A stretch of 64,000 nucleotides of DNA from an uncultured Ignavibacteriota bacterium (GCA_903900335.1 CAIUMP010000062.1:1-64000), one strand, 5' to 3'. Numbered from the stretch's first letter, positions 1 to 64,000 are shown. Notes: a model not told the origin generated them from the letters alone. A program made the numbers and translations.

Positions 1-606
1 CCCGATCAGTTCTGTCACGATACCATCGGCGAACCAACCGTTGTCACCCGTTGGAGAAAGGTCTTCGAATGGCAATATCATCAAACTCTTCCGCCCTTCC
101 CGCGTGGGTTGTGCCGCCCCCGGCACAACCTCCCCCCCTTTGGTGCTGCTGCTCCGAATGCTGGTGCCGAGGGCGGCACCAGCCACGCGGTCTTTTACTA
201 TTTGATAACTCGGCGCACTCGTGGCCTGCAACCCCAGCTTCCCCAGCGCGCGAATGATCGCATCAATGTTCGTCATCGGCGCGCGCTGAATGCCAGCCAA
301 CTGATATTCGAAATCGCGGGTGAGCGCGACCGGCTCCAGATCGAGCGGCAATATTTTCTTCCGCTTTTCGGACGCCAGCGATACCTCCTTCATCACATTG
401 TGCGACTCCATCGAGCTCGGCGATAGCAGCACAACGAACGCCTTGCACTCGTTGATCGCATCCACGATCTCTCCAGACCAACTCGTTGCCACATCAATCC
501 CAGATTGATCGATCCACACCGAGAGTCCGGCAGAGGCAAGCAACTCCGACAGCAGGTTTGCCTGCTCGGAGTCTTGTCGGGAGTAGGAGATGAAGATGTC
601 AGCCAT
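1..606 (-). CDS. TIR domain / TolB-like protein, partial (fourth member of tandem array)
   Basis: Open reading frame starting at the ATG at 606-604 and still open at the window edge, so only about 202 residues are visible. The N-terminus (MADIFISYSRQD) is a TIR domain almost identical to that of the next three genes. It is followed by a variable linker (about residues 136-168, with the stretch GEVVPGAAQPTREG) and the beginning of the TolB/FlgO-like domain (KSLMILPFEDLSPTGDNGWFADG). The linker is longer than in the paralogues starting at 4166 and 5907. The start overlaps the stop of the upstream gene by 8 bases, as at the other two junctions, so it is probably translated by coupling. TIR domains of bacteria are often NAD+-consuming enzymes. 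The conserved Glu of that family is present in the MKEVSLAS segment, but activity here is inferred. Confidence 0.85.
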   Translation of the reverse strand, partial: MADIFISYSRQDSEQANLLSELLASAGLSVWIDQSGIDVATSWSGEIVDAINECKAFVVLLSPSSMESHNVMKEVSLASEKRKKILPLDLEPVALTRDFEYQLAGIQRAPMTNIDAIIRALGKLGLQATSAPSYQIVKDRVAGAALGTSIRSSSTKGGEVVPGAAQPTREGRKSLMILPFEDLSPTGDNGWFADGIVTELIG

Positions 607-2428
607 TCGCGTTCACCTCCTTAGCCGCTGCTTGCTCCGCCTCAATCTTCTCCACCAACTCCCGCACCGCCTCCCACTCCGGCGTGCCATTGAGGGTGCC
701 AATGCGCTCGTTTTCGGCGTCGAGAAATGATCGTATGGCACGGATGTTTCGAAAACCCGCCTCGATCGATCTGCCAAAGGTTTGTTGAGCTGCGCCATAG
801 TCTTTCACCATTCGTTGCAGGCAGGCGGTATTGAACAGGGCCAGCCCATCCCGAAGATTTTCCAGCTTTCTCGCGGCGGCCCGGGCATCGTCATCCCGAC
901 CAGCATAGTAAAGCAGCGAGGCATGGGAGATGCGAGTCGTTTCCTCGTCCGGAAAGAGTTTCAGTCGCTTCTCGTAAAGGGGAATAGCGATGGACGACCA
1001 GTGCGCCTGTTTCTCCCTCTCCTTCGCACTGTTGCAGGAAAGCGCGAGATTGAATAAGGTAGGCAAGTACTCCGGATTTCGTTTCAGTGACTCTTCGAAT
1101 GGTGCGATCGCGCGGGCATCCTGATCGGTATTTTGGTAAAAAAAACCGAGCGAAAAATGGCTTAGGAAATCCTCGGGTGCGTTCTGCCTGTATTCCTGTG
1201 CGGCGACCTCGGCTTCCTCTAGTTTGCCCTGAAGCATGAGAACGGCGACAAGCGGGTTACTGGCTTTCCATAGATCAGGTTTCAGCCGGCGCGCCTCCTT
1301 GATAAGCGCGATCCCCTCTTCGAGCAGGGCGGGATCGCGAGTGTAATCGCGGTAAAGTGCTGCAAGTGAATTCGCTTTGGCTGAGTGCGCAGTCGCATAC
1401 GTGGGATCGAGCGCGATCGCTTCAGAATAAAGTTGTACCGCAAGCAGTAGGTCTTCTTTGGTCTGGCGCTGAAAATACTCATCTGCTTTTAGAAAGAACT
1501 CATAGGCCTCAGCATTTTCTGTGCCGCGCTCAGCAAGCTTCTTCTTTTCGTCGAAAGCGAGATGTACTTTCAACCCTTCGACAACCTTTAGCGCCACTGC
1601 CTCCTGAATTTCAAAAATGTCATTCATCACTCCCTTCATCGAATCCTGCCAGAGATGGTCGCCGGTTTCGATGTCGAGAAGACGGGAGGTGATCTTGATG
1701 TTGTCGCCGAACTTGCGGACATCGCCCTGTACGAAATAACGGATCCCCATTTCGCGAGCATACACTGGTAGCGTGCCTTGATACCGTTTGTAATCCTTCG
1801 TCGCCTGTTGATCTGCAACGCGGAGCGCCTTTACATTAGAAAGCGCGGATATCATCTCGCTGACGATGCCATCTGCGAACCAGCCGTTGTCGGCGGTTGG
1901 GGACAGGTCCTCGAAGGGGAGGATCATCAACGGCTTCCGCTCATCCTGCGTGGAGCGGACTTTATTCTGCGCATCCGTTGCGGGATCACATACTAAAGTC
2001 TGTGCTACACGGTCCTTTACAATTTGGTAGCTTGGTGCGCTCGTCGCCTGCAACCCCAGCTTCCCGAGTGCGCGAATGATCGCATCGATGTTCGTCATCG
2101 GCGCGCGCTGAATGCCCGCCAACTGATATTCGAAATCGCGCGTGAGTGTAACCGGTTCGAGATCGAGCGGCAATATCTTCTTCCGCTTCTCAGAGGCCAG
2201 CGACACCTCCTTCATCACATTGTGCGAATCCATTGAATTCGGCGAAAGCAGCACAACGAACGCCTTGCACTCGTTGATCGCATCCACAATTTCGCCCGAC
2301 CAACTTGTAGCCACATCAATCCCAGATTGATCGATCCACACCGAAAGTCCGGCAGAAGCGAGCAGCTCCGTCAGCAGATTTGCCTGCTCGGAGTCTTGGC
2401 GGGAGTAGGAGATGAAGATGTCAGCCAT
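599..2428 (-). CDS. TIR domain / TolB-like / TPR protein (array member 3)
   Basis: 609 residues. Residues 1-125 are a TIR domain (MADIFISYSRQD at the start; candidate catalytic Glu74 in VMKEVSLA). A linker of about 45 residues follows, then a TolB/FlgO-like domain (about 168-300, MILPFEDLSPTADNGWFADGIVSEMI and YFVQGDVRKFGDNIKITSRLLD), then tetratricopeptide repeats to the end (for example AEAYEFFLKADEYF and ALDPTYATAHSAKANSLA). There is no signal peptide or membrane segment, so it is probably cytoplasmic. The TolB-like/TPR half is the one usually seen behind class III adenylate cyclase domains; here a TIR domain takes the cyclase position. Its start overlaps the preceding gene's stop by 8 bases and its own stop overlaps the next start by 8. 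Function unknown; signalling or defence are inferences. Confidence 0.9.
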   Translation of the reverse strand: MADIFISYSRQDSEQANLLTELLASAGLSVWIDQSGIDVATSWSGEIVDAINECKAFVVLLSPNSMDSHNVMKEVSLASEKRKKILPLDLEPVTLTRDFEYQLAGIQRAPMTNIDAIIRALGKLGLQATSAPSYQIVKDRVAQTLVCDPATDAQNKVRSTQDERKPLMILPFEDLSPTADNGWFADGIVSEMISALSNVKALRVADQQATKDYKRYQGTLPVYAREMGIRYFVQGDVRKFGDNIKITSRLLDIETGDHLWQDSMKGVMNDIFEIQEAVALKVVEGLKVHLAFDEKKKLAERGTENAEAYEFFLKADEYFQRQTKEDLLLAVQLYSEAIALDPTYATAHSAKANSLAALYRDYTRDPALLEEGIALIKEARRLKPDLWKASNPLVAVLMLQGKLEEAEVAAQEYRQNAPEDFLSHFSLGFFYQNTDQDARAIAPFEESLKRNPEYLPTLFNLALSCNSAKEREKQAHWSSIAIPLYEKRLKLFPDEETTRISHASLLYYAGRDDDARAAARKLENLRDGLALFNTACLQRMVKDYGAAQQTFGRSIEAGFRNIRAIRSFLDAENERIGTLNGTPEWEAVRELVEKIEAEQAAAKEVNANG

Positions 2429-4166
2429 TGGCTTTTGCCTCCTGTTCGATCTGCTCCACCATTCGCATCACCTCCTCGTATCCCGGCTCATCGGCAAGCA
2501 TAACGGGATCGCCCGGCTTATCCAAGAGATTACTCCTCAGATTCCGTGTATTCTTGTACCCTGCTTCCATCGCTTTGCGGTAGGCTTCGAGCGATTCTGA
2601 CGCGTCGCCAAGCACAGCGAAGACGCCAGCAAGGTCGAAGAGGGAAGTGCAATCCTTAAGACTCCTTAGTCTTAACGCAGCTGCACGAGCAGCTTGTGTT
2701 TTGTCGGCCATGAAGAGCAGCTCGGCATGTCTAACCAAGTTGTGCTCATCATCGGGATGGAGCTTGAGATGACGTTCGAAATACGGTAGCGCCACTTTGG
2801 CCCAGTGCTCGCGTTTCTCCCGCTGGTCCTCACCGCAACTAAGGGGCAGATTGAACAGGGTTGAAAGATTATCCGGCTTCAGACGGGCCGATTCCTCAAA
2901 CGGAGCGATCGCTTTGGCAGATTGGCCCGAAATGCCATAGAAAAATCCGAGCGCGAAATGACTATAAAAGTTTAGAGGATCTTTCCGGGTGAATTCCGTT
3001 GCGGCTTCCTCAGCTTCGACGGTCCGGCCGCGGAACAGATGAATCATTGAGAGTGGCAAGTAGACAGAGAACAAGTCGGGCCTCAGCCTCAGCACCTGAT
3101 TACAGAGTACTTCCGCTTCATCCAAGAGTGAGGAATTGCTGTCGAAGACGCGGTAGAGGTTCGTCAGGGCAAGAGCCTGCAAGCGATAGGCCTCTGCATA
3201 GCCTGTATCGAGCTTGATCGCTTCTATTAAGAGCTGAACGGCAAGCTGGAATCCGTCCTTCGTCTGGCGAGAGTAGTATTCACTTGCCTTCATGTATAAT
3301 TCATACGCTTCGGCATTCTCCGTCCCGCGCTCGGCGAGCTTCTTCTTTTCGTCGGAGGCGAGATGGACTTTCAGCCCTTCGACAACATTCAGGGCCACCG
3401 TTTCCTGAATTTCGAAGATGTCGTTCATCGTGCCCTTATGCACGTCTTGCCAGAGAAAGTCGCCTGTCTCGACATCCAGTAATCGCGTCGTAATCTTAAT
3501 GTTGTCGCCAAACTTGCGGACATCGCCCTGCACGAAGTAGCGAATAGACATCTCCTTCGCATAGATCGGGAGTTGCCCTTTGTAGCTCTTAAATTCCTTC
3601 GTCGCTTGTGGGTCAGCAACACGCAAAGCCTTCACATTCGAAAGCGCCGAGATCAACTCGCTTGCAAGCCCATCAGCGAACCAGCCGTTGTCTCCTGTTG
3701 GTGACATATCTTCGAAGGGAAGGATCATCAAGCTCTTTCGAGCATCGGTCTCCTTGACGAGCTGAATACTCGGTGCCTGCGTTGCTTCTAAACCCAGCTT
3801 GCCGAGCGCACGGATCACGGCGTCGATGTTCGTCATCGGTGCTCGCTGGATACCGGCGAGGGCGTACTGCATGTTCTTCGGAAGCTCGACCGGTTCGAGA
3901 TCGAGCGGCAATATCTTCTTTCGCTTTTCACTTGCGAGCGAGACCTCCTTGACCACATTGTGCGACGCGACGGACGCAGGGGAGAGCATCACGATGAATG
4001 CCTTGCATGAGTCGAGCGCGTCCACAATCTCCTCGGACCAACTTGTCGCGGCCTCGATGCCACTGCGGTCTATCCAAACGGAAAGTCCGGCGGAGGTGAG
4101 CAACTCCGTCAGCAGGTTGGCCTGCTCGGAATCTTGACGGGAGTAGGAGATGAAGATGTCAGCCAT
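2421..4166 (-). CDS. TIR domain / TolB-like / TPR protein (array member 2)
   Basis: 581 residues with the same order of domains as its neighbours: TIR (1-125, Glu74 in VVKEVSLA), a short linker (126-143), TolB/FlgO-like (144-275, KSLMILPFEDMSPTGDNGWF) and TPR repeats (about 285-560). It differs most from the others in the TPR region (for example FDSNSSLLDEAEVLCNQVLRL), whereas the TIR and TolB-like parts are nearly the same as in its neighbours. This suggests recent duplication with divergence, or selection acting on the C-terminal sensor or partner-binding part. Start and stop both lie in 8-base ATGGCTGA overlaps with the flanking genes. No close Shine-Dalgarno sequence is visible at the start, which fits translational coupling. 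Confidence 0.9.
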   Translation of the reverse strand: MADIFISYSRQDSEQANLLTELLTSAGLSVWIDRSGIEAATSWSEEIVDALDSCKAFIVMLSPASVASHNVVKEVSLASEKRKKILPLDLEPVELPKNMQYALAGIQRAPMTNIDAVIRALGKLGLEATQAPSIQLVKETDARKSLMILPFEDMSPTGDNGWFADGLASELISALSNVKALRVADPQATKEFKSYKGQLPIYAKEMSIRYFVQGDVRKFGDNIKITTRLLDVETGDFLWQDVHKGTMNDIFEIQETVALNVVEGLKVHLASDEKKKLAERGTENAEAYELYMKASEYYSRQTKDGFQLAVQLLIEAIKLDTGYAEAYRLQALALTNLYRVFDSNSSLLDEAEVLCNQVLRLRPDLFSVYLPLSMIHLFRGRTVEAEEAATEFTRKDPLNFYSHFALGFFYGISGQSAKAIAPFEESARLKPDNLSTLFNLPLSCGEDQREKREHWAKVALPYFERHLKLHPDDEHNLVRHAELLFMADKTQAARAAALRLRSLKDCTSLFDLAGVFAVLGDASESLEAYRKAMEAGYKNTRNLRSNLLDKPGDPVMLADEPGYEEVMRMVEQIEQEAKANG

Positions 4167-5907
4167 TCGATTCCGCCTCTTGTTCTATTTTCTCCACCAA
4201 CTCCCGCGTCGCTTGCCACTCCAGAGTGCCTTTAAGCGTGCCGATGCCGCCATCCTCATCGTACAGAAATGATTTTATGGCTTGCATATTTCGAAATCCC
4301 GCCCCGATCGCTTTGCGAAACGTGAGTAGACCGGCAGAATAGTCTTTCAGCATGCATTGCAGGCAGGCGGTATTGTAGAGTGCACTTCCATCCCGAAGAT
4401 CATTCAGCTTTCGGGCGGCGCCTCGCGCTTCGTCATCCCGGCCCGCAAAATACAGGAGCACGGCATAACTGACCGGATTATCTTCCTCGTCCGGAAAGAG
4501 CTTCAGGCGCTTTTCATAAAGTGGAATGGCAATGGACGCCCAATGCTCCCGCCTCTCCTCTTCCTTCGCGCCGTTGCAGGCAATAACAAGATTGAATAAG
4601 GCAACCAAGAATTCCGGCTTGCGTTTCAGCGATTCTTCGAAAGGTGCGATCGCTTTGGCAGCCTGACCGGTACTACTATAAAAAAATCCGAGCGTGAAAT
4701 GGCTGATGTGATCCTCCGGCGCGTTGCAGATATAATCCTGCGCGGCGGCCTCCGCTTCGGCCTCCTTGCCCTGGAGCAAGAGAATGTCGGAAAGCGGGTG
4801 ATAGACCGCCCACAAATCGGGCTTCAACCGGCGTGCCTGGTTGATGAGTGCGAGCCCCTCTTCCAACTGCGCGGGATCGCGGGTGTAATTGCGGTAAAGA
4901 GCACCAAGCGCATTCGCTCTGTTTACACAAGCAATGGCATACGCGGGGTCAAGCGCGATCGCTTCAGAATAAAGCTGTGCCGCAAGCTGGAAGCCTTCTT
5001 TGGTCTGCCGGGCGAAATACTCGCCAGCTTTGAGATGTAATTCATACGCCTCGGCATTCTCCGTTCCGCGCTCGGCGAGCTTCTTCTTTTCGGCTGTGAC
5101 GAGATGAACCTTCAGCCCCTCGACAACCTTGAGCGCCACCGCTTCCTGAATCTCGAAGATGTCGTTCATCGTGCCTTTGTGCACATCTTGCCAGAGAAAG
5201 TCGCCAGTCTCAACGTCAAGCAATCGCGTTGTTATCTTGATCTGATCCCCGAATTTGCGAACATCCCCCTGAACGAAAAAGCGATAGTTCATCTCGTGAG
5301 CATACTTCGGAAGCGTGCCTTGGTACCGTTTGAAATCTTTCGTTGCTTGCGGGTCTGCGACACGCAGAGCCTTCACATTCGATAGCGCGGAGATCAACTC
5401 GCTGGCAAGCCCATCCGCGAACCAACCGTTATCGCCCGTTGGGGACATATCTTCGAATGGCAATATCATCAAGCTTTTCCGAGCGTCACTCTCCTTGACG
5501 AGCTGGATGCTCGGCGCCTGGGTTGCTTCTAAACCCAGCTTGCCTAGCGCGCGAATGATCGCATCGATATTGGTCATCGGCGTCCGTTGAATTCCGGCGA
5601 GATGATACGCGAGATCCCGAGACAGCGTCACAGGTTCGAGATCGAGCGGCAGCACCTTTTTATCTCGCTCTGTGGCGAGCGCAACTTCGCGCACGACATT
5701 CTTCGATGCCACCGAATTCGGCGAGAGCATCACGATCAGCGCCTTGCACGCATCTATCGCGTCCACAATTTCGCCAGACCAACTCGATGCCGCCTCAATA
5801 CTGGAGCGGTCGATCCAAACGGAAAGTCCGGCGGAGGTGAGCAACTCCGTCAGCAGGTTAGCCTGCTCGGAGTCTTGTCGGGAGTAGGAAATGAAGATGT
5901 CAGCCAT
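4159..5907 (-). CDS. TIR domain / TolB-like / TPR protein (first gene of array)
   Basis: 582 residues if started at the ATG at 5907-5905. An in-frame ATG at 5937 would add ten residues (MAFCRIVPSE), but all paralogues begin MADIFISYSRQD, so the inner start is preferred. TIR 1-125 (Glu74 in VVREVALA, one of the more divergent copies: TERDKKVLPLDLEP instead of SEKRKKILPLDLEP), TolB/FlgO-like about 144-275, TPR about 285-575. It is the first gene of the minus-strand array, so the promoter must lie in the gap 5908-6415. The C-terminus (EQEAESNG) ends in the AATGGCTGA junction that starts the next gene. Confidence 0.9.
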   Translation of the reverse strand: MADIFISYSRQDSEQANLLTELLTSAGLSVWIDRSSIEAASSWSGEIVDAIDACKALIVMLSPNSVASKNVVREVALATERDKKVLPLDLEPVTLSRDLAYHLAGIQRTPMTNIDAIIRALGKLGLEATQAPSIQLVKESDARKSLMILPFEDMSPTGDNGWFADGLASELISALSNVKALRVADPQATKDFKRYQGTLPKYAHEMNYRFFVQGDVRKFGDQIKITTRLLDVETGDFLWQDVHKGTMNDIFEIQEAVALKVVEGLKVHLVTAEKKKLAERGTENAEAYELHLKAGEYFARQTKEGFQLAAQLYSEAIALDPAYAIACVNRANALGALYRNYTRDPAQLEEGLALINQARRLKPDLWAVYHPLSDILLLQGKEAEAEAAAQDYICNAPEDHISHFTLGFFYSSTGQAAKAIAPFEESLKRKPEFLVALFNLVIACNGAKEEERREHWASIAIPLYEKRLKLFPDEEDNPVSYAVLLYFAGRDDEARGAARKLNDLRDGSALYNTACLQCMLKDYSAGLLTFRKAIGAGFRNMQAIKSFLYDEDGGIGTLKGTLEWQATRELVEKIEQEAESNG

Positions 5908-6110
5908 TTCGGAAGGAACAATACGGCAGAAGGCCACCGGCGATTCTTATGGCAGAACAACCCCAGAGGCATTCAAAGCATTTCCCTGCGAACCCAGGGC
6001 GAGGTTGTGATGGAGGTGTTAGGAGAATCGAGCTAGATTTCCAGGCCGCGGTTGCGATACCGAAAGAATTCTCATGCTGATTTGGAATTTCGGGAACAGC
6101 AAAAAATTTA

Positions 6111-6143
6111 TGGAAAGCGCTTTCTGTCTTATAGACAGAAAGC
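6111..6143. promoter_or_regulatory. Overlapping palindromes in the divergent gap (possible operator)
   Basis: The gap 5908-6415 separates the leftward TIR array from the rightward secreted-protein gene and holds no convincing gene. In it are two overlapping palindromes: GAAAGCGCTTTC (6113-6124, perfect, 12 bp) and an 11-bp inverted repeat GCTTTCTGTCT / AGACAGAAAGC (6119-6129 and 6133-6143, spacer TAT). The first matches 12 of 14 positions of a LacI-family/cre-type operator. No T-run follows, so this does not look like a terminator. Whether it serves the array, the secreted protein or both is unknown. Confidence 0.5.
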
Positions 6144-6415
6144 TGTAAGTTGTTGATTTATATGAGAAGTTCATGAATCGCGAATTTACATCACACAAGA
6201 GGAAGACAGGAGCGTGCGGACGGAAAAGTAACGCGCGGGGGTAACGGACAAGCTCATGATTAGAGAATTTCAACGCACATGGGTTTCAGACACACAAAAA
6301 TGAGCGTGTGCAATTGTAACTTAGGGTATGAGAAGTGTGTCTATTGTTGTCAGGGAGTGTCTCAGGATGTCGCTGAGCCCTGGTTGTCATAATATTCTTT
6401 GTAATCCAGCTAGGT

Positions 6416-9205
6416 ATGAAAATTTCTACGGTTTCGTTTATGAATTTGGTGGGTCGGATGCGATTTATCAAACGAGGTGGTGCTTTGTTGATTGCGTGCC
6501 TGATGTTAGTTGGTGGATATGCGATTCATGAGGTGAATGGCCACCAGTTCGGGATCGTTGGACAGACGCAGAAATCATCGGCTCCGGGCTGCGGGGGATT
6601 TGGGTGCCATTGTAGCTCTGCCGGTTCCAACACGACCGTGTCGCTGACCTGCTCCAGTGGTTCTTCGCCATTCACAGCATCGCCGAGTACTTCCTACTCG
6701 TTCACGGTGACGGTGGCGACCAGTAATAGCAACGAAGACCACGCTGGAATTAACGTCGCAACCTATTCAGGAACCGGACTGACGGCCGGTTCGGGGTTGT
6801 ATCTGTCCTCAAGCGAATTGACTCATAGTTCACCAAAGATCCTTTCGGGAGGATCGGCGAGCTGGACGTTTACGTACACATCGGGCTCCTCGACAGGTTG
6901 GGACACCATTTATGCCACGGGGCAAGCCGTCCATGGGAGTTCCCCCAGCTGTACGGATGAGTGGAACCACGCTTCGAAGTTCATCATCCATACGGTTGTA
7001 CCCACCACTTCGAGACGCTTTGAATTTGGCAGAACTTCGATGAATATGGGGTCGGTTCGAGTGGGGACGCGCAAAGCGGATAGCTTGCACGTTACCTCGA
7101 CCGGACAGGCTGCGATAACGGTCAATGCGAGCGGGATGAAAGGAAGTGCACCATATACGTTTTACAGTCCCGGTACGTCGGGCAGGTTGCTGGTGCCTCC
7201 GAGCGTTGAGATGGACAGTGTGATATTCCAGCCTGTTTCAAGAGGTACGATCACAGACTCTGTACTATTTACGACGAACTCTGATACCATTCCGGATCAG
7301 AGGAAGGGAGTATTCGTCACTGGTACCGGGATTCAAGCGGTATTTTCAAATGCAAATTCCAGTTTGAACTTTGGGAACTTGCGGATCAATCAGACGAAGA
7401 AGCTGGCCTTCCCGTTCTACAATTCTGGGGATGATACGCTTTTCATATCCACGCCTACCATTTCAGGTAGTGGATTTACGCTCACGCAGCAACCACATCA
7501 ACTGTGGCTCTTGCCGAATGCGTACGACACCGTGATCGTACAGTTCGCATCGACCGCAAAGCAATTGTACTCAGGCACCTTGACCTTCGCCGCTTCCAAT
7601 GGAGTTTCAGCTCCGGCTATTTCACTGTCGGGGAACGGCGTTGTCCCGCAGATTTCTTACACGACTCCTCAGGGAATCGGTGGCATACGAGTGGGCTCGA
7701 ATCTCGCGGCGGTTATCAACATCAAGAATGTCGGCAATGACACGCTTCACCTCTCAAACGGTTCATTGACCCAGACCGGGACGAAATTCTCCTTAGGTGC
7801 GTACGATGCCACCTTAGCTCCAAATGCTCAAGGGACGATTCACATCAATTACCTCCCAACCGCAGAGCGCGTTGATTCAGCGACGATCCATGTCACTACG
7901 GATGACCCGACAAGTAATTTCCCCACGATCACGGTCATTGGATCTGGACTTCTGCCCCACATGGCGCTTGCTGACCACGATACAGTGGACATGGGGACGA
8001 TCAAGGTGTCTGATGTCACCTCGCGCCTATTCATGATCAATAATAATGGAGGCGATGTACTCACACTTGGAAGCGGAACTGCCGCAGGCCCCGCCCCATT
8101 CGGTATCGCTGCGAAGAGCAGCACAGTGTCGGCAGGCGGCTCTGGCTCGGTTACGGTCAGCTTTGTGCCGTTAGCTCCGGGTAATTATGCTGGCTCGCTC
8201 GTCGTGGCGGGAGATGATCCGTCCAATCCTGCAGACACCATTTATTTGAAGGGGAGTGCTATCAATAGCTCACTTTCTCTATCGCCATCAAGCGTAGATT
8301 TTGGGTCGGTGCCGGTTGGTATGACCGTTTACGATACCGTCTTGATGAGCAACACCGGCACCGCTGCAGTCAACATCGCTGGGTACCACCTACTCTCGAC
8401 GACGGCCGCGTTCATTGTCGCTGATTCGACTGCGAAACAGGTCAAGGCGAACTCTACGAGCAAGGTGATCATTGGATTCGCTCCGATCGCGGCGACATCC
8501 TATACTGGAGTCCTCACGCTATCAACGGATGACAACAGTGCTCCGAATCGCACGATCAGTCTATCAGGAACAGGGCTTAAGGGAGCGTTATCATTGGCAC
8601 CGACCGCGCTGGCGTTTGGGAATGTTGACTCCAGTAAGAGCAAAACGCTTCACGTGACATTGAAGAACACGGGTTCCGCTTCGGTTTCGGTGACCTCTGC
8701 GAGTTTAACATCAAGTGGCACCGATTTTTCCTCCAACGCGCCCGCTACTGCCAGCGTGAAGGCCGGTGACTCTCTTGGAGTCGACATAACCTTCTCACCA
8801 AAGAAGGCAGGAGATCAGTCTGGTACTCTGACCTTCACACTCGATGATAAGTCAGCGCTTACCGTTTCAATGACTGGTCACGGGGTAGGGAAGCTTGATA
8901 CGGGTGGTGTAAAGGGAGCTGTGGCTCAAGATCGTGGCAAAGAAAGCTTCTCGATAATGGTCAGCCCAAATCCAGCAAAGGAAGTAGCTGCTATCCAACT
9001 GCAAATGGCAGCTACAATGGCCGCAACAATTCGCATATTTGATGCGTCGGGCCGCGAAGTTCGAAGCACCCCGCTGGGTATCCTCAGTGCCGGTGACCAC
9101 ACGACCGAAGTTTCGGTGGGTGGGCTGGCGAGCGGGAGTTACTTCGTCAGGGTAGAGAATTCTGCAGGTGGTGTGAGTGAAGCCAGACTAATCGTTCAAC
9201 ACTAG
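6416..9205 (+). CDS. Secreted choice-of-anchor D/ASH repeat protein with type IX secretion C-terminal domain
   Basis: 929 residues. After a signal peptide (hydrophobic LLIACLMLVGGYAI) comes a Cys-rich segment (GCGGFGCHCSS) and a beta domain to about residue 195 that resembles choice-of-anchor V domains. About six ASH/choice-of-anchor D immunoglobulin-like repeats follow (each with a LxFGxVxVG or similar start, for example SLSPSSVDFGSVPVG and SLAPTALAFGNVDSS). The last 85 residues are a T9SS type A sorting domain (SPNPAKEVAAIQL, then IRIFDASGREV and SGSYFVRVE). The product is probably exported by the type IX system and attached to, or released from, the cell surface. Start choice is open: ATGs at 6440 and 6458 would give shorter signal peptides. 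A bidirectional terminator follows at once. Confidence 0.88.
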   Translation: MKISTVSFMNLVGRMRFIKRGGALLIACLMLVGGYAIHEVNGHQFGIVGQTQKSSAPGCGGFGCHCSSAGSNTTVSLTCSSGSSPFTASPSTSYSFTVTVATSNSNEDHAGINVATYSGTGLTAGSGLYLSSSELTHSSPKILSGGSASWTFTYTSGSSTGWDTIYATGQAVHGSSPSCTDEWNHASKFIIHTVVPTTSRRFEFGRTSMNMGSVRVGTRKADSLHVTSTGQAAITVNASGMKGSAPYTFYSPGTSGRLLVPPSVEMDSVIFQPVSRGTITDSVLFTTNSDTIPDQRKGVFVTGTGIQAVFSNANSSLNFGNLRINQTKKLAFPFYNSGDDTLFISTPTISGSGFTLTQQPHQLWLLPNAYDTVIVQFASTAKQLYSGTLTFAASNGVSAPAISLSGNGVVPQISYTTPQGIGGIRVGSNLAAVINIKNVGNDTLHLSNGSLTQTGTKFSLGAYDATLAPNAQGTIHINYLPTAERVDSATIHVTTDDPTSNFPTITVIGSGLLPHMALADHDTVDMGTIKVSDVTSRLFMINNNGGDVLTLGSGTAAGPAPFGIAAKSSTVSAGGSGSVTVSFVPLAPGNYAGSLVVAGDDPSNPADTIYLKGSAINSSLSLSPSSVDFGSVPVGMTVYDTVLMSNTGTAAVNIAGYHLLSTTAAFIVADSTAKQVKANSTSKVIIGFAPIAATSYTGVLTLSTDDNSAPNRTISLSGTGLKGALSLAPTALAFGNVDSSKSKTLHVTLKNTGSASVSVTSASLTSSGTDFSSNAPATASVKAGDSLGVDITFSPKKAGDQSGTLTFTLDDKSALTVSMTGHGVGKLDTGGVKGAVAQDRGKESFSIMVSPNPAKEVAAIQLQMAATMAATIRIFDASGREVRSTPLGILSAGDHTTEVSVGGLASGSYFVRVENSAGGVSEARLIVQH

Positions 9206-9227
9206 TCGATACCCAGAGCTAGCAAAA

Positions 9228-9257
9228 AAAGAGCGGAGCCGTTTGGCTCCGCTCTTT
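9228..9257. terminator. Bidirectional intrinsic terminator
   Basis: A perfect 13-bp stem (AAAGAGCGGAGCC / GGCTCCGCTCTTT) with a GTTT loop. An A-run on the left and TTT on the right let it serve both the rightward gene ending at 9205 and the leftward lipoprotein gene ending at 9283. Confidence 0.85.
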
Positions 9258-9282
9258 GCATTTGTCGACTATAGTTATGGTC

Positions 9283-9888
9283 TCACTGGGTCATCTTACC
9301 CGGCGTTCCATGATGCTCTACTGGCTTCTCGGCCGGCTTCGCAGCTTCCTTCTTCGCAGGCACGGGCTTCTTGATCTCTTCCGTGGCCTTGACGGCGTCC
9401 TTCATCGGGGCCGCAGAGGCAGTAACGGCCATTGCGCTAATCGTCTTACCGAGATTGGCATGGGCATCCTGGAAGCTCTTCCACTTTGACTCTAAGTCAG
9501 TGAAGTTTGTTCCAAGGCGCTCGTCGGCATTCTTGAATGCCTCGGCCTGGTCTGGCGTTGCATTCGAATAGGCCTTGACGCTGTCCTGAAGCGCTGCAAG
9601 CGCCTGACCGTCCGCCATATGCTTGTCAAGATCGGTCATGAGCGACTTGATCTTGGTTGTATCCGCGCCCTTTTGCGCGGAGGCCTCTGTCAGAGCCTTC
9701 ATCCACGTATCGTGATCGGTCATCATACCTGCCTTTGCGGCGGTAATTTGACCGGTAAGGGTTTCGGCCGAAGCCTTCTTGGCGGCATAGTCCGTTTCGA
9801 GTGCTGCGTCCTTCTTGCTGCAAGCGGCGAGGTTCAGACTAAGTGCAGCAACCGTGATGCCGAGTGATAGCTTACGAAATGAAATCAT
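9283..9888 (-). CDS. Lipoprotein of unknown function, helical
   Basis: 201 residues. A signal peptide with a lipobox (LNLAAC, lipidated Cys23) is followed by a charged, Ala/Lys-rich, mainly helical region (about 25-150) rich in LTEASAQK/DLDKHMAD-like heptads, then a Lys/Pro/Ala-rich low-complexity tail (KKPVPAKKEAAKPAEKPVEHH). The tail looks like a periplasm- or peptidoglycan-spanning linker. I recognise no named family. Monocistronic on the minus strand: a terminator sits just after its stop and the tRNA-Lys gene lies upstream. Confidence 0.8.
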   Translation of the reverse strand: MISFRKLSLGITVAALSLNLAACSKKDAALETDYAAKKASAETLTGQITAAKAGMMTDHDTWMKALTEASAQKGADTTKIKSLMTDLDKHMADGQALAALQDSVKAYSNATPDQAEAFKNADERLGTNFTDLESKWKSFQDAHANLGKTISAMAVTASAAPMKDAVKATEEIKKPVPAKKEAAKPAEKPVEHHGTPGKMTQ

Positions 9889-10078
9889 ATTGATCGTTGT
9901 GAATTAATGAGAAAACCTGTGGCTGTTCCGTGGATAAATAGCGGAGCAGAGCAGGCGCTAGATTATTGAAATATTTTGGCCTTTCAGGTGCAAACTGAAT
10001 ACTGCCGGGTAATGAATAAGAAGACTTAGAAGGTGGATCTCTCCGCCTCCGGTTTCATCATTCGTAAAATACCCAAAG

Positions 10079-10152
10079 TGACCCCGGGCGGACTCGAACC
10101 GACGACCCTCTCATTAAAAGTGAGATGCTCTAACCAACTGAGCTACGGGATC
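10079..10152 (-). tRNA. tRNA-Lys (anticodon UUU)
   Basis: Read on the minus strand, the 74 bases fold as a cloverleaf: acceptor stem GATCCCG / CGGGGTC (one T-G pair), D arm TAGCTCAGTTGGTTAGAGCA, anticodon stem TCTCA/TGAGA with loop CTTTTAA (anticodon TTT), T arm GTCGG-TTCGAGT-CCGCC. CCA is not encoded. Confidence 0.95.
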
Positions 10153-10342
10153 TCTCTAAACGAGACGGGAGGCAAACGTGGGAGCGCTGTGCTACGTTTC
10201 CTGTTTTCAAGACAATATGACCGTCCTTCGGCAGCTCTCCACTTCCTCGACATTGCGACAATAGTGGCAATTTCTCGCGAGAGAGGAGTGTTACCCTTTT
10301 CTCTATTTGTAATAAGAATCGGAATTATCGGAAAATAATCGA

Positions 10343-11692
10343 ATGATGCAGCGGGATTACGTACAGGATTTGAGCGCGAAAGTCGGTCAAGAGGTCACTC
10401 TGCGAGGTTGGCTCTACAATAAGCGTTCAAGCGGCAAGATACAGTTTGAGCTATTGCGTGATGGTACCGGCATTTGCCAGTGCGTGGTTGTCAAGAACGT
10501 TGTTGGTGCTGAGATGTTTGCGTCGTGCGACACGATATCACAGGAATCCGCTATAGCTGTTACTGGCATCGTCCAGGCCACGGAGAAGGCACCCGGTGGC
10601 TTCGAGCTGTCCGTTACCAAAGTAGATATCATGGGTGCTGGAGGAGATTATCCTATCACGCCAAAAGAGCATGGGGTGGAGTACCTCATGGAACATCGGC
10701 ATCTCTGGCTGCGCTCCCAACGGCCGTGGGCCACAATGCGGGTTCGCGACACGCTCATCGTCGCCATTCGTAACTTCTTCCACGAACGCGGCTTCATCTG
10801 CTTTGACTCACCGATCCTCACCCCGAACGCTGCCGAGGGGACGAGCACACTCTTCGAGACGAAGTATTTCGATGAGGGAATGGCCTATCTCTCACAGTCT
10901 GGTCAACTATATGGTGAGGCCGGTGCGATGGCATTCGGCAAAGTCTATGTCTTCGGCCCAACGTTCCGCGCGGAGCGTTCGAAGACAAAGCGACATCTCA
11001 ACGAATTTTGGATGGTTGAGCCCGAAGTCGCTTTCATGGATCTCGAGGGGGATATGGAGTTGGCACAGGAGTTCGTGCATTACGTCGTTGGTAAGGTTCT
11101 GGCAGAGCGGAGGAGCGAGCTTTCCATACTTGACGAGGGAAGTGGGCGATTGGTACAAAGATGCGAGCAAGTGCTCAAACCATTCGTGCGAATGCATTAC
11201 GATGAAGCGGCGAAGATCCTGGACAAATACTGGGATGAGAAGCTTGCTTCTGGCGAAGAGCTACCGCCCACGTTCAAGCGATTTGAATACGGTGATGATT
11301 TCGGAGCCTACGATGAGGTTGCACTTACATCCTTATATGATGCACCCGTAATCGTCCACCACTATCCGGCCGCGGTCAAAGCCTTCTATATGAAGCGCGA
11401 CCCGAATGAACCGGACAAGGCGCTCGCCATGGACGTTCTATTCCCAGGATTTGGCGAGATCATCGGGGGCTCCCAGCGCGAGGATAATTACGATGTGCTG
11501 GTTAGCCGTATCGAGGAACATGGGCTGCCGATGGCCGCTTTCGAGTGGTATCTCGATCTTCGTCGTTATGGCTCCGTGCCACACGCCGGGTTTGGCCTGG
11601 GACTTGAACGCTTAGTTATGTGGGTTTGCGATTTGGAGCATATCCGAGAAGCAATTCCGTTTCCAAGGACACTTACACGTATCTGGCCTTAA
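10343..11692 (+). CDS. asnS: Asparagine--tRNA ligase
   Basis: 449 residues, normal length for AsnRS. It charges tRNA-Asn with asparagine in the cytoplasm. An N-terminal OB-fold anticodon-binding domain (about 15-105, VTLRGWLYNKRSSGKIQFELLRD) precedes a class II catalytic core. Motif 2 lies around FGPTFRAERSKTKRHLNEFWMVEPE, and motif 3 is GFGLGLERLVMWV near residues 420-432 with the usual REAIPFPRT tail. Two ATGs are adjacent (10343 and 10346); either could be the start. tRNA-Lys lies just upstream on the other strand. Confidence 0.97.
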   Translation: MMQRDYVQDLSAKVGQEVTLRGWLYNKRSSGKIQFELLRDGTGICQCVVVKNVVGAEMFASCDTISQESAIAVTGIVQATEKAPGGFELSVTKVDIMGAGGDYPITPKEHGVEYLMEHRHLWLRSQRPWATMRVRDTLIVAIRNFFHERGFICFDSPILTPNAAEGTSTLFETKYFDEGMAYLSQSGQLYGEAGAMAFGKVYVFGPTFRAERSKTKRHLNEFWMVEPEVAFMDLEGDMELAQEFVHYVVGKVLAERRSELSILDEGSGRLVQRCEQVLKPFVRMHYDEAAKILDKYWDEKLASGEELPPTFKRFEYGDDFGAYDEVALTSLYDAPVIVHHYPAAVKAFYMKRDPNEPDKALAMDVLFPGFGEIIGGSQREDNYDVLVSRIEEHGLPMAAFEWYLDLRRYGSVPHAGFGLGLERLVMWVCDLEHIREAIPFPRTLTRIWP

Positions 11693-11717
11693 GCCCATGC
11701 TTGCAAAATTCCGCTAA

Positions 11718-12257
11718 ATGCTACATCGCAAAAATATTCCACTCGTCATCCTTCGATCGGTCCGCAGAATCGTCTTTGGATTCATTCTACTGCTGGCCCG
11801 AACTGCATCTTCCCAAACAACCGAAACTGTCGCCGAAGCCGGTACCAAAACTGAGTTCGCCTCAAACGTCTTCGGTGTTGGAGTTAATGCAAGCGTCTGC
11901 ACCGGCATGGGATTAAGTTTTCGCGAGCATTTCGGACAGAGTCCACTTGCCTATCAAATTTCGGGTGGAATATGGAAATCCAGCGGCACGACGATTGGTG
12001 ATATTGGTGGCGAGTTCCAATACGATCTTTCTGTGGCCTCAAGTAGACTGTACGCACTTGCGGGCGGGGGGTATTATCCGGTAAATTTCAATTCGTCGTC
12101 CACCGGAGGGGCAACCCGATTCGGGGGAGGAGTTGGATACGAAGGGCAACTGAGCAGAAGTGTAGGTGTTTATTGTAACCTGATGATAACATTCTTCGAG
12201 CCGAGCGGCGATATCTTACCACTGCCATCGGCAGGAATCCTTGTCTATTTCCGGTAA
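11718..12257 (+). CDS. Outer-membrane-type protein of unknown function (paralogue of next gene)
   Basis: 179 residues with an N-terminal signal peptide (RIVFGFILLLARTASSQ) and alternating hydrophobic/polar strands ending in an aromatic residue followed by Arg (VYFR), as in small beta-barrels. It shares with the next gene the block VFGVGVNASVCTGMGLSFREH, a YDL-type strand near the middle, a TRFGGGVGYE strand and the last strand, so the two are tandem paralogues. The ligand or role is not recognisable. It begins 25 bases after asnS. Confidence 0.7.
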   Translation: MLHRKNIPLVILRSVRRIVFGFILLLARTASSQTTETVAEAGTKTEFASNVFGVGVNASVCTGMGLSFREHFGQSPLAYQISGGIWKSSGTTIGDIGGEFQYDLSVASSRLYALAGGGYYPVNFNSSSTGGATRFGGGVGYEGQLSRSVGVYCNLMITFFEPSGDILPLPSAGILVYFR

Positions 12258-12274
12258 TTCTTTTCTTCAATCGT

Positions 12275-12862
12275 ATGAAGCCCAAACCGTTTTACTTTGC
12301 TACGACTTCCAGGGCACTTATCCTCGCATTCGTCTCAGTGATGGCGTGGACCGAGCTCTCCCAAGCGCAAACAGGGACCAGTGCTTCCGACACGGGGAAT
12401 CGCGCCAACATTTTGGAGTCAGTCTTTGGGCTTGGGGCTAATTTCAGTCCTCTTAGCGGTATGGGATTGTCCGTCCGGCAACATCTTGCCGCAAAGCTTT
12501 CTTGGATGGTCGACGGCTATTATGCGAAGACGACAGATGGCTCCAACTATTCATACGGATTGGAATTACAGTACGATCTGATCCTGAAGGATAGAGTTCG
12601 ATTCTATGTCCTCGGTGGAGCGAGTTACTATTATGGTAACCAGCGATTTACGGCCTACAATTCGGCGGACGGAAGTCAGTATGATGCTTTTTCTGGCAAT
12701 ACCTTTACCGGACCTACCCGGCTTGGGGGTGGGTTTGGGATCGAGACGAACCTCATCGGGGATGATTTCTGCATTCTAGCTGATCTGGTGTTCGTTTCTT
12801 ATCAACCGACTGGAGAGTTCATTCCATCTGCCTCCGGGGGGGTACATTACTACTTTAGGTAA
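12275..12862 (+). CDS. Outer-membrane-type protein of unknown function (paralogue of previous gene)
   Basis: 195 residues; signal peptide ending near SQAQ (about residue 32), then a predicted beta-barrel-like region with Gly/Tyr-rich strands (FYVLGGASYYYGNQRF, TRLGGGFGIETNL) and a C-terminal HYYFR. It aligns by eye with the previous protein (VFGLGANFSPLSGMGLSVRQH). The 17-base gap suggests co-transcription. nuoJ begins shortly after, so read-through into the complex I genes is possible. Family not recognised. Confidence 0.7.
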   Translation: MKPKPFYFATTSRALILAFVSVMAWTELSQAQTGTSASDTGNRANILESVFGLGANFSPLSGMGLSVRQHLAAKLSWMVDGYYAKTTDGSNYSYGLELQYDLILKDRVRFYVLGGASYYYGNQRFTAYNSADGSQYDAFSGNTFTGPTRLGGGFGIETNLIGDDFCILADLVFVSYQPTGEFIPSASGGVHYYFR

Positions 12863-12876
12863 AAGAAGTCAACGAT

Positions 12877-13446
12877 TTGGAATTCGTTGTGAAATTTTCC
12901 GAACGACTTCCTACCTACTTCGCGTTTTACCGCGCGATGCAAAACGGTGAAATTGCTTTCTATCTCCTGAGCGCCGGGGCGATCACATTCGCTCTACTGA
13001 CGATCACGCGGAAATCCGCTGTTGTTAGCGCGCTGATGTTAGTCCTTACCTTCTGTTTTCTGGCGGCGCTTTACCTGACGCTCAGCGCACAGTTCCTAGC
13101 TGTGGTGCAAGTCGCGGTCTACGCGGGGGCGATCATGGTGCTTGTGCTATTCGTGATCATGCTGCTTAATTTGGAGAGTGAGGATATTCACGTCTCGAAA
13201 AATTGGAAAGCGGTCGTTGGATTACTTGCCGCGATGGGCGTGCTTGCGCAGGTGTTAGCAATGATCTTCATGTCACAGGACAAATTTCCGAAAACGATCA
13301 GCCCTAACGCTGCAATTCTTGGGACAACGGAGTCCGTAGGACGCACGCTCTACACCGCTTACTCCTTCCCGTTTGAAATGGCTTCCCTAATACTCATTTC
13401 GGCCGCAGTGGGCGCGGTCGTTCTCGCGAAAAAACGACTCACTTAA
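12877..13446 (+). CDS. nuoJ: NADH-quinone oxidoreductase subunit J
   Basis: Membrane subunit of respiratory complex I. Five hydrophobic helices, with the conserved family segment [29 protein letters not shown] (around residues 70-98, shown here as one family block) in the third helix. The frame opens with a TTG at 12877 (189 residues); an in-frame ATG at 12937 ([14 protein letters not shown]) gives a start closer to other NuoJ proteins and may be the real one. First of five consecutive nuo genes (J, K, L, M, N); subunits A-I are not in the window. Confidence 0.92.
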
Positions 13447-13460
13447 TCCTCCGAGGCTTG

Positions 13461-13763
13461 ATGGTTCCGTTATCGCATTACCTCACTGTATCCGCCGTCC
13501 TCTTCATGATTGGCACGGCTGGCGTCCTCTTCCGCCGAAACGCAATAATTATTTTCATGTGCGTAGAGCTCATGCTCAACGCGGTGAACCTGACGCTAAT
13601 CGCGTTCTCACAATTTTTGGGAGACCAGACGGGGCAGATCCTCGTCTTCTTCGTGATGACTGTCGCGGCAGCGGAAGCGGCGGTTGGGCTCGCCATCGTG
13701 ATTTCGCTCTTCCGCAATAAGCAGACCGTCGATGTTTCCAAGGTCAACATTCTAAAGTGGTAA
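13461..13763 (+). CDS. nuoK: NADH-quinone oxidoreductase subunit K
   Basis: 100 residues, three transmembrane helices. Family features are [17 protein letters not shown] in helix 2, with the conserved buried Glu, and the second Glu in helix 3 ([14 protein letters not shown]). These two acids are part of the proton path of complex I. An in-frame TTG lies one codon upstream of the ATG at 13461. The stop is four bases before the GTG of nuoL. Confidence 0.95.
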
Positions 13764-13767
13764 CGCA

Positions 13768-15726
13768 GTGACCGATCTCATACCTATTATCGTCCTTGCG
13801 CCGCTTGCGGCCTTTATTATCAATGCGTTTTTCGGCTCCCGGTTCAAAAACCAGGCGATAGCCGGTTGGCTGGCGACCCTCGCCGTCGTCGTAAGCTTCG
13901 TCATCACCGCCGGACTCTTCTTCGAGATGATGGGCCGGCCGGCCGAGGAGCGTGCGATCCATTACACGATGCTCGACTGGATTCACGTTGGGCGCATTCA
14001 AGTAAACATCGCGTTCCTCATCGACCAGCTTTCGATCGTCTTCATGCTTGTCATTACGGGCATCGGCTCGCTGATCCATCTTTACAGTATCAGCTACATG
14101 AAGGGCGACCGCAGCTTCTGGCGCTTCTTCGTTTATCTGAATCTCTTTATCGTCATGATGCTCCAGCTCGTCATGGCCGATAATTACCTCTGGACGTTCG
14201 TCGGCTGGGAGGGTGTGGGACTTTGCAGCTATCTGCTCATCGGATTCTGGTACGAGGATAAGAAGAATACGGACGCGGCCAAGAAAGCATTTATCGTAAA
14301 TCGTATTGGCGATTTCGGCTTCCTGGTTGCGATGGGCGCCATGCTCTACCAGTTTGGCTCGCTGAATTACCTCGATGTGCTCGGTTCGGGCAGCAACATC
14401 GTTGATGGTACACACCACGTCGGTATGGTCGGTGGACTTGCCGCAGGCTCCTCCATTATAACGATCATCGCGCTCATGCTCTTTCTCGGTTGCACAGGAA
14501 AGAGCGCGCAGATTCCCCTTTATGTTTGGCTCCCTGATGCTATGGCTGGCCCAACACCAGTTTCCGCGCTCATCCACGCTGCAACGATGGTCACGAGCGG
14601 AATCTTCCTCGTGGCTCGCTCAAACATCTTGTTCGCGATGTCGCCAGTGGCGCTAAGTGTCGTGGCAGCGGTTGGTGCGATGACTGCCATCTTCGCCGCG
14701 ATGATCGGTATTTTCCAGAACGATATTAAGAAGGTGCTCGCGTACTCCACTGTCTCTCAGCTTGGGTACATGTTTCTCGCGCTTGGCGTCGGAGCCTTTA
14801 CGGCTGGCGTCTTCCACGTTGTCACGCACGCATTCTTCAAAGCATGTCTCTTCCTCGGTTCCGGCGCGGTCATCCACGCTATGCACCACGAGCAGGATAT
14901 GCAGAAGATGGGCGGACTGAAAAAATATCTCCCGATCACCTTCTGGACCTTCTTCCTCGCGACGCTTGCCATCGCCGGTATCCCACCGTTCGCCGGATTC
15001 TTCTCGAAGGACGAAATTCTCTGGCAGGCATTCAGTCGTGGCTCCGTGATTCTCTGGTTGATCGGAGCCATCGCCGCGCTGATGACGGCATTCTATATGT
15101 TCCGCGCTGTTTTCCTGACGTTCTACGGTAAGCCTCGCTTCGATGCCGAGCATCATCCGCCGCACGAAGTCGATTGGAAGATGTGGTTGCCGCTCGTCGT
15201 CCTTGCCGGACTTGCCGTTGTTGGTGGCTTCCTCGGAATGCCAAAAGTCTTCGGAGCTGGCAATGCGTTCGAGACATGGCTTGATCCGGTTCTCGCGAAA
15301 GGAGAGCAGCTTTCTCTCGTCGCTGGTGCTTCTGAAGGCGCGGGATTAGAGATCGCGCTGATGGTCGTCTCGGTTGTAATTGCACTCTGTGGCATTCTGC
15401 TCGCGATGCGATTCTACAAGACCCGCAACACGCTCGCCCGCGATGAAGCCTCTCTCGGTGCTGGTTACCAACTGATGCACAACAAGTTTTACGTTGACGA
15501 GATTTACGACAAGGCGATCATCCAGCCGATCTTCAAAACGAGCGAGAGCTTCCTTTGGAAGATCGTCGATGTGAAGGTGATTGACGGCATCATCAACGGC
15601 CTCGCGCACATCGCGGAGATCGGCTCCGGCAGCATCCGCCGCATCCAGACCGGCATTGTGCAGAATTATGCCGTGATGATCGTGGTCGGGCTGTTCGTTT
15701 TGGTGGGATATTTAGTGATGTTTTAA
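13768..15726 (+). CDS. nuoL: NADH-quinone oxidoreductase subunit L
   Basis: 652 residues, the antiporter-like subunit at the distal end of the complex I membrane arm, with about 16 helices and a long lateral C-terminal helix region. Typical sequences seen are ITGIGSLIHLYSISYM, FVGWEGVGLCSYLLIGFWY (Glu on TM5), IPLYVWLPDAMAGPTPVSALIHAATMV and FFKACLFLGSGAVIHAMHHEQDM (Lys of the discontinuous helix). GTG start at 13768, directly after nuoK. Full-length. Confidence 0.97.
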   Translation: MTDLIPIIVLAPLAAFIINAFFGSRFKNQAIAGWLATLAVVVSFVITAGLFFEMMGRPAEERAIHYTMLDWIHVGRIQVNIAFLIDQLSIVFMLVITGIGSLIHLYSISYMKGDRSFWRFFVYLNLFIVMMLQLVMADNYLWTFVGWEGVGLCSYLLIGFWYEDKKNTDAAKKAFIVNRIGDFGFLVAMGAMLYQFGSLNYLDVLGSGSNIVDGTHHVGMVGGLAAGSSIITIIALMLFLGCTGKSAQIPLYVWLPDAMAGPTPVSALIHAATMVTSGIFLVARSNILFAMSPVALSVVAAVGAMTAIFAAMIGIFQNDIKKVLAYSTVSQLGYMFLALGVGAFTAGVFHVVTHAFFKACLFLGSGAVIHAMHHEQDMQKMGGLKKYLPITFWTFFLATLAIAGIPPFAGFFSKDEILWQAFSRGSVILWLIGAIAALMTAFYMFRAVFLTFYGKPRFDAEHHPPHEVDWKMWLPLVVLAGLAVVGGFLGMPKVFGAGNAFETWLDPVLAKGEQLSLVAGASEGAGLEIALMVVSVVIALCGILLAMRFYKTRNTLARDEASLGAGYQLMHNKFYVDEIYDKAIIQPIFKTSESFLWKIVDVKVIDGIINGLAHIAEIGSGSIRRIQTGIVQNYAVMIVVGLFVLVGYLVMF

Positions 15727-15733
15727 GAACACG

Positions 15734-15767
15734 TTCATAATTCATCATTCATAATTCATAATTTCCC
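15734..15767. repeat. Short tandem repeat tract before nuoM
   Basis: The 44-base gap between nuoL and nuoM is filled by imperfect copies of the heptamer-like unit ATTCATA (TTCATAATTCATCATTCA and on to ATTTCCC), ending three bases before the nuoM ATG. A closely similar tract sits before the gene at 18945. Confidence 0.75.
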
Positions 15768-15770
15768 GGC

Positions 15771-17363
15771 ATGGGCATTCTATCCATCCTAATTTTCTTC
15801 CCGCTCGTGGGCGCTCTCGGCGCCTTGATCGTACGCAAGGACGAAGCCGCGAAGTGGGTTGCGCTTCTTACGTCGATCGTCACGTTCGTGATCTCGCTCG
15901 TCGCGTACCTCCAGTTCAACCAGGGCTTGCCGGGCTATCAGTTGACGGAGCAGATGCCGTGGGTCGTCTCGCAGGGGCTGACGTTCACGTACTTCGTCGG
16001 CGTCGATGGGATGTCGATGATGCTCGTGCTGCTGACGACCTTCCTGATGATCATCACGATCATCGGCACATGGAATTCGCTCTCGAAGGCCGTCCCGGCA
16101 TTCATGGCGCTGCTCATGGTGCTAGAGACCGGCATGATCGGCGTGTTCTGCTCGCTCGATCTCTTCCTGTTCTATGTGCTATGGGAAGTGATTCTCATTC
16201 CGATGTACTTCATCATTGGAGTTTGGGGCGGCAAGCGACGCATATACGCGGCAGTCAAGTTCTTTATCTATACGATGGCCGGATCGCTGCTAATGCTCGT
16301 TGCGATCATCTGGCTTGGCATTGAAGCGGGGCGCGTCACAGGTCACTTCACGACCGATCTCACAAAGCTCTACGCCGTCGCGCATCAGCTCCCGCTCGAT
16401 GTTCAAGAGTATCTCTTCCTCGCTTTCGCACTTAGCTTCGCGATCAAAGTACCGATCTTCCCGCTGCATACTTGGCTGCCGGATGCTCACGTTGAGGCAC
16501 CTACTGCTGGTTCAGTCATCCTTGCTGGTGTGCTTTTGAAGATGGGCACGTATGGCCTCATCCGTTTCTGCCTCGGACTCTTTCCGCAGGCGGCCTTCGA
16601 ATACTCGACACTGTTCTCGGTGCTCGGAGTAATCGGCATCATATACGGGGCACTCGTTTCGATGGTGCAGACAGATATTAAGAAGCTCATCGCCTATTCA
16701 TCTGTCGCTCACATGGGCTTCATCGTGCTCGGCATCTTTTCGATGACGCGCGAAGGTTTGCAGGGTGCGGTCATCCAGATGATCGGTCACGGACTTTCGA
16801 CGGGCATGCTCTTCATGATGTTCGGCATGATGTACGACCGCCGCCACACGCGGGAGATCAAGGAGTACGGCGGACTCGCTAAGTCTGTGCCTCTCTTCGC
16901 GACATTTTTCGGCATTGCAGTCTTTTCCAGCGTCGGCCTTCCGGGTCTGAATGGCTTCATCGGTGAGTATCTGACGATGATGGGCGCGTATTATTCGCCC
17001 GTACTGAATACGTGGTCGTATGCGATCTGGAGTGCAAGCGGAGTCATTCTCGCGGCAGTCTACCTTCTGTGGATGTATCAGCGCTTCGTCTTCGGACGCG
17101 CGGCGGGTGCGCCAGCGCCATCGGGCCACGGACACGACGATCATTCGGCGCATGAGGATCACGGCGACCACGGTCACAAGCTGCTAGATCTCTCTTGGAG
17201 AGAAATTGTGGCAGTCGTTCCGCTTGTCGGCTTCATGATCTGGATCGGCATTCAGCCGATGCACTTCCTGAAAGTGAGTGAGAAGACGATGTATCAGATG
17301 TCGGATGATCTATTGAAGATGAAGACGGGATCAGTGACGCCGGTTCAGCAGGCAGCAAAGTAA
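15771..17363 (+). CDS. nuoM: NADH-quinone oxidoreductase subunit M, with His-rich loop
   Basis: 530 residues, antiporter-like proton-pumping subunit with about 14 helices. Family segments include LWEVILIPMYFIIGVWGG, KVPIFPLHTWLPDAHVEAPTAGSVILAG and DIKKLIAYSSVAHMGFIVLG, with the expected Glu and Lys residues. Odd feature: near the C-terminus (about residues 450-469) an extramembrane loop is very rich in His, Asp and Gly (seven His in about 18 residues), between two hydrophobic helices. Start ATG at 15771, right after the repeat tract; nuoN follows after nine bases. Confidence 0.96.
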   Translation: MGILSILIFFPLVGALGALIVRKDEAAKWVALLTSIVTFVISLVAYLQFNQGLPGYQLTEQMPWVVSQGLTFTYFVGVDGMSMMLVLLTTFLMIITIIGTWNSLSKAVPAFMALLMVLETGMIGVFCSLDLFLFYVLWEVILIPMYFIIGVWGGKRRIYAAVKFFIYTMAGSLLMLVAIIWLGIEAGRVTGHFTTDLTKLYAVAHQLPLDVQEYLFLAFALSFAIKVPIFPLHTWLPDAHVEAPTAGSVILAGVLLKMGTYGLIRFCLGLFPQAAFEYSTLFSVLGVIGIIYGALVSMVQTDIKKLIAYSSVAHMGFIVLGIFSMTREGLQGAVIQMIGHGLSTGMLFMMFGMMYDRRHTREIKEYGGLAKSVPLFATFFGIAVFSSVGLPGLNGFIGEYLTMMGAYYSPVLNTWSYAIWSASGVILAAVYLLWMYQRFVFGRAAGAPAPSGHGHDDHSAHEDHGDHGHKLLDLSWREIVAVVPLVGFMIWIGIQPMHFLKVSEKTMYQMSDDLLKMKTGSVTPVQQAAK

Positions 17364-17372
17364 TTTGAGACG

Positions 17373-18884
17373 ATGATATCAGGATTTCAAATCAGCGCGC
17401 GAGATATTTATGGTGTGATGCCGCTCCTCATCCTTGCGGGGACAGGGCTGGTCGTGCTCATGTGGGATGCCTTCGAGAAGGTCCCTACGCGGATTCCTTT
17501 GCTCCTGACCGTTCTCGGCGCGCTTGCCGCCGGAGCGACGGGCATCATCAATATCGAAAATACGGGACGTGTCTTCAATGGCATGATCCTGAATAACGGC
17601 TACTCGAATTTCTATTCGGCGCTGTTCTCGGTCGCGGTTGTGATTGCGGTATTGCTCGCGGAGCGATACTTGAAGGATGAAGAAGTGTTGATTGGCGAAT
17701 ACAGCGCGCTCACGCTCTTCGCCGCCTGTGGCATGATCATGCTTGCTTCCGGTAACGACCTCATCGTGACCTTCCTCGGCTTGGAGACGATGTCCATCGC
17801 GTTCTACGTTCTCGCGGGACTCTTCCGCCGCCGACAGGAATCGAACGAAGCGGCGCTCAAGTATTTTCTCCTCGGCGCTTTTTCGACAGGCTTTTTCCTC
17901 TACGGAATCGCGCTCCTTTACGGATCATTCGGCACGACGAATCTTGACGGTATCACCGCGGCTCTCTCAATTCCCGCCAAATCAGCGAGCGTCTTAGCCA
18001 GCCCGATGTTTTGGATGGGTATGGGTATGCTCATCGTCGGATTTGCATTCAAGGTGGCGGCATTCCCATTCCATCAGTGGGCGCCGGACGTGTATGAAGG
18101 TGCTCCGACGGTTGTTACAGGCTTCATGTCCACGGCAGGTAAGGCAGGGGCGTTTGGGGCGCTGGTGCTCATCGTGAATATTGCAATGGCACCGATGACA
18201 GGCAACCCTGCTGCCTTGAATAAGATGCAGACTCTCATTGGTGTTCTCGCGCTGGCCTCGATGTTCTACGGTAATATCACCGCTCTTTCGCAGATGAACA
18301 TCAAGCGTATGCTTGCGTATTCGAGCATCGCTCACGCGGGCTACATGTTGCTTGGTGTTGCGGCTATGTCTCAGGCAGGCGCAACTTCGGTGACGCTTTA
18401 TTTGACAGTTTATACTTTCATGCAGATGGGCGCGTTCGGTGTGGTCGGGTTGCTTGAGAAGCAGGGCGGAGTCGGGCTTAACCTGAGCGATTACGCGGGG
18501 CTTGGTCGTCGCAAACCAGTTCTCGCCTTCGTGATGTCGATCATGATGCTTTCGCTAACGGGCATTCCGCCATTCGGTGGATTCTTCGCAAAGTATTATC
18601 TCTTCACTGCGGCGATTCAGAGTGGTCTCACAGGTTACGCGATTCTCGGCATGATCGCGACGCTTATCTCCGTCTATTTCTACCTTCGCGTAATGGTCGT
18701 CATGTACTTCCGCGATGCGGAAGAACCGGCACTGCAAGTTAGCGGCGGCGGAGGGATTGCTCTATCCACGACCGGGAACATTAGCGCATGGGCTGCGCTC
18801 GCCATCGCAACAATCGGCATCTCCGTTCTCGGCTTGCTGCCGATGATCCTCACGAACCTCGCGAAGACGTTCTATCTGCATTAG
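17373..18884 (+). CDS. nuoN: NADH-quinone oxidoreductase subunit N
   Basis: 503 residues, the third antiporter-like subunit of complex I. Recognised by LGLETMSIAFYVLAGLFRRRQESNEA, AFPFHQWAPDVYEGAPTVVTGFMSTAGKAG and INIKRMLAYSSIAHAGY-like segments. Full-length with about 14 helices. It is the last nuo gene here; the following gap of 60 bases contains a repeat tract, and the nnr gene beyond belongs to a different process. Confidence 0.96.
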   Translation: MISGFQISARDIYGVMPLLILAGTGLVVLMWDAFEKVPTRIPLLLTVLGALAAGATGIINIENTGRVFNGMILNNGYSNFYSALFSVAVVIAVLLAERYLKDEEVLIGEYSALTLFAACGMIMLASGNDLIVTFLGLETMSIAFYVLAGLFRRRQESNEAALKYFLLGAFSTGFFLYGIALLYGSFGTTNLDGITAALSIPAKSASVLASPMFWMGMGMLIVGFAFKVAAFPFHQWAPDVYEGAPTVVTGFMSTAGKAGAFGALVLIVNIAMAPMTGNPAALNKMQTLIGVLALASMFYGNITALSQMNIKRMLAYSSIAHAGYMLLGVAAMSQAGATSVTLYLTVYTFMQMGAFGVVGLLEKQGGVGLNLSDYAGLGRRKPVLAFVMSIMMLSLTGIPPFGGFFAKYYLFTAAIQSGLTGYAILGMIATLISVYFYLRVMVVMYFRDAEEPALQVSGGGGIALSTTGNISAWAALAIATIGISVLGLLPMILTNLAKTFYLH

Positions 18885-18913
18885 GATCCTGAGGCGGAAA
18901 TGATGACCTTCGC

Positions 18914-18943
18914 AATTCATCATTCATAAATCATCATTTCCCC
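18914..18943. repeat. Short tandem repeat tract before nnrDE
   Basis: AATTCATCATTCATAA, then ATCATCATTTCCCC, ending two bases before the ATG at 18945. It shares most of its sequence with the tract at 15734-15767, and both occupy the leader next to a start codon. Confidence 0.75.
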
Positions 18944-18944
18944 G

Positions 18945-20522
18945 ATGCAGCCCGTACTCACCGCTGACCAATCCCGAGCTTTCGACAAATACCTGACTGA
19001 GGAGATAGGGATTCCATCGCTTGTGCTGATGGAGAATGCAGCGCGGGGATCGCTTGACGCCATCAAGGATTGGCTGGATGATGGTACCGAAATCGTAGTT
19101 GTGTGCGGACTCGGCAATAATGGCGGAGATGGATTAGCTCTCTCTCGTCTGCTCATAGAGCGTAAGCACAATGTAACAACATTTCTCGCAGGTGATAGGG
19201 AGAAGCTATCGAGGGATGCGCGCGCTCAATACGATGCTTTGTCGGCAATACTCGACCCCGACGAGATATACTCATTCGATAACGCAGAAGAAATTCTCGA
19301 ACTCGCCGATAGCGCTGGGATGGTCGTCGATGCACTTCTCGGAACGGGTTCAAAAGGCGTTCCGACTGGCGTAATTGCCGAGGGGGTGAGAGCAATCCAA
19401 TCGCTACAGGAGGGCGGTGCCCAAATACTGTCGATTGATATTCCTACCGGTCTTAATGCTGACGCGGGTGCATTCGAATCCGGTGAAGGTGCACATCTGA
19501 TCGTCAGAGCGGATAGGACCGCGACAATGGGCGCGCCGAAGGTTGGATTCTATCAGCGCGAATCGAGAGTGTTCACTGGCGATGTCACGGTCGTACCGCT
19601 TGGTGCACCGTACCCGAATGGGCTATTTGGAACGCAACCGCCAACCTATTTGGTCTCGGCGACCGATGTCGCCTCCCAGATTCATCCGTTTCCATATACC
19701 TCCTCCAAGTTTACTCGCGGTCGCATCCTCGCACTATGCGGTTCGCGCGGAATGTCCGGCGCGGCTATCATGTCAGCAAGTGCGGCGCTGAAATCAGGTG
19801 CGGGGTATGTGACTGTTGGGATACCGCATTCAGAGCGTCAGATCGTTGCCCAAGCAATGCCGGAGTTGCTCACCATCGGGATCGCAGAGCAAGCGGATGG
19901 CAGTCCATCGCTCGCAGCATGGGAGGACGTTAAAGACGAGGTTGAGAAGAGCGATGTCGTGTTGATCGGCTGCGGGTATCGCCCGTTTGAGGAGACGGCC
20001 GCGTTCGTTCGTAAGGTTGTCTTGGAAGTCGATAAGCCGATGATCATAGATGGTGGAGCCCTACGGTCTATCGCTGGTCATTTCGATATTCTACGCGGTC
20101 GCACGGCTCCTACAATTCTGACTCCAAATGTTGGAGAACTCGCAGCACTTGCCGAAAGGCCACGAGCGGATGTTGAAAGGAATCTTCTTGAGACTGCGCG
20201 GGAGGTTGCTACGAATTACTCCGCCACCGTTGTTGCGAAGGGAGTGCCGGAATACACAGTCGACCAAGATGGAACGACCTACATTAACACTACTGGAAAT
20301 CCTGGAATGGGAACTGCAGGAACAGGTGATGTTCTCGCGGGAATCACCGCGACCATGCTCGCCCAGAATCCCGAATCACCGGGGATGGCGGCAATGACAG
20401 CCGTCTATCTTGATGGCCTCGCTGGTGATTTCGCTGCACTTGAAAAAACTATGCACGGGATGACTGCCACCGATGTAATTAGAATGCTTCCCTCTGCGTT
20501 TAAGAAACTCGGAATTTCATAA
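18945..20522 (+). CDS. nnr: Bifunctional NAD(P)H-hydrate epimerase / ADP-dependent (S)-NAD(P)H-hydrate dehydratase
   Basis: 525 residues, a repair enzyme that restores hydrated NADH and NADPH. The N-terminal half (about 1-215) is the YjeF-N epimerase (MENAARGSLDAI, VVCGLGNNGGDGLALSRLL, LSIDIPTGLNADAG). The C-terminal half (about 230-520) is the ribokinase-like dehydratase (GSRGMSGAAIMSASAALKSGAGYVTVG, TPNVGELAALA, GNPGMGTAGTGDVLAGI with the catalytic Asp). Fusion of the two is common. Placement after the nuo genes may be functional, since both handle NADH, but that is inference. Confidence 0.95.
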   Translation: MQPVLTADQSRAFDKYLTEEIGIPSLVLMENAARGSLDAIKDWLDDGTEIVVVCGLGNNGGDGLALSRLLIERKHNVTTFLAGDREKLSRDARAQYDALSAILDPDEIYSFDNAEEILELADSAGMVVDALLGTGSKGVPTGVIAEGVRAIQSLQEGGAQILSIDIPTGLNADAGAFESGEGAHLIVRADRTATMGAPKVGFYQRESRVFTGDVTVVPLGAPYPNGLFGTQPPTYLVSATDVASQIHPFPYTSSKFTRGRILALCGSRGMSGAAIMSASAALKSGAGYVTVGIPHSERQIVAQAMPELLTIGIAEQADGSPSLAAWEDVKDEVEKSDVVLIGCGYRPFEETAAFVRKVVLEVDKPMIIDGGALRSIAGHFDILRGRTAPTILTPNVGELAALAERPRADVERNLLETAREVATNYSATVVAKGVPEYTVDQDGTTYINTTGNPGMGTAGTGDVLAGITATMLAQNPESPGMAAMTAVYLDGLAGDFAALEKTMHGMTATDVIRMLPSAFKKLGIS

Positions 20523-20530
20523 ATCTCAAT

Positions 20531-21526
20531 ATGCCTTCAACTTCCTCTTCGACTCGCGGACCAGTTTCTCAATTTATCGATCATCATTACCGACATTTCA
20601 ATTCGGCTGTTTTGAAGGACGCTTCGTATGCGTTCTCGAGCCATGTGGATTCGGGTGGCTACATGCTTGTTACACTTGCCGGAGCGATGAGCACAGCCGA
20701 GCTTGGGTTGTCATTGGCGGAAATGATTCGCAAGGATAAGGTTCATGCGATTGTGTGTACCGGGGCAAATCTGGAAGAGGACGTCTTCAATCTTGTTGCT
20801 CATGATCACTACGAGCGTGTGCCACACTATAGAGAATTAAGCGCCAACGACGAGGAGGCGCTTCTGGCGCGCCACATGAATCGCGTTACAGACACCTGCA
20901 TTCCGGAAGGCGAAGCCATGCGCCGAATTGAGACGGCTATCCTCAAAGAATGGATGGATGCCGATGCCAAAGGAGAGCGGTATTTCCCGCACGAGTTCTT
21001 CTTCAGACTTCTCAAGAGCGGTGCGATCGAACACTACTATCAGATCGACCCCAAGAACAGTTGGCTGCTCGCAGCAGCGGAGAAGAATCTCCCGATGATC
21101 GTGCCCGGTTGGGAAGATTCCACGCTGGGTAATATGTATGCTGGTCACGTAATCGAGGGGGATGTGAAGAATGTCCACACCGTTCGGACAGGCATCGAGT
21201 ATATGATCGAATTGGCGGATTGGTACACGAAGACCGCCTTCGATCACTCCATTGGCTTCTTCCAAATCGGTGGTGGTATCGCGGGTGATTTTCCAATTTG
21301 CGTTGTGCCGATGCTTCACCAGGATCTTCGCAGAACGGATGTGCCACTCTGGGGTTATTTCTGCCAGATCAGCGACTCGACAACGAGCTACGGAAGTTAC
21401 AGTGGTGCAGTGCCTAACGAGAAGATCACGTGGGGTAAACTTGCTGCAAATACTCCGAAGTTTATTATTGAATCGGATGCGACGATCGTTGCACCGCTTG
21501 TTTTCGCACACGTCTTGAACTGGTGA
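20531..21526 (+). CDS. Deoxyhypusine synthase family protein
   Basis: 331 residues, full length for the family. Rossmann-like NAD-binding core (VTLAGAMSTAELGLSLAEMI, IVCTGANLEEDVFNL). The active-site Lys is conserved as Lys303 in ITWGKLAANTPK, corresponding to the lysine that carries the butylimine intermediate in eukaryotic enzymes. Bacteria have no eIF5A, so members of this group are probably polyamine enzymes (homospermidine-type or aminobutyl transfer) or modify an unknown target. It sits eight bases after nnr and four before hldD, in an apparent operon. No spermidine synthesis gene is nearby. Confidence 0.88.
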   Translation: MPSTSSSTRGPVSQFIDHHYRHFNSAVLKDASYAFSSHVDSGGYMLVTLAGAMSTAELGLSLAEMIRKDKVHAIVCTGANLEEDVFNLVAHDHYERVPHYRELSANDEEALLARHMNRVTDTCIPEGEAMRRIETAILKEWMDADAKGERYFPHEFFFRLLKSGAIEHYYQIDPKNSWLLAAAEKNLPMIVPGWEDSTLGNMYAGHVIEGDVKNVHTVRTGIEYMIELADWYTKTAFDHSIGFFQIGGGIAGDFPICVVPMLHQDLRRTDVPLWGYFCQISDSTTSYGSYSGAVPNEKITWGKLAANTPKFIIESDATIVAPLVFAHVLNW

Positions 21527-21530
21527 CGCA

Positions 21531-22535
21531 ATGAAGGAGTGGAAGAATCGAAGGGTACTCGTCACGGGTGGTGCCGGATTCATAGGCAGCGCGCTCGTAT
21601 GGGCTCTCAATAAGCGTGGGTGCCAAGAGATTGTTATTGCCGATTTTCTTGGCACATCCGAGAAATGGCGCAATCTTGTCCCGCTTCGGTTCGATTCATA
21701 CCTTGAGGCTGACGGTCTTCTGTCGAAGTTGGCTTCCGGCAATCTTGGAAAATTTGATCATATTCTCCACATGGGAGCATGTTCCTCAACCACGGAGCGG
21801 AACATGGAATATCTCATTCACAACAACTACGAATTTACCAGGGAGCTTGCTTCATGGGCTCAGAAGAATAACGCCCGCTTTGTCTATGCTTCATCCGCAG
21901 CTACGTATGGTGATGGTTCGCTCGGCATGAGTGACATCGACACGGATCTTGGCAAACTCCGGCCGCTGAACGCATACGGGTACTCGAAGCACCTCTTCGA
22001 TAGCTTTGCCGATCGCCGCGGGCTGCTGTCGGAGATTGTTGGTCTAAAATATTTCAATATCTTCGGACCAAATGAGGGCCACAAGGAGGAAATGCGAAGC
22101 TTGGTCAACAAAAGCTTCTCACAAATCCAAAAGTCAGGGGTGATTCGTCTCTTCCGAAGTTACCGACCTGACTATGCTGACGGCGAGCAGAAGCGAGACT
22201 TTCTCTATATCAAAGATGCCGTCGAGATGACTCTGCACCTTGCCGAAAGTGATGCAACAGGCCTTTACAATATTGGCGGAGGCGAGGCACATACATGGAA
22301 TGAACTAGCAGGCGCAGTCTTCGCGGCGTTGGGGCGGACAACGAACATCGCGTATATCGACATGCCCAGTGAGTTGCGGGAAAAGTACCAGTACTTCACA
22401 CAAGCGGACATTGCGAAGCTTCGCGCGACAGGATATATGAGTGCGATCACCCCTCTTTCCGAGGCCGTTCGCGATTATGTGCAGAATTATCTCGTTACCG
22501 GCCGCCATCTGGGGGACGAAACCGGCACGGCCTGA
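21531..22535 (+). CDS. hldD: ADP-L-glycero-D-manno-heptose-6-epimerase
   Basis: 334 residues, extended short-chain dehydrogenase fold. NADP-binding TGGAGFIGS near residues 12-20, active-site YGYSK near residue 145, and the family segments EIVIADFLGTSEKWRNL and LKYFNIFGPNEGHKEEMRS. It makes the heptose precursor of the lipopolysaccharide inner core, evidence for an LPS-bearing outer membrane. Its stop overlaps the ccmB start by one base (TGATG), so LPS and cytochrome c maturation genes are translationally linked here. Confidence 0.93.
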   Translation: MKEWKNRRVLVTGGAGFIGSALVWALNKRGCQEIVIADFLGTSEKWRNLVPLRFDSYLEADGLLSKLASGNLGKFDHILHMGACSSTTERNMEYLIHNNYEFTRELASWAQKNNARFVYASSAATYGDGSLGMSDIDTDLGKLRPLNAYGYSKHLFDSFADRRGLLSEIVGLKYFNIFGPNEGHKEEMRSLVNKSFSQIQKSGVIRLFRSYRPDYADGEQKRDFLYIKDAVEMTLHLAESDATGLYNIGGGEAHTWNELAGAVFAALGRTTNIAYIDMPSELREKYQYFTQADIAKLRATGYMSAITPLSEAVRDYVQNYLVTGRHLGDETGTA

Positions 22536-23203
22536 TGTCATCCTGGCAGGGCGTTCTCCGAAAAGATCTCGCGATCGAGTTTCGTACACGATACGGACTT
22601 AGCGCCGTGATCATGTTTTTGCTCATTACCGTGGCGGTAATTTTGTATTCGACTCCCGGCGAACAGTTGCAGCCGAGTATCCTAAGCGCGCTGATGTGGA
22701 TAGCTCTTTTCTTTGGTGCGATGACTGGCCTTTCGCGTTCGTTCATTGCGGAGGAGGAGCGGGGCACATCGTTGTTGTTGCGGCTCTATGCATCTGGGGA
22801 GAGTGTGTTCCTTGGGAAGCTGGTGTATAATGTCGGGTTGATGTTGACTCTGGCCGCTTCTGCGCTGCTCTTCTTCGAATTCTTCTTCGCCCGCGACTTC
22901 CACATCCGGGACTGGCCGATGTTCTTGCTCCAGCTCTCGCTTGGTGCCATCGGAGTGGCTGCCGTCTCAACCATCTTATCAGCGTTGATCGGTCGAGCAT
23001 CACAGAAGGGGGCCTTGTTACCCATCGTGGCTTTACCAGTGCTCATGCCGCTGGTGATCGCGGCTACAGACGCAATGCGTATCACGCTTGAAGTTTCAAA
23101 CGCTTGGGACGGCGTTCGGGGAGACATTCTCATCCTTGTGTCGTTTGACATGGCGATGGTGCTCGTCAGCTATGTGCTCTTCGATGTGATCTGGAGAGAT
23201 TAA
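22535..23203 (+). CDS. ccmB: Haem exporter protein CcmB
   Basis: 222 residues with six hydrophobic helices. It begins with WQGVLRKDLAIEFRTRYGLSA and has LFFGAMTGLSRSFIAEEERGTSLLLRLYA, both typical of CcmB, and LLPIVALPVLMPLVIAA near the C-terminus. It is the membrane partner of the CcmA ATPase in releasing holo-CcmE. No ccmA lies next to it in the window, which is unusual. Confidence 0.93.
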   Translation: MSSWQGVLRKDLAIEFRTRYGLSAVIMFLLITVAVILYSTPGEQLQPSILSALMWIALFFGAMTGLSRSFIAEEERGTSLLLRLYASGESVFLGKLVYNVGLMLTLAASALLFFEFFFARDFHIRDWPMFLLQLSLGAIGVAAVSTILSALIGRASQKGALLPIVALPVLMPLVIAATDAMRITLEVSNAWDGVRGDILILVSFDMAMVLVSYVLFDVIWRD

Positions 23204-23242
23204 GTCAGCAACGTGATTAACGGGTTTTAAGGGATTTTTGGA

Positions 23243-24220
23243 ATGAAGTTATTTCGCTCTAACATATTTCTCTGGTGCCTCGGTATTGCTCTCGCGATCC
23301 AGGTGTACATCGCGTTCGAGACTCCGATCGGTGGCAGCTTCAGTGATGCGAAGATGCTCGCGATGAACGGTGTGCAGGACGTGACACCCATCAAAGCTAC
23401 GCTGCTCTCTTATGATCCCGTCACGAAGTTAGGCCGCTTCCGTGATCTCTACGATGACACAGGCCACGTCGTGATGTCTGACAAGGCATATGCTACGAAG
23501 GCCGCCGTGGGCGACGTGCTTGTGATGAGCGTTGCGTACGATAAGCAAACGGCGACGAACAATCTCGTGGACCTCATCCGCGTCAATCCGATGATGACGT
23601 TTCCAATGATACAGGGACTCGGCGAGCTTGGTCGCAACATGCTCTTTCACGTACCTATGTCCATGGTGGCATTCATCGCCTTCCTTATGGGGACGATCTA
23701 CTCCATACTCTACCTCATTAAGAAGGATTTCGACTACGACCGAAGGGCTCGTGCATCCTCCGCGGCAGGATTACTCTTCACCGCGCTCGCAACGATCACA
23801 GGCAGCATTTGGGCGCGCTTTAGCTGGGGGACCTTCTGGAATTGGGACCCTCGCGAAACATCCATCTTTATATTGCTTCTTATTTATGGAGCATACTTTA
23901 TGCTCCGTTCGCTGCTTGAGGAGAGCGAGGACAAGAAGGCGCGCATTGCCGCGGTCTATAATATCATCGCGTTTGTCACGGTGCCGTTTCTCATGTTTAT
24001 ACTCCCCCGAATCACACAGAGTCTGCACCCAGGCGGCGGTGGGGGAATGGCCGGCGGAGAAGCACCGATCATCAATCTTTCTGGCAAGGTACATACGGAT
24101 CGCACACTATTGAACATGCACTGGGTGTCCGTCTTCCTGTTCTTGTTTGTCTTTCTATGGCTGAAAGACGTATATACCCGGATCCTGCGCTTACAGGATA
24201 AGCAAACGGAAGAAAATTAA
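23243..24220 (+). CDS. ccmC: Cytochrome c maturation protein CcmC (haem-handling WWD protein) with periplasmic insertion
   Basis: 325 residues, longer than the usual 220-260. The core has the tryptophan-rich WWD motif (WARFSWGTFWNWDPRETS, residues about 190-207) and flanking His residues (LFHVPMSMV, LNMHWVSVF), which together present haem to CcmE. Between the first helix and the core there is an extra soluble segment of about 100 residues (25-125, for example YDPVTKLGRFRDLYDDTGHVVM), and a Gly-rich loop (HPGGGGGMAGG) sits near 270. Located between ccmB and ccmD, which supports the assignment. Confidence 0.92.
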   Translation: MKLFRSNIFLWCLGIALAIQVYIAFETPIGGSFSDAKMLAMNGVQDVTPIKATLLSYDPVTKLGRFRDLYDDTGHVVMSDKAYATKAAVGDVLVMSVAYDKQTATNNLVDLIRVNPMMTFPMIQGLGELGRNMLFHVPMSMVAFIAFLMGTIYSILYLIKKDFDYDRRARASSAAGLLFTALATITGSIWARFSWGTFWNWDPRETSIFILLLIYGAYFMLRSLLEESEDKKARIAAVYNIIAFVTVPFLMFILPRITQSLHPGGGGGMAGGEAPIINLSGKVHTDRTLLNMHWVSVFLFLFVFLWLKDVYTRILRLQDKQTEEN

Positions 24221-24232
24221 TCGAACACTACT

Positions 24233-24355
24233 ATGAATTTCCTCGAACACAACGCGCTCTACGTCGTCGGTATTATCTCTGCCGTGATTTGGCTGGGGTT
24301 GTTCTTCTTCATGTTTGGGATGGAACGCAGGGTGCGTAAGCTGGAGAACCAGTGA
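24233..24355 (+). CDS. ccmD: CcmD-like small membrane protein
   Basis: 40 residues: MNFLEHNALYVVGIISAVIW, then a single hydrophobic helix ending in FGMERRVRKLENQ. The arrangement of one helix followed by a basic cytoplasmic tail, the size, and the position 12 bases after ccmC and before ccmE match CcmD, which assists release of haem-loaded CcmE from CcmABC. Confidence 0.85.
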   Translation: MNFLEHNALYVVGIISAVIWLGLFFFMFGMERRVRKLENQ

Positions 24356-24470
24356 TTTGCCAGTCGATTTGAGGGGAGGATGTACTCGCTTTCACCGAAC
24401 TTGCAAACGGGGCTAACTGTTTCTGTCTTCTGTAATTCCGTTAGATTTTTGAAGAAAGGACTCTCCTCCC

Positions 24471-24863
24471 ATGAAACGCAAGCACATCCTCGCCCTTGTT
24501 GTTGCGATCGGCTTCATCGCTGTCGCCGCCTATGCTCTCGTTGATAACAAGATCGACTATTCCGACTTCGAGAAAGCTGCCGCCAATGGCCGTCGCGCCC
24601 AAGTCTCCGGCACGTATGACAAGGATAAAGGCTCCCAGTATGACATTAAGTCAAACACCTTCACATTTTTCATGAAAGACCATCAGGGTCGTGAGATGCC
24701 GGTGAAGTTCGTCGGCGTGAAGCCAAATAATTTTGAACTTGCTCCGAGTGTCGTTTGTGTGGGCAAGGTCGAGGGCGGTGTGTTTGAAGCCAGTGATATC
24801 CAAACAAAGTGTCCGTCGCGGTATGAGGGGTCTGGAAAGATGAAGACTGAAGGGCAGTCATAG
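24471..24863 (+). CDS. ccmE: Haem chaperone CcmE, Cys (CXXXY) type
   Basis: 130 residues; an N-terminal membrane anchor (HILALVVAIGFIAVAAYALV) followed by a periplasmic OB-fold (VSGTYDKDKGSQYDI, FTFFMKDHQGREMPVKFVGVKP, VVCVGKVEGGVFEASDI). In the usual protein haem is bound through a His in HXXXY after this fold. Here the segment reads QTKCPSRYEG, that is Cys114-XXX-Tyr118. Such CXXXY CcmE proteins are known from Desulfovibrio and some archaea, in Ccm systems lacking other components. The 115-base gap before the gene may contain its own promoter. Confidence 0.94.
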   Translation: MKRKHILALVVAIGFIAVAAYALVDNKIDYSDFEKAAANGRRAQVSGTYDKDKGSQYDIKSNTFTFFMKDHQGREMPVKFVGVKPNNFELAPSVVCVGKVEGGVFEASDIQTKCPSRYEGSGKMKTEGQS

Positions 24864-24889
24864 CCGAAAACGCACAATCTAATTCGCCA

Positions 24890-27529
24890 ATGCTCGGTAA
24901 TATTGCTCTCACCATCACCTTTACCGCCTCCCTCGCTGGGATGCTGCTTTACGCTTTAGCTGCCCGCGGTAAGACAGAGTTGCTTCTTCCCGCTCGAATC
25001 TCCACTCAGCTTGCGTTGATGGGCATTTTTGTAGCCTGCGCGACGCTGCTCTATTATATTTTCAATTATCGATTTGACATCAATTATGTCTATGAGCACG
25101 CTTCGCGCAAGCTAAGCAAACCTCTACTATTTTCGGTCTTCTATGCGAGCCAGGAAGGTAGCTTTATGCTCTGGGGGCTCTGGACGGCCGTGATTGCCTG
25201 CTTTCTTATCGGCTATGCTCGGCGGCAGCGGTATGAAGCCCACGTCATGGCAATTTTCCTCTCTGTGCTCGTTTTCATCTCGATGATGCTCATCGCCAAG
25301 AGCCCATTTGAGACGATCTACTCCGCGCATCCCGGGGAAGCGATAAAGGGGTTTGTCCCTCCGGACGGCAAAGGACTAAACCCATCACTGGAGAATCTCT
25401 GGATCGTCATTCATCCTCCTATGCTGTTCCTCGGGTTCTCACTCTTAGCTGTGCCGTTCTCATTTGCACTGGCCGGATTGATCAAGCGGGATTATCAGGG
25501 ATGGGTGGTAACCTCCATGCCATGGACACTCGGCGCCGCTATGATCTTAGGTTTTGGCGTCATGCTGGGTGGTTTCTGGGCGTATGAAACGCTTGGCTGG
25601 GGTGGCTTCTGGGGTTGGGACCCTGTTGAGAATGCAAGTTTGCTTCCGTGGCTCGTGACGGTTGCGGCGTCGCACACGATGCTCACACAGAAGCGAACGG
25701 GCGGTCTGATCAAGACGAACATCGCGATGACGCTGTTGGCGTTCGCACTCGTGTTGTACGGCTCATTCCTAACACGCTCAGGGATATTGGGGGAAGCATC
25801 GGTTCATTCTTTTGCCGACCCGGGATATCTGGCCTTTACGATGCTCGTAAGTGCTTTGGCAGTGTTCGTGTTGGTACCCTTCGGATTCTTCTTCTGGAGA
25901 TGGCGGGACATGTCCGGATTTGGACAGGACTACAGGATCCTCTCGCGGGAAACTAGCTTGTCGATTGCGTCAGCGGTTTTGGGTGCGAGTGCTCTTGTCG
26001 TTTTTATCGGAACGAGTGCACCCCTACTTAAGAAGAAGGTGGACATCGATTTCTACAACAATCTACACATCCCGATCGTCGTTATTCTGCTGCTGGTCAA
26101 CGGGCTGTCTCTGTTGCTGAAGTGGAGACAATCAAACGGCTCCGATGTTTTGAAGAAATCAATTCGATCACTTATCGTCACGGCGCTTTTTACAGTGGCC
26201 GTTATCCTGCTTGGTGTTCACGATCCGCGATACATTGCGATCGTTGGATCTGCCTTCTTTGCCTTGAGTGTAAACATCGAGGTGGGGTCCAAGATACTCA
26301 AGGGGCATTGGTCGCTTAGCTATGAGCGTACCTTGACCACGGGGAAGGACTATCTTCGCCGCTTGATTACCGCGTTCGGTATTACGGCCATCCTTGGTGT
26401 ACTGCTGCTGCTGATCGGAACTGCTGGCGACTACAATCTTTTCCTACCAGCTATCCAAAGCTTTTGGACTTACCCCGTCCTGCTCTTCGCGGCACTTCTC
26501 GTCATATTTGTTACCGTCGGTTATCCCCGATTTATCTTTGATACAAAGTTTTTAGGTGCCTATGTGGCTCATCTGGGGCTCGCGGTGTTTATCCTCGGTG
26601 TGGTCGCCTCGGCGGGTTATACCTCTCGTGAGATCATCCGATTGCCTATCAATACGTCCGTTGCGGCTTTTGGTGGGAAGTATTCCCTACGCTGGCAAGG
26701 GAACAAAGAGGAAGCCAATGAGCACACGTATTGGCTCATTGGAATCACCGACAAGGACAAGAAGTACCTCGGTACTGCGCGCCCCCTCACGTTTATGACG
26801 GATTTCAATCAGCATGAATCGCCGATCCGAAATCCCGGAATTGTGAAGTTCGCCTCGCGGGATTTGTACTTTACTTTGAATTCATCTGAGCTTGAAGGTG
26901 GAACGCCCTCGGATACTTTGGGTAAGGAGCAGAGCATCAAGGTGCTGGATGGCAAGTTACAGATCAAGTTCATCAATTTTGATTTTCCTGCGGAGGAGAA
27001 GGCGAAGATGATGTCGCAAAAGGCCTTCCACGTTACAGCGAGCATTGAGGCCACAGAGCTGGATGCAAAGGACCCTAAACCGATTCCGTTGACGCTTGGG
27101 GTAACGAGGAACCTCGCAACCCAAGAGGCAAAGGAAGATGACATTGTAGTCCCAGGTACGAGCTACCATGTGCAGCTTGGATCGCTTCTGCCGGACATGC
27201 AGAATCCAGCGAAGTCACGAGTCGTATTGCGGTACTTCGATGATAAGAATCCACCTCCGCCACCTACCGAGGTCATCACGGTCGAGGCATTTTTGAAGCC
27301 GTACATTAATCTTGTGTGGGCTGGCATTCTTACCCTCGTTCTCGGCTTCGGTTTTGCCGTCGTTCGTCGTAGACGCGAGGCGCTTGTTGCCATTCAGCGT
27401 GCTGAGCGAGCCTATGAGAAACTGATTGGTGGAAGTCATGCGAAGATGAGCCCCGATGCTGCAGCTGCTCAGGGCGGCACAAATCCCTTCAATGTGTTAA
27501 CAAGAAGGAAACGCGACACTAAGGCCTAA
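24890..27529 (+). CDS. ccmF: Haem lyase CcmF
   Basis: 879 residues, longer than the typical 650. N-terminal half: about ten helices with the WWD motif (WGGFWGWDPVENASLLPWL, residues about 235-253) and the family segments YASQEGSFMLWGLW, NPSLENLWIVIHPPMLFLGF and RSGILGEASVHSF. Helices continue to about 575. A periplasmic beta-rich part (about 580-820) contains RDLYFTLNSSELEG and ends with a last helix and a basic, Ala-rich cytoplasmic tail. It transfers haem from CcmE to apocytochromes. No ccmG or ccmH follows; a terminator ends the block. Confidence 0.95.
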   Translation: MLGNIALTITFTASLAGMLLYALAARGKTELLLPARISTQLALMGIFVACATLLYYIFNYRFDINYVYEHASRKLSKPLLFSVFYASQEGSFMLWGLWTAVIACFLIGYARRQRYEAHVMAIFLSVLVFISMMLIAKSPFETIYSAHPGEAIKGFVPPDGKGLNPSLENLWIVIHPPMLFLGFSLLAVPFSFALAGLIKRDYQGWVVTSMPWTLGAAMILGFGVMLGGFWAYETLGWGGFWGWDPVENASLLPWLVTVAASHTMLTQKRTGGLIKTNIAMTLLAFALVLYGSFLTRSGILGEASVHSFADPGYLAFTMLVSALAVFVLVPFGFFFWRWRDMSGFGQDYRILSRETSLSIASAVLGASALVVFIGTSAPLLKKKVDIDFYNNLHIPIVVILLLVNGLSLLLKWRQSNGSDVLKKSIRSLIVTALFTVAVILLGVHDPRYIAIVGSAFFALSVNIEVGSKILKGHWSLSYERTLTTGKDYLRRLITAFGITAILGVLLLLIGTAGDYNLFLPAIQSFWTYPVLLFAALLVIFVTVGYPRFIFDTKFLGAYVAHLGLAVFILGVVASAGYTSREIIRLPINTSVAAFGGKYSLRWQGNKEEANEHTYWLIGITDKDKKYLGTARPLTFMTDFNQHESPIRNPGIVKFASRDLYFTLNSSELEGGTPSDTLGKEQSIKVLDGKLQIKFINFDFPAEEKAKMMSQKAFHVTASIEATELDAKDPKPIPLTLGVTRNLATQEAKEDDIVVPGTSYHVQLGSLLPDMQNPAKSRVVLRYFDDKNPPPPPTEVITVEAFLKPYINLVWAGILTLVLGFGFAVVRRRREALVAIQRAERAYEKLIGGSHAKMSPDAAAAQGGTNPFNVLTRRKRDTKA

Positions 27530-27555
27530 GAGTAGTAAGGAAAGTTTAATCTTGG

Positions 27556-27597
27556 AAAGTGGATAGTTGAGGAATCGTTTTCCCAACTATCCACTTT
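27556..27597 (+). terminator. Intrinsic terminator after ccmF
   Basis: Perfect 14-bp inverted repeat (AAAGTGGATAGTTG, 27556-27569, and CAACTATCCACTTT, 27584-27597) followed by T-C-G. It ends the ccm transcript and sits 25 bases before the permease gene. The short trailing T-run makes efficiency uncertain. Confidence 0.7.
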
Positions 27598-27622
27598 TCG
27601 TTGATCACTTTCCATTTCAATC

Positions 27623-29377
27623 ATGAGCTTTGTACGCGACGTTCTTAGCTTCCCGCGGCGTATTGGTTACGCTGATGTGGTGGTCTTCGGTGCCCTCGGG
27701 GGCGTCCTGTATTGGCTCGTCCTGATTTCGCGGGAGTGGACGAGTGGCCTGCAACCGCAGAATATCATCCATATTGAATTCCGTTACCTCCCGCTCTACA
27801 CTCTCTACTCCCTCTCTCGTGGGCTTGGAGCGTATATTATTTCGCTTCTATTCACAATCGCCTATGGTTATACGATGGCGCACTCGAAGCGCGCGGAGAA
27901 GCTCATGCTTTCGTTGCTCGATATCTTTCAGAGCGTCCCGATTGTCGCATTCCTGCCGGAGTTAGTGCTCGTATTTGTTTATCTCTTTCCGCACTCAAAT
28001 ATCGGCCTCGAAAGCGCCTCAGTGATAACGATCTTCACCGGTCAGGTCTGGAACATGACGTTCGCATTTTATCACTCGTTGAAAGCCATTCCAACCGACC
28101 TTCGTGATGCATCCGAGAGCTATCATCTCAGCAAAGGGGAGACGCTGTGGCGGCTAGAGCTGCCCGCCAGCGCCATCCCGTTGATCTGGAACTCCATGAT
28201 GTCCATGGCTGGCGGCTGGTTCTTCCTCTCACTCAGCGAGGCCTTTACTTATGGCGGTCGGGACTTCCGATTGCCGGGTATTGGCAGTTATATGTCGGTT
28301 GCCGTGGATAAGGGCAATGTGCCGGCAATGATCGGTGCCGTCGTCGCGATGGGGCTGATGATTATTTTTCTCGATCGTGTCTTATGGCGCCCCTTGGTAA
28401 TTTGGAGCACCAAATTCCGAGTGGAAGAGCTTTCGAGCGAGGTCGAGGGCAAATCGTTCGTATTGGATATTGTGCAGAAATCGGAAGTCCTTCAATTATT
28501 GAATCGTTCGTTCGAACAGCGGCGCAGACGCAGGCAAGAGCGGCGTTCGGTGCAGGAGTTTGCCAATATGAGAGATGAACTCCTACACGAAGCATTCGAT
28601 GCCCCAGTGGCCGTGGAATCACAATTCCGTAAGGTGCTGGGCGTCGGTTTGATGACGATGGTCTTCGGTGCGCTGGCATACGGCATCTTCCGCCTCGCAA
28701 TTGTCTTTTCTACTGAAGTCAGCGGTCCAGATTGGATCACCATACTCGGCGATTCGCTTCTTACCCTGGTCCGTGTGCTCGCAGCAGTTATTCTCGGTGC
28801 CGTCTGGACGATTCCACTCGGTGTGGTGATAGGGATGAACCCCCGCTATTCGCGCAAGCTGCAGCCTGTCGCGCAGTTCTTGTCTTCGTTTCCTGCGCCA
28901 ATGTTCTTCCCATTGTTTATTTTCCTCTTTGTGCATTGGGGAATATCCATCGAGTATGGCTCGATCTTCCTCATGCTACTTGGCACCCAGTGGTATATGC
29001 TCTTCAACGTGATGGCTGGCGCAAGCTCGGTTCCAACCGATTTGCAGGAGATGTTTCACAGCTACAACTTACCGAGAAAAGAGTGGTGGCTAAAGCTGAT
29101 CTTACCCGCCATCTTCCCATCAATTGTAACCGGCGCGATCACAGCGGCTGGTGGCGCGTGGAATGCGAGCATTGTTGCTGAGTTTGTTGCGTATAACCAG
29201 AAGACCTACGCGGCTCATGGAATTGGTGCCTACCTAACTGCGGCTTACCAATCAGGCCAATATGCACTGCTCGGTGCGGGAATTTTCACGCTCTGTTTGA
29301 TGGTGGTACTGCTGAACAAGTTTGTTTGGCGACGGCTGTTCAATCTTGCGCAGGATAGGTATGCGCTAAATGTGTAG
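27623..29377 (+). CDS. Fused two-domain ABC transporter permease (NitT/TauT-like)
   Basis: 584 residues made of two binding-protein-dependent permease domains in one chain (about 60-260 and 365-575), joined by a charged linker (about 260-340, with RRRRRQERR). Each half has an EAA-type loop that docks the ATPase: ASESYHLSKGETLWRLELPA in the first and MFHSYNLPRKEWWLKLILPA in the second. This resembles permeases of the nitrate/sulfonate/taurine family that occur as fused homologues. No ATPase or binding-protein gene is adjacent, so the substrate cannot be given. It lies alone between a terminator and pheS. Confidence 0.85.
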   Translation: MSFVRDVLSFPRRIGYADVVVFGALGGVLYWLVLISREWTSGLQPQNIIHIEFRYLPLYTLYSLSRGLGAYIISLLFTIAYGYTMAHSKRAEKLMLSLLDIFQSVPIVAFLPELVLVFVYLFPHSNIGLESASVITIFTGQVWNMTFAFYHSLKAIPTDLRDASESYHLSKGETLWRLELPASAIPLIWNSMMSMAGGWFFLSLSEAFTYGGRDFRLPGIGSYMSVAVDKGNVPAMIGAVVAMGLMIIFLDRVLWRPLVIWSTKFRVEELSSEVEGKSFVLDIVQKSEVLQLLNRSFEQRRRRRQERRSVQEFANMRDELLHEAFDAPVAVESQFRKVLGVGLMTMVFGALAYGIFRLAIVFSTEVSGPDWITILGDSLLTLVRVLAAVILGAVWTIPLGVVIGMNPRYSRKLQPVAQFLSSFPAPMFFPLFIFLFVHWGISIEYGSIFLMLLGTQWYMLFNVMAGASSVPTDLQEMFHSYNLPRKEWWLKLILPAIFPSIVTGAITAAGGAWNASIVAEFVAYNQKTYAAHGIGAYLTAAYQSGQYALLGAGIFTLCLMVVLLNKFVWRRLFNLAQDRYALNV

Positions 29378-29458
29378 GGACCCTTTCAAAAGCTCCCGAT
29401 CCGGCAATGAGAGCAATCAATAAGGAGTAAATTGACCGGTTCTCTGTTATCCCCTTCC

Positions 29459-30514
29459 ATGACACTCAACGAAATTTCCTCAGTCCGCGAGAAGCTTCTT
29501 GCGGATCTCGACACTCTTACTGGCGCGGACCAGCTTGTGGCATTCCAACTTGCCCATCTCACGCGCAAAGGCACCATCGCATCCATGTTCGACCAGCTCC
29601 GCGATGTGCCAAAAGAGGAGAAGCCTTTTGCCGGCAAAGAGCTGAATGCGCTGCGCCAGCTTGTCGAGGAGCGGTACAAAGAGAAGGAGTCGCTCCTTGG
29701 TGCGACTACTAGTGCCAGCACTCGCTCAACAATTGACCTGACGATGCCCGCGAGGACCGTGCCTGTCACTTCCCCAGGTCATGAGCACCCGCTGATGAAG
29801 ACGCTAAATGAGATGATTTCGATCTTCGAGCGGCTGGGGTTTGCCGTGGAGTACGGGCCCGAGGTAGAGGACGACGAGCACAATTTCGGGAAGCTTAATT
29901 TCGCGCCCGATCATCCTGCGCGGGACATGCAGGATACCTTCTTCGTGAAGCCTTCTGCAGATTGGAAGGCGGGGGAGACTGCGCCATTGCTTCTGAGGAC
30001 CCACACCTCGCCGGTGCAAATTCGCCTGATGGAGCGACAAGCCCCACCCATTCGGGCGATCATGCCTGGACGAGTCTATCGCAACGAAGCCATCAGCGCG
30101 AGAAGTGGTGTGGCGTTCTTCCAACTGGAGGGTCTTGTCATTGACAAGGGCGTCAGTATGGCAGATCTGAAAGGTGTATTGCTATCATTCGCACGGCAGT
30201 TCTTCGGTAGCGACGTAAAGATTCGACTCCGACCGAGCTTCTTCCCGTTCACAGAGCCGAGTGCAGAGGTGGACGTGAGCTGTTACATCTGTGGCGGCAA
30301 AGGATGCCGCGTGTGCAAGAATTCCGGATGGTTGGAGATCGTGGGATCGGGGATGGTTCATCCCAACGTGCTCACGGCATGTGGCATCGACCCGGAAATC
30401 TACACCGGATACGCCTTCGGCTTCGGCATTGACCGCACGGCAATGATGCGATACGGGGTCAGTGACATCCGCGACTTCTTCGAAAACGATTACCGCTTTT
30501 TGGAGCAATTTTGA
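29459..30514 (+). CDS. pheS: Phenylalanine--tRNA ligase alpha subunit
   Basis: 351 residues from the ATG at 29459. A TTG at 29432 preceded by AAGGAG would add nine residues and is a real alternative. N-terminal coiled-coil arm (1-90), then the class II catalytic core: GHEHPLMKTLNEMISIFERLGF, RTHTSPVQIRLM and FGFGIDRTAMMRYGVSD. A Cys cluster CYICGGKGCRVC precedes GWLEIVGSGMVHPNVL, as in many PheS proteins. pheT is not adjacent: it starts about 3 kb downstream, beyond a lipoprotein and an opposite-strand gene. Confidence 0.96.
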   Translation: MTLNEISSVREKLLADLDTLTGADQLVAFQLAHLTRKGTIASMFDQLRDVPKEEKPFAGKELNALRQLVEERYKEKESLLGATTSASTRSTIDLTMPARTVPVTSPGHEHPLMKTLNEMISIFERLGFAVEYGPEVEDDEHNFGKLNFAPDHPARDMQDTFFVKPSADWKAGETAPLLLRTHTSPVQIRLMERQAPPIRAIMPGRVYRNEAISARSGVAFFQLEGLVIDKGVSMADLKGVLLSFARQFFGSDVKIRLRPSFFPFTEPSAEVDVSCYICGGKGCRVCKNSGWLEIVGSGMVHPNVLTACGIDPEIYTGYAFGFGIDRTAMMRYGVSDIRDFFENDYRFLEQF

Positions 30515-30592
30515 GGTGCGCTGGAACGAAACTAAACCTCGTAGCAACTTGCTAATCTAACGCCTTTACTACACAAAAAAACTGAGTGTGTT

Positions 30593-31939
30593 ATGAAAGC
30601 ATCTCTATTGCTAGCGACCGTTCTGGTTTCTTCATCGTTCCTGGTTATGGCAGGCTGTTCCAGCACGGTGTCGCCTCCTGCGAATTCTCCTAAGCTGAGC
30701 GTACCAGCAACGATCGAGTTTGGCAAAGTTAGGGTAGGCTTGACCAAAGACACAAGCGTGCGATTTACGAACAATGGCACGGATGCGCTCTCGATCACCT
30801 CGCAAGGATTCAGCGCCTCTCAGTTCAGGCTGGCAGATACATCGCAGCGAACGCTGAAGATAGATGCTGGCGGCTATCAGGATGTCAGGATTCGATTCAT
30901 GCCGACAGACTCGAACTCTGTTGCCGCGAATGATACGATCAACTCCAACGCCGGCGCAACCGTAATGGCGCTCCACGGGGGCGGAATCGCATTGACCCGG
31001 ACGCTTTCCATGCCGGCTACCATTGATTTTGGAAGCGTTCGCCTTGGATTATGCGAGGATTCAATGCTCGGCATGCCGCGCGACACCTTGCTTGTAATGC
31101 GCAATAGTGGCAACGATACCCTCCGAATCTCTTCCGTCACAGCGCAGCCGCCATGGTTCACTGTGATTTCCTGGTCGCATACCATCGCGCCCGGTGACTC
31201 AGGCTTGGCTCGATTACGGTTCTGTCCGATGCAATTGGGAGTAGTTGCTGGTACTATTACCGTTGCCAGTAATGCGACTTCGGACTCTATCCTGACCATT
31301 ACAACGAGCGGAAACGGCCTTCGCTACACACCTGGAGTTGGCTCCGTTTATACATTTTTCGCGGCGGTTGATTCTCTTGATCCTGCAACAAGGAAGACGG
31401 TCTTCATTGGGGCACCAGGCTTCCACTTCGATACTATCCGTTCGACGAACGCAACATTTGCCGGACAAGGTGGACTCATCGAAGTGAGTGATCCTGGCCC
31501 ACATGATGGGTACTACAAGATCCTGCCAAATGGGGATGTATTCATGTATGGAGATGGAGCGCCAGCTGCGAAAAACGTATTTTTCGGATCGGGATGGTGG
31601 ACTCTTCCAATGGGCTCACACTCTACGAACGTCTCGCTGTTTACCGGTGACACGATGGTAAACGGCGGTGCGATCAAACTACATCTGGAAATAGTGGGAA
31701 GCTACTTGGGTGATACCACGATTACCGTCGGGTCACGACAATTTCCAGGCTCGATCCTTCAAATCGTGCAAACTGGCACCTACGGTCCTTCTTCCAAGCC
31801 CAATTATCAGAAGGGTGTGCAATTCATCTTCTTGCCAGCTCTTGGATATGTTGGCATGAAGGGGTTTGTCGAGTATTCGCCCGTCCTGAACGCAAACCGG
31901 GGCGCGGTTGCAGGCCTGACGGCTTACATGCTCCGTTAG
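30593..31939 (+). CDS. Lipoprotein with two ASH (choice-of-anchor D) domains
   Basis: 448 residues. Signal peptide with lipobox VMAGC (Cys22), so it is anchored to a membrane. Two ASH-type immunoglobulin-like domains follow: residues about 35-130 (LSVPATIEFGKVRVGLTKD) and 135-250 (LSMPATIDFGSVRLGLCED), then an unrelated C-terminal region of about 190 residues with no recognised family (VYTFFAAVDSLDPATRKTVF, GFVEYSPVLNANRGAVAG). The ASH part is related to the repeats of the protein at 6416-9205, but there is no type IX sorting domain here. Role unknown; probably an envelope protein. Confidence 0.8.
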   Translation: MKASLLLATVLVSSSFLVMAGCSSTVSPPANSPKLSVPATIEFGKVRVGLTKDTSVRFTNNGTDALSITSQGFSASQFRLADTSQRTLKIDAGGYQDVRIRFMPTDSNSVAANDTINSNAGATVMALHGGGIALTRTLSMPATIDFGSVRLGLCEDSMLGMPRDTLLVMRNSGNDTLRISSVTAQPPWFTVISWSHTIAPGDSGLARLRFCPMQLGVVAGTITVASNATSDSILTITTSGNGLRYTPGVGSVYTFFAAVDSLDPATRKTVFIGAPGFHFDTIRSTNATFAGQGGLIEVSDPGPHDGYYKILPNGDVFMYGDGAPAAKNVFFGSGWWTLPMGSHSTNVSLFTGDTMVNGGAIKLHLEIVGSYLGDTTITVGSRQFPGSILQIVQTGTYGPSSKPNYQKGVQFIFLPALGYVGMKGFVEYSPVLNANRGAVAGLTAYMLR

Positions 31940-31965
31940 TTTTAAATGAGATTTTTCATCGGGGG

Positions 31966-33354
31966 TTAGCTCCCTGCCAGCGCCTGTACAAAAGGGAACG
32001 GGGTTTTTGCGTAAATATCTTCGCGAACGATCTTGGCGAGGATGTCCACGGCGGTATCCACCTCTTCGAGTGTGTTGTAGAAGTAAAAACTTAAGCGGCA
32101 GCTTGCTGGGATCACGAGGGAGTGATGTGCGAGCGCTGCACAGTGGCAGCCTGCACGCGACTCCACCCCGAATTCGTTGAGCGCCTCAGCCAATCCATGC
32201 GCGCTTCGTCCATCTACGTTGAATGCCACCAGTGAAGTACGGCGTTTGGCTACTTTTGACCCGTAGATTTGCAGCCCCTCGATCTCCGACAGCTTTTCCA
32301 GTGCGCGCTCCGTTAGTGAGCAGTTATAAGAGGTGATCCGATCCATCGCTTCTCGAACAGCTTCCCGTTCTATCTTCTTGTCCGACATGAAATAGACATC
32401 CTCACCGGGATTGAGCGCGAGATCGAGGAGGATTCGGAATGCCTGTGCAGAAACAATGGCACCAAGTATATTGGGAGTCCCGGCACTGAATTTCCATGGC
32501 AACTCATTGTAGCCAACTCGTTCAGGAGAGACTTGCCCGTTGCCGACCATATCGCCGCCGTAGAGAAACGGATTCATCTGTTCAAGCAGGTGCTCTTTGC
32601 CATAGAGCACTCCTACTCCAAACGGCGCCAGAATCTTGTGGAAGGAAAAGGACATGAAATCAACGTCCAGATCCACGACATCGACGTACGTGCTAGGGAC
32701 AAGCTGCGCGCCATCAATGAGGAGCCAGGACTTCCGCTCGCCGTTTGGCTGCCGATAGCCACTAGCGTTTGCAATCTCGCGAATTTTCTTTACGGGGTTC
32801 TTCGTACCATAAAAATTGGAGGCCCCGCTGGCGCAGACCAGCTTCGTACGATCGTCCACAAGGGAGGCCATATGATCGAGATCAAGTTCACCCGTCTCCG
32901 CATCAACATTGACGATCCGATACTCAACATTCCTAGCGAACTTCGGCAAAATCTCGCGGCACATCGCATACCACGGGACGAAATTCGAATTGTGCTCCAT
33001 CATCGTGGTGACGATGTTGTCCCCATCCCGGAACTCGGTCAGCATGGAGTACATCACCAGATTATGGGCTTCCGTCGTGTTTCGGCCGATTACGATATTT
33101 CGGCGGCTAGGCGCACCGATGAAGTCCGCGATGGTATCATATGCCTTCTCGAACAGCTCAGTCATCTCCCGCGACGCGGTTGACTGCCCCCGGTGGACAT
33201 TCTCGTAATCGGGGGAGAGTTGGCGGTAAAGATCCGCGAGTTTCTTTGGGGGCTGCGTACTGGCCGCGTTATTTGTGACGATGCGCCCTTTCGTGATCGA
33301 AGGGAAGTGCTTTCGGATAGCTTGAACGTCTAATGTACACTTCGGCTCAATCAT
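31966..33354 (-). CDS. Aminotransferase class V, cysteine desulfurase (SufS)-like
   Basis: 462 residues, PLP-dependent. PLP-binding His/Asp region at SWLLIDGAQLVPSTYVDV, Schiff-base Lys in FMSFSFHKILAPFGVG, and a candidate catalytic Cys in ESRAGCHCAALAHH near residue 400. These fit the SufS/CsdA branch, which takes sulfur from cysteine for Fe-S clusters, but the flanking SUF genes are missing and the protein is about 50 residues longer than SufS. Related enzymes of this class act on other amino acids, so desulfurase activity is a family-level guess. The single gene points against its neighbours. Confidence 0.82.
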   Translation of the reverse strand: MIEPKCTLDVQAIRKHFPSITKGRIVTNNAASTQPPKKLADLYRQLSPDYENVHRGQSTASREMTELFEKAYDTIADFIGAPSRRNIVIGRNTTEAHNLVMYSMLTEFRDGDNIVTTMMEHNSNFVPWYAMCREILPKFARNVEYRIVNVDAETGELDLDHMASLVDDRTKLVCASGASNFYGTKNPVKKIREIANASGYRQPNGERKSWLLIDGAQLVPSTYVDVVDLDVDFMSFSFHKILAPFGVGVLYGKEHLLEQMNPFLYGGDMVGNGQVSPERVGYNELPWKFSAGTPNILGAIVSAQAFRILLDLALNPGEDVYFMSDKKIEREAVREAMDRITSYNCSLTERALEKLSEIEGLQIYGSKVAKRRTSLVAFNVDGRSAHGLAEALNEFGVESRAGCHCAALAHHSLVIPASCRLSFYFYNTLEEVDTAVDILAKIVREDIYAKTPFPFVQALAGS

Positions 33355-33510
33355 AATGAGAGTATGAAAATATTCGCTGGCGATAAACGGTGAATGCGGT
33401 TTGTGCGTTTGATGGTGCGATAATTTATGGAAGGGGATGAACGTTCCCTGTCTCGGGTGGATTTCCGATAAGCCCAGTAGCCGAAGCGGTCGGCGTTGGC
33501 AAGCGTGTCG

Positions 33511-33518
33511 TATATTTG
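33511..33518 (+). promoter_or_regulatory. Bacteroidetes-type -7 element at pheT start
   Basis: TATATTTG (consensus TAnnTTTG) ends five bases before the pheT ATG at 33524. If used, transcription would begin at or next to the start codon. No well-placed -33 TTG was found. Confidence 0.45.
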
Positions 33519-33523
33519 AACTA

Positions 33524-35950
33524 ATGCGAATCTCACTGAACTGGCTTTCCGACTACATCAGGATCCCATTTACTCCGGACGAACTTGCGGAGCGATTGAC
33601 GATGCTTGGCCTCGAAATTGACGCCATCGAGCGCCCGGGGGAGCGGATGGATAAGGTTGTGGTCGGGGAAGTTGTCGAACTTACCCCGCATCCAAACGCG
33701 GATAAGCTACGGCTGGCACGGGTTTCAGTGGGCGCCGAAACCCCGCTTAGGATCGTCTGTGGGGCGCCAAATGTGGCTGTGGGACAAAAAGTACCAGTGG
33801 CACTGATCGGCGCAGATCTGGGTGAAGGCTTCATAATTAAGAAGTCGAAAATCAGGGGCGAGACGAGCGAGGGGATGATATGTTCTGAGCGGGAGCTGGG
33901 CATTTCAGAGAAGCACGAAGGAATTTGGGTGTTGCCACGGGAGCTTGCTGTCGGAAGCAACCTCGCAGTTGCCCTGGGCTTGAATGATACCGTTTTCGAA
34001 ATCGGTATCACTCCAAATCGAGCTGACTGCCTTAGCCATATTGGTATTGCGCGAGAAGTAAGAGCGATCACTGGCGAGAAACTCACACTTCCGGCACCAA
34101 CGATCGCAAATATTGGTGGGGCGCTCGCGAATGAAGTCCGAATCTCACTTCCGCAACCGGATCTTTGCCCGAGGTATGTCGCGAAGATGATAAGAGGTGT
34201 GACGGTGAGGCCGTCCCCGGAATGGCTTCAGCGGAGACTGGAGGCCGTGGGGCTCCGGCCGAGAAACAATGTTGTGGATGTGACGAACTTCGTGTTAATG
34301 GAGTGTGGTCATCCGCTGCACGCATTTGACTTCGATACGGTCGAGAAGGGGGAGATCGTAGTCCGGACTGCTGCTGGCTTTGCAACGGAGTATGTTACCC
34401 TTGACGGCAAAACGCGAAAGCTTCCCTCGGATGCACTCCTTATTACAGACGGCAAGAAACCGCTTGGCATTGCTGGGATAATGGGTGGAGAGAATTCGGA
34501 GATTCGAGACACTACCACCAATGTTTTGATCGAGTCCGCCTATTTCAATCCAAGCTCTATTCGCAGGACCGCTAAACAAATGGGGCTCTCGACCGATGCA
34601 TCATACCGCTTTGAGCGCGGTACGAACTTTGATGTGTTGATGGGAGCCGCTGAGCGGGCGGCACATATGATAGTTGAATTGGGCGGCGGGGAGATCGTCG
34701 AAGGCTTGATTGACAAGTATCCGACTGCTCTAGTGCACAAGGAGTTCAAATTTCGCCCATCGAGGGCCGATCTATTATTGGGATTCGCTGTCCCCCGCCA
34801 GCGAATGCAGGAGGTCTTTGCTCGTCTCGATATTGAGTTAGAGCAGATGAACGAGGACTTATGGGAATTGCATATCCCATCATACCGTGTTGACCTAGAG
34901 CGCGAAGAGGATGCAATCGAAGAAATTGCCCGCGTTGTGGGATACGACCAAATTCCGATCAGCACGTTCGAGCGCGCGCCACTTACGGGGCTTCGCGACC
35001 CCCTGAAACGAAAGGAGTTCGATGAGATTCTCCGTTCGACGTTGCTTGCCCTTGGCGCCATCGAATGCGTATCGGTCCCGCTTGTCAGTGCAAAGGATGC
35101 AAAGAATTTCCATGAGCATCCCGTCGAGCTGATCAATCCACTGAACGAAGAGAAGGACAGGATGCGCAGTAGCATCGCTATCAACTTGCTGGACGCAGCA
35201 AGACATAATCAGCGATTTGGAGCACAAGGCCAGCGCCTCTTTGAGACTGGAAATGTCTTCCACTATTCAAGCAGCCCAGAGGCACTTGGAAATGTTAAGC
35301 AGGGGGCAGAGCTTGGGGTATTGATAACTGGAGTTCAGGAGCCCAAGACCGCGTATAATGCCACCTCGATAGGAGCCGACATTCAGATGATGAAAGGCCT
35401 CACGGAAGCTTTGGCCGCACGAGCGGGAATTGGTCCTCTCCGGTACGAGGTATCAAGTGAACGCTATTTGGAGCCGAATGAGAGCTTGGGTGTCTGCGCT
35501 GGGGAGATACGGATCGGAAACATCGGGAGGCTCTCTGCGGCGGTATCCAAAGAGTACGACCTTCGTCAGAATGCCTGGATCGGACTCTTTGATTATGAAC
35601 TACTTTTTCAACTTGCTCGTAACGCTCGGCTTAAGCCAAAGCAAGTGAATCCTCTGCCGAAGTATCCATCGGTTGAACGCGACATCGCGCTCGTCCTTAA
35701 ATCAGACGTTACAGCGAGAAGTGTGGAAGAGTGTATTCATTCTGCGAGCCCCAGTAAGCTACTCCAAAGCGTTCGCTTATTCGACGAATTTCGCTCCCCG
35801 GAAATGAAGACGATGGGGGAGAGGAGTCTTGCACTCAATCTAGTCTTTCGCTCGGAAGATCGGACCTTGGAAGAACGCGAGGTGGACGACCTTATCTTTT
35901 TAATAATAAAGCGGTTAGAGTCCGAACTTCACGCGCGCCTTCGCGTTTAG
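33524..35950 (+). CDS. pheT: Phenylalanine--tRNA ligase beta subunit
   Basis: 808 residues from the ATG at 33524 (MRISLNWLSDYI, the standard PheT beginning). The frame is open a further 29 codons upstream but that part is unlike PheT. Domains in order: EMAP-like tRNA-binding (about 40-150, ELTPHPNADKLRLARV and GETSEGMICSERELG), B3/B4 editing, B5 (about 400-475), a catalytic-like core, and a C-terminal FDX-ACB anticodon-binding domain (LPKYPSVERDIALVL to the end). It is followed closely by a coiled-coil gene and zapA, an order often seen in Bacteroidota. Confidence 0.96.
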   Translation: MRISLNWLSDYIRIPFTPDELAERLTMLGLEIDAIERPGERMDKVVVGEVVELTPHPNADKLRLARVSVGAETPLRIVCGAPNVAVGQKVPVALIGADLGEGFIIKKSKIRGETSEGMICSERELGISEKHEGIWVLPRELAVGSNLAVALGLNDTVFEIGITPNRADCLSHIGIAREVRAITGEKLTLPAPTIANIGGALANEVRISLPQPDLCPRYVAKMIRGVTVRPSPEWLQRRLEAVGLRPRNNVVDVTNFVLMECGHPLHAFDFDTVEKGEIVVRTAAGFATEYVTLDGKTRKLPSDALLITDGKKPLGIAGIMGGENSEIRDTTTNVLIESAYFNPSSIRRTAKQMGLSTDASYRFERGTNFDVLMGAAERAAHMIVELGGGEIVEGLIDKYPTALVHKEFKFRPSRADLLLGFAVPRQRMQEVFARLDIELEQMNEDLWELHIPSYRVDLEREEDAIEEIARVVGYDQIPISTFERAPLTGLRDPLKRKEFDEILRSTLLALGAIECVSVPLVSAKDAKNFHEHPVELINPLNEEKDRMRSSIAINLLDAARHNQRFGAQGQRLFETGNVFHYSSSPEALGNVKQGAELGVLITGVQEPKTAYNATSIGADIQMMKGLTEALAARAGIGPLRYEVSSERYLEPNESLGVCAGEIRIGNIGRLSAAVSKEYDLRQNAWIGLFDYELLFQLARNARLKPKQVNPLPKYPSVERDIALVLKSDVTARSVEECIHSASPSKLLQSVRLFDEFRSPEMKTMGERSLALNLVFRSEDRTLEEREVDDLIFLIIKRLESELHARLRV

Positions 35951-35990
35951 AAGAGCGCAAAGCTTCCTGAAATTTCCAACTTTCCGAGGA

Positions 35991-36620
35991 ATGACACCTG
36001 CTGAATCGAGAGAGATCACCTTGTCCCTGAGCCGCGAGCGTTTGGCTCGAGCTATCACGAAATTCGAACGCGTTTCGCGGGATGCCGTCGAGACCATATC
36101 TGGGCTTCGTCAGGAGAAGCTCGGGCTGGAAAAGCGCCTATCAGATCTGAGCAAACTCTTTGACCAGGAGCGCTCGAATTTTGAGCAGAGAGTGGCGCTT
36201 CTTTCTAGCTCCAAGTCAGAGGCAGAAGAGCGTGTTAAAGCTTTTCAAGAACTTACTGCTCGCCTAAATGATCAGGATCGCCTGATGAATGAGCAGTTGA
36301 GCATGATTAGCCAATTAGAAGAAGAACTGGCGAATAGGGCGGGACAATTGCGGGACCGAGTAGAATTGGAAGCTGCTTGGAAGAACGAGATGGAGGAGTG
36401 GCGCTCTAGAGTAACTCAGTTGGAGAGCCATTTGGAGGCTACCGAAGCCGAGCGGGATGCGCTTGTGGCCGATCGGTCTAAGCGGGAGAGCGAGGACGCG
36501 CGATTTGCCCTGAAGTTGACATCAGAAGAGCGTGACCTTGCAGCTACCGCAATCGATGCGGTGTTGGATCAACTCGGCGTGATGGAGTCCCGGATCGTAG
36601 CTGGTGTAGAGAATAATTGA
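35991..36620 (+). CDS. Coiled-coil protein next to zapA
   Basis: 209 residues, almost wholly predicted coiled coil (long runs of E, R, L and Q, such as EKRLSDLSKLFDQERSNFEQRV and LEATEAERDALVADRSK), with no signal peptide or membrane segment. It lies 40 bases after pheT and 11 before zapA. Proteins of this shape and position are commonly ZapB-like partners in division-ring assembly; that role is inferred from position only, as sequence of coiled coils says little. Confidence 0.72.
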   Translation: MTPAESREITLSLSRERLARAITKFERVSRDAVETISGLRQEKLGLEKRLSDLSKLFDQERSNFEQRVALLSSSKSEAEERVKAFQELTARLNDQDRLMNEQLSMISQLEEELANRAGQLRDRVELEAAWKNEMEEWRSRVTQLESHLEATEAERDALVADRSKRESEDARFALKLTSEERDLAATAIDAVLDQLGVMESRIVAGVENN

Positions 36621-36631
36621 ACAATTAAGCA

Positions 36632-36916
36632 ATGGCACAAACAGTAAAAGTAAGTATTCTCGGGGCTGAGTATCCCTTGCGCTCGAATGATGAAGTACTT
36701 ACTCTGCAGCTTGCTGCCGACGTGGATTCCCAACTTCGGGAGTTTCAGGCCAAGCTGCCCGCACAATCCACGACCACCCTCGCCGTACTGACGGCACTGA
36801 ACTTTGCAGAGCAGGAAGCTCATGCGCTTGAGAACGAACGCAGGGAGGTCGACCGCGTGGCGCATGAGATAGAGACTGTGACCCTGGCCCTCGAAAAGGC
36901 ATTGGAATCAGAGTGA
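36632..36916 (+). CDS. zapA: Cell division protein ZapA
   Basis: 94 residues: an N-terminal VKVSILGAEYPLRSNDEVLTLQLAADVDSQL (residues 5-35; a beta-strand pair and helix typical of ZapA) followed by a long coiled-coil helix to the C-terminus. ZapA binds FtsZ and promotes bundling at the septum. It is the last gene of the pheT-coiled coil-zapA set; a gene on the other strand ends 11 bases later, with no room for a separate RNA gene between. Confidence 0.88.
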   Translation: MAQTVKVSILGAEYPLRSNDEVLTLQLAADVDSQLREFQAKLPAQSTTTLAVLTALNFAEQEAHALENERREVDRVAHEIETVTLALEKALESE

Positions 36917-36927
36917 GAATTAGTACC

Positions 36928-37872
36928 TCAGAAGGTAATCATTTCATTTGCCGAAACTCGCACACCTAGGAGAAAGTACTCCGTCGAGCGAGGGATCGGT
37001 GTCTGCCCATCGTCTTGCCAGCGCTCTGAGCCAAGATAGAACTGGATTCGGCTGGCGCGACCTTCATAAGAGTATCCTAATTCTCCATGGTAATCCGTGA
37101 CCAGTTTCGAGACGGATCCGAACCGATTGAGAAAACCTGAATTCGGGCTGAAGGCAGAAAAATTCGAATTCACCATCAAATAAACGGAGCTACGCTCCCA
37201 TTCTGCAATCTTCGAGCAAATCGACTCACCAAACGACCACGCGAGATGGTTGAACTCCGTGCCGATGCCAGAGTCAGAAAAGGGGAGCCGATAGTCTTCC
37301 CGAATGAGATAGGCGTCGCTGTGCAGCCACGCTCGTGTCGGGACATGCATTCCAAGCAGCGTCGGAGAGTTCCAGATGGCTTTGGCGGAGAGAGAGCAGT
37401 AAATGAGTGTTCTACCACCAAAGACGTCACTGTACTGGCCGGGATCACCGTTGTCAATGTCATGACGGCAGCGGTAGATGGTGCCGAGTTGCCAATCGAA
37501 GCGATCACTCTCATGAACGGCGTATACCAGCCCCTCCTCCCACATCGCTCCGTGGGGGTTAAAGGTGATGTCGTTGTGCGTGTCGGCGATGAGTTCCATT
37601 CCAGCGAAACCAAACAGGGATTTGTCGCCGCCGTAACGCGCAAATTCAAACGCCGCACCCGTTGTGATGGACCATCCCCATCGGTCGCTGTCGCTGCCAA
37701 AGCCGCGCTGGACCTGGGCCCAATAGCCATCGTGATCGAAAATGGAAGTGGTATCGGCCTTGCCGAACCATTTTGGATGCAATAGGAAGCCGCGAGTGGG
37801 GAAAATCGGGCCCGCGAAGGAAACCGAGGACCAACAAGTGAACAGCAGGATGAAGAGGAATTTTCTGAACAT
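36928..37872 (-). CDS. Exported protein of unknown function, probable outer-membrane barrel
   Basis: 314 residues, signal peptide (MFRKFLFILLFTCWSSVSFA). The mature part is rich in Trp, Tyr and Phe with alternating strands (GYWAQVQRGFGSDSDRWGWS, FEFARYGGDKSLFGFAGMEL, RIQFYLGSERWQDD) and ends in Phe (SANEMITF), which suggests a beta-barrel inserted by the BAM machinery. It is possibly related to DUF1207-type proteins, but I cannot confirm this by eye. It converges on zapA and is divergent from sucD, so the 177-base gap at 37873-38049 is a shared promoter region. Confidence 0.72.
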   Translation of the reverse strand: MFRKFLFILLFTCWSSVSFAGPIFPTRGFLLHPKWFGKADTTSIFDHDGYWAQVQRGFGSDSDRWGWSITTGAAFEFARYGGDKSLFGFAGMELIADTHNDITFNPHGAMWEEGLVYAVHESDRFDWQLGTIYRCRHDIDNGDPGQYSDVFGGRTLIYCSLSAKAIWNSPTLLGMHVPTRAWLHSDAYLIREDYRLPFSDSGIGTEFNHLAWSFGESICSKIAEWERSSVYLMVNSNFSAFSPNSGFLNRFGSVSKLVTDYHGELGYSYEGRASRIQFYLGSERWQDDGQTPIPRSTEYFLLGVRVSANEMITF

Positions 37873-37961
37873 TCTTGGGTATCCGTTTGTATAACGCTCA
37901 ATCGCGTGAATTCCGATTATGAACAGAAGGCCAGATGCAAAGTGCCCTTAGAGAAAAGTCG

Positions 37962-37969
37962 TATTTTTG
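37962..37969 (+). promoter_or_regulatory. Bacteroidetes-type -7 element upstream of sucD
   Basis: TATTTTTG followed by CACTC, 80 bases before the sucD ATG. The same extended string (TATTTTTGCACTC) occurs upstream of the VOC gene on the other strand (59168-59180). No convincing -33 TTG. Confidence 0.4.
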
Positions 37970-38049
37970 CACTCTAGGCTTCCCATCAAACGTTGGAACA
38001 CTTGGACATTAGGGGTCCGGTTAAACCACATTAGATCAATCAAGAATTA

Positions 38050-38922
38050 ATGAGCGTATTAGTCAATAAGAATACACGCCTTGTGGTACAGGGCATCACT
38101 GGCAGCGAAGGCGCTTTTCACACCGGGCAAATGCGCGAATACGGCACAAACGTCGTCGCGGGCGTTACTCCCGGCAAGGGCGGGACAATGCATGAAGGCG
38201 TGCCTGTGTTCAACACGGTTGCCGACGCCGTCCGCGAGACGGGCGCAAATGCCTCCTGTATCTTTGTGCCCCCTCCCTTCGCGGCAGATGCGATTTTAGA
38301 GGCGATCGACAGCGAGATTCCGCTTGTTGTCTGCATCACCGAAGGCATTCCGGTCAAGGATATGATCTCGGTTTATGCCAAGGTCAAGCGTTCGAAAACG
38401 GTGCTGATCGGACCGAACTGCCCCGGCGTTATCACTCCCGGCGAGGCGAAGATCGGCATCATGCCGGGATTCATCCACATGCCGGGTCGTGTGGGTATTA
38501 TATCTCGCTCCGGTACGCTCACGTATGAGGCCGTGAAGCAGCTTACGGATGAGGGTCTCGGACAATCCACCGCAATTGGTATTGGCGGCGATCCGATCAT
38601 CGGTACGAAGTTCATCGACGCCATCAAGCTGTTCGCGGATGATGCGGATACCGATGCCGTCATCATGATCGGCGAGATCGGCGGCACCGCCGAGGAAGAA
38701 GCCGCAAACTGGATCGGTAAGAACTTCAAGAAGCCGGTTGTCGGCTTCATCGCTGGCCGCACGGCTCCTCCCGGACGCCGAATGGGTCATGCTGGTGCGA
38801 TCATCTCCGGCGGCAAGGGCACAGCCGATGAGAAGATGAAGACGATGGTGGAGAACGGAATTATGGTTGTGGATTCGCCTGCGCTGTTGGGCGAGACTGT
38901 CCGCAAAGCACTCGGCAAGTAA
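38050..38922 (+). CDS. sucD: Succinate--CoA ligase (ADP-forming) subunit alpha
   Basis: 290 residues, full length. CoA-binding Rossmann domain ([22 protein letters not shown]), the conserved [20 protein letters not shown], and the phosphohistidine in [19 protein letters not shown] near residue 245. It interconverts succinyl-CoA and succinate with substrate-level phosphorylation in the citric acid cycle. The beta subunit (sucC) is not next to it. Its stop codon overlaps the start of the rhodanese gene by one base. Confidence 0.96.
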
Positions 38923-39305
38923 TGGCAGCGCACACGCACGGTGAGGGCTTCCTGAAGATCGTGAACGCGTCGAAGGCACGCGTTCGCGAGACGGATATTG
39001 CCGGTGCGGATGCGCGGATAGCCGCGAATCCATCTGCAATTCTCGTTGACGTTCGGGAGGACGACGAATTCCGCACTGAGCATGTGAAGGGCGCGACGCA
39101 CATCGGCAAGGGCGTCATAGAGCGGGACATCGAGAAGCTCGTCCCGGAAAAAGCCACCGAGCTCCTGCTCTATTGCGGCGGCGGCTTCCGCTCCGCTCTC
39201 GCTGCCGATGCATTGCAGCAGATGGGCTACACGAATGTCGTTTCCGTCGATGGCGGATTCAAGGCGTTCAAGGCATCGGGCAAAGAAATGGAAAGCGGCG
39301 ACTGA
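38922..39305 (+). CDS. Rhodanese-like domain protein
   Basis: 127 residues, one rhodanese domain (about 25-122). Key segments are ILVDVREDDEFRTEHVKGATHIG and the active-site loop LLLYCGGGFRSA with Cys85, which would carry a persulfide. The loop lacks the charged residues of thiosulfate-specific enzymes, so the donor is uncertain. No signal peptide: cytoplasmic. Start ATG overlaps the sucD stop (TAATG), so translation is probably coupled. Confidence 0.88.
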   Translation: MAAHTHGEGFLKIVNASKARVRETDIAGADARIAANPSAILVDVREDDEFRTEHVKGATHIGKGVIERDIEKLVPEKATELLLYCGGGFRSALAADALQQMGYTNVVSVDGGFKAFKASGKEMESGD

Positions 39306-39306
39306 C

Positions 39307-39816
39307 GTGCTTTTAGCCGCCCTACTCGCCTCCGCTGCACTGCAACTGAGTCCGATAGACTCTCACCGCGTTGCAGCGATTGATACCCCCGCATACTGGT
39401 CCCCTGTGTATCGTGATTCTGTCGCGAAGTATGCAGGCCGATTGGCGACCTATCAGGCAGAGCTATACAGCTATGATATGGGAATGTCGGCAGCGATGTT
39501 GCCGGTTGCGGGAGAGGCCTATGTCAACAGGCCAATTACAGGTATCGCATTTTCGGTCGCCAGATTGGGGAGCTTATCCGCTTCGGTGGTCGGTGCCGTC
39601 CGACTAATAAAGGGCAGCCCCAATACACCACTGGATATTGGTCTGCTGGCCGGAGGACTGGTCGGTGTCGTGCTCCTGAAGTGGTGGGAGATTTCGGATG
39701 TGATGCACAGCATATCCAGAATCAATGAGGATCTTGTTCGGAAATGGCGGATTGCAACGGCGGATGTGGAGCCGGGGTCGATTCGCTACCCTACTCGGGG
39801 AATGAGTAACGAGTAA
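39307..39816 (+). CDS. Membrane/exported protein of unknown function (DUF5683-like pattern)
   Basis: 169 residues from a GTG at 39307, one base after the rhodanese stop; an in-frame ATG at 39208 lies inside the rhodanese gene and reads as out-of-frame sequence up to this GTG. It has a hydrophobic N-terminus (VLLAALLASAAL, possible signal), then SAAMLPVAGEAYVNRPITGIAF, two hydrophobic stretches and a WWEISDVMHSISRINEDL tail. The layout (a LPG-like turn before a Tyr/Asn helix, then a small helix pair) recalls DUF5683 of Bacteroidota, with low confidence. Its stop codon lies inside the repeat that follows. Confidence 0.6.
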   Translation: MLLAALLASAALQLSPIDSHRVAAIDTPAYWSPVYRDSVAKYAGRLATYQAELYSYDMGMSAAMLPVAGEAYVNRPITGIAFSVARLGSLSASVVGAVRLIKGSPNTPLDIGLLAGGLVGVVLLKWWEISDVMHSISRINEDLVRKWRIATADVEPGSIRYPTRGMSNE

Positions 39817-39918
39817 CGGGTAACGAGTTGGGGAAAGATTGCGTTAGGGCCGCTCGAATTGTACGAAAGTTACCGTCACAAATCACTCGTTACTCGTTAC
39901 CCATCACCCGTTACTACC
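39804..39918. repeat. Inverted heptamer-type repeats before ndk
   Basis: Left arm GAGTAACGAGTAACGGGTAA (39804 onward) and right arm ACTCGTTACTCGTTACCC then ATCACCCGTTAC (39886-39914) are imperfect inverted repeats, both built from the unit GAGTAAC. About 55 bases separate them. The left arm includes the stop codon of the previous gene; the right arm ends a few bases before the ndk ATG. It could form a long hairpin in the RNA. Confidence 0.8.
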
Positions 39919-39919
39919 C

Positions 39920-40345
39920 ATGATCGAAAGAACACTTTGCATTCTCAAGCCTGACGCCGTTAGCGCGGGCAATACCGGCAATATCATCGCGCACATCCAG
40001 AAGGAAGGCTTTCGCATTCTTGGTCTGAAGATGGTCGCGCTCTCTGGCAAGGCTGCCAGCAAGTTTTACGAGGTCCACAAAGAGCGCCCATTTTATGCCG
40101 GTCTGGTAGAGTTCATGTCCAGTGGCGCCTGTGTGCCGATCGCTCTCGAAAAGGAGAATGCGATTGCCGAGTGGCGCCGCGTCATCGGCTCCACTGACCC
40201 CGCCGAAGCCGCCGACGGCACCATCCGTAAGCTCTACGCCAAGAACAAAGGCGAGAACGCCGTTCACGGCTCTGACTCCGTAGAAAATGGTTTAAGGGAG
40301 ATTGCTTTCTTCTTTACTGAAGCTGAGTTAGCGGATCTCGCGTAA
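39920..40345 (+). CDS. ndk: Nucleoside-diphosphate kinase
   Basis: 141 residues, normal length. Starts MIERTLCILKPDAV and has the phosphohistidine in the signature NAVHGSDSVENGLREI near residue 118. It balances nucleoside triphosphate pools. The start follows a repeat tract with no Shine-Dalgarno sequence. Confidence 0.97.
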   Translation: MIERTLCILKPDAVSAGNTGNIIAHIQKEGFRILGLKMVALSGKAASKFYEVHKERPFYAGLVEFMSSGACVPIALEKENAIAEWRRVIGSTDPAEAADGTIRKLYAKNKGENAVHGSDSVENGLREIAFFFTEAELADLA

Positions 40346-40416
40346 GCTATCTGCGTCGTATCTTCGAGAACTCCCGATCAATGTGAACTGGGTGGTATAC
40401 TCAGTTCACTTCACAG

Positions 40417-40965
40417 ATGCTAAAACGGCTTCGTCGGCTTACCCAGGAAGTCCTCCACAAAAATCCGTGGTGGGAATACCGACACGACCGTTATCTGCAT
40501 CCTGATGACTCAGAAGGCGAGTTTTTCTACATTCACACGCCGGGAGCAGTTTTCGTTATTCCCGAGCTACCGGATGGCCGCGTGCTGATGCTCCGGCAAT
40601 TCCGGTATTTGAATCAGCGGATATCGTTGGAGTTTGTCGGCGGGGGACTGAAGGCCGAATTGACGCACGAGCAAGCGGCGCGGGAGGAACTCCTGGAAGA
40701 GGGTGGATATGAAGCCGCAGAACTGATCCCTCTTGGTTGGTTCAACCCCATGAATGGTGCAAGCGACGAGGAATGCCACGTCTTTGTTGCGCGCGGACTC
40801 ACTCCAGCAATCTCTAAACCAGAAATAAGTGAAGAATTTGAGCCAGTCGCTGTTACCTTTGAAGAACTCAGTGGTCTAATACAGCAGGGAGAGATATGGG
40901 ACGGAATGACACTTGCGGCTTTCAGCCTCTACTGCTTCGGAACGGACCTCTCTAAATCACGTTGA
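40417..40965 (+). CDS. Nudix hydrolase, ADP-ribose pyrophosphatase-like
   Basis: 182 residues with one Nudix domain (about 40-175). It opens with a short helical segment and FFYIHTPGAVFVIPELPDGRVLMLRQFRYLNQ, typical of ADP-sugar pyrophosphatases (NUDT5/NudF branch). The Nudix box GGGLKAELTHEQAAREELLEEGG is present, but the Arg is one residue out of register: the usual REL(x)EE reads REELLEE. The metal-binding Glu pair is kept. Substrate probably ADP-ribose or a nucleotide sugar. Alone after ndk. Confidence 0.85.
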   Translation: MLKRLRRLTQEVLHKNPWWEYRHDRYLHPDDSEGEFFYIHTPGAVFVIPELPDGRVLMLRQFRYLNQRISLEFVGGGLKAELTHEQAAREELLEEGGYEAAELIPLGWFNPMNGASDEECHVFVARGLTPAISKPEISEEFEPVAVTFEELSGLIQQGEIWDGMTLAAFSLYCFGTDLSKSR

Positions 40966-40986
40966 TAAAGCCGCTGAACAAAAAAT

Positions 40987-42111
40987 ATGCGCCAGGTCAA
41001 AATTACAGTCGTATTCTTACTATTAGGATTCGCAGCTTCCGCTCACGGGCAGAAGCAGGCGGGAGGGAAGCCGGATTTCCGCTTGCATTTTCACGAGGGT
41101 GATGTACGTCGTGTGCAACTAACGGAGATACTTCGACTGATGATGCACTTTCCTCAGGTCGAGGCCGGAGATGCCAAGCCGAGCGTCCGAACCTCGAATT
41201 ATTCGTTTACGGAGACCGTCGAGAAGCTCCTGCCCGATGGCTCAGCTATTATCGGTGCTTCGCTAGACTCGTTTACTACGACTATTACTATCGGCGAAGG
41301 CAAGGATGCGGAAGATTTCTTCCATTTTAACTCGGCGGTTGACTGGGATATTCAACACACGTTCCACGACATAAAGACGCTCCCTCGTGCCCAGTTTCTT
41401 GGACAAACCATCCGATTTACGATGCGACCTGATGGGACCGTACATGATTTTCAGAATCTTAGCGCTTTCCATGATAATGCTGTCGGTAAGGGGTATGACT
41501 ACGATGTAGTCCACGCGATGCTTTCTCTGTCAGACTCCTTACGGGTTGGACAGATGCTGGAATTAGGGGCAGGCGGGCTCGCTGGACTCGAAGGAACGTA
41601 CAGATCTTCTTCCACCGCTACAGAAATTTCCATTTTGCGAGAAGTTCACTCCAGACTAAAGGACAACCATACTCTGGTGCTTCGCGCTAAATATTCCAAT
41701 CCTCCTGCTAGGATTGAATATTTGGAGGGGATCGCGACTCCAATGGGGATAATGAAGTTTGAAGGGGGTGGCTCCGGAGAGCTAACTTTTAAGGATGGGT
41801 TCATCGCCAACTCACGCTACTGTGACACTGCCAACGTTGTGCTCGCAGTGGATGTTGATACCGTGCCTGAAGAAATCACACGCGTCGTAACGACGGAGGT
41901 CAGCTCCGTTCCGGTGCTTCGGGGAAATAAGATCACGGTGAAAGAAATTGAGAGCCACCGAGGCATCGTGAAAAGACCCCCCGAGAATGAGCCAGACATC
42001 ATCCTCGACCCCGCAACTGGAAAGTTTGTCCGGCCATCGAAACGTAACGCTCTGCCAACTAGCGGGCAGGATTCGACAGTTAAGTCGCAGCCGATGCCCG
42101 ATCCTAAATAG
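40987..42111 (+). CDS. Exported protein of unknown function (DUF6263-like)
   Basis: 374 residues; signal peptide (VVFLLLGFAASAHG) and a mature chain of long beta-strands (LHFHEGDVRRVQLTEILRLMM, HTLVLRAKYSNPPARIEYLEG) with a disordered, Pro/Lys-rich C-terminus. The arrangement of a hydrophilic beta protein with TxT-type strands and the next gene being of the same type suggest a pair of periplasmic or surface proteins of the DUF6263 kind. No catalytic residues are recognisable. Its C-terminal codons and the following leader are overlapped by an alternate reading frame that joins the next gene, which I do not accept as coding. Confidence 0.75.
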   Translation: MRQVKITVVFLLLGFAASAHGQKQAGGKPDFRLHFHEGDVRRVQLTEILRLMMHFPQVEAGDAKPSVRTSNYSFTETVEKLLPDGSAIIGASLDSFTTTITIGEGKDAEDFFHFNSAVDWDIQHTFHDIKTLPRAQFLGQTIRFTMRPDGTVHDFQNLSAFHDNAVGKGYDYDVVHAMLSLSDSLRVGQMLELGAGGLAGLEGTYRSSSTATEISILREVHSRLKDNHTLVLRAKYSNPPARIEYLEGIATPMGIMKFEGGGSGELTFKDGFIANSRYCDTANVVLAVDVDTVPEEITRVVTTEVSSVPVLRGNKITVKEIESHRGIVKRPPENEPDIILDPATGKFVRPSKRNALPTSGQDSTVKSQPMPDPK

Positions 42112-42142
42112 AAAATTTTTTATTCATCCAAAGCATACTCGT

Positions 42143-43213
42143 TTGACTACTCATCGCATTTTCCTCAGCCTTGTACTGACAAGTTCACTCCTGTTTGCCC
42201 AATGCGGCAAGAAAGACGCCGCCCCAGAACACGCGGGTGGGAAGGCCGTCGTCGACACGAACCAGAAAGCAGAACTGGTCAAGATAGCAGACGCCAATCA
42301 TCACCTGTTCTTTCATCCGGTGGTAGGTACCATTGGCAGATATCACATCGTTGATCGGATGACCCGGACGTTTAGTGATCAAATGCCTGACGGTAAGATC
42401 ACCAAGCAGACCGTGACGAACACAACCGATTTCTATGTACGCCAAACGGTGAAATCGGTCGGGAAGGACAGTAGCGTTGAACTCACCTACCGGGTTGATT
42501 CTATTGAATTGCGCTCAGAGCGCGACACGATGAAGGTTCACTATTCTAGCGGCAAGGCCGCTGACCGGAAGGATGACCGTTTTCATGAATTCAATCTCTT
42601 GCTCGGCAAGGAGTTTTCGATTTCTACAAATAAATATGGCGATCCCGACAGCATTACCGATTCTAAGAACGTAGAAAGCGCTCTCTTAGCGAGCGCTCCA
42701 GACACGATTCGTACGAAGCCTGAAGTGAAAGCCAAGGCCACACAGTTGGCGAAGGAGTTGATCGGTCAGGTTATCAATTCCTACGTGATGCACATACTTG
42801 CGCATAGTCCCACAAGGGCGCTTGTGAAGGACACCACATGGCACAATGTCTCAGAAGTTAACCTCGAAGTCGCCCGCGGCCTGAGCTTCCCAGTTACCGT
42901 TGATGCCTCCGAAACAGTTCACGGATTGGAAAAGCGTGGGGACAAAGTTCTTGCCGTGCTGGAAGACCATACCTCTAGCACACCGAAGCAAACAGTCATC
43001 GACGAAGGAGAGGCGAAAGCTACCGTCAACAACTTCGCGGCGAGTTCTCGAAGTGTTACTCGCATCGAGGATGCGACAGGTTTACTCGTCCATCGAACCA
43101 CGGAGGAGAAACGAAGCTTTACGTTCTTGATCGAAAGCAAGCAGCACCCATCTGAGAAGCGACTGATCTCGCAAGATGGCTCCGAGACGATGACCGCCGA
43201 ATTGATTGAATAG
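42143..43213 (+). CDS. Exported protein, paralogue-like to the previous gene (DUF6263-like)
   Basis: 356 residues from the TTG at 42143 (MTTHRIFLSLVLTSSLLFAQC), which gives a good signal peptide and a Cys at 21. The lipobox FAQC is poor, so lipid attachment is uncertain. The frame stays open upstream to 41987, but that part overlaps the previous gene and lacks a signal. The mature protein contains VVGTIGRYHIVDRMTRTFSDQM, YVRQTVKSVGKDSSVELTYRVD and a VIDEGEAKATVNNF-rich region, in strands like the previous gene. The unusual start codon makes the N-terminus tentative. Confidence 0.65.
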   Translation: MTTHRIFLSLVLTSSLLFAQCGKKDAAPEHAGGKAVVDTNQKAELVKIADANHHLFFHPVVGTIGRYHIVDRMTRTFSDQMPDGKITKQTVTNTTDFYVRQTVKSVGKDSSVELTYRVDSIELRSERDTMKVHYSSGKAADRKDDRFHEFNLLLGKEFSISTNKYGDPDSITDSKNVESALLASAPDTIRTKPEVKAKATQLAKELIGQVINSYVMHILAHSPTRALVKDTTWHNVSEVNLEVARGLSFPVTVDASETVHGLEKRGDKVLAVLEDHTSSTPKQTVIDEGEAKATVNNFAASSRSVTRIEDATGLLVHRTTEEKRSFTFLIESKQHPSEKRLISQDGSETMTAELIE

Positions 43214-43405
43214 TTTGTCCAGGGTTAATTATTTTACCCCGATACTACAAACAACGGAATTCCTAGCTTGCATTGGAGGTTCGTACCATAGAGACGCGCT
43301 TGGTTGGAAAGCTTTCCTTTTGTGTTAGGATCGTTTCCCCCCTCACCTGGCGTGCTTCGATCGTGACTACTCCAATATAAACGAAAGCCAGACCACCGTC
43401 CGTAC

Positions 43406-45775
43406 ATGTCGAACGATTCCGAGGAAACCCGCTCCAGAGGCCGAACGGAGAAAGGGTCAAAGGCTCCGAAGAAAATTGTTTTCGATGATTTCCAAATTAC
43501 CCGATCCGAGCAGACCGCTCAGGTTGAGGAGGAGCGGCGTGTTTGGAAAGAACGAGAGGAGCGCGTGGAACAGCAGAAATCAGGGCTGTTCCGCTTCGCG
43601 GTACCCCGAATTAAATCGTTGAAGGATGAGATGCTTGGAGTGCAGAATAAATTGCCCTTCCTTCGCCGTAACCAACGGGATGAAGTAGCCAGACCAGAAC
43701 AATTAAATGAGAGTATCGTGAGCGGTTCGCAGGAGCCATTCTTTGCGGAGCACGAAAGATCTGTCGTAAGAGTAAGTCGAGCCACACCATCCGCAGAACC
43801 ACGAGCAACCACTGCCCCGGCTGCGTCTGGGTTGCGCGAACAACAGGAAATGCGGAAGGAAGTTATGCAAGGCGCGGGCTCTGCTGACCCCGCTCACGTT
43901 AAAACCCACATTGAAGATCCAATCGGTACTTCTGCCGAAGATGATTTCGTCGACGAGGTCTCGGAGGAGGAGGAGAATTTTGTGGAAGAACCATTCGCGG
44001 AAGAAGAAGAGGATTTTGAAGAGGCAGACGATTCTGAGGTTGCCTTTGAATTGGAAACTGATTTCTCGGTTGAGTCATCAATAGACGCAGTTAGCCGCGA
44101 GCCAGCGGTGGATTTTCAGATGGATGCTGAGGAAGTCGCACCCGAGATTGTCGAGCAGTTCGAACAACCGGAGTTTGAGATACCTCTTGAGCCCAAAATT
44201 GAACCAACGCACAAAGCCTTCTTGGATTCTCTTCGCTCATTTGATTCCGTGCCCCGTCGCGCTCACGAAGCCAGAGATCCGCGTGCCGACTTTGTAGTAT
44301 TACTTGGTGAACTGCTCGACATCCTTCGTGAGCAGGTCGATGCCACGAGTGCGATGTTCTTCTGGGTCAATTCAAAGCGCCAGCAGTTAGTGCTGGAGTC
44401 GGCGGCGCTTGACGACCGCGCATACCAATTCCTGGCCTCTGACAAACGCTTTCCGATCGAGTTGGACGCGGTGAGTCGTATCGTTAATCGTCGTAAGCCG
44501 GAGTTGCTTTCTTCCATTCCAGCACAGGCGGAGCTCGACCTCATACCCTATTATCGGGAGGCATTTGGCATCGCTTCGTTTGCCGGGATGCCAGTACTCT
44601 TCGGTGATGGGATTGTCGCTGTCCTGACGGTAGATTCGGAGGTAGAAGAGAACTTCACCGCGGAGACCCTTCGGATACTGACGAATCACTCGAAGCTCAT
44701 CTCTGGCCTCATCCGCTCCTACATTGAGCAGTACGATTTGCTGTCCTCGGCGCGGACGCTGGATGCCGCGCGAAAGTTGCACCAAATAGTGAGCCCGGAT
44801 TCCTCGGTTCGCTTGCGGGATCAGCGCAAGAATCCAGACTATGTCCTACGAGCGCTTACGGAGGCCGCTGGTGAGATCATTGATTGGGATTGGCTTGCCG
44901 CTACGTCGTTCGATGAAACTCGCCGGCAGTGGTCTATCTCAAGTCTTCAATCGAAGCGTGGCGGTGCCTACGTACCCCCAATGACCGCGATATCGCTAAC
45001 AGAGAGCTTCGTGGGAAAATGTCTGCAGAGCGGGAAGAGTATGCGGCACGATGCACTCGGAGCCCAGAGTATTCGCTTTAATATCGAAGAAGATCGCTCA
45101 TCCGCTGTCGGGCATTCCTTTCTCGTGATCCCGATTCGAACAACCAATAAGAACTATGGCGCTCTCGCCATCGAGCACTCAGACAAGGCGCGCTATACGG
45201 ACGCGGACGTAGAAACTCTGGAGCACCTGGCACGAAGTGCCGCCGCTGCTCTTGAGATCATTGCGCTCAGCGAAATTGTGGGTGAGAGATCCATGACAGA
45301 CCTGTTGACAAACACGTTCAACAAACGAGGTCTCGTAATGCGCGCGAAGGAAGAGCTTACCCGAGCAATGGAATTTGATGAACCGCTTACATTCGTCTTA
45401 TTCGAGATCGATGGTGCCTCCGAGTTTGCGTCCCGTTTTTCTCAGGAGGATTCTGATACCATCGTGCTGGCACTAACGCGATTGCTGCGATTTAGCGGAA
45501 GAACCTTCGATGTGATCGCCCGAACTGGCGATTTCACCTTTGCTGTCATGCTCATCAGGATGACTGATGAGGAAGCCTACCTGTGGAGCGAGAAGATGCG
45601 GAAGATGATCGTGAGCGAAGTGATTGCGATCGGGAAGCGGAGCTTTTCGGTAACCGTCTCGATCGGAGTGTCTGGCGCAAGAAGGGATGGCACAGTGGAT
45701 GAGTTGATCGCTGGGGCAGAGTTGGCACTGGAGCGGGCCCGTGAGGTCGGTGGCAACAATGTGATCGTGTACTGA
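43406..45775 (+). CDS. GAF domain protein with degenerate GGDEF domain
   Basis: 789 residues. 1-280 is a disordered, acidic and Lys-rich region with an RxxRRNQ cluster and Glu-rich tract; about 290-450 and 470-620 are GAF domains (IASFAGMPVLFGDGIVAVLTVDSE, FLVIPIRTTNKNYGALAIEHSD). The C-terminal 165 residues are a GGDEF fold (DLLTNTFNKRGLVMRAKEEL, VSIGVSGARRDGTVDELIAGAELALERA), but the signature GG(D/E)EF is replaced by TGDFTF (about residues 707-712) and the preceding GTP-binding segment is also altered. It probably does not make c-di-GMP, and may act as a binding or sensor protein. No membrane segment; it stands alone. Confidence 0.85.
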   Translation: MSNDSEETRSRGRTEKGSKAPKKIVFDDFQITRSEQTAQVEEERRVWKEREERVEQQKSGLFRFAVPRIKSLKDEMLGVQNKLPFLRRNQRDEVARPEQLNESIVSGSQEPFFAEHERSVVRVSRATPSAEPRATTAPAASGLREQQEMRKEVMQGAGSADPAHVKTHIEDPIGTSAEDDFVDEVSEEEENFVEEPFAEEEEDFEEADDSEVAFELETDFSVESSIDAVSREPAVDFQMDAEEVAPEIVEQFEQPEFEIPLEPKIEPTHKAFLDSLRSFDSVPRRAHEARDPRADFVVLLGELLDILREQVDATSAMFFWVNSKRQQLVLESAALDDRAYQFLASDKRFPIELDAVSRIVNRRKPELLSSIPAQAELDLIPYYREAFGIASFAGMPVLFGDGIVAVLTVDSEVEENFTAETLRILTNHSKLISGLIRSYIEQYDLLSSARTLDAARKLHQIVSPDSSVRLRDQRKNPDYVLRALTEAAGEIIDWDWLAATSFDETRRQWSISSLQSKRGGAYVPPMTAISLTESFVGKCLQSGKSMRHDALGAQSIRFNIEEDRSSAVGHSFLVIPIRTTNKNYGALAIEHSDKARYTDADVETLEHLARSAAAALEIIALSEIVGERSMTDLLTNTFNKRGLVMRAKEELTRAMEFDEPLTFVLFEIDGASEFASRFSQEDSDTIVLALTRLLRFSGRTFDVIARTGDFTFAVMLIRMTDEEAYLWSEKMRKMIVSEVIAIGKRSFSVTVSIGVSGARRDGTVDELIAGAELALERAREVGGNNVIVY

Positions 45776-46251
45776 AAACGCCCTTGCCCGTTCCGACAAT
45801 ATACGACATTTTCAATCGAAATCCAAATGTTCTTCGGAACGAACGAAAATTTCGGGTCGTTCATGGAACGTACTTCGGATAAAACTGGCCCAATTAACTC
45901 AATAACGGAGATAACGAGCCTTAATATTCGAGCCTGACAGTACGGCGTGTTCTGTTCATGAGACCTCGAAATGGAATGGAATTGTCGCAGTCGCCTCGTT
46001 GGAACGAGAGGATCATTCCTCGGATACGGAGAACGTAACTCAAAATCCTGTTGATGCCGGCTCCAAAACTGTCATTACCGCTTGACGCAGATCTCTGGGC
46101 TTCCGGGCAGCTTGGAATTCTTATTGTCGAAAGCTCACTGGAGTCGCCGGTACTCGAAAACGTCTTCGCGGCCGCGCGCACATTGGTTGCACCCGCAGGC
46201 TTGAATCAGAATTTCCGACCAATATTGTCACGGACTCACTAAAGACCACGC
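45776..46251. other. Intergenic gap with no convincing gene
   Basis: 476 bases between the GAF/GGDEF gene and rpoD. A 63-codon frame (46051-46242, MMPAPKLSLPLDADLWASGQ) ends ten bases before rpoD; its composition is plausible but no family is recognised and I see no ribosome-binding site. The region most likely holds the rpoD promoter; no clear -7 element of the TAnnTTTG kind was found. Confidence 0.4.
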
Positions 46252-47115
46252 ATGAGAATCTCGAAACAATACACGAACCGTGAGAGTCAGTCTTTAGACA
46301 TGTACCTCCAGGAGATCGGCAAGGTGGACCTTCTCAACTCAGAGATGGAGATCACTCTCGCCAAGAAGATCAAAGAGGAGGGGCTTGGATCCCAGAGAGC
46401 GCTCGAGATACTCGTGAAGGCGAATTTGCGTTTTGTCGTCTCCGTCGCAAAGCAATATCAAAACCAGGGACTCTCACTGGGAGACCTGATCAATGAAGGG
46501 AATCTTGGCCTGATCAAAGCAGCACGTAGGTTTGATGAAACACGAGGTTTTAAGTTCATTTCCTACGCCGTCTGGTGGATCCGTCAGTCCATTTTGCAGG
46601 CACTTGCCGAACAGTCGCGTATCGTCCGTCTCCCGCTTAATAGGGTCGGTGCGCTGAATAAGATTTCAAAGAAATTCTCTCAGTTGGAGCAGGAGTTCGA
46701 GCGCGAGCCAACGGCCTCAGAGCTTGCTGACAAGCTTGACATGACCACCTCCGAGGTTTCGGAGACACTCAAGATTTCGGGACGCCACCTTTCGGTGGAT
46801 CAGCCGTTCTCTGTCGGTGAAGATAACAGACTTCTCGACGTACTCCAAGACTTAGCTCAGACCCCGCCAGATTCGGTACTCATGAGCGATTCGCTTAAGG
46901 TTGAAGTTCAGCGTGCGCTGACAGCGTTATCCACTCGGGAGCGCGAGGTCATCGAACTGTACTACGGCCTCAATGACGTTCACCCGCTCACACTCGAAGA
47001 AATCGGCGAGAAGTTCGCCCTGACGCGTGAACGCGTCCGTCAGATAAAAGAAAAGGCCATCCGACGTTTGCGCCACACGCCGAAGACACGCCCGTTGCAG
47101 GGATACCTGGGCTAG
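46252..47115 (+). CDS. rpoD: RNA polymerase sigma factor, RpoD/SigA type
   Basis: 287 residues, the short primary sigma of Bacteroidota and Chlorobiota, which lacks region 1.1. It opens [28 protein letters not shown]. Region 2 core: [57 protein letters not shown] (residues about 62-120; the -10-binding helix). Region 4 [32 protein letters not shown]. It directs transcription from TAnnTTTG/TTG promoters of this group, such as those seen at 33511, 47919 and 63954. Confidence 0.95.
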
Positions 47116-47178
47116 AATCGTAAAGCGAATGTCTTTGCTGGCCGTCTTGCGGTTCCGAGACTGTGCGCCGGCGCCGCT

Positions 47179-47847
47179 TCACAGCAGTAGAAACTCCTTC
47201 AAGTCCCTGATTGCATAATCCGGCTTCAGATCCAAGAGGCTCTCGCCACCAAAACCATAGAGTGCGGCCACTGTGCGCGTTCCAGAATTCTTGCCGGCCA
47301 AAATGTCCGCGGCTGTGTCACCGACCATTACGGCATCTGCGGTAGAAATCCCCATCGCGGCAAGCCCTTTCAGTATCGGTTCAGGATCTGGCTTGTGACG
47401 GACAACATCTTCTGCTGATATGACTACATCAAAAAAGTGAGCAATCCCAGTTGTCTCAAGTGACCGAATGGAAGTTCGCAGCGACCGGGTTGTGATCGCA
47501 CCAATTTTCAATTTACGATTCTTTAGCTCTTCGAGCACCTCAAGGGTTGCCGGAAAGAGCGACGCAAGGTGAAGGTTGTTCGTCTGAAAATTCCTGTGGG
47601 TCTCTGCGAGCGCCGCGGGATCGTGCTTGGGTGCCATCGTCCCGTAGACCTCTTCAAGAGGGCCTCCCATCAGCTGCGAGATGTCCCTTCGAGAAAGGGC
47701 GTCAATGGCGTGAACTTCGAATGCATGTTCGAAGGCGCCGTAAATGAAGTCGAAGGTATTTAGCAGGGTACCGTCGATGTCAAAAAGTACGGCATCTACG
47801 CTTGTTAGCAACGGAAGTGGCTTCCTTTCGGTCGAAGAGATTTGCAT
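47179..47847 (-). CDS. HAD-family phosphatase (phosphoglycolate phosphatase-like)
   Basis: 222 residues, HAD superfamily subfamily IA with an alpha-helical cap. Motif I AVLFDIDGTLLNT near residue 20 (two Asp), motif II in IGAITTRSLRTS, motif III Lys in VVRHKPDPEPILKGL, and motif IV MVGDTAADILAGKNSG. Similar proteins are phosphoglycolate or pyrophosphate phosphatases; the substrate is not assigned. Single gene convergent with rpoD and divergent from pyrF. Confidence 0.9.
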   Translation of the reverse strand: MQISSTERKPLPLLTSVDAVLFDIDGTLLNTFDFIYGAFEHAFEVHAIDALSRRDISQLMGGPLEEVYGTMAPKHDPAALAETHRNFQTNNLHLASLFPATLEVLEELKNRKLKIGAITTRSLRTSIRSLETTGIAHFFDVVISAEDVVRHKPDPEPILKGLAAMGISTADAVMVGDTAADILAGKNSGTRTVAALYGFGGESLLDLKPDYAIRDLKEFLLL

Positions 47848-47918
47848 TGGTAGGGGGTTTCTGGCAGGCGATAGGATCTTGAATTAGCCTTGTAGAAGGC
47901 GGCGTCAATATTGCTTCG

Positions 47919-47926
47919 TATCTTTG
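47919..47926 (+). promoter_or_regulatory. Bacteroidetes-type -7 element at pyrF start
   Basis: TATCTTTG followed by CACC and the pyrF ATG at 47931. The consensus TAnnTTTG match, the usual TGCAC continuation and the four-base distance to ATG point to a leaderless or nearly leaderless transcript. Confidence 0.5.
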
Positions 47927-47930
47927 CACC

Positions 47931-48746
47931 ATGACATTTATCGAAAAAACCAAACACGCCCAGAGGCAGAACCAATCGTTACTCTGTGTCGGACTTGATA
48001 CAGATTGGCGAACACTGCCGGAAATTCTAAAATCTGAATCCAATCCGGTCCTTACTTTCAACAAAGCGATCATTGATGCTACAAGCGATCTGGCTTGCTG
48101 CTACAAGCTGCAAATGGCCTATTACGAAGCCAATGGTGAGCTGGGATTGCAGGCCGCGCACGGCACCCTGGAACACATCCCGACCCAGGTACTGACAATT
48201 GGCGACGTTAAGCGAGGGGATATTGGGGCAACGAGTGAACTGTATAGTTACGCGTACCAAGAGATGCTTCCGTTCGATGCTATTACGATCAACCCGTTGA
48301 TGGGGTATGATGCCGTTGAGCCATTCCTTCGACGTGAGGATCGGGGAGTCTTCATACTGGGACTCACTTCGAATCCTGGCGCTCGCGACTTCGAATATCT
48401 AGAGTTAACCAACGGGAAGCGGCTTTATGAAGAAATAACCGACCGTGCCCGCGAGTGGAATGCCTCCAAAAGGAATCTGGGGATCGTAGTTGGGGCCACG
48501 AAGCCTGAGGAGTTGCGGGAGTTACGCCGGCGAGCACCGGAGTTACCCTTCCTCATTCCTGGTGTTGGGGCGCAAGGGGGATCACTCGAGGAGGTCCTCG
48601 CAGCAAATGGGGATGGGGTTGCACTAATCAACATAAGTCGAGGCATTGCTGGTGCTTCGAAGAATTCAGATTTCGCAGAGGCCGCAAGAGCATCGGCATT
48701 GAAGTATGTCGAGCAGATGCGCCAATTAAGCCGAATTCCATCGTGA
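47931..48746 (+). CDS. pyrF: Orotidine 5'-phosphate decarboxylase, type 2
   Basis: 271 residues, last step of UMP synthesis. The catalytic signature DVKRGDIGATSELYSYAY lies near 88-105 and the phosphate-binding tail IPGVGAQGGS near 205; the protein is of the longer bacterial type (about 270-280 residues). Overlaps the next gene by four bases (GTGA). Confidence 0.96.
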   Translation: MTFIEKTKHAQRQNQSLLCVGLDTDWRTLPEILKSESNPVLTFNKAIIDATSDLACCYKLQMAYYEANGELGLQAAHGTLEHIPTQVLTIGDVKRGDIGATSELYSYAYQEMLPFDAITINPLMGYDAVEPFLRREDRGVFILGLTSNPGARDFEYLELTNGKRLYEEITDRAREWNASKRNLGIVVGATKPEELRELRRRAPELPFLIPGVGAQGGSLEEVLAANGDGVALINISRGIAGASKNSDFAEAARASALKYVEQMRQLSRIPS

Positions 48747-50121
48747 TACCGGAGCACCTTCTCCAGGAGATTTGGAAAGACCCTGGCAGCTTTCTGATGA
48801 ATCCGCTAACCTTGTCGGATGGATCCAGGGTTGAGGTTCTCCAATCTGGTGTGGATAACACCCACCGTGGAGGTCCGGATTTTCTTGGTGCGCGGATAGC
48901 GATCGATAATGTGGCCGTGAGTGGGGACGTCGAGATTCATAGATCACCCGAATTGTGGCATGTACACCAACACGGAGGTGACGCACGCTACTCGAACGTG
49001 ATTCTTCACGTTGTACTTGAGGCAGAAGGTGGTGAAGCGGAGCATCCGGCTCCTCCAATTCCGACGCTGGTTCTTCGCGACAACCTTGTATTTGATCGAC
49101 GAGACTTGTGGGAGGCACTGTTCAGGCGACTATATGATCGCTCGCCAGAACTTCCATGTTTTCCACTCAATCTCCAGGTACCGATGCGCTTCAAACACAA
49201 GGTTCTGGAGAAATTTGGTGAAGCGCGACTCGACGAGCTTATTGACCGCGTTTCGGTTCAGAATGGCGATGTCGTCACGGAAGCCCAACTGCTTGAGAGG
49301 ACATACCAGCTCACGATGGACGCTCTGGGCTATGCACAGAACAGGATTCCCTTTCGCGAACTCTCCGCACTACTACCGCTTGAACGATTACGGTTTGTGC
49401 GGAAGATGCTCGCCGGGAGCCGTCACGCTTTCGAGGCACTTTATTTCGGTATTGCCGGCCTAATACCAAAGCCTTCCTTAGACTTCGATTCCGAAACAAA
49501 TGAATACATTCTGGAACTCTCCGCAAATTGGAGTGCTCTACAAGTCTCTCTTCCTTTTCCGGAAGTACTCGCTGAATCCGATTGGGCATTTTTTCGAATA
49601 AGGCCTGCAAACACTCCGTATCGTCGTCTCGCTTTGGCGGCGCTCCTCGCCGCGAAGTACTTCTCGCGCGAGGATTGGAACTTCCGTGATGACTTCTTTC
49701 ATGTCGGACCGGTGACGGAAATGGGGGACAGTCCGTTTTGGGAGTACGGAAGTTCGTTCTCATCACGGCTTGATTCGCCTCAGATTCTCCTAGGAGATGA
49801 ACGCAGGTCGGCGTTCTGGTTGAATGTAGTGCTGCCTGCACGCATCGCGAGATTGAGATTGACCGGGGGTGAAGGATCGGCAAAATCCCTTGAGGCGGAA
49901 TTGAGAAAATCATGGGGAGATACACGGACCCAGGCGAGTGCAAAATACTTAAAAACGATAAGTGAGGAACTTCTGGAATCGGAAAGCGTTAAGAGCGTGC
50001 GCTCAGAGCAAGGCGCTCTTTTGCTGAAGCGAAACTTCTGCGATAAAAGCCGTTGTTCTAAGTGCCCTGTCGGGTCTCGCCTAATTGAAAAAGGCTGGAA
50101 TGCGCCGGGATTAGCAGATAC

Positions 50122-50131
<10 letters not shown>
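48743..50131 (+). CDS. DUF2851 family protein
   Basis: 462 residues from a GTG at 48743, within the GTGA overlap with pyrF. Residues begin IPEHLLQEIWKDPGSFLMNPLTLSDG and continue with VDNTHRGGPDFLGARIAIDNVAVSGDVEIH, the typical opening of DUF2851 proteins of Bacteroidota and Chlorobiota. The last 45 residues contain FCDKSRCSKCPVG, a likely metal-binding Cys cluster (three Cys). Function of the family is unknown. The 3' end (50122-50131) is also the 5' end of a tRNA-Gly gene. Confidence 0.9.
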
Positions 50132-50194
<63 letters not shown>

Positions 50195-50210
50195 CTTCGT
50201 GAGACAAGAA

Positions 50211-50246
50211 ATGATGGTGGCGTTATCGCCATCATCATTTTTTTTT
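50211..50246 (+). terminator. Intrinsic terminator after tRNA-Gly
   Basis: Stem ATGATGGTGGCG / CGCCATCATCAT (one G-T pair), loop TTAT, followed by eight T. It ends the pyrF-DUF2851-tRNA transcript. Confidence 0.9.
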
Positions 50247-50382
50247 GGAAATTCGTAGGCCGAGGCGAAGCCATCCACGGGCGATTATGATCCTACTTCG
50301 CTACAACGACAACTCTTCCCCCGAAAAAAGCATTTTACCGGGTTCTGGTGATTTCTTTGTTCGATAATCCTCCAATTGTTGC

Positions 50383-53346
50383 GTGGCTAAAGCTCCGAAG
50401 CGAGTTAAATCTGAAGTAGGGACGGTGGCGGTTTCTCCGGTGGTTTCGACTAACGGGGATGGCACGGTGTTGCGCGAGCGTGGCCTGAAGGCCACGACGA
50501 CAACGTCCAACGGGGCTTCGAAGACAGCTCTGCCCTCATCAAAGCGACCAATTGTTATTCGCGGGGCTCGGCTTCACAATTTGAAGAACATTTCGCTATC
50601 TCTCGAGCGCAACAAGCTGCACGTCTTCACGGGCGTTAGTGGTTCTGGAAAATCCTCGTTGGCATTTGACACGCTCTACGCAGAGGGTCAACGGCGATAT
50701 GTAGAGAGTCTTTCGGTCTATGCGCGTCAGTTTTTGGAGCGGATGCAAAAGCCGGATGTTGATTCAATTATGGGAATCAGTCCCGCGATTGCGATTGAGC
50801 AGAAGACGCTGACCCGCAACCCGCGTTCGACTGTTGGCACAACGACAGAGATTTACGATTATCTGCGGTTGCTCTTCGCGCGCGTGGGTCACACGTATTG
50901 CGTCCGCTGCGGACGTGAGGTGATGAAGGACACTCCCCAGTCTGTAATTGCATCAATCGCCAAGCGAGCGAAAGAAGGCGATAAGTTTTACATTCTCTTC
51001 CCGATGCACCGCCACGAGACGCGGAAGTTGGATGAGGAGTGGGATAATCTCCGCTCGCAAGGATTTTTCCGACTAAATCTGGTTGGCGAAGCACGCATCC
51101 TTGATCTCTCCGAAGAAAATCCGAAGCAGCTTTTGCCGGACACTCTGCGCATTGTTGTGGATCGCCTGATCTGGCGGGCCGATGACGCGGATTTCCGATC
51201 CCGCGTTGCTGATTCCATCGAAGCGGCATTCCGTGAAGGTGGTGGACGTGTGATCATCGCCTACCTAAGAGACGATGGCACGACCGAGGAAGAAAAATTC
51301 TCAGAGCTATTCGAATGCGCGAACGATGGCCTGGCATACGAGGAGCCGGAACCGCGTCTCTTCTCCTTCAACAATCCATTCGGTGCGTGCCCGGAGTGTC
51401 AGGGATTTGGTCGCGCAATTGGCATTGATCCAAATCTCGTTGTGCCGGATCAAGGACGCTCACTTCGTGCTGGCGCGATCGTCTGTTGGAGCGGACCGAA
51501 GTTCTCCGATCATTATCGCGAGTTGCTTTCGATAGCGAAGGAAGCGAAGATCGATGTTGATATTCCATTCGGTTCGCTGACCGAGCGCGAACTACAACTG
51601 GTCTGGGATGGATATGGCCGGTATGAAGGAATCAACGCGTTCTTCAACGAACTCGAGAAGGCGACGTACAAGCTGCATTATCGTGTGATGCTCTCGCGCT
51701 TCCGCGGATACACGGTTTGCCCGAAGTGTCACGGCTCACGCTTGCGTCCGGCGGCAATGAATGTGAAGGTCGGCGGGAAGACGATTCACGACATCGTGAA
51801 GATGACGACCGTCGAAGCACGGCGATATTTCGATGAGCTGAATCTCTCGGATTACGATCTCGCAATCGGCGCACGAATCTTGACAGAGCTTCGTAAGCGC
51901 AGCGGTTATCTCGATGAGGTGGGACTGACGTATATCACCCTTGATAGACTCTCGAACACGCTCTCCGGTGGTGAATCGCAGCGTATCAATCTTGCAACCT
52001 CACTCGGCAGTGCGCTTACGGGAACGCTGTATGTCCTCGACGAACCAAGCATCGGACTTCATCAGCGCGACACGGCAAAGCTGCTCAAGATATTGGAGCG
52101 CGTTCGCGATCTCGGCAACACGGTGATTGTTGTTGAGCACGATGAAGAGGTTATTCGCGCTGCGGATGATCTGGTGGATTTTGGTCCGCACGCCGGAGAG
52201 AATGGCGGAGAGATTTTGTATCAAGGCTCCGTCGCGGAGCTTGAGCAAGACACGGCGAGCAGATCGCTAACCGGGAAATACCTTCGCGATGAGATGAGCA
52301 TTCCCGTACCGCTTAAGCGAAGAAGGATCGACCCTCGATATGCGATAGTAGTCAAGGGCGCAAGCGAGAATAACCTTAAGTATATCGATGTCTCCTTTCC
52401 GTTGGAGACATTCGTTGCCGTGACAGGCGTGTCGGGTTCGGGAAAATCCACGCTGGTGCATTCGATCCTATATGCGGGATCGAAGAAACTGAAAGGCGAG
52501 AGCGTTGGCGCTGTTGGCTCGCATGGCTCCATCGAAGGTGTTGACCATGTAACGAACATCGAGCTTGTCGATCAATCGCCGATTGGTCGCACACCGCGCT
52601 CCAATCCCGCGACGTATGTGAAGGTGTTCGATCTTGTTCGCGAGGCATTCAGCCGGACGGTGTATGCCAAGCAGCGTGGCTGGGCACCGGGATATTTCTC
52701 CTTCAACATTCCCGGCGGACGCTGCGAGGCATGTCAGGGAGAGGGCTTTGTAAAGGTGGAGATGCAATTCCTCGCGGATATGTATCTGCTCTGTGATTCA
52801 TGCAACGGCAAGCGATATAAGCAGGAAGTAATCGACGCAACGTTAAACGGGATGAGCATCGTCGATGTGCTGGAGATGACCGTTGCGGAAGCGATAGAAT
52901 TCTTCACCGAGCACGACCGAATTCGCCAACGATTGCAGGTGCTGGATGATGTCGGTCTCGGTTACATGCGATTAGGCCAACCCGCGACAACGCTCTCGGG
53001 TGGCGAAGCCCAGCGCGTGAAGCTTGCATCGCACCTCGCTGATTCAACCGAGGAACACACGCTCTTCATCTTCGATGAACCAACGACCGGTCTTCACTTC
53101 GATGATATTGCGAAGCTACTTCGAGCACTGAATGCGCTTGTTGAACGAGGTCATTCGGTGATCGTTATCGAGCACAACCTCGATGTGGTAAAAGCAGCGG
53201 ATTGGGTGATCGATCTCGGGCCGGAGGCGGGCGCAGCTGGTGGGATGATCATCGCGGAGGGGACGCCGGAAAAGATTGCGGCGACGCCGAATTCGTACAC
53301 AGGCCAATACCTCGCCCCATTGCTGAAGCGAGCGACATACTTATGA
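50383..53346 (+). CDS. uvrA: Excinuclease ABC subunit A
   Basis: 987 residues, the DNA-damage sensor of nucleotide excision repair. Two ABC modules: Walker A GVSGSGKSSLAFDTLYAEG (about 84-102) and GVSGSGKSTLVHSILY, signature LSGGESQRINLATSLG and LSGGEAQRVKLASHLA. It has an extra N-terminal tail of about 55 residues (Ser/Thr/Lys-rich) before IVIRGARLHNLKNI, starting at GTG 50383. In the first zinc module the usual CxxCG is CANDG (Cys312, Asp315), so one ligand is missing, while the C-terminal CEACQ...CDSCN module is intact. The stop overlaps lpxB by four bases. Confidence 0.95.
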   Translation: MAKAPKRVKSEVGTVAVSPVVSTNGDGTVLRERGLKATTTTSNGASKTALPSSKRPIVIRGARLHNLKNISLSLERNKLHVFTGVSGSGKSSLAFDTLYAEGQRRYVESLSVYARQFLERMQKPDVDSIMGISPAIAIEQKTLTRNPRSTVGTTTEIYDYLRLLFARVGHTYCVRCGREVMKDTPQSVIASIAKRAKEGDKFYILFPMHRHETRKLDEEWDNLRSQGFFRLNLVGEARILDLSEENPKQLLPDTLRIVVDRLIWRADDADFRSRVADSIEAAFREGGGRVIIAYLRDDGTTEEEKFSELFECANDGLAYEEPEPRLFSFNNPFGACPECQGFGRAIGIDPNLVVPDQGRSLRAGAIVCWSGPKFSDHYRELLSIAKEAKIDVDIPFGSLTERELQLVWDGYGRYEGINAFFNELEKATYKLHYRVMLSRFRGYTVCPKCHGSRLRPAAMNVKVGGKTIHDIVKMTTVEARRYFDELNLSDYDLAIGARILTELRKRSGYLDEVGLTYITLDRLSNTLSGGESQRINLATSLGSALTGTLYVLDEPSIGLHQRDTAKLLKILERVRDLGNTVIVVEHDEEVIRAADDLVDFGPHAGENGGEILYQGSVAELEQDTASRSLTGKYLRDEMSIPVPLKRRRIDPRYAIVVKGASENNLKYIDVSFPLETFVAVTGVSGSGKSTLVHSILYAGSKKLKGESVGAVGSHGSIEGVDHVTNIELVDQSPIGRTPRSNPATYVKVFDLVREAFSRTVYAKQRGWAPGYFSFNIPGGRCEACQGEGFVKVEMQFLADMYLLCDSCNGKRYKQEVIDATLNGMSIVDVLEMTVAEAIEFFTEHDRIRQRLQVLDDVGLGYMRLGQPATTLSGGEAQRVKLASHLADSTEEHTLFIFDEPTTGLHFDDIAKLLRALNALVERGHSVIVIEHNLDVVKAADWVIDLGPEAGAAGGMIIAEGTPEKIAATPNSYTGQYLAPLLKRATYL

Positions 53347-54491
53347 GCATGCATAAGATCATGCTGATCGCCGGAGAAGCGTCCGGTGATAGAATCGCAG
53401 CGAGCGCCATTCGCGCGACGAGAGCGCTTGCGGAGGAGCGGGGCAACTCAGTCTCGTTCTTCGGCATCGGAGGTGACGAGTGCGCGGCGGAGGGAGTGGA
53501 GTGTTATCACACGGCGCGGGAGATGTCGGTTGTAGGAATTGTAGAGGTCGCTCGTCGCTTCTCCTTCTTCAAAAATGTGCTTCGCGACATGGCTTCGTTG
53601 CTTGATACTCGCAGACCAGATACATTGCTGCTTATTGATTATCCCGGTTTCAACATTCGGCTGGCACGCGAGGCGAAGAAGCGGGGAATCCGGGTGGTGT
53701 ACTATGTAAGTCCACAGGTGTGGGCGTGGCATGCATCTCGCATCAAGGAGTTGAAGGAAGTTGTGAGCGAGATGCTGGTGATCTTTCCGTTTGAGGAGAA
53801 GATCTACCGCGACGCGGGACTTGCGAGCACACACTTCGTCGGACATCCGCTTGTCGAACGCATCGATGCAGAGCGAGAGCGTTGGGGCAGCAAAGTTGAG
53901 TTCGCGGCACGGCATGGACTCGACGCATCGCGCGAGTGGTTGCTGGTTTTTCCGGGGAGCCGTTCGGAAGAAGTGCGAAGATTATTGCCAGCGATGACCG
54001 CCGCTGCTACGCAGTTTGCGAAACAACATGGGATGCAGGCGATAGTTGTGGAGTCTCCATCCATTGATGCAAGCGCATTTGCAGGCAATGATGCCGCGAT
54101 CATCACACGCTTTCGCGACTCGAACGCCACACACGAACTGATGCACCACGCACAGCTCGGAATTCTCAAGAGCGGCACGACGACGCTCGAAGCCGCGCTG
54201 ATCGCGCTTCCCGGCATCATTTGTTACAAGACGCACCCGCTCACGTTCGCGATCGGCAAACGGCTGGTTAAGCTCAAGTTCATTGGGCTTGCTAATATTG
54301 TGCTCGGGCGGAAGTTATATCCGGAGCTATTGCAAACGGATGTCAATCCAACTACGATGTGCAGCGAGCTTGAGGGGGTGTTGCGTGGCTATGATGCCTT
54401 CAGGCAATCACTCGAAGGTCTCGCCGCAACACTGCGGCAAAGTGGTGCATCTCCATCGCGGCGCGTCGCCGATATCCTTCTTGCATCGTGA
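53343..54491 (+). CDS. lpxB: Lipid-A-disaccharide synthase
   Basis: 382 residues starting at the ATG at 53343 in an ATGA overlap with uvrA; an ATG at 53349 is also possible and nearer the family's usual start. Glycosyltransferase family 19 features: IMLIAGEASGDRIAA, GIGGDECAAEGVECYHTAREMSVVGIVEV, YYVSPQVWAWHASRIK, FPGSRSEEVRRLLP. It makes the disaccharide of lipid A from UDP-diacylglucosamine and lipid X. Followed by the DUF374 gene and lpxK. Confidence 0.94.
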   Translation: MSMHKIMLIAGEASGDRIAASAIRATRALAEERGNSVSFFGIGGDECAAEGVECYHTAREMSVVGIVEVARRFSFFKNVLRDMASLLDTRRPDTLLLIDYPGFNIRLAREAKKRGIRVVYYVSPQVWAWHASRIKELKEVVSEMLVIFPFEEKIYRDAGLASTHFVGHPLVERIDAERERWGSKVEFAARHGLDASREWLLVFPGSRSEEVRRLLPAMTAAATQFAKQHGMQAIVVESPSIDASAFAGNDAAIITRFRDSNATHELMHHAQLGILKSGTTTLEAALIALPGIICYKTHPLTFAIGKRLVKLKFIGLANIVLGRKLYPELLQTDVNPTTMCSELEGVLRGYDAFRQSLEGLAATLRQSGASPSRRVADILLAS

Positions 54492-55114
54492 TTGAACGAT
54501 TACTACCGATTGCGGCGACGCTCCTCTCGCGGACGCTGCGTCTGAATCGTAGTGGGCAAGAGTTGCCTGCTCGCGCGGTCGTTATGTTCTGGCATGGGAA
54601 GATGTTCGCCGGGTGGTATGCGATGAGCGAGCGGAAGCCCGTCGCGTTAGTGAGTAGCAGCAAGGATGGGAATCTGTTATCCTCGGTGCTCGCTCACTGG
54701 AAGTACAAACTCGCACGTGGCTCCAGCGGCAAGAAAGGGATGGAAGCGCTGACAGAGGCGATGGATGTTGTTCGTCGCGGCGAGGCCGATACTCTCGTTA
54801 TTACTCCCGACGGCCCGCGCGGTCCGCTGCACAATTTTAAGCGCGGTGCGTTCATCGCTGCCCGAACGCTTGACATACCGTTGTATATGGTTCGCGTCCA
54901 TTATCATAATCGCTTCATCTTTCAGCGAAGTTGGGATCAGTTTGAACTTCCGCTGCCATTTTCGCGCGTGTCAATAAAGATGTTTCCGATCAATCTTTCG
55001 TCATTTCCCGCAAGCGACAAAGAGGCGCAGAATCAGTGGCTTTTGCAGTTGAATGAAATAGAGTTTCAAACTGCATGGCTCGACCGGATTGAAGATGTCT
55101 GGCCTCCGAAATAA
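54488..55114 (+). CDS. DUF374 lysophospholipid acyltransferase-like protein
   Basis: 208 residues, GTG start at 54488 overlapping lpxB by four bases. Family motifs are VVMFWHGKMFAGWYAM (WHG, active-site His) and LVITPDGPRGPLHNFKRGAFIAART (the PDGPRG acyltransferase-like motif), with a first helix that is weakly hydrophobic. DUF374 proteins occur beside lipid A genes and are probably membrane acyltransferases acting on lipid A or phospholipid, but the substrate is not proven. Position between lpxB and lpxK supports the lipid A link. Confidence 0.88.
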   Translation: MIERLLPIAATLLSRTLRLNRSGQELPARAVVMFWHGKMFAGWYAMSERKPVALVSSSKDGNLLSSVLAHWKYKLARGSSGKKGMEALTEAMDVVRRGEADTLVITPDGPRGPLHNFKRGAFIAARTLDIPLYMVRVHYHNRFIFQRSWDQFELPLPFSRVSIKMFPINLSSFPASDKEAQNQWLLQLNEIEFQTAWLDRIEDVWPPK

Positions 55115-55118
55115 CTTC

Positions 55119-56141
55119 ATGGCGCTGCTCGACATCATCAATCCCTACGCATACATCATGCTGGCGCGCCGCTGGATGTATCGTCGTGGGTGGTTGAAAT
55201 CGGAACATCCGGGTATTCCTGTCATTAGCATCGGCAATCTTTCGATGGGTGGAAGCGGGAAGTCGCCGCTCGTGATGGATGTTGCTAAGTATCTGATTGC
55301 TCAATGCGGAAAGCGGGTGGCAATTGTCTCACGCGGGTATCGACGAAGTTCGAAGGGATTCGTACTTGTAAGCGATGGAAAGACAATACTTGCTGATGTT
55401 GATTCATCCGGAGATGAGGCACAGATGTTTGCGCAGCTTGTTCCGCAGGCAATTGTGATTGTCGATGAGGATAGAGTTCGCGGTGCTAAGAGGGCGAAGG
55501 CGCTTGGTGCGGAGATCGTTGTGTTAGATGATGGCTACCAGCATCTTCGCATCCAACGTGATTTGAACATTCTGCTTGTGGACACACGCCGCGCGCTCTC
55601 ACCAGTCATTCCATTCGGGCGATTCCGCGAGCCACTCTACTCGGCGGAGGACGCCGATGTTCTCGTGCTTAGTCATGCTGAGGACAAGACGCGAACGAGG
55701 CGTTGCTGGGAGCAATTAGAGCCCAATTGCAAAGCAGAGGTAATCGGATCGACACTACAAACTGTTGGAGATGCGTTAATCTCCGTTGAGAACAATTCGT
55801 CAGTCGAGCTATCCACGCTGAGAGGTCGTAGAGTAATGGCCGTAAGCTCGGTCGCATCGCCGCAGAGCCTTATCAAGATGCTGGAGGAAGCTGGAGCGGA
55901 GGTTATTTATCGCAATCTCGGCGACCACGCCGGGTACTCCCGCGCGCTTGTGGAGACGATACTCCGCGGTGCCGAAGGATCGGGAGCGGAGATGATTATT
56001 ACGACCCAGAAGGATATTGTGAAGTCGCGTGAATATTTTTTGCGAGTGGAGTCGCGCATTCCCGTTTTCGTTCTTTCGCAGAAGATTGAATTCTTAAGTG
56101 GCGAGCGAAGTTTCTATGCCGCTATTGAACGTCTATTATGA
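55119..56141 (+). CDS. lpxK: Tetraacyldisaccharide 4'-kinase
   Basis: 340 residues from the ATG at 55119 (MALLDIINPYAYIMLARRWMY); ATG 55095 and TTG 55089 are in frame but lie in the previous gene. Contains an N-terminal membrane-associated helix, the P-loop VISIGNLSMGGSGKSPLVMD, the VLDDGYQHLRIQRDLNILLVD motif (DDGxQ) and a C-terminal Rossmann lobe (IITTQKDIVKSR). It phosphorylates the 4' position of lipid A. Overlaps the next gene by four bases. Confidence 0.92.
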   Translation: MALLDIINPYAYIMLARRWMYRRGWLKSEHPGIPVISIGNLSMGGSGKSPLVMDVAKYLIAQCGKRVAIVSRGYRRSSKGFVLVSDGKTILADVDSSGDEAQMFAQLVPQAIVIVDEDRVRGAKRAKALGAEIVVLDDGYQHLRIQRDLNILLVDTRRALSPVIPFGRFREPLYSAEDADVLVLSHAEDKTRTRRCWEQLEPNCKAEVIGSTLQTVGDALISVENNSSVELSTLRGRRVMAVSSVASPQSLIKMLEEAGAEVIYRNLGDHAGYSRALVETILRGAEGSGAEMIITTQKDIVKSREYFLRVESRIPVFVLSQKIEFLSGERSFYAAIERLL

Positions 56142-56884
56142 AATTAACTATTGGTATTTCTTTCGTGCCCGAAGGTAAGGCCGTGTATGGCAATTACCGC
56201 AATGCAATTCAGAAAGCTGCCGCCGCTGGTGGGTACGAAGTCGAGTTCGTCGATGCATGGAGGGATCCCTCGTGCGTCGCGATGTTGGATGGCATCCTTT
56301 TTACTGGCGGCGCGGACATAGATCCGCTCCGATACGGCAAGGATAGCGAACGAAATTTGTGCGGTGATGACATTGATGTCAAGCGAGATTCGGCAGAATT
56401 TGCAATCGCAAAGGCAGCCGAGGAGAACGGACTACCAACGCTCGGGATATGTCGTGGCACACAACTCCTGAATGTGTATCACGGTGGTACGCTTGTCACC
56501 GATATTGCATCATTCGGCGGGAGAAATCATAAAAAGATCGATGGTGAGGATAATCACCATCAGGTAAACATAGCTGCGGGTTCTCACTTGCGGAAAGTTG
56601 TTGGCGAGAGCGCTGGAGAGATCAATAGCGCGCATCACCAGGCAGTAGATACGCTTGGTGAGGGGCTCGTGGCGAGTGCGCGCGCTGCCGAGGATGCTAC
56701 GATTGAAGCAGTCGAGTGGGCTGATCCTACTGGCAAACCGTTCTTCCTCGCGGTGCAATGGCATCCAGAGCGGATGGATTACGAGAGCAAGTTTGCGGGA
56801 CGGTTATTCGATACGTTCTTGTGGGAGGTTGCGGCGCATAAGACGCTGAAGCATCGGATGGGGAAGAAGGCGGAAGCTGCGTAG
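56138..56884 (+). CDS. Class I glutamine amidotransferase-like (gamma-Glu-GABA hydrolase/PuuD family)
   Basis: 248 residues. Nucleophile Cys in PTLGICRGTQLLNVYHGG (residue about 108), His/Glu of the triad in FLAVQWHPERMD, and a loop GILFTGGADIDPLRYG; all typical of the peptidase C26 branch. These enzymes cleave gamma-glutamyl amides, for example in putrescine breakdown. The gene follows lpxK with a 4-base overlap, so its placement in a lipid A operon may be incidental. The C-terminus is Lys/Ala-rich. Confidence 0.88.
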   Translation: MKLTIGISFVPEGKAVYGNYRNAIQKAAAAGGYEVEFVDAWRDPSCVAMLDGILFTGGADIDPLRYGKDSERNLCGDDIDVKRDSAEFAIAKAAEENGLPTLGICRGTQLLNVYHGGTLVTDIASFGGRNHKKIDGEDNHHQVNIAAGSHLRKVVGESAGEINSAHHQAVDTLGEGLVASARAAEDATIEAVEWADPTGKPFFLAVQWHPERMDYESKFAGRLFDTFLWEVAAHKTLKHRMGKKAEAA

Positions 56885-56885
56885 G

Positions 56886-57068
56886 TTACGCTTGGATTCG
56901 AATTGTCTCTACAGCTACATCGTCTCCGTAGAAACACTCGACGGCATCGCGGACATTGACCCGAAGCTCCTCAATTGTGTCGGCCTGCGTAAAGATCGAT
57001 ACACCGAGTGCCCGAGCATTATAGCCGCCCTCGACGGCGTCCTCGATTAAGAAAATTAGTTCGTTCAT
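56886..57068 (-). CDS. Small HicB-like protein
   Basis: 60 residues: MNELIFLIEDAVEGGYNARALGVSIFTQADTIEELRVNVRDAVECFYGDD (residues 1-50; typical HicB-like beta-alpha-beta pattern). Members of this family are widely annotated as 2-oxoisovalerate dehydrogenase, which is misleading. No HicA toxin-like frame is next to it. The stop is two bases from the stop of the gene on the other strand. Confidence 0.8.
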   Translation of the reverse strand: MNELIFLIEDAVEGGYNARALGVSIFTQADTIEELRVNVRDAVECFYGDDVAVETIRIQA

Positions 57069-57162
57069 AAATCTCTCAACTTTCCGGGGTGGGTAATTGG
57101 TTCTTGCAGAACGACTTCAACAAGAAGCAAATGCCAGTCACCAGTTCCCCAACTGAATTCTT

Positions 57163-58119
57163 ATGACCCGCGATCTCGATAACGCCTTCCGCGTTCGTCC
57201 ACTCGTGCTCGATGGCGCACTTGGCACCGTCTTAGAAGGACGAGGTGTGAACACAACCGGCAAGAGCTGGACGGCGAAGGGGCTTGTGTCTAATGCTGAT
57301 CTGATCTACCGGGTGCATCGCGATTACCTTTGGGAAGGCGCGGACATTGTTACGGCGAACACGTTTCGGACAAATCCGCGCGCACTCAAAGGTACAGGTC
57401 TTGATGCAGAGGCGCTGACGAAGAAGGCCGTTCGCATTGCACGAAAGGCGCGGCGCGAGAAGAATCCGCTCATTCGTGTTGCGGGATCGATTGCACCTGT
57501 TGAAGATTGCTTCTCCCCAGATTTGGTCCCACCGAGCGATGCCGGGCTCATTGAGGAGCACCGCATCATGGCGCGATGGTTGGATGAAGCTGGTGTTGAT
57601 ATTATTCTGATCGAGACGATGAATTCGCTTCGTGAGGCCCTGTGTGCATTAGAAGCAGCAAAGGCGGAGAGCGAGAAATATGTGTGGGTCTCTCTTGTTC
57701 CGAAGGATGGTGATTCTATGCTGGATGGTACGCCGTTAGATTATGCCATTGCGCAATTGAAGGAGGGTGGCGCTCATCTGGTCTCACTCAACTGTGCGCC
57801 GGTTAGCGTGATGAATGATGCGCTTCCACTTTTTGCGAAGGCGGCCAAGCGTGCGGGAGTGTGGTTTGGGTGTTATCCGAACGCCTCGGAAAAGAATGTG
57901 GATGGATCGTGGAATTTACTCGCATCGACGAACGAACAAATTGTTGATTGCACACTCAAGTGGATGGAAGCTGGGGCCGTGATGGTTGGCGGGTGCTGCG
58001 GTACCACACCGGATACTATTTCAGAGGTACGGGCAAAGCGCGATATCTTCGGCGTAGAGCGATGGGAGTTGGAAGAGCGGGGTGCTCCGAATCCGCTCGA
58101 TCAGGATTTGCCCTTTTGA
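57163..58119 (+). CDS. Homocysteine S-methyltransferase family protein
   Basis: 318 residues, TIM barrel. The first strand is PLVLDGALGTVLEGRG, followed by ADIVTANTFRTNPRAL and an internal VDIILIETMNSL. The zinc-binding Cys residues are in VSLNCAPVSV and MVGGCCGTTPDTI (the GGCCG motif), so it is likely a methyltransferase acting on homocysteine with a thetin- or betaine-type or SMM donor; the donor is unknown. Its 3' end overlaps, by 19 bases, the end of the convergent membrane-protein gene. Confidence 0.88.
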   Translation: MTRDLDNAFRVRPLVLDGALGTVLEGRGVNTTGKSWTAKGLVSNADLIYRVHRDYLWEGADIVTANTFRTNPRALKGTGLDAEALTKKAVRIARKARREKNPLIRVAGSIAPVEDCFSPDLVPPSDAGLIEEHRIMARWLDEAGVDIILIETMNSLREALCALEAAKAESEKYVWVSLVPKDGDSMLDGTPLDYAIAQLKEGGAHLVSLNCAPVSVMNDALPLFAKAAKRAGVWFGCYPNASEKNVDGSWNLLASTNEQIVDCTLKWMEAGAVMVGGCCGTTPDTISEVRAKRDIFGVERWELEERGAPNPLDQDLPF

Positions 58120-58547
58120 AGGATCGGCTGCGGCGATTGATGGATCGGTTGTGGTGAAGTCGGGTTCGATACGATATTATACCCTAAAGCGATCAACACG
58201 ATACCTACTGTCAGGTAGATCAAATGCAGCGCCGCCACCTCGCGGAGGAAGAGGACTTCGATAATGATCCAACCCGAAAGGAGGACACCCTCTGCGATTA
58301 CATACCACGGATATGCCCCGACCGACCGTAGCACCGCTACGAATGCCACAAAGCTTCCAATGCCGATCGTTGCGAACAATACGATGCCTGGAATAAGAAA
58401 ATCCGGGAAAGGAGAGTACTGAAGCGCGCTAAGCGGGATTCCAAATCCGCTTCCGTCCGGGTTTGCGATCAGCGTATATCCGCCGAAGATCGCACCGATG
58501 CTGTTAAGGAAGAGAAGAGTTAACGTGAAGGCCTTTCTTGAGATCAT
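58101..58547 (-). CDS. Small four-helix membrane protein of unknown function
   Basis: 148 residues from the ATG at 58547 (MISRKAFTLTLLFLNSIGAIFGG); an ATG at 58574 would add nine residues. Four hydrophobic helices, with NPDGSGFGIPLSALQYSPFPDFLIPGIVLF between the first two (residues about 29-58), a pattern seen in a widespread uncharacterised bacterial family. The C-terminus is polar and Gln/Pro-rich (TSPQPIHQSPQPILQKGKS). Confidence 0.8.
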   Translation of the reverse strand: MISRKAFTLTLLFLNSIGAIFGGYTLIANPDGSGFGIPLSALQYSPFPDFLIPGIVLFATIGIGSFVAFVAVLRSVGAYPWYVIAEGVLLSGWIIIEVLFLREVAALHLIYLTVGIVLIALGYNIVSNPTSPQPIHQSPQPILQKGKS

Positions 58548-58747
58548 AACTGACAAGCGATTGGTAGTCCGCACTACTTTCCAATAGTATCGCGAGAATC
58601 ATGCCCTCGATCTCCGTTCCACTTTTTGAAAGATAGGCTGCTACTTGCTACCAAGCAGAAGCCGTATTAACGACAAAACCTTACGCGAGCACGAGCAAGA
58701 ATCTTACGCGTGTTCGCGCGAATGGTCTAGAAAGTTTGCCGTTCGGG

Positions 58748-59128
58748 TTACTTTGCGAACTCAACCAATCCGATGTAGTTGCCCTCACTATCCTTGAACC
58801 ATGCAGACTTGCCGACCGGTGTGTTCGCGATGCCGTTTTCGGTTTTCAGAGTTGAATAATCGTACTCCTCAAAGACGACGCCGTTCGCGCGCAAGTTACG
58901 CACTTCCGCTTCGATGTCTGGCGTCGTGAAGCCCATGACCGTGTTCTGGGCAGTGCCGGCGCTCGGGGTGGGGAAGAGCAAGAAATGCGTGCCTTCGCCA
59001 ACTTCGTACATCAGGCCGCTGGGCATATCCAGGTACGGTAGCAGACCGAGCTTCTCCGCGTAGAACTTCTGCGCGCGGTCCAAATCCTTGACGGCGACTG
59101 TTGCGTGGACTCTCAATTCACTGAGCAT
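58748..59128 (-). CDS. VOC family (glyoxalase/bleomycin resistance-type) protein
   Basis: 126 residues, two beta-alpha-beta-beta-beta modules. ELRVHATVAVKDLDRAQKFYAEKLGLLPYLD at the start and SAWFKDSEGNYIGLVEFAK at the end are typical VOC sequences, with a His in the first strand and a Glu in the last that could bind metal. The start is well supported by AGGAGG five bases before the ATG, rare in this window. It diverges from the ArsR operon and may be regulated with it. Confidence 0.88.
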   Translation of the reverse strand: MLSELRVHATVAVKDLDRAQKFYAEKLGLLPYLDMPSGLMYEVGEGTHFLLFPTPSAGTAQNTVMGFTTPDIEAEVRNLRANGVVFEEYDYSTLKTENGIANTPVGKSAWFKDSEGNYIGLVEFAK

Positions 59129-59172
59129 ATTTCCTCCTAGGTTAGATTGTTTGAGACGACTAGAGTGGAGTG

Positions 59173-59180
59173 CAAAAATA
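59173..59180 (-). promoter_or_regulatory. Bacteroidetes-type -7 element upstream of the VOC gene
   Basis: Minus-strand TATTTTTG continued by CACTC, 45 bases before the ATG, leaving room for the AGGAGG site in the leader. No -33 TTG at the expected distance. Confidence 0.4.
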
Positions 59181-59268
59181 GTACAGTTTCCTCCTGGTAT
59201 CGGATTTGTCGAAGTACAGCATGGTACTTCCGACTCGACTTATTAAGAGAAAATCCAATCGCGGAACC

Positions 59269-59304
59269 GAACGGTTACATGACAAGTTGTAACCGTTCAG
59301 TTAC
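59269..59304 (+). promoter_or_regulatory. Probable ArsR-family operator
   Basis: A perfect 10-bp inverted repeat GAACGGTTAC / GTAACCGTTC with ten bases between (59269-59278, 59289-59298), overlapping a second one, GTAAC-N6-GTTAC (59289-59304). It lies 14 bases before the ATG of the ArsR gene. Symmetric sites of this kind are the usual targets of ArsR-type repressors, and this one would block transcription until the signal is present. Confidence 0.7.
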
Positions 59305-59317
59305 GCATATAGAGACT

Positions 59318-59686
59318 ATGAGACGAGACGTATTTCAGGCTATCGCTGATCCGACACGCCGCGCCATACTGGGGCTGCTGGCAACGCACGCGCTTACTCT
59401 AAATGCAGTCGCGGAGAATTTCGATGTGTCGCGGCCCGCGATCTCGAAGCATATCAAGATCTTGTCGGAGTGTGGGCTCGTGCAAATCCGACAGGAGGGG
59501 CGCGAACGATACTGCGAGGCGAAGATGGAAAAATTGAACGAGGTCTCCGATTGGCTCGAACAATACCGCCAATTTTGGGAGGCGAAGTTCGATGCGTTGG
59601 AAGTCTATCTTGCGGAGTTGCAAGCAAAGGACAATCCGAAAGTTACTGCACACACCAACGTGAAAAAACATGGCAACAAAAAATAA
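59318..59686 (+). CDS. ArsR/SmtB-family transcriptional regulator
   Basis: 122 residues from the ATG at 59318 (MRRDVFQAIADPTRRAILGLLA); the frame is open further upstream but that part lies in the operator region. Winged helix: LTLNAVAENFDVSRPAISKHIKILSECGLVQIRQEGRERYCEA. It lacks the classical metal-binding Cys box, so the signal is probably not arsenite. Regulators of this subgroup typically sit in front of AHSA1/SRPBCC genes, as here. Its last bases overlap the next ATG (59670). Confidence 0.92.
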   Translation: MRRDVFQAIADPTRRAILGLLATHALTLNAVAENFDVSRPAISKHIKILSECGLVQIRQEGRERYCEAKMEKLNEVSDWLEQYRQFWEAKFDALEVYLAELQAKDNPKVTAHTNVKKHGNKK

Positions 59687-60209
59687 CACCAGCGTCGAAA
59701 CAGCGCCGTGCGAAGTCATCATCCGACGCCGAATTGCCGCGCCGCGCGAGCTTGTCTTCGACGCCTTTACTGATGCCTCGCAACTGGCGAAGTGGTTCGG
59801 CCCACGAATCTTCACGGCCACCGCCGAGACCGATCCTCGCGTGGGTGGCCGCTATACGCTCGCTATGCACGGTCCCGAGAACGGCCCGCCCGAGATGCGC
59901 GGCCCGTTCCCGATAAAGGGCGAATATCGCGAAGTCGTCCGCCCCGAGCGACTCGTCTATACCAGCGACCTATCCGACCACCCGCAAAGCTGGAAGGATA
60001 TGCTGAAGCGCAGCATCGCGGGCCTCGGGAGCGAGAGCTTTCTCACGTCCCTCGTCACGATTACGTTCGAAGAAGTGAACGGCGATACCAACTTGACGAT
60101 CCGTAATCGATTCGAGTCCAATGCGATTCGAGATGGATACCTCAAGCTTCAGATGGGTGAAGGCTGGAGCGGAAGTCTCGATAAGCTCGAAGAGCTACTT
60201 GCGAAATGA
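59670..60209 (+). CDS. SRPBCC (AHSA1-type) domain protein 1
   Basis: 179 residues, one START-like SRPBCC domain. The family opening VIIRRRIAAPRELVFDAFTDASQLAKWFGP and the later DPRVGGRYTLAMHGP are clear, with the closing LKLQMGEGWSGSLDKLEELL. The fold makes a hydrophobic pocket for an unknown ligand. ATG at 59670 overlaps the ArsR gene by 17 bases, so it is co-transcribed and probably coupled. Confidence 0.9.
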   Translation: MATKNNTSVETAPCEVIIRRRIAAPRELVFDAFTDASQLAKWFGPRIFTATAETDPRVGGRYTLAMHGPENGPPEMRGPFPIKGEYREVVRPERLVYTSDLSDHPQSWKDMLKRSIAGLGSESFLTSLVTITFEEVNGDTNLTIRNRFESNAIRDGYLKLQMGEGWSGSLDKLEELLAK

Positions 60210-60246
60210 TAATCCATCGAACAATAGAACACGACGACAAAGTAAC

Positions 60247-61239
60247 ATGGCAGAAAAAAATGAAATGACCGTTGCTACCGCACCGCGAGAAGTAATCATC
60301 AGCCGAGTTATCAACGCTCCGCGCGGGCTTGTCTTCGATGCGTTCACGAAGGCGGAGCACCTCGCACGGTGGTTCGCGCCGGATGGGTTTCGATGCACTG
60401 CCGAGACCGATCCACGCGTGGGCGGCATCTACCGCATCACAATGCACGGTACCCCCGGCGATTCAAAGGGGAGCCGGGACGCGCCGCCCGAACCGTACGC
60501 GAACGAAGATCTTCCCATGTTTGGCGAATATCTTGAGTTTGCGCGTCCGGAGCGGCTCGTCTATACAAGCAACATGGAGGCGCATCCCGAAAGTTGGAAA
60601 GAGTTGATCCGCAGCAACATCGAAAATCCACACGAAGCGAATTTTCTTCTTGCGACCACGGCCATTACCTTCGACGATCTTGGTGGCAAGACCAAACTCA
60701 CAATTCACGCGAAATTCGAGACCGACGCAATTAGAGATGCCTATAGTAAGACCGGCATGGAAGAGGGCTGGCGCCAAATTCTCGAACGGCTTGATACATT
60801 TCTTAAACCGGAGTCGAATAAGACGGTCGTCGTCGAACGTATATATAAGGCACCGATAGAACAGGTATGGGACGCAATCACCAATAACGATGCGATGAAC
60901 CAATGGTTTTTCAAGCTTCCGGAATTCCGGCCTGAAGTTGGGTTTGAGTTTGAATTCGGGGGTGGGCCGCCGGAGCGGACCTACTTGCACAAATGCAAGG
61001 TGGTCGAGGTAATACCGCAGAAGAAGCTCGCGTATTCGTGGTGCTATGATGGATACGAGGGCAACTCGATCGTCACCATTGAGCTATCGCCGGAAGGTAA
61101 TGGCACGAAGCTGCGACTGACGCACTCGGAGCTTGATACATTCGGTGTCAATAACAATCACGATTTCGATGCGCATAACTTTGCCGACGGATGGAATTCG
61201 ATCATCGGCACATCACTGAAAAAGTACTTGGAGGGCTAA
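60247..61239 (+). CDS. Double SRPBCC (AHSA1-type) domain protein
   Basis: 330 residues from the ATG at 60247 (MAEKNEMTVATAPREVI); the frame extends upstream into the previous gene but is not coding there. It contains two SRPBCC domains in one chain: first about 15-180 (VIISRVINAPRGLVFDAFTKAEHLARWFAP), closest to the previous protein, and second about 200-328 (VVERIYKAPIEQVWDAITNNDAMNQWFF), a more divergent one. Fusion of two family members in one protein suggests a heterodimer-like pocket pair. Confidence 0.9.
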   Translation: MAEKNEMTVATAPREVIISRVINAPRGLVFDAFTKAEHLARWFAPDGFRCTAETDPRVGGIYRITMHGTPGDSKGSRDAPPEPYANEDLPMFGEYLEFARPERLVYTSNMEAHPESWKELIRSNIENPHEANFLLATTAITFDDLGGKTKLTIHAKFETDAIRDAYSKTGMEEGWRQILERLDTFLKPESNKTVVVERIYKAPIEQVWDAITNNDAMNQWFFKLPEFRPEVGFEFEFGGGPPERTYLHKCKVVEVIPQKKLAYSWCYDGYEGNSIVTIELSPEGNGTKLRLTHSELDTFGVNNNHDFDAHNFADGWNSIIGTSLKKYLEG

Positions 61240-61240
61240 C

Positions 61241-61723
61241 ATGGAGTATCTTAATAAATCAGATCGCGAGATAATCATCTCGCGCCTCATTCATGCACCG
61301 CGCGAACTTGTGTTCGAAGTGTGGACCGATCGCAAGCACTTGGAAAAATGGTGGGGACCGAACGGCTTCTCCACTACGACGAAAGCATTTGATTTCAAGC
61401 CGGGCGGGAATTGGATTCACACCATGCATGGACCAGACGGCACCGACTTCCCGAATGAGATCAATTACGAATTAATCGTACCTCCAGAACGCCTGGAGTA
61501 TTCGCAGGGTGGCGGAGATGATGAAGGTGTCACCGACGCACCGTTTCACGTGACGGTCACTTTTGACGATGAAGATGGCAAGACCCGGCTGACGATGAGA
61601 TCGCTATTCAAGACCGCGCATCAGCGGAAGCTGGTCGTCGAGAAGTATCATGCGATCGAAGGTGGCGAGCAGCATCTTGGGCGCCTTGATGAATATGTAA
61701 AGACTTTTTCACCACGTAATTAA
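61241..61723 (+). CDS. SRPBCC (AHSA1-type) domain protein 3
   Basis: 160 residues, one domain: EIIISRLIHAPRELVFEVWTDRKHLEKWWGPNGFS, then FDFKPGGNWIHTMHGPDG. It has the WWGP variant of the motif near residue 41, found in many AHSA1-like proteins. Starts at ATG 61241, one base after the previous stop, so the two are tightly coupled. Confidence 0.9.
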   Translation: MEYLNKSDREIIISRLIHAPRELVFEVWTDRKHLEKWWGPNGFSTTTKAFDFKPGGNWIHTMHGPDGTDFPNEINYELIVPPERLEYSQGGGDDEGVTDAPFHVTVTFDDEDGKTRLTMRSLFKTAHQRKLVVEKYHAIEGGEQHLGRLDEYVKTFSPRN

Positions 61724-61744
61724 GAATTGTCGCAAACAAAAACG

Positions 61745-62407
61745 ATGTCTAAAATACGAGTACACGCATTTTCACTTTCAGTCGATGGCTACGGAGCAGG
61801 CCCGAATCAGGATCTCGATAATCCGCTTGGAGTCGGCGGATTCGGGCTGCACACGTGGATATTCGAGTCCCGAGCATTCCGCGAGCATCTTGGAATGGAA
61901 GGTGGGATCACAGGAATAGACGACGACTTCACGAAGCGGGGCTTCGAGAACATCGGAGCCTGGATTCTGGGCCGCAATATGTTCGGGCCCGTCCGCGGCC
62001 CCTGGCCCGATGAAGAATGGAAAGGATGGTGGGGCAAAAACCCGCCGTATCATTGCGATGCATTCGTTCTTACACATTATGCCCGCCCTTCTTTGAAGAT
62101 GGAGGGTGACACTACATTCCATTTCGTTACCGATGGCATGCATGCGGCTCTCGAACGAGCGAAAGCGGCGGCGGGCGGCAAAGATATTCGGATCGGCGGC
62201 GGCGCGGAAACGATTCGGCAGTACCTGCAGGCCGGTCTGATCGACGAGATGCATCTTGCCATTTCACCGGTGCTGCTCGGACAGGGTGAGCATCTGCTCA
62301 CCAATATCGACTTACCCTCGCTTGGCTATGAGTGTACGGAACACGTTCCGACAAGTCTGACGACGCATATCGTTATCGCCAAACGTAATTCAATCACACA
62401 GAAATAA
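61745..62407 (+). CDS. Dihydrofolate reductase / RibD-type reductase family protein
   Basis: 220 residues from the ATG at 61745 (MSKIRVHAFSLSVDGYGAGP); a TTG at 61727 is also in frame. Typical of the RibD C-terminal/dihydrofolate reductase-like family: SVDGYGAGPNQDLDNP, WILGRNMFGPVRGPWP and the NADPH-site-like RIGGGAETIRQYLQAGLIDEMHLAISPVLLG. True folate activity is doubtful. Its position inside a row of SRPBCC genes under one ArsR regulator suggests a common small-molecule or resistance role. Confidence 0.88.
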   Translation: MSKIRVHAFSLSVDGYGAGPNQDLDNPLGVGGFGLHTWIFESRAFREHLGMEGGITGIDDDFTKRGFENIGAWILGRNMFGPVRGPWPDEEWKGWWGKNPPYHCDAFVLTHYARPSLKMEGDTTFHFVTDGMHAALERAKAAAGGKDIRIGGGAETIRQYLQAGLIDEMHLAISPVLLGQGEHLLTNIDLPSLGYECTEHVPTSLTTHIVIAKRNSITQK

Positions 62408-62412
62408 TCATC

Positions 62413-62880
62413 ATGTCTCAGAAAAACAAGCTAACCATTGTTGTCGAAACAGGCAAGCACGAAGCGATCCACACACGCGAGTTCGATGCGCCAAGGGACA
62501 AAGTCTTCAACGCGATGTTCGGAGCCGAGGCCATTCCGAAATGGTGGGGCGATGGCGCGAAGGTAGAGCAGTTCGATGCGAAGCCGGGTGGCTCCTGGGC
62601 GACGAGCTTCAAGGCCGCGAATGGATGGGATGTTCGTATGTTCGGCGTATTCCATACCGCCACAGCACCTGAACGAGCGATTCGTACGATGGAATTCATG
62701 CCCGGAAAAGTCATGCTCGAAACGACAACATTCGAAGACTTAGGTGGCAGGACAAAGATGACTCAGCAACAACTGTATCAGTCCGTTCAAGACCGCGATA
62801 TGGTTGTGCAGTATGGGATGGAAGAGGGCGCTAATTCGAGCTATGATAGGCTGGAAGCGATGCTTGCCGAGAACGGGTAG
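62413..62880 (+). CDS. SRPBCC (AHSA1-type) domain protein 4
   Basis: 155 residues, one domain: EAIHTREFDAPRDKVFNAMFGAEAIPKWWGDGAK, then FDAKPGGSWATSFKAANGWDVRMFGVFH. More divergent from its neighbours than they are from one another. It starts five bases after the reductase stop and is the last gene of the run. A palindromic element follows. Confidence 0.88.
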   Translation: MSQKNKLTIVVETGKHEAIHTREFDAPRDKVFNAMFGAEAIPKWWGDGAKVEQFDAKPGGSWATSFKAANGWDVRMFGVFHTATAPERAIRTMEFMPGKVMLETTTFEDLGGRTKMTQQQLYQSVQDRDMVVQYGMEEGANSSYDRLEAMLAENG

Positions 62881-62883
62881 GGG

Positions 62884-62938
62884 AGGTCGGGCTGGAAGCA
62901 CCGACCTACGCGTTGTCGGGGATTCCAGCCCGTAGGTC
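62884..62938. repeat. Compound palindromic element between convergent genes
   Basis: Three inverted repeats are interleaved: AGGTCGG/CCGACCT (62884-62890 and 62901-62907), CGGGCTGGAA/TTCCAGCCCG (62888-62897 and 62923-62932) and GACCTACG/CGTAGGTC (62903-62910 and 62931-62938). The pairings exclude one another in part, so alternative hairpins or a pseudoknot are possible. It separates two convergent genes and overlaps the stop of the minus-strand one by two bases. A REP-like mobile palindrome or a terminator are both possible. Confidence 0.7.
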
Positions 62939-63902
62939 AATTATACTTGTTCCGGTAATCAATCGGCGATAGGCCCGTGATCTTCTTAAAGGTCGTCCGA
63001 AACGCTTTCGTGTCGGTGTAGCCAACGTCGTACATCACTTCATTGACATTTTTGCGATTCGTTTCGAGGCTCTTCTTTGCAGCTTCGATCTTCACGCGCT
63101 GCATGTATTCGACGACGGTGTTCGTTGTCGCCTTCTTAAATCGGCGTTCGAATGTACGGCGGCCCATGGCGGACATCGCGGCGAGCTGTTCGATGGTGAT
63201 CTTCTTGTGAAAGTTGCTTTCGATGAAGGACTGAACCTCTTTGATCGGTTCGTCGTCGTGGTTCTTCTGTCCAGAGAAGATGACGAACGGCGCTTGGCTG
63301 TCGCGCTCGATCTCGATCTCGTAGATCTTCGCGCACATGATGGCAACCTCGCGGCCAGCGTACTTGTCGATCAAGTACATGATGAGATTCCAGAACGAGT
63401 TTGCACCACCGCTGGAATAGACGCCCTTCTCATCTGTAATGACTTTTTCGGAGACGAGATTCACATTCGGGAACATCCGGCGGAATTCGTTTTGTGCGAG
63501 CCAGTGCGTTGCGCACTTCTTTCCTTCGACGAGTCCTGTGGCTGCAAGGAGGAACGCGCCGACGCATAAGCTCGCGACTTCGGCTCCGTTTTTGTATTGC
63601 TCGACGATCCAGGGGAAGAAGCCCTTGTTCGCGGCGATAACCTCATCCATGTTGCCATTGACGGCAGGGATGATGATGAGGTCGGTCTTCGCAACTTCAG
63701 CTATTGCGAAGTCCGGGCGGACAGTGAAGAGGCGGTCGTATATCTGCGGCTCCTTCGTCATGCCGACGAGCTTGACATCGAATAGTGGTGGCCTGCCGAG
63801 CTTTTCGAGGACTTCGTTCGCACGCGAGAATCCGATGAACGATCCCTCGATACAACCAAGCGAGGTTGCACCGCGAGGGACGAGGATGGAGATGCGCTTC
63901 AT
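62937..63902 (-). CDS. GlxA-type transcriptional regulator: DJ-1/PfpI domain plus AraC helix-turn-helix
   Basis: 321 residues from the ATG at 63902 (MKRISILVPRGATSL); an ATG at 63914 adds four residues. DJ-1/PfpI-type domain (about 1-190) with a nucleophile-elbow Cys in VASLCVGAFLLAATG and an acidic/His region around KKCATHWLAQNEF. Two AraC HTH motifs follow in residues about 220-318 (ITIEQLAAMSAMGRRTFERRFKKAT, VNEVMYDVGYTDTKAFRTTFKKITGLSP). It is the likely regulator of nearby genes or of itself, given the operator-like repeat in its promoter. Confidence 0.93.
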   Translation of the reverse strand: MKRISILVPRGATSLGCIEGSFIGFSRANEVLEKLGRPPLFDVKLVGMTKEPQIYDRLFTVRPDFAIAEVAKTDLIIIPAVNGNMDEVIAANKGFFPWIVEQYKNGAEVASLCVGAFLLAATGLVEGKKCATHWLAQNEFRRMFPNVNLVSEKVITDEKGVYSSGGANSFWNLIMYLIDKYAGREVAIMCAKIYEIEIERDSQAPFVIFSGQKNHDDEPIKEVQSFIESNFHKKITIEQLAAMSAMGRRTFERRFKKATTNTVVEYMQRVKIEAAKKSLETNRKNVNEVMYDVGYTDTKAFRTTFKKITGLSPIDYRNKYN

Positions 63903-63953
63903 TGTGTGAACCATGATTTGGGTGGATTTCGGGGATTCGTGAGATTTACATTA

Positions 63954-63985
63954 CAAATATACGACATTCTTTGTGTCGTAATCAA
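63954..63985 (-). promoter_or_regulatory. Bacteroidetes-type promoter with embedded inverted repeat
   Basis: On the minus strand: TTG (63985-63983), 21 bases, then TATATTTG (63961-63954), about 50 bases before the regulator's ATG. An inverted repeat TACGACA-N7-TGTCGTA (63960-63966 and 63974-63980) lies between the -33 and -7 elements, where a bound protein would block polymerase. Confidence 0.6.
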
Positions 63986-64000
63986 CCCCTCACAATGCCG

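Follow-up and report, generated by a model that had tools for sequence, protein, structure and literature searches.

The left edge of the assembled contig C62 from an uncultured Ignavibacteriota bacterium encodes a tandem array of genes in which an N-terminal TIR domain is joined to a TolB/FlgO-like domain and a series of TPRs. In this study, we analysed the 64,000-nucleotide stretch of DNA that carries the array (GCA_903900335.1 CAIUMP010000062.1:1-64000, hereafter the window), whose first base is also the first base of C62. Our preferred reading, to which we give a probability of about 0.45, is that these genes belong to a lineage-specific family of one-component TIR receptors. In such receptors the TolB-TPR part would act as the sensor, the TIR domain would hydrolyse NAD+ without forming cyclic ADP-ribose (cADPR), and the outcome would be growth arrest or defence, while the family as a whole would evolve by birth and death and by exchange of halves.

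The features of the array are listed in Table 1. An identical 8-bp sequence, ATGGCTGA, is found at all three junctions (3/3) and contains the stop codon of one gene together with the start codon of the next. Hence, genes 3, 2, 1 and 4 look like a single translationally coupled operon, with gene 3 in first position. All four genes match the Pfam TIR_2 profile (E values of about 2e-20 to 3e-21; 73.7-76.6 bits against a curated cut-off of 28), TPRs were detected in all three genes that are complete, and weak NCBIfam matches to CadC (NF007540) and TolB (TIGR02800) mark the middle region as TolB/CadC-like. These data agree well with the three-part architecture proposed in the initial annotation, which had also described at least four near-identical genes. 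Four TIR domains are indeed present, but only the first TolB residues of gene 4 are available, since its TPR part lies beyond the contig end. The near identity did not hold: the whole proteins are 60-67% identical to one another and their synonymous sites are close to saturation. A nucleotide identity of ~88-89% is reached only by the two leftmost genes, 1 and 4, in the stretches that encode their TIR domains. Runs resembling the array were also found in other genomes, including G007, where the contig measures 1.8 Mb. Because of this divergence, the near-saturated synonymous sites and the similar runs elsewhere, an assembly artefact or sequencing duplication was ruled out.

Table 1. Features of the TIR-TolB-TPR array, in window coordinates
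Feature	Position	Strand	Remarks
TIR-TolB-TPR gene 4	1..606	-	cut by contig end; TIR and start of TolB-like domain only; 202 aa, open
TIR-TolB-TPR gene 1	599..2428	-	complete, 609 aa
TIR-TolB-TPR gene 2	2421..4166	-	complete, 581 aa; used as reference copy and for structure modelling
TIR-TolB-TPR gene 3	4159..5907	-	complete, 582 aa; heads the array
TIR domain, gene 4	271..597	-	
TIR domain, gene 1	2093..2419	-	
TIR domain, gene 2	3831..4157	-	putative catalytic Glu is residue 74
TIR domain, gene 3	5584..5898	-	
TolB/FlgO-like and TPR module, gene 1	599..1939	-	
TolB/FlgO-like and TPR module, gene 2	2421..3740	-	CadC-like sensor module
TolB/FlgO-like and TPR module, gene 3	4159..5481	-	
8-bp stop/start overlap ATGGCTGA, genes 1/4	599..606	-	
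8-bp stop/start overlap ATGGCTGA, genes 2/1	2421..2428	-	
8-bp stop/start overlap ATGGCTGA, genes 3/2	4159..4166	-	
In-frame REP-like palindrome GTAGCACAGACTTTAGTATGTG, TIR-TolB linker of gene 1	1987..2008	-	26 dispersed genome matches at <=2 mismatches, own included
Two perfect palindromic hairpins, TIR-TolB linker of gene 4	107..183 (160-183, 107-130)	-	

Across this genome we counted 15 intact copies, located on C62 (three), C39 (two), C41, C60, C44 (seven) and C21, with reading frames of ~580-610 aa. Together with truncated or decayed copies, they are spread over about ten sites. Two copies are cut by contig ends, namely C62:1-606 and the one on C29, a contig whose end falls within a C-terminal family fragment, and shorter remnants lie on C53, at C44:96.9 kb and at C39:45.3 kb. 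The decayed copies at C44:96922-97568 and C53:80674-81234 keep the N-terminal TIR end and the C-terminal end, the middle having been deleted. A family member at C56:225404-227125 has a single in-frame TAG at the C-terminal end of its TIR domain, and may be a pseudogene, a sequencing error or a case of readthrough. Another TIR_2 protein, of 394 aa and devoid of the TolB-TPR module, is encoded at C56:162172-162471 (L057:9031-10215), near two tandem ORFs of 777 aa. When the TolB-TPR module profile was run against this genome, no carrier without a TIR domain was found, and the further matches spanned TPR repeats only.

The expansion is shared by the relatives of this bacterium, named ones being Candidatus Kapaibacterium and Ignavibacteriae metagenome-assembled genomes from permafrost, palsa and soil. 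Each of the 13 genomes in the taxonomic family gave TIR matches (1 to 24 per genome), with up to about 20 diverged copies per genome and tandem runs that reach ten consecutive genes in G003. Thus, the homologous arrays that the initial annotation proposed to look for do occur. Its alternative, that all relatives would share one single-copy orthologue with a housekeeping role, is contradicted by the presence of multiple copies in 12 of the 13 genomes, the remaining one being only 67% complete. For 48 further genomes of the class, only the TolB-TPR part was covered among the matches listed. TIR-TolB-TPR proteins were also detected in Sphingomicrobium nitratireducens and other proteobacteria. When searched with its own TIR-TolB-TPR protein, the 2.3-Mb genome of this alphaproteobacterium (G061:C1, L103) yields 18 matches, several of which are in tandem. 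This distant expansion is apparently independent of the one in Kapaibacteria, and it implies that the architecture is older or that it arose or spread more than once.

Sequence divergence is unevenly distributed along the proteins. Among 66 full-length copies, mean pairwise identity was 50% in the TIR domain and 48% in TolB, against 19% in the linker and 31% and 27% in the TPR parts, in line with the earlier proposal that copies differ most in linkers and TPRs and least in TIR and TolB. In a comparison of dN/dS between parts, also suggested there, the TPRs had the highest omega and TolB and TIR the smallest, with values below 1 throughout and most pairs saturated. Positive selection is therefore unsupported, and apart from the faster evolution of the TPRs nothing points positively to adaptive diversification of the sensor.

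On the other hand, the two halves of the proteins have different histories. In gene 3, the TIR domain forms a pair with its counterpart from a C39 copy (support 100/99), and the TPR part groups with C41, gene 1 and C60; alternative groupings were rejected by AU tests (p-AU 2.6e-6 and 0.0019). As these groupings had been picked after the first trees were seen, differences at fourfold-degenerate sites were added as an independent measure. Between gene 3 and the lexA-adjacent copy of G003, 53/82 such sites differ in TIR-TolB and 27/112 in TPR (p=1.6e-8). A similar imbalance separates the G003 copy from the C41 copy of our genome, both of which stand beside lexA (49/86 against 24/111, p=6.4e-7), and the opposite pattern appears within the G003 array (42/100 in TIR-TolB against 53/66 in TPR, p=1.1e-6). 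All three results pass a Bonferroni correction for 1,959 pairs. The breakpoint lies near residue 280, at the TolB/TPR border, and a pair in a second genome, G002, has a dS of 0.40 in TPR and 1.32 in TIR. These data indicate that output and sensor halves are exchanged among paralogues by recombination, even at a conserved chromosomal site. This module exchange adds to what had been noticed in the initial annotation.

Recombination between long homologous tandem stretches could also make copies and mosaics neutrally, with little functional differentiation among them. The C56 copy with its TAG codon and the remnants on C53, at C44:96.9 kb and at C39:45.3 kb would be expected from such a process, as would the REP-like elements inserted in linkers. 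Nevertheless, we regard a neutral expansion as very unlikely: purifying selection is strong in every part (omega of ~0.08-0.27 between close copies), there are TIR pairs with a dN of ~0.01 at a dS of ~0.6-0.95 (from pN 0.01 and pS 0.54), and 15 frames have stayed intact.

The linkers deserve separate mention. Their diversification was discarded as a sign of sensor evolution, because the longer linkers hold hairpin elements, some of which are dispersed in the genome. Apart from those of genes 1 and 4, longer TIR-TolB linkers with in-frame hairpins are present at L050:9992-10015 (C39:43992-44015) and C44:163566-163589. One dispersed hairpin type, GTAGGTCGGGC..GCCCGAC, has 10 copies in the genome, of which two fall within TIR genes (binomial p of ~0.0025), and a second type, GTAGCACAGACTTTAGTCTGTG, has 26 copies at <=2 mismatches. 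Both types start with GTAG, as do the REP elements mobilised by RAYT transposases. Six matches to Y1_Tnp, the REP-associated tyrosine transposase family, were located at C44:208008, C24:71581, C54:2175, C26:8109, C53:72266 and C1:48435 (L175-L180), and the corresponding proteins may be what mobilises the GTAG hairpins. Two other repeats were seen in the window: a 58-nt direct repeat (59819-59876 and 60396-60453; 78% identity, spacing of 577 bases) located in adjacent ORFs that resemble tandem paralogues, and an AT-rich intergenic repeat of the ATTCATCATTCATAATTCATAATTTCCC type (15731-15767 and 18906-18942), which also occurs upstream of some TIR genes (L049).

Regarding the chromosomal setting, our context scan covered 20 genes, one of which encodes another TIR protein while the other nineteen flank family copies. 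Almost all of the nineteen are related to housekeeping or secretion; they include SecA, an Omp85/POTRA (BamA-like) protein, LptF/LptG, LexA, a radical-SAM/UPF0004 enzyme and a SIS-domain protein, as well as secreted or type IX-sorted proteins and a TonB-receptor-plug protein. Most mobile defence systems differ from such housekeeping surroundings. No defence-island setting was found among the scanned neighbours and no conserved partner gene across the sites compared, where neighbours vary from site to site. A phage origin was discarded since no phage record matches, and a plasmid origin because plasmid matches are confined to the TolB-TPR part, several of them being annotated as adenylate/guanylate cyclases. 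Altogether, with mostly housekeeping and secretion neighbours, presence throughout the taxonomic family (13/13 genomes) and no phage matches, the genes do not have the profile of a mobile defence island. Further sites were also matched between species, with copy numbers that vary per site, and the chromosomal sites of the family are old. The C41 copy adjoins lexA (L051:7385-8300), and TIR genes neighbour the homologous lexA in G001-G005, mostly in divergent orientation; loci of this kind from five other genomes of the genus are L155, L159, L163, L169 and L172, divergent in several cases. Given this proximity, the expression of one family member may be linked to the SOS response; we identified no LexA box. 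The promoter motif TAnnTTTG, of Bacteroidota type, adjoins the ATG in 4/51 family genes and 4/273 background ORFs, and was dismissed as too weak a signal.

These surroundings bear on what the sensors might detect. Several neighbours are outer-membrane, secretion or secreted proteins (the type IX-sorted protein at window 6416-9205, the TonB-receptor-plug protein and Omp85), and a large divergent repertoire with a common output and shuffled modules would suit receptors for kin, self/non-self or programmed death, in which the TPR sensors recognise proteins injected or secreted by competitors, not phage, and the TIR domain delivers death. We find this option improbable, as no linked toxin or immunity genes were found and the neighbours differ between sites.

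The TolB-TPR module is not restricted to TIR proteins. Elsewhere, homologous modules follow Ser/Thr kinases, a class III cyclase, OmpR/CadC-type winged helices or TIR domains. The initial annotation considered that the module is usually paired with adenylate cyclase and that TIR replaces it here; the TIR domain does occupy the output position, but the partners found elsewhere also comprise Ser/Thr kinases, OmpR/CadC-type winged helices and, in other proteobacteria, TIR itself. Judging from these sequence relationships, TolB-TPR acts as a general input module. The order of parts, with an N-terminal output, a TolB/FlgO-like alpha/beta domain and then TPR helices, is that of a CadC-like/TolB-TPR one-component sensor. 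AlphaFold2 models reached a mean pLDDT of 85 and 87.5, and in Foldseek searches generic TPR proteins were followed by, among others, the CadC periplasmic domain, which was matched in full (E 5e-8 to 1e-7). At a TM-score of ~0.42 and an rmsd of 14-15 A, this relation is topological rather than close. Inspection of the sequences and the model revealed no apparent hydrophobic segment between TIR and TolB; thus, the sensor half is presumably cytoplasmic.

Conservation within the TIR domain was assessed on the 66 full-length copies, which come from 11 genomes. Glu74, the equivalent of SARM1 E642 and AbTir E208, is invariant (66/66), as are S7, Y8, W31, D33, W43, S68 and P87. Hence, the catalytic glutamate, whose loss from all copies the initial annotation had named as the finding that would speak against it, has been retained in every one. 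By alignment, D33 probably corresponds to AbTir D167. The TIR profile matches structures of NAD+-cleaving TIR domains (CRISPR-associated Cat1, 3e-9; SARM1, 6e-8; AbTir, 4e-6), and in the SARM1 alignment the region of the conserved glutamate is in register. The equivalents of AbTir E208 and D167 are required for NADase activity in AbTir and TcpC (PMC11374754).

The tryptophan of the WxxxE motif is absent from all copies (0/66). Position 70 is occupied by N in 58 copies, H in 6, S in 1 and E in 1, so NxxxE replaces WxxxE in nearly all of them; alphaproteobacterial TIR-TolB-TPR proteins retain the tryptophan. This residue is strongly conserved in cADPR-producing TIR domains and less so in non-catalytic or ADPR-producing ones, and the W204A change abolished the NADase activity of AbTir but the equivalent change in TcpC did not (PMC11374754). 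The same source, citing Manik et al. for the point, gives the tryptophan as required for 2'cADPR formation in AbTir. Its absence argues against cADPR production; we predict no cyclic signal, but either ADPR and nicotinamide or no catalysis at all. This bears directly on whether the TIR domains make cADPR for a separate effector encoded elsewhere, as in a Thoeris-like two-gene system. In favour of such a system, the domains match ThsB_TIR as well as TIR_2 in Pfam, and there is a weak match to Thoeris ThcB4. However, the residue needed for AbTir cyclisation is missing from 66/66 copies and no ThsA-type gene was recognised among the scanned neighbours, and we consider a cyclic signal the least probable of the explanations discussed here. 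A search for STALD (PF18185) returned no matches in the 13 family genomes, nor in the control genomes. The best PADLOC, Thoeris and retron-TIR matches concern the TIR part only; the NCBIfam ones are far below their cut-offs, with a Thoeris type III equivalog score of 36 against 220.

The missing tryptophan can also be read in favour of a non-enzymatic TIR domain, its conservation being weaker among non-catalytic or non-cADPR TIR domains (PMC11374754). This is the main rival to our preferred reading: the TIR domains would serve as assembly scaffolds that oligomerise together or with other partners, and the proteins would be housekeeping or stress-signalling adaptors. The chromosomal housekeeping surroundings, the sites conserved between species and the presence in every genome of the taxonomic family are consistent with such a role, as is the regulatory nature of the other outputs of the module (kinase, cyclase, winged helix). 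Yet Glu74 and other residues of the active-site region are strictly invariant across TIR domains that are only ~50% identical. Moreover, a range of 1 to 24 TIR matches per genome, accompanied by decayed and truncated copies, is unlike a housekeeping regulator, and the sensor halves diverge fast and recombine. We therefore hold the scaffold role to be a serious though doubtful explanation.

Bacterial TIR effectors are well known. With TIR anti-phage proteins (Thoeris ThsB, TIR-SAVED, short Argonaute TIR-APAZ, SpbK and Cat1), the family described here has in common a TIR output with an alpha-C glutamate placed on a sensor protein, and profile and PADLOC similarity is confined to that TIR part. 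It differs from them in having a TolB-TPR sensor instead of SAVED or Argonaute, no partner gene, chromosomal multi-copy arrays and NxxxE. E. coli CadC consists of a winged helix and a periplasmic TolB-like/helical sensor. CadC and CadC-like regulators share with our proteins the module order, an alpha/beta TolB-like domain followed by a helical bundle; here, a TIR domain takes the place of the DNA-binding domain, the sensor is presumably cytoplasmic and the TPR array is longer. In the rhizobial class III adenylate/guanylate cyclase-TolB-TPR proteins and the Ser/Thr kinase-TolB-TPR proteins of Zixibacteria and Ignavibacteria, the module is homologous over ~400 residues (25-33% identity) and the output differs. 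The proteins of Sphingomicrobium nitratireducens and other Alphaproteobacteria have the same three-part layout and tandem pairs, at ~25-30% identity and with WxxxE kept. TIR-TPR proteins as such were already known (PMC7075850). Those of Actinobacteria, group 6 of that TIR survey, also join an N-terminal TIR to C-terminal TPRs; they exceed 700 aa, carry other TIR group motifs and are described without mention of a TolB-like domain (PMC7075850). Our literature search, which had most subscription papers out of its reach, returned none on TIR-TolB-TPR receptors, Kapabacteria TIRs or their lineage expansion.

According to our preferred reading, that of a one-component receptor family, the TPR superhelix and the adjoining TolB/FlgO-like domain would recognise a ligand or a protein, and recognition would alter the oligomeric state and bring the N-terminal TIR domains together. 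Once assembled, these would most likely hydrolyse NAD+ to ADP-ribose and nicotinamide, the product being other than cADPR because the WxxxE tryptophan is missing, and the cell would be arrested or killed, as in anti-phage and other conflict TIR systems. The architecture, the copy number, the retained glutamate, the absent tryptophan, the outputs swapped in other bacteria and the module exchange are observed; we infer the NADase activity, the oligomerisation trigger and the defence role. At its fixed chromosomal sites, the family evolves by tandem duplication, loss and decay, and also by recombination in which TIR-TolB halves receive new TPR partners, giving many sensors with one common output.

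Bacterial TIR systems have mostly been studied as single mobile defence units of two or three genes. Here, all the sampled genomes of the taxonomic family combine a TIR output with a sensor module in wide use, and the combination has multiplied into a recombining repertoire that is passed on vertically. By analogy, the swapping of halves resembles the pattern of immune receptor families. A broader proposal, which we advance tentatively and rate as unlikely, is that up to about 20 vertically inherited TIR receptors per genome, whose halves recombine at fixed sites, constitute a prokaryotic analogue of NLR/TLR diversification that acts through NAD+ hydrolysis without cyclisation. In addition, a natural set of TIR domains with the catalytic glutamate and without the WxxxE tryptophan would be useful to separate NAD+ hydrolysis from cyclisation. 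The family thereby makes it possible to ask, in a testable form, whether bacteria hold receptor repertoires in which diversifying sensors are coupled to a fixed death or signal domain, as in the immune families of plants and animals.
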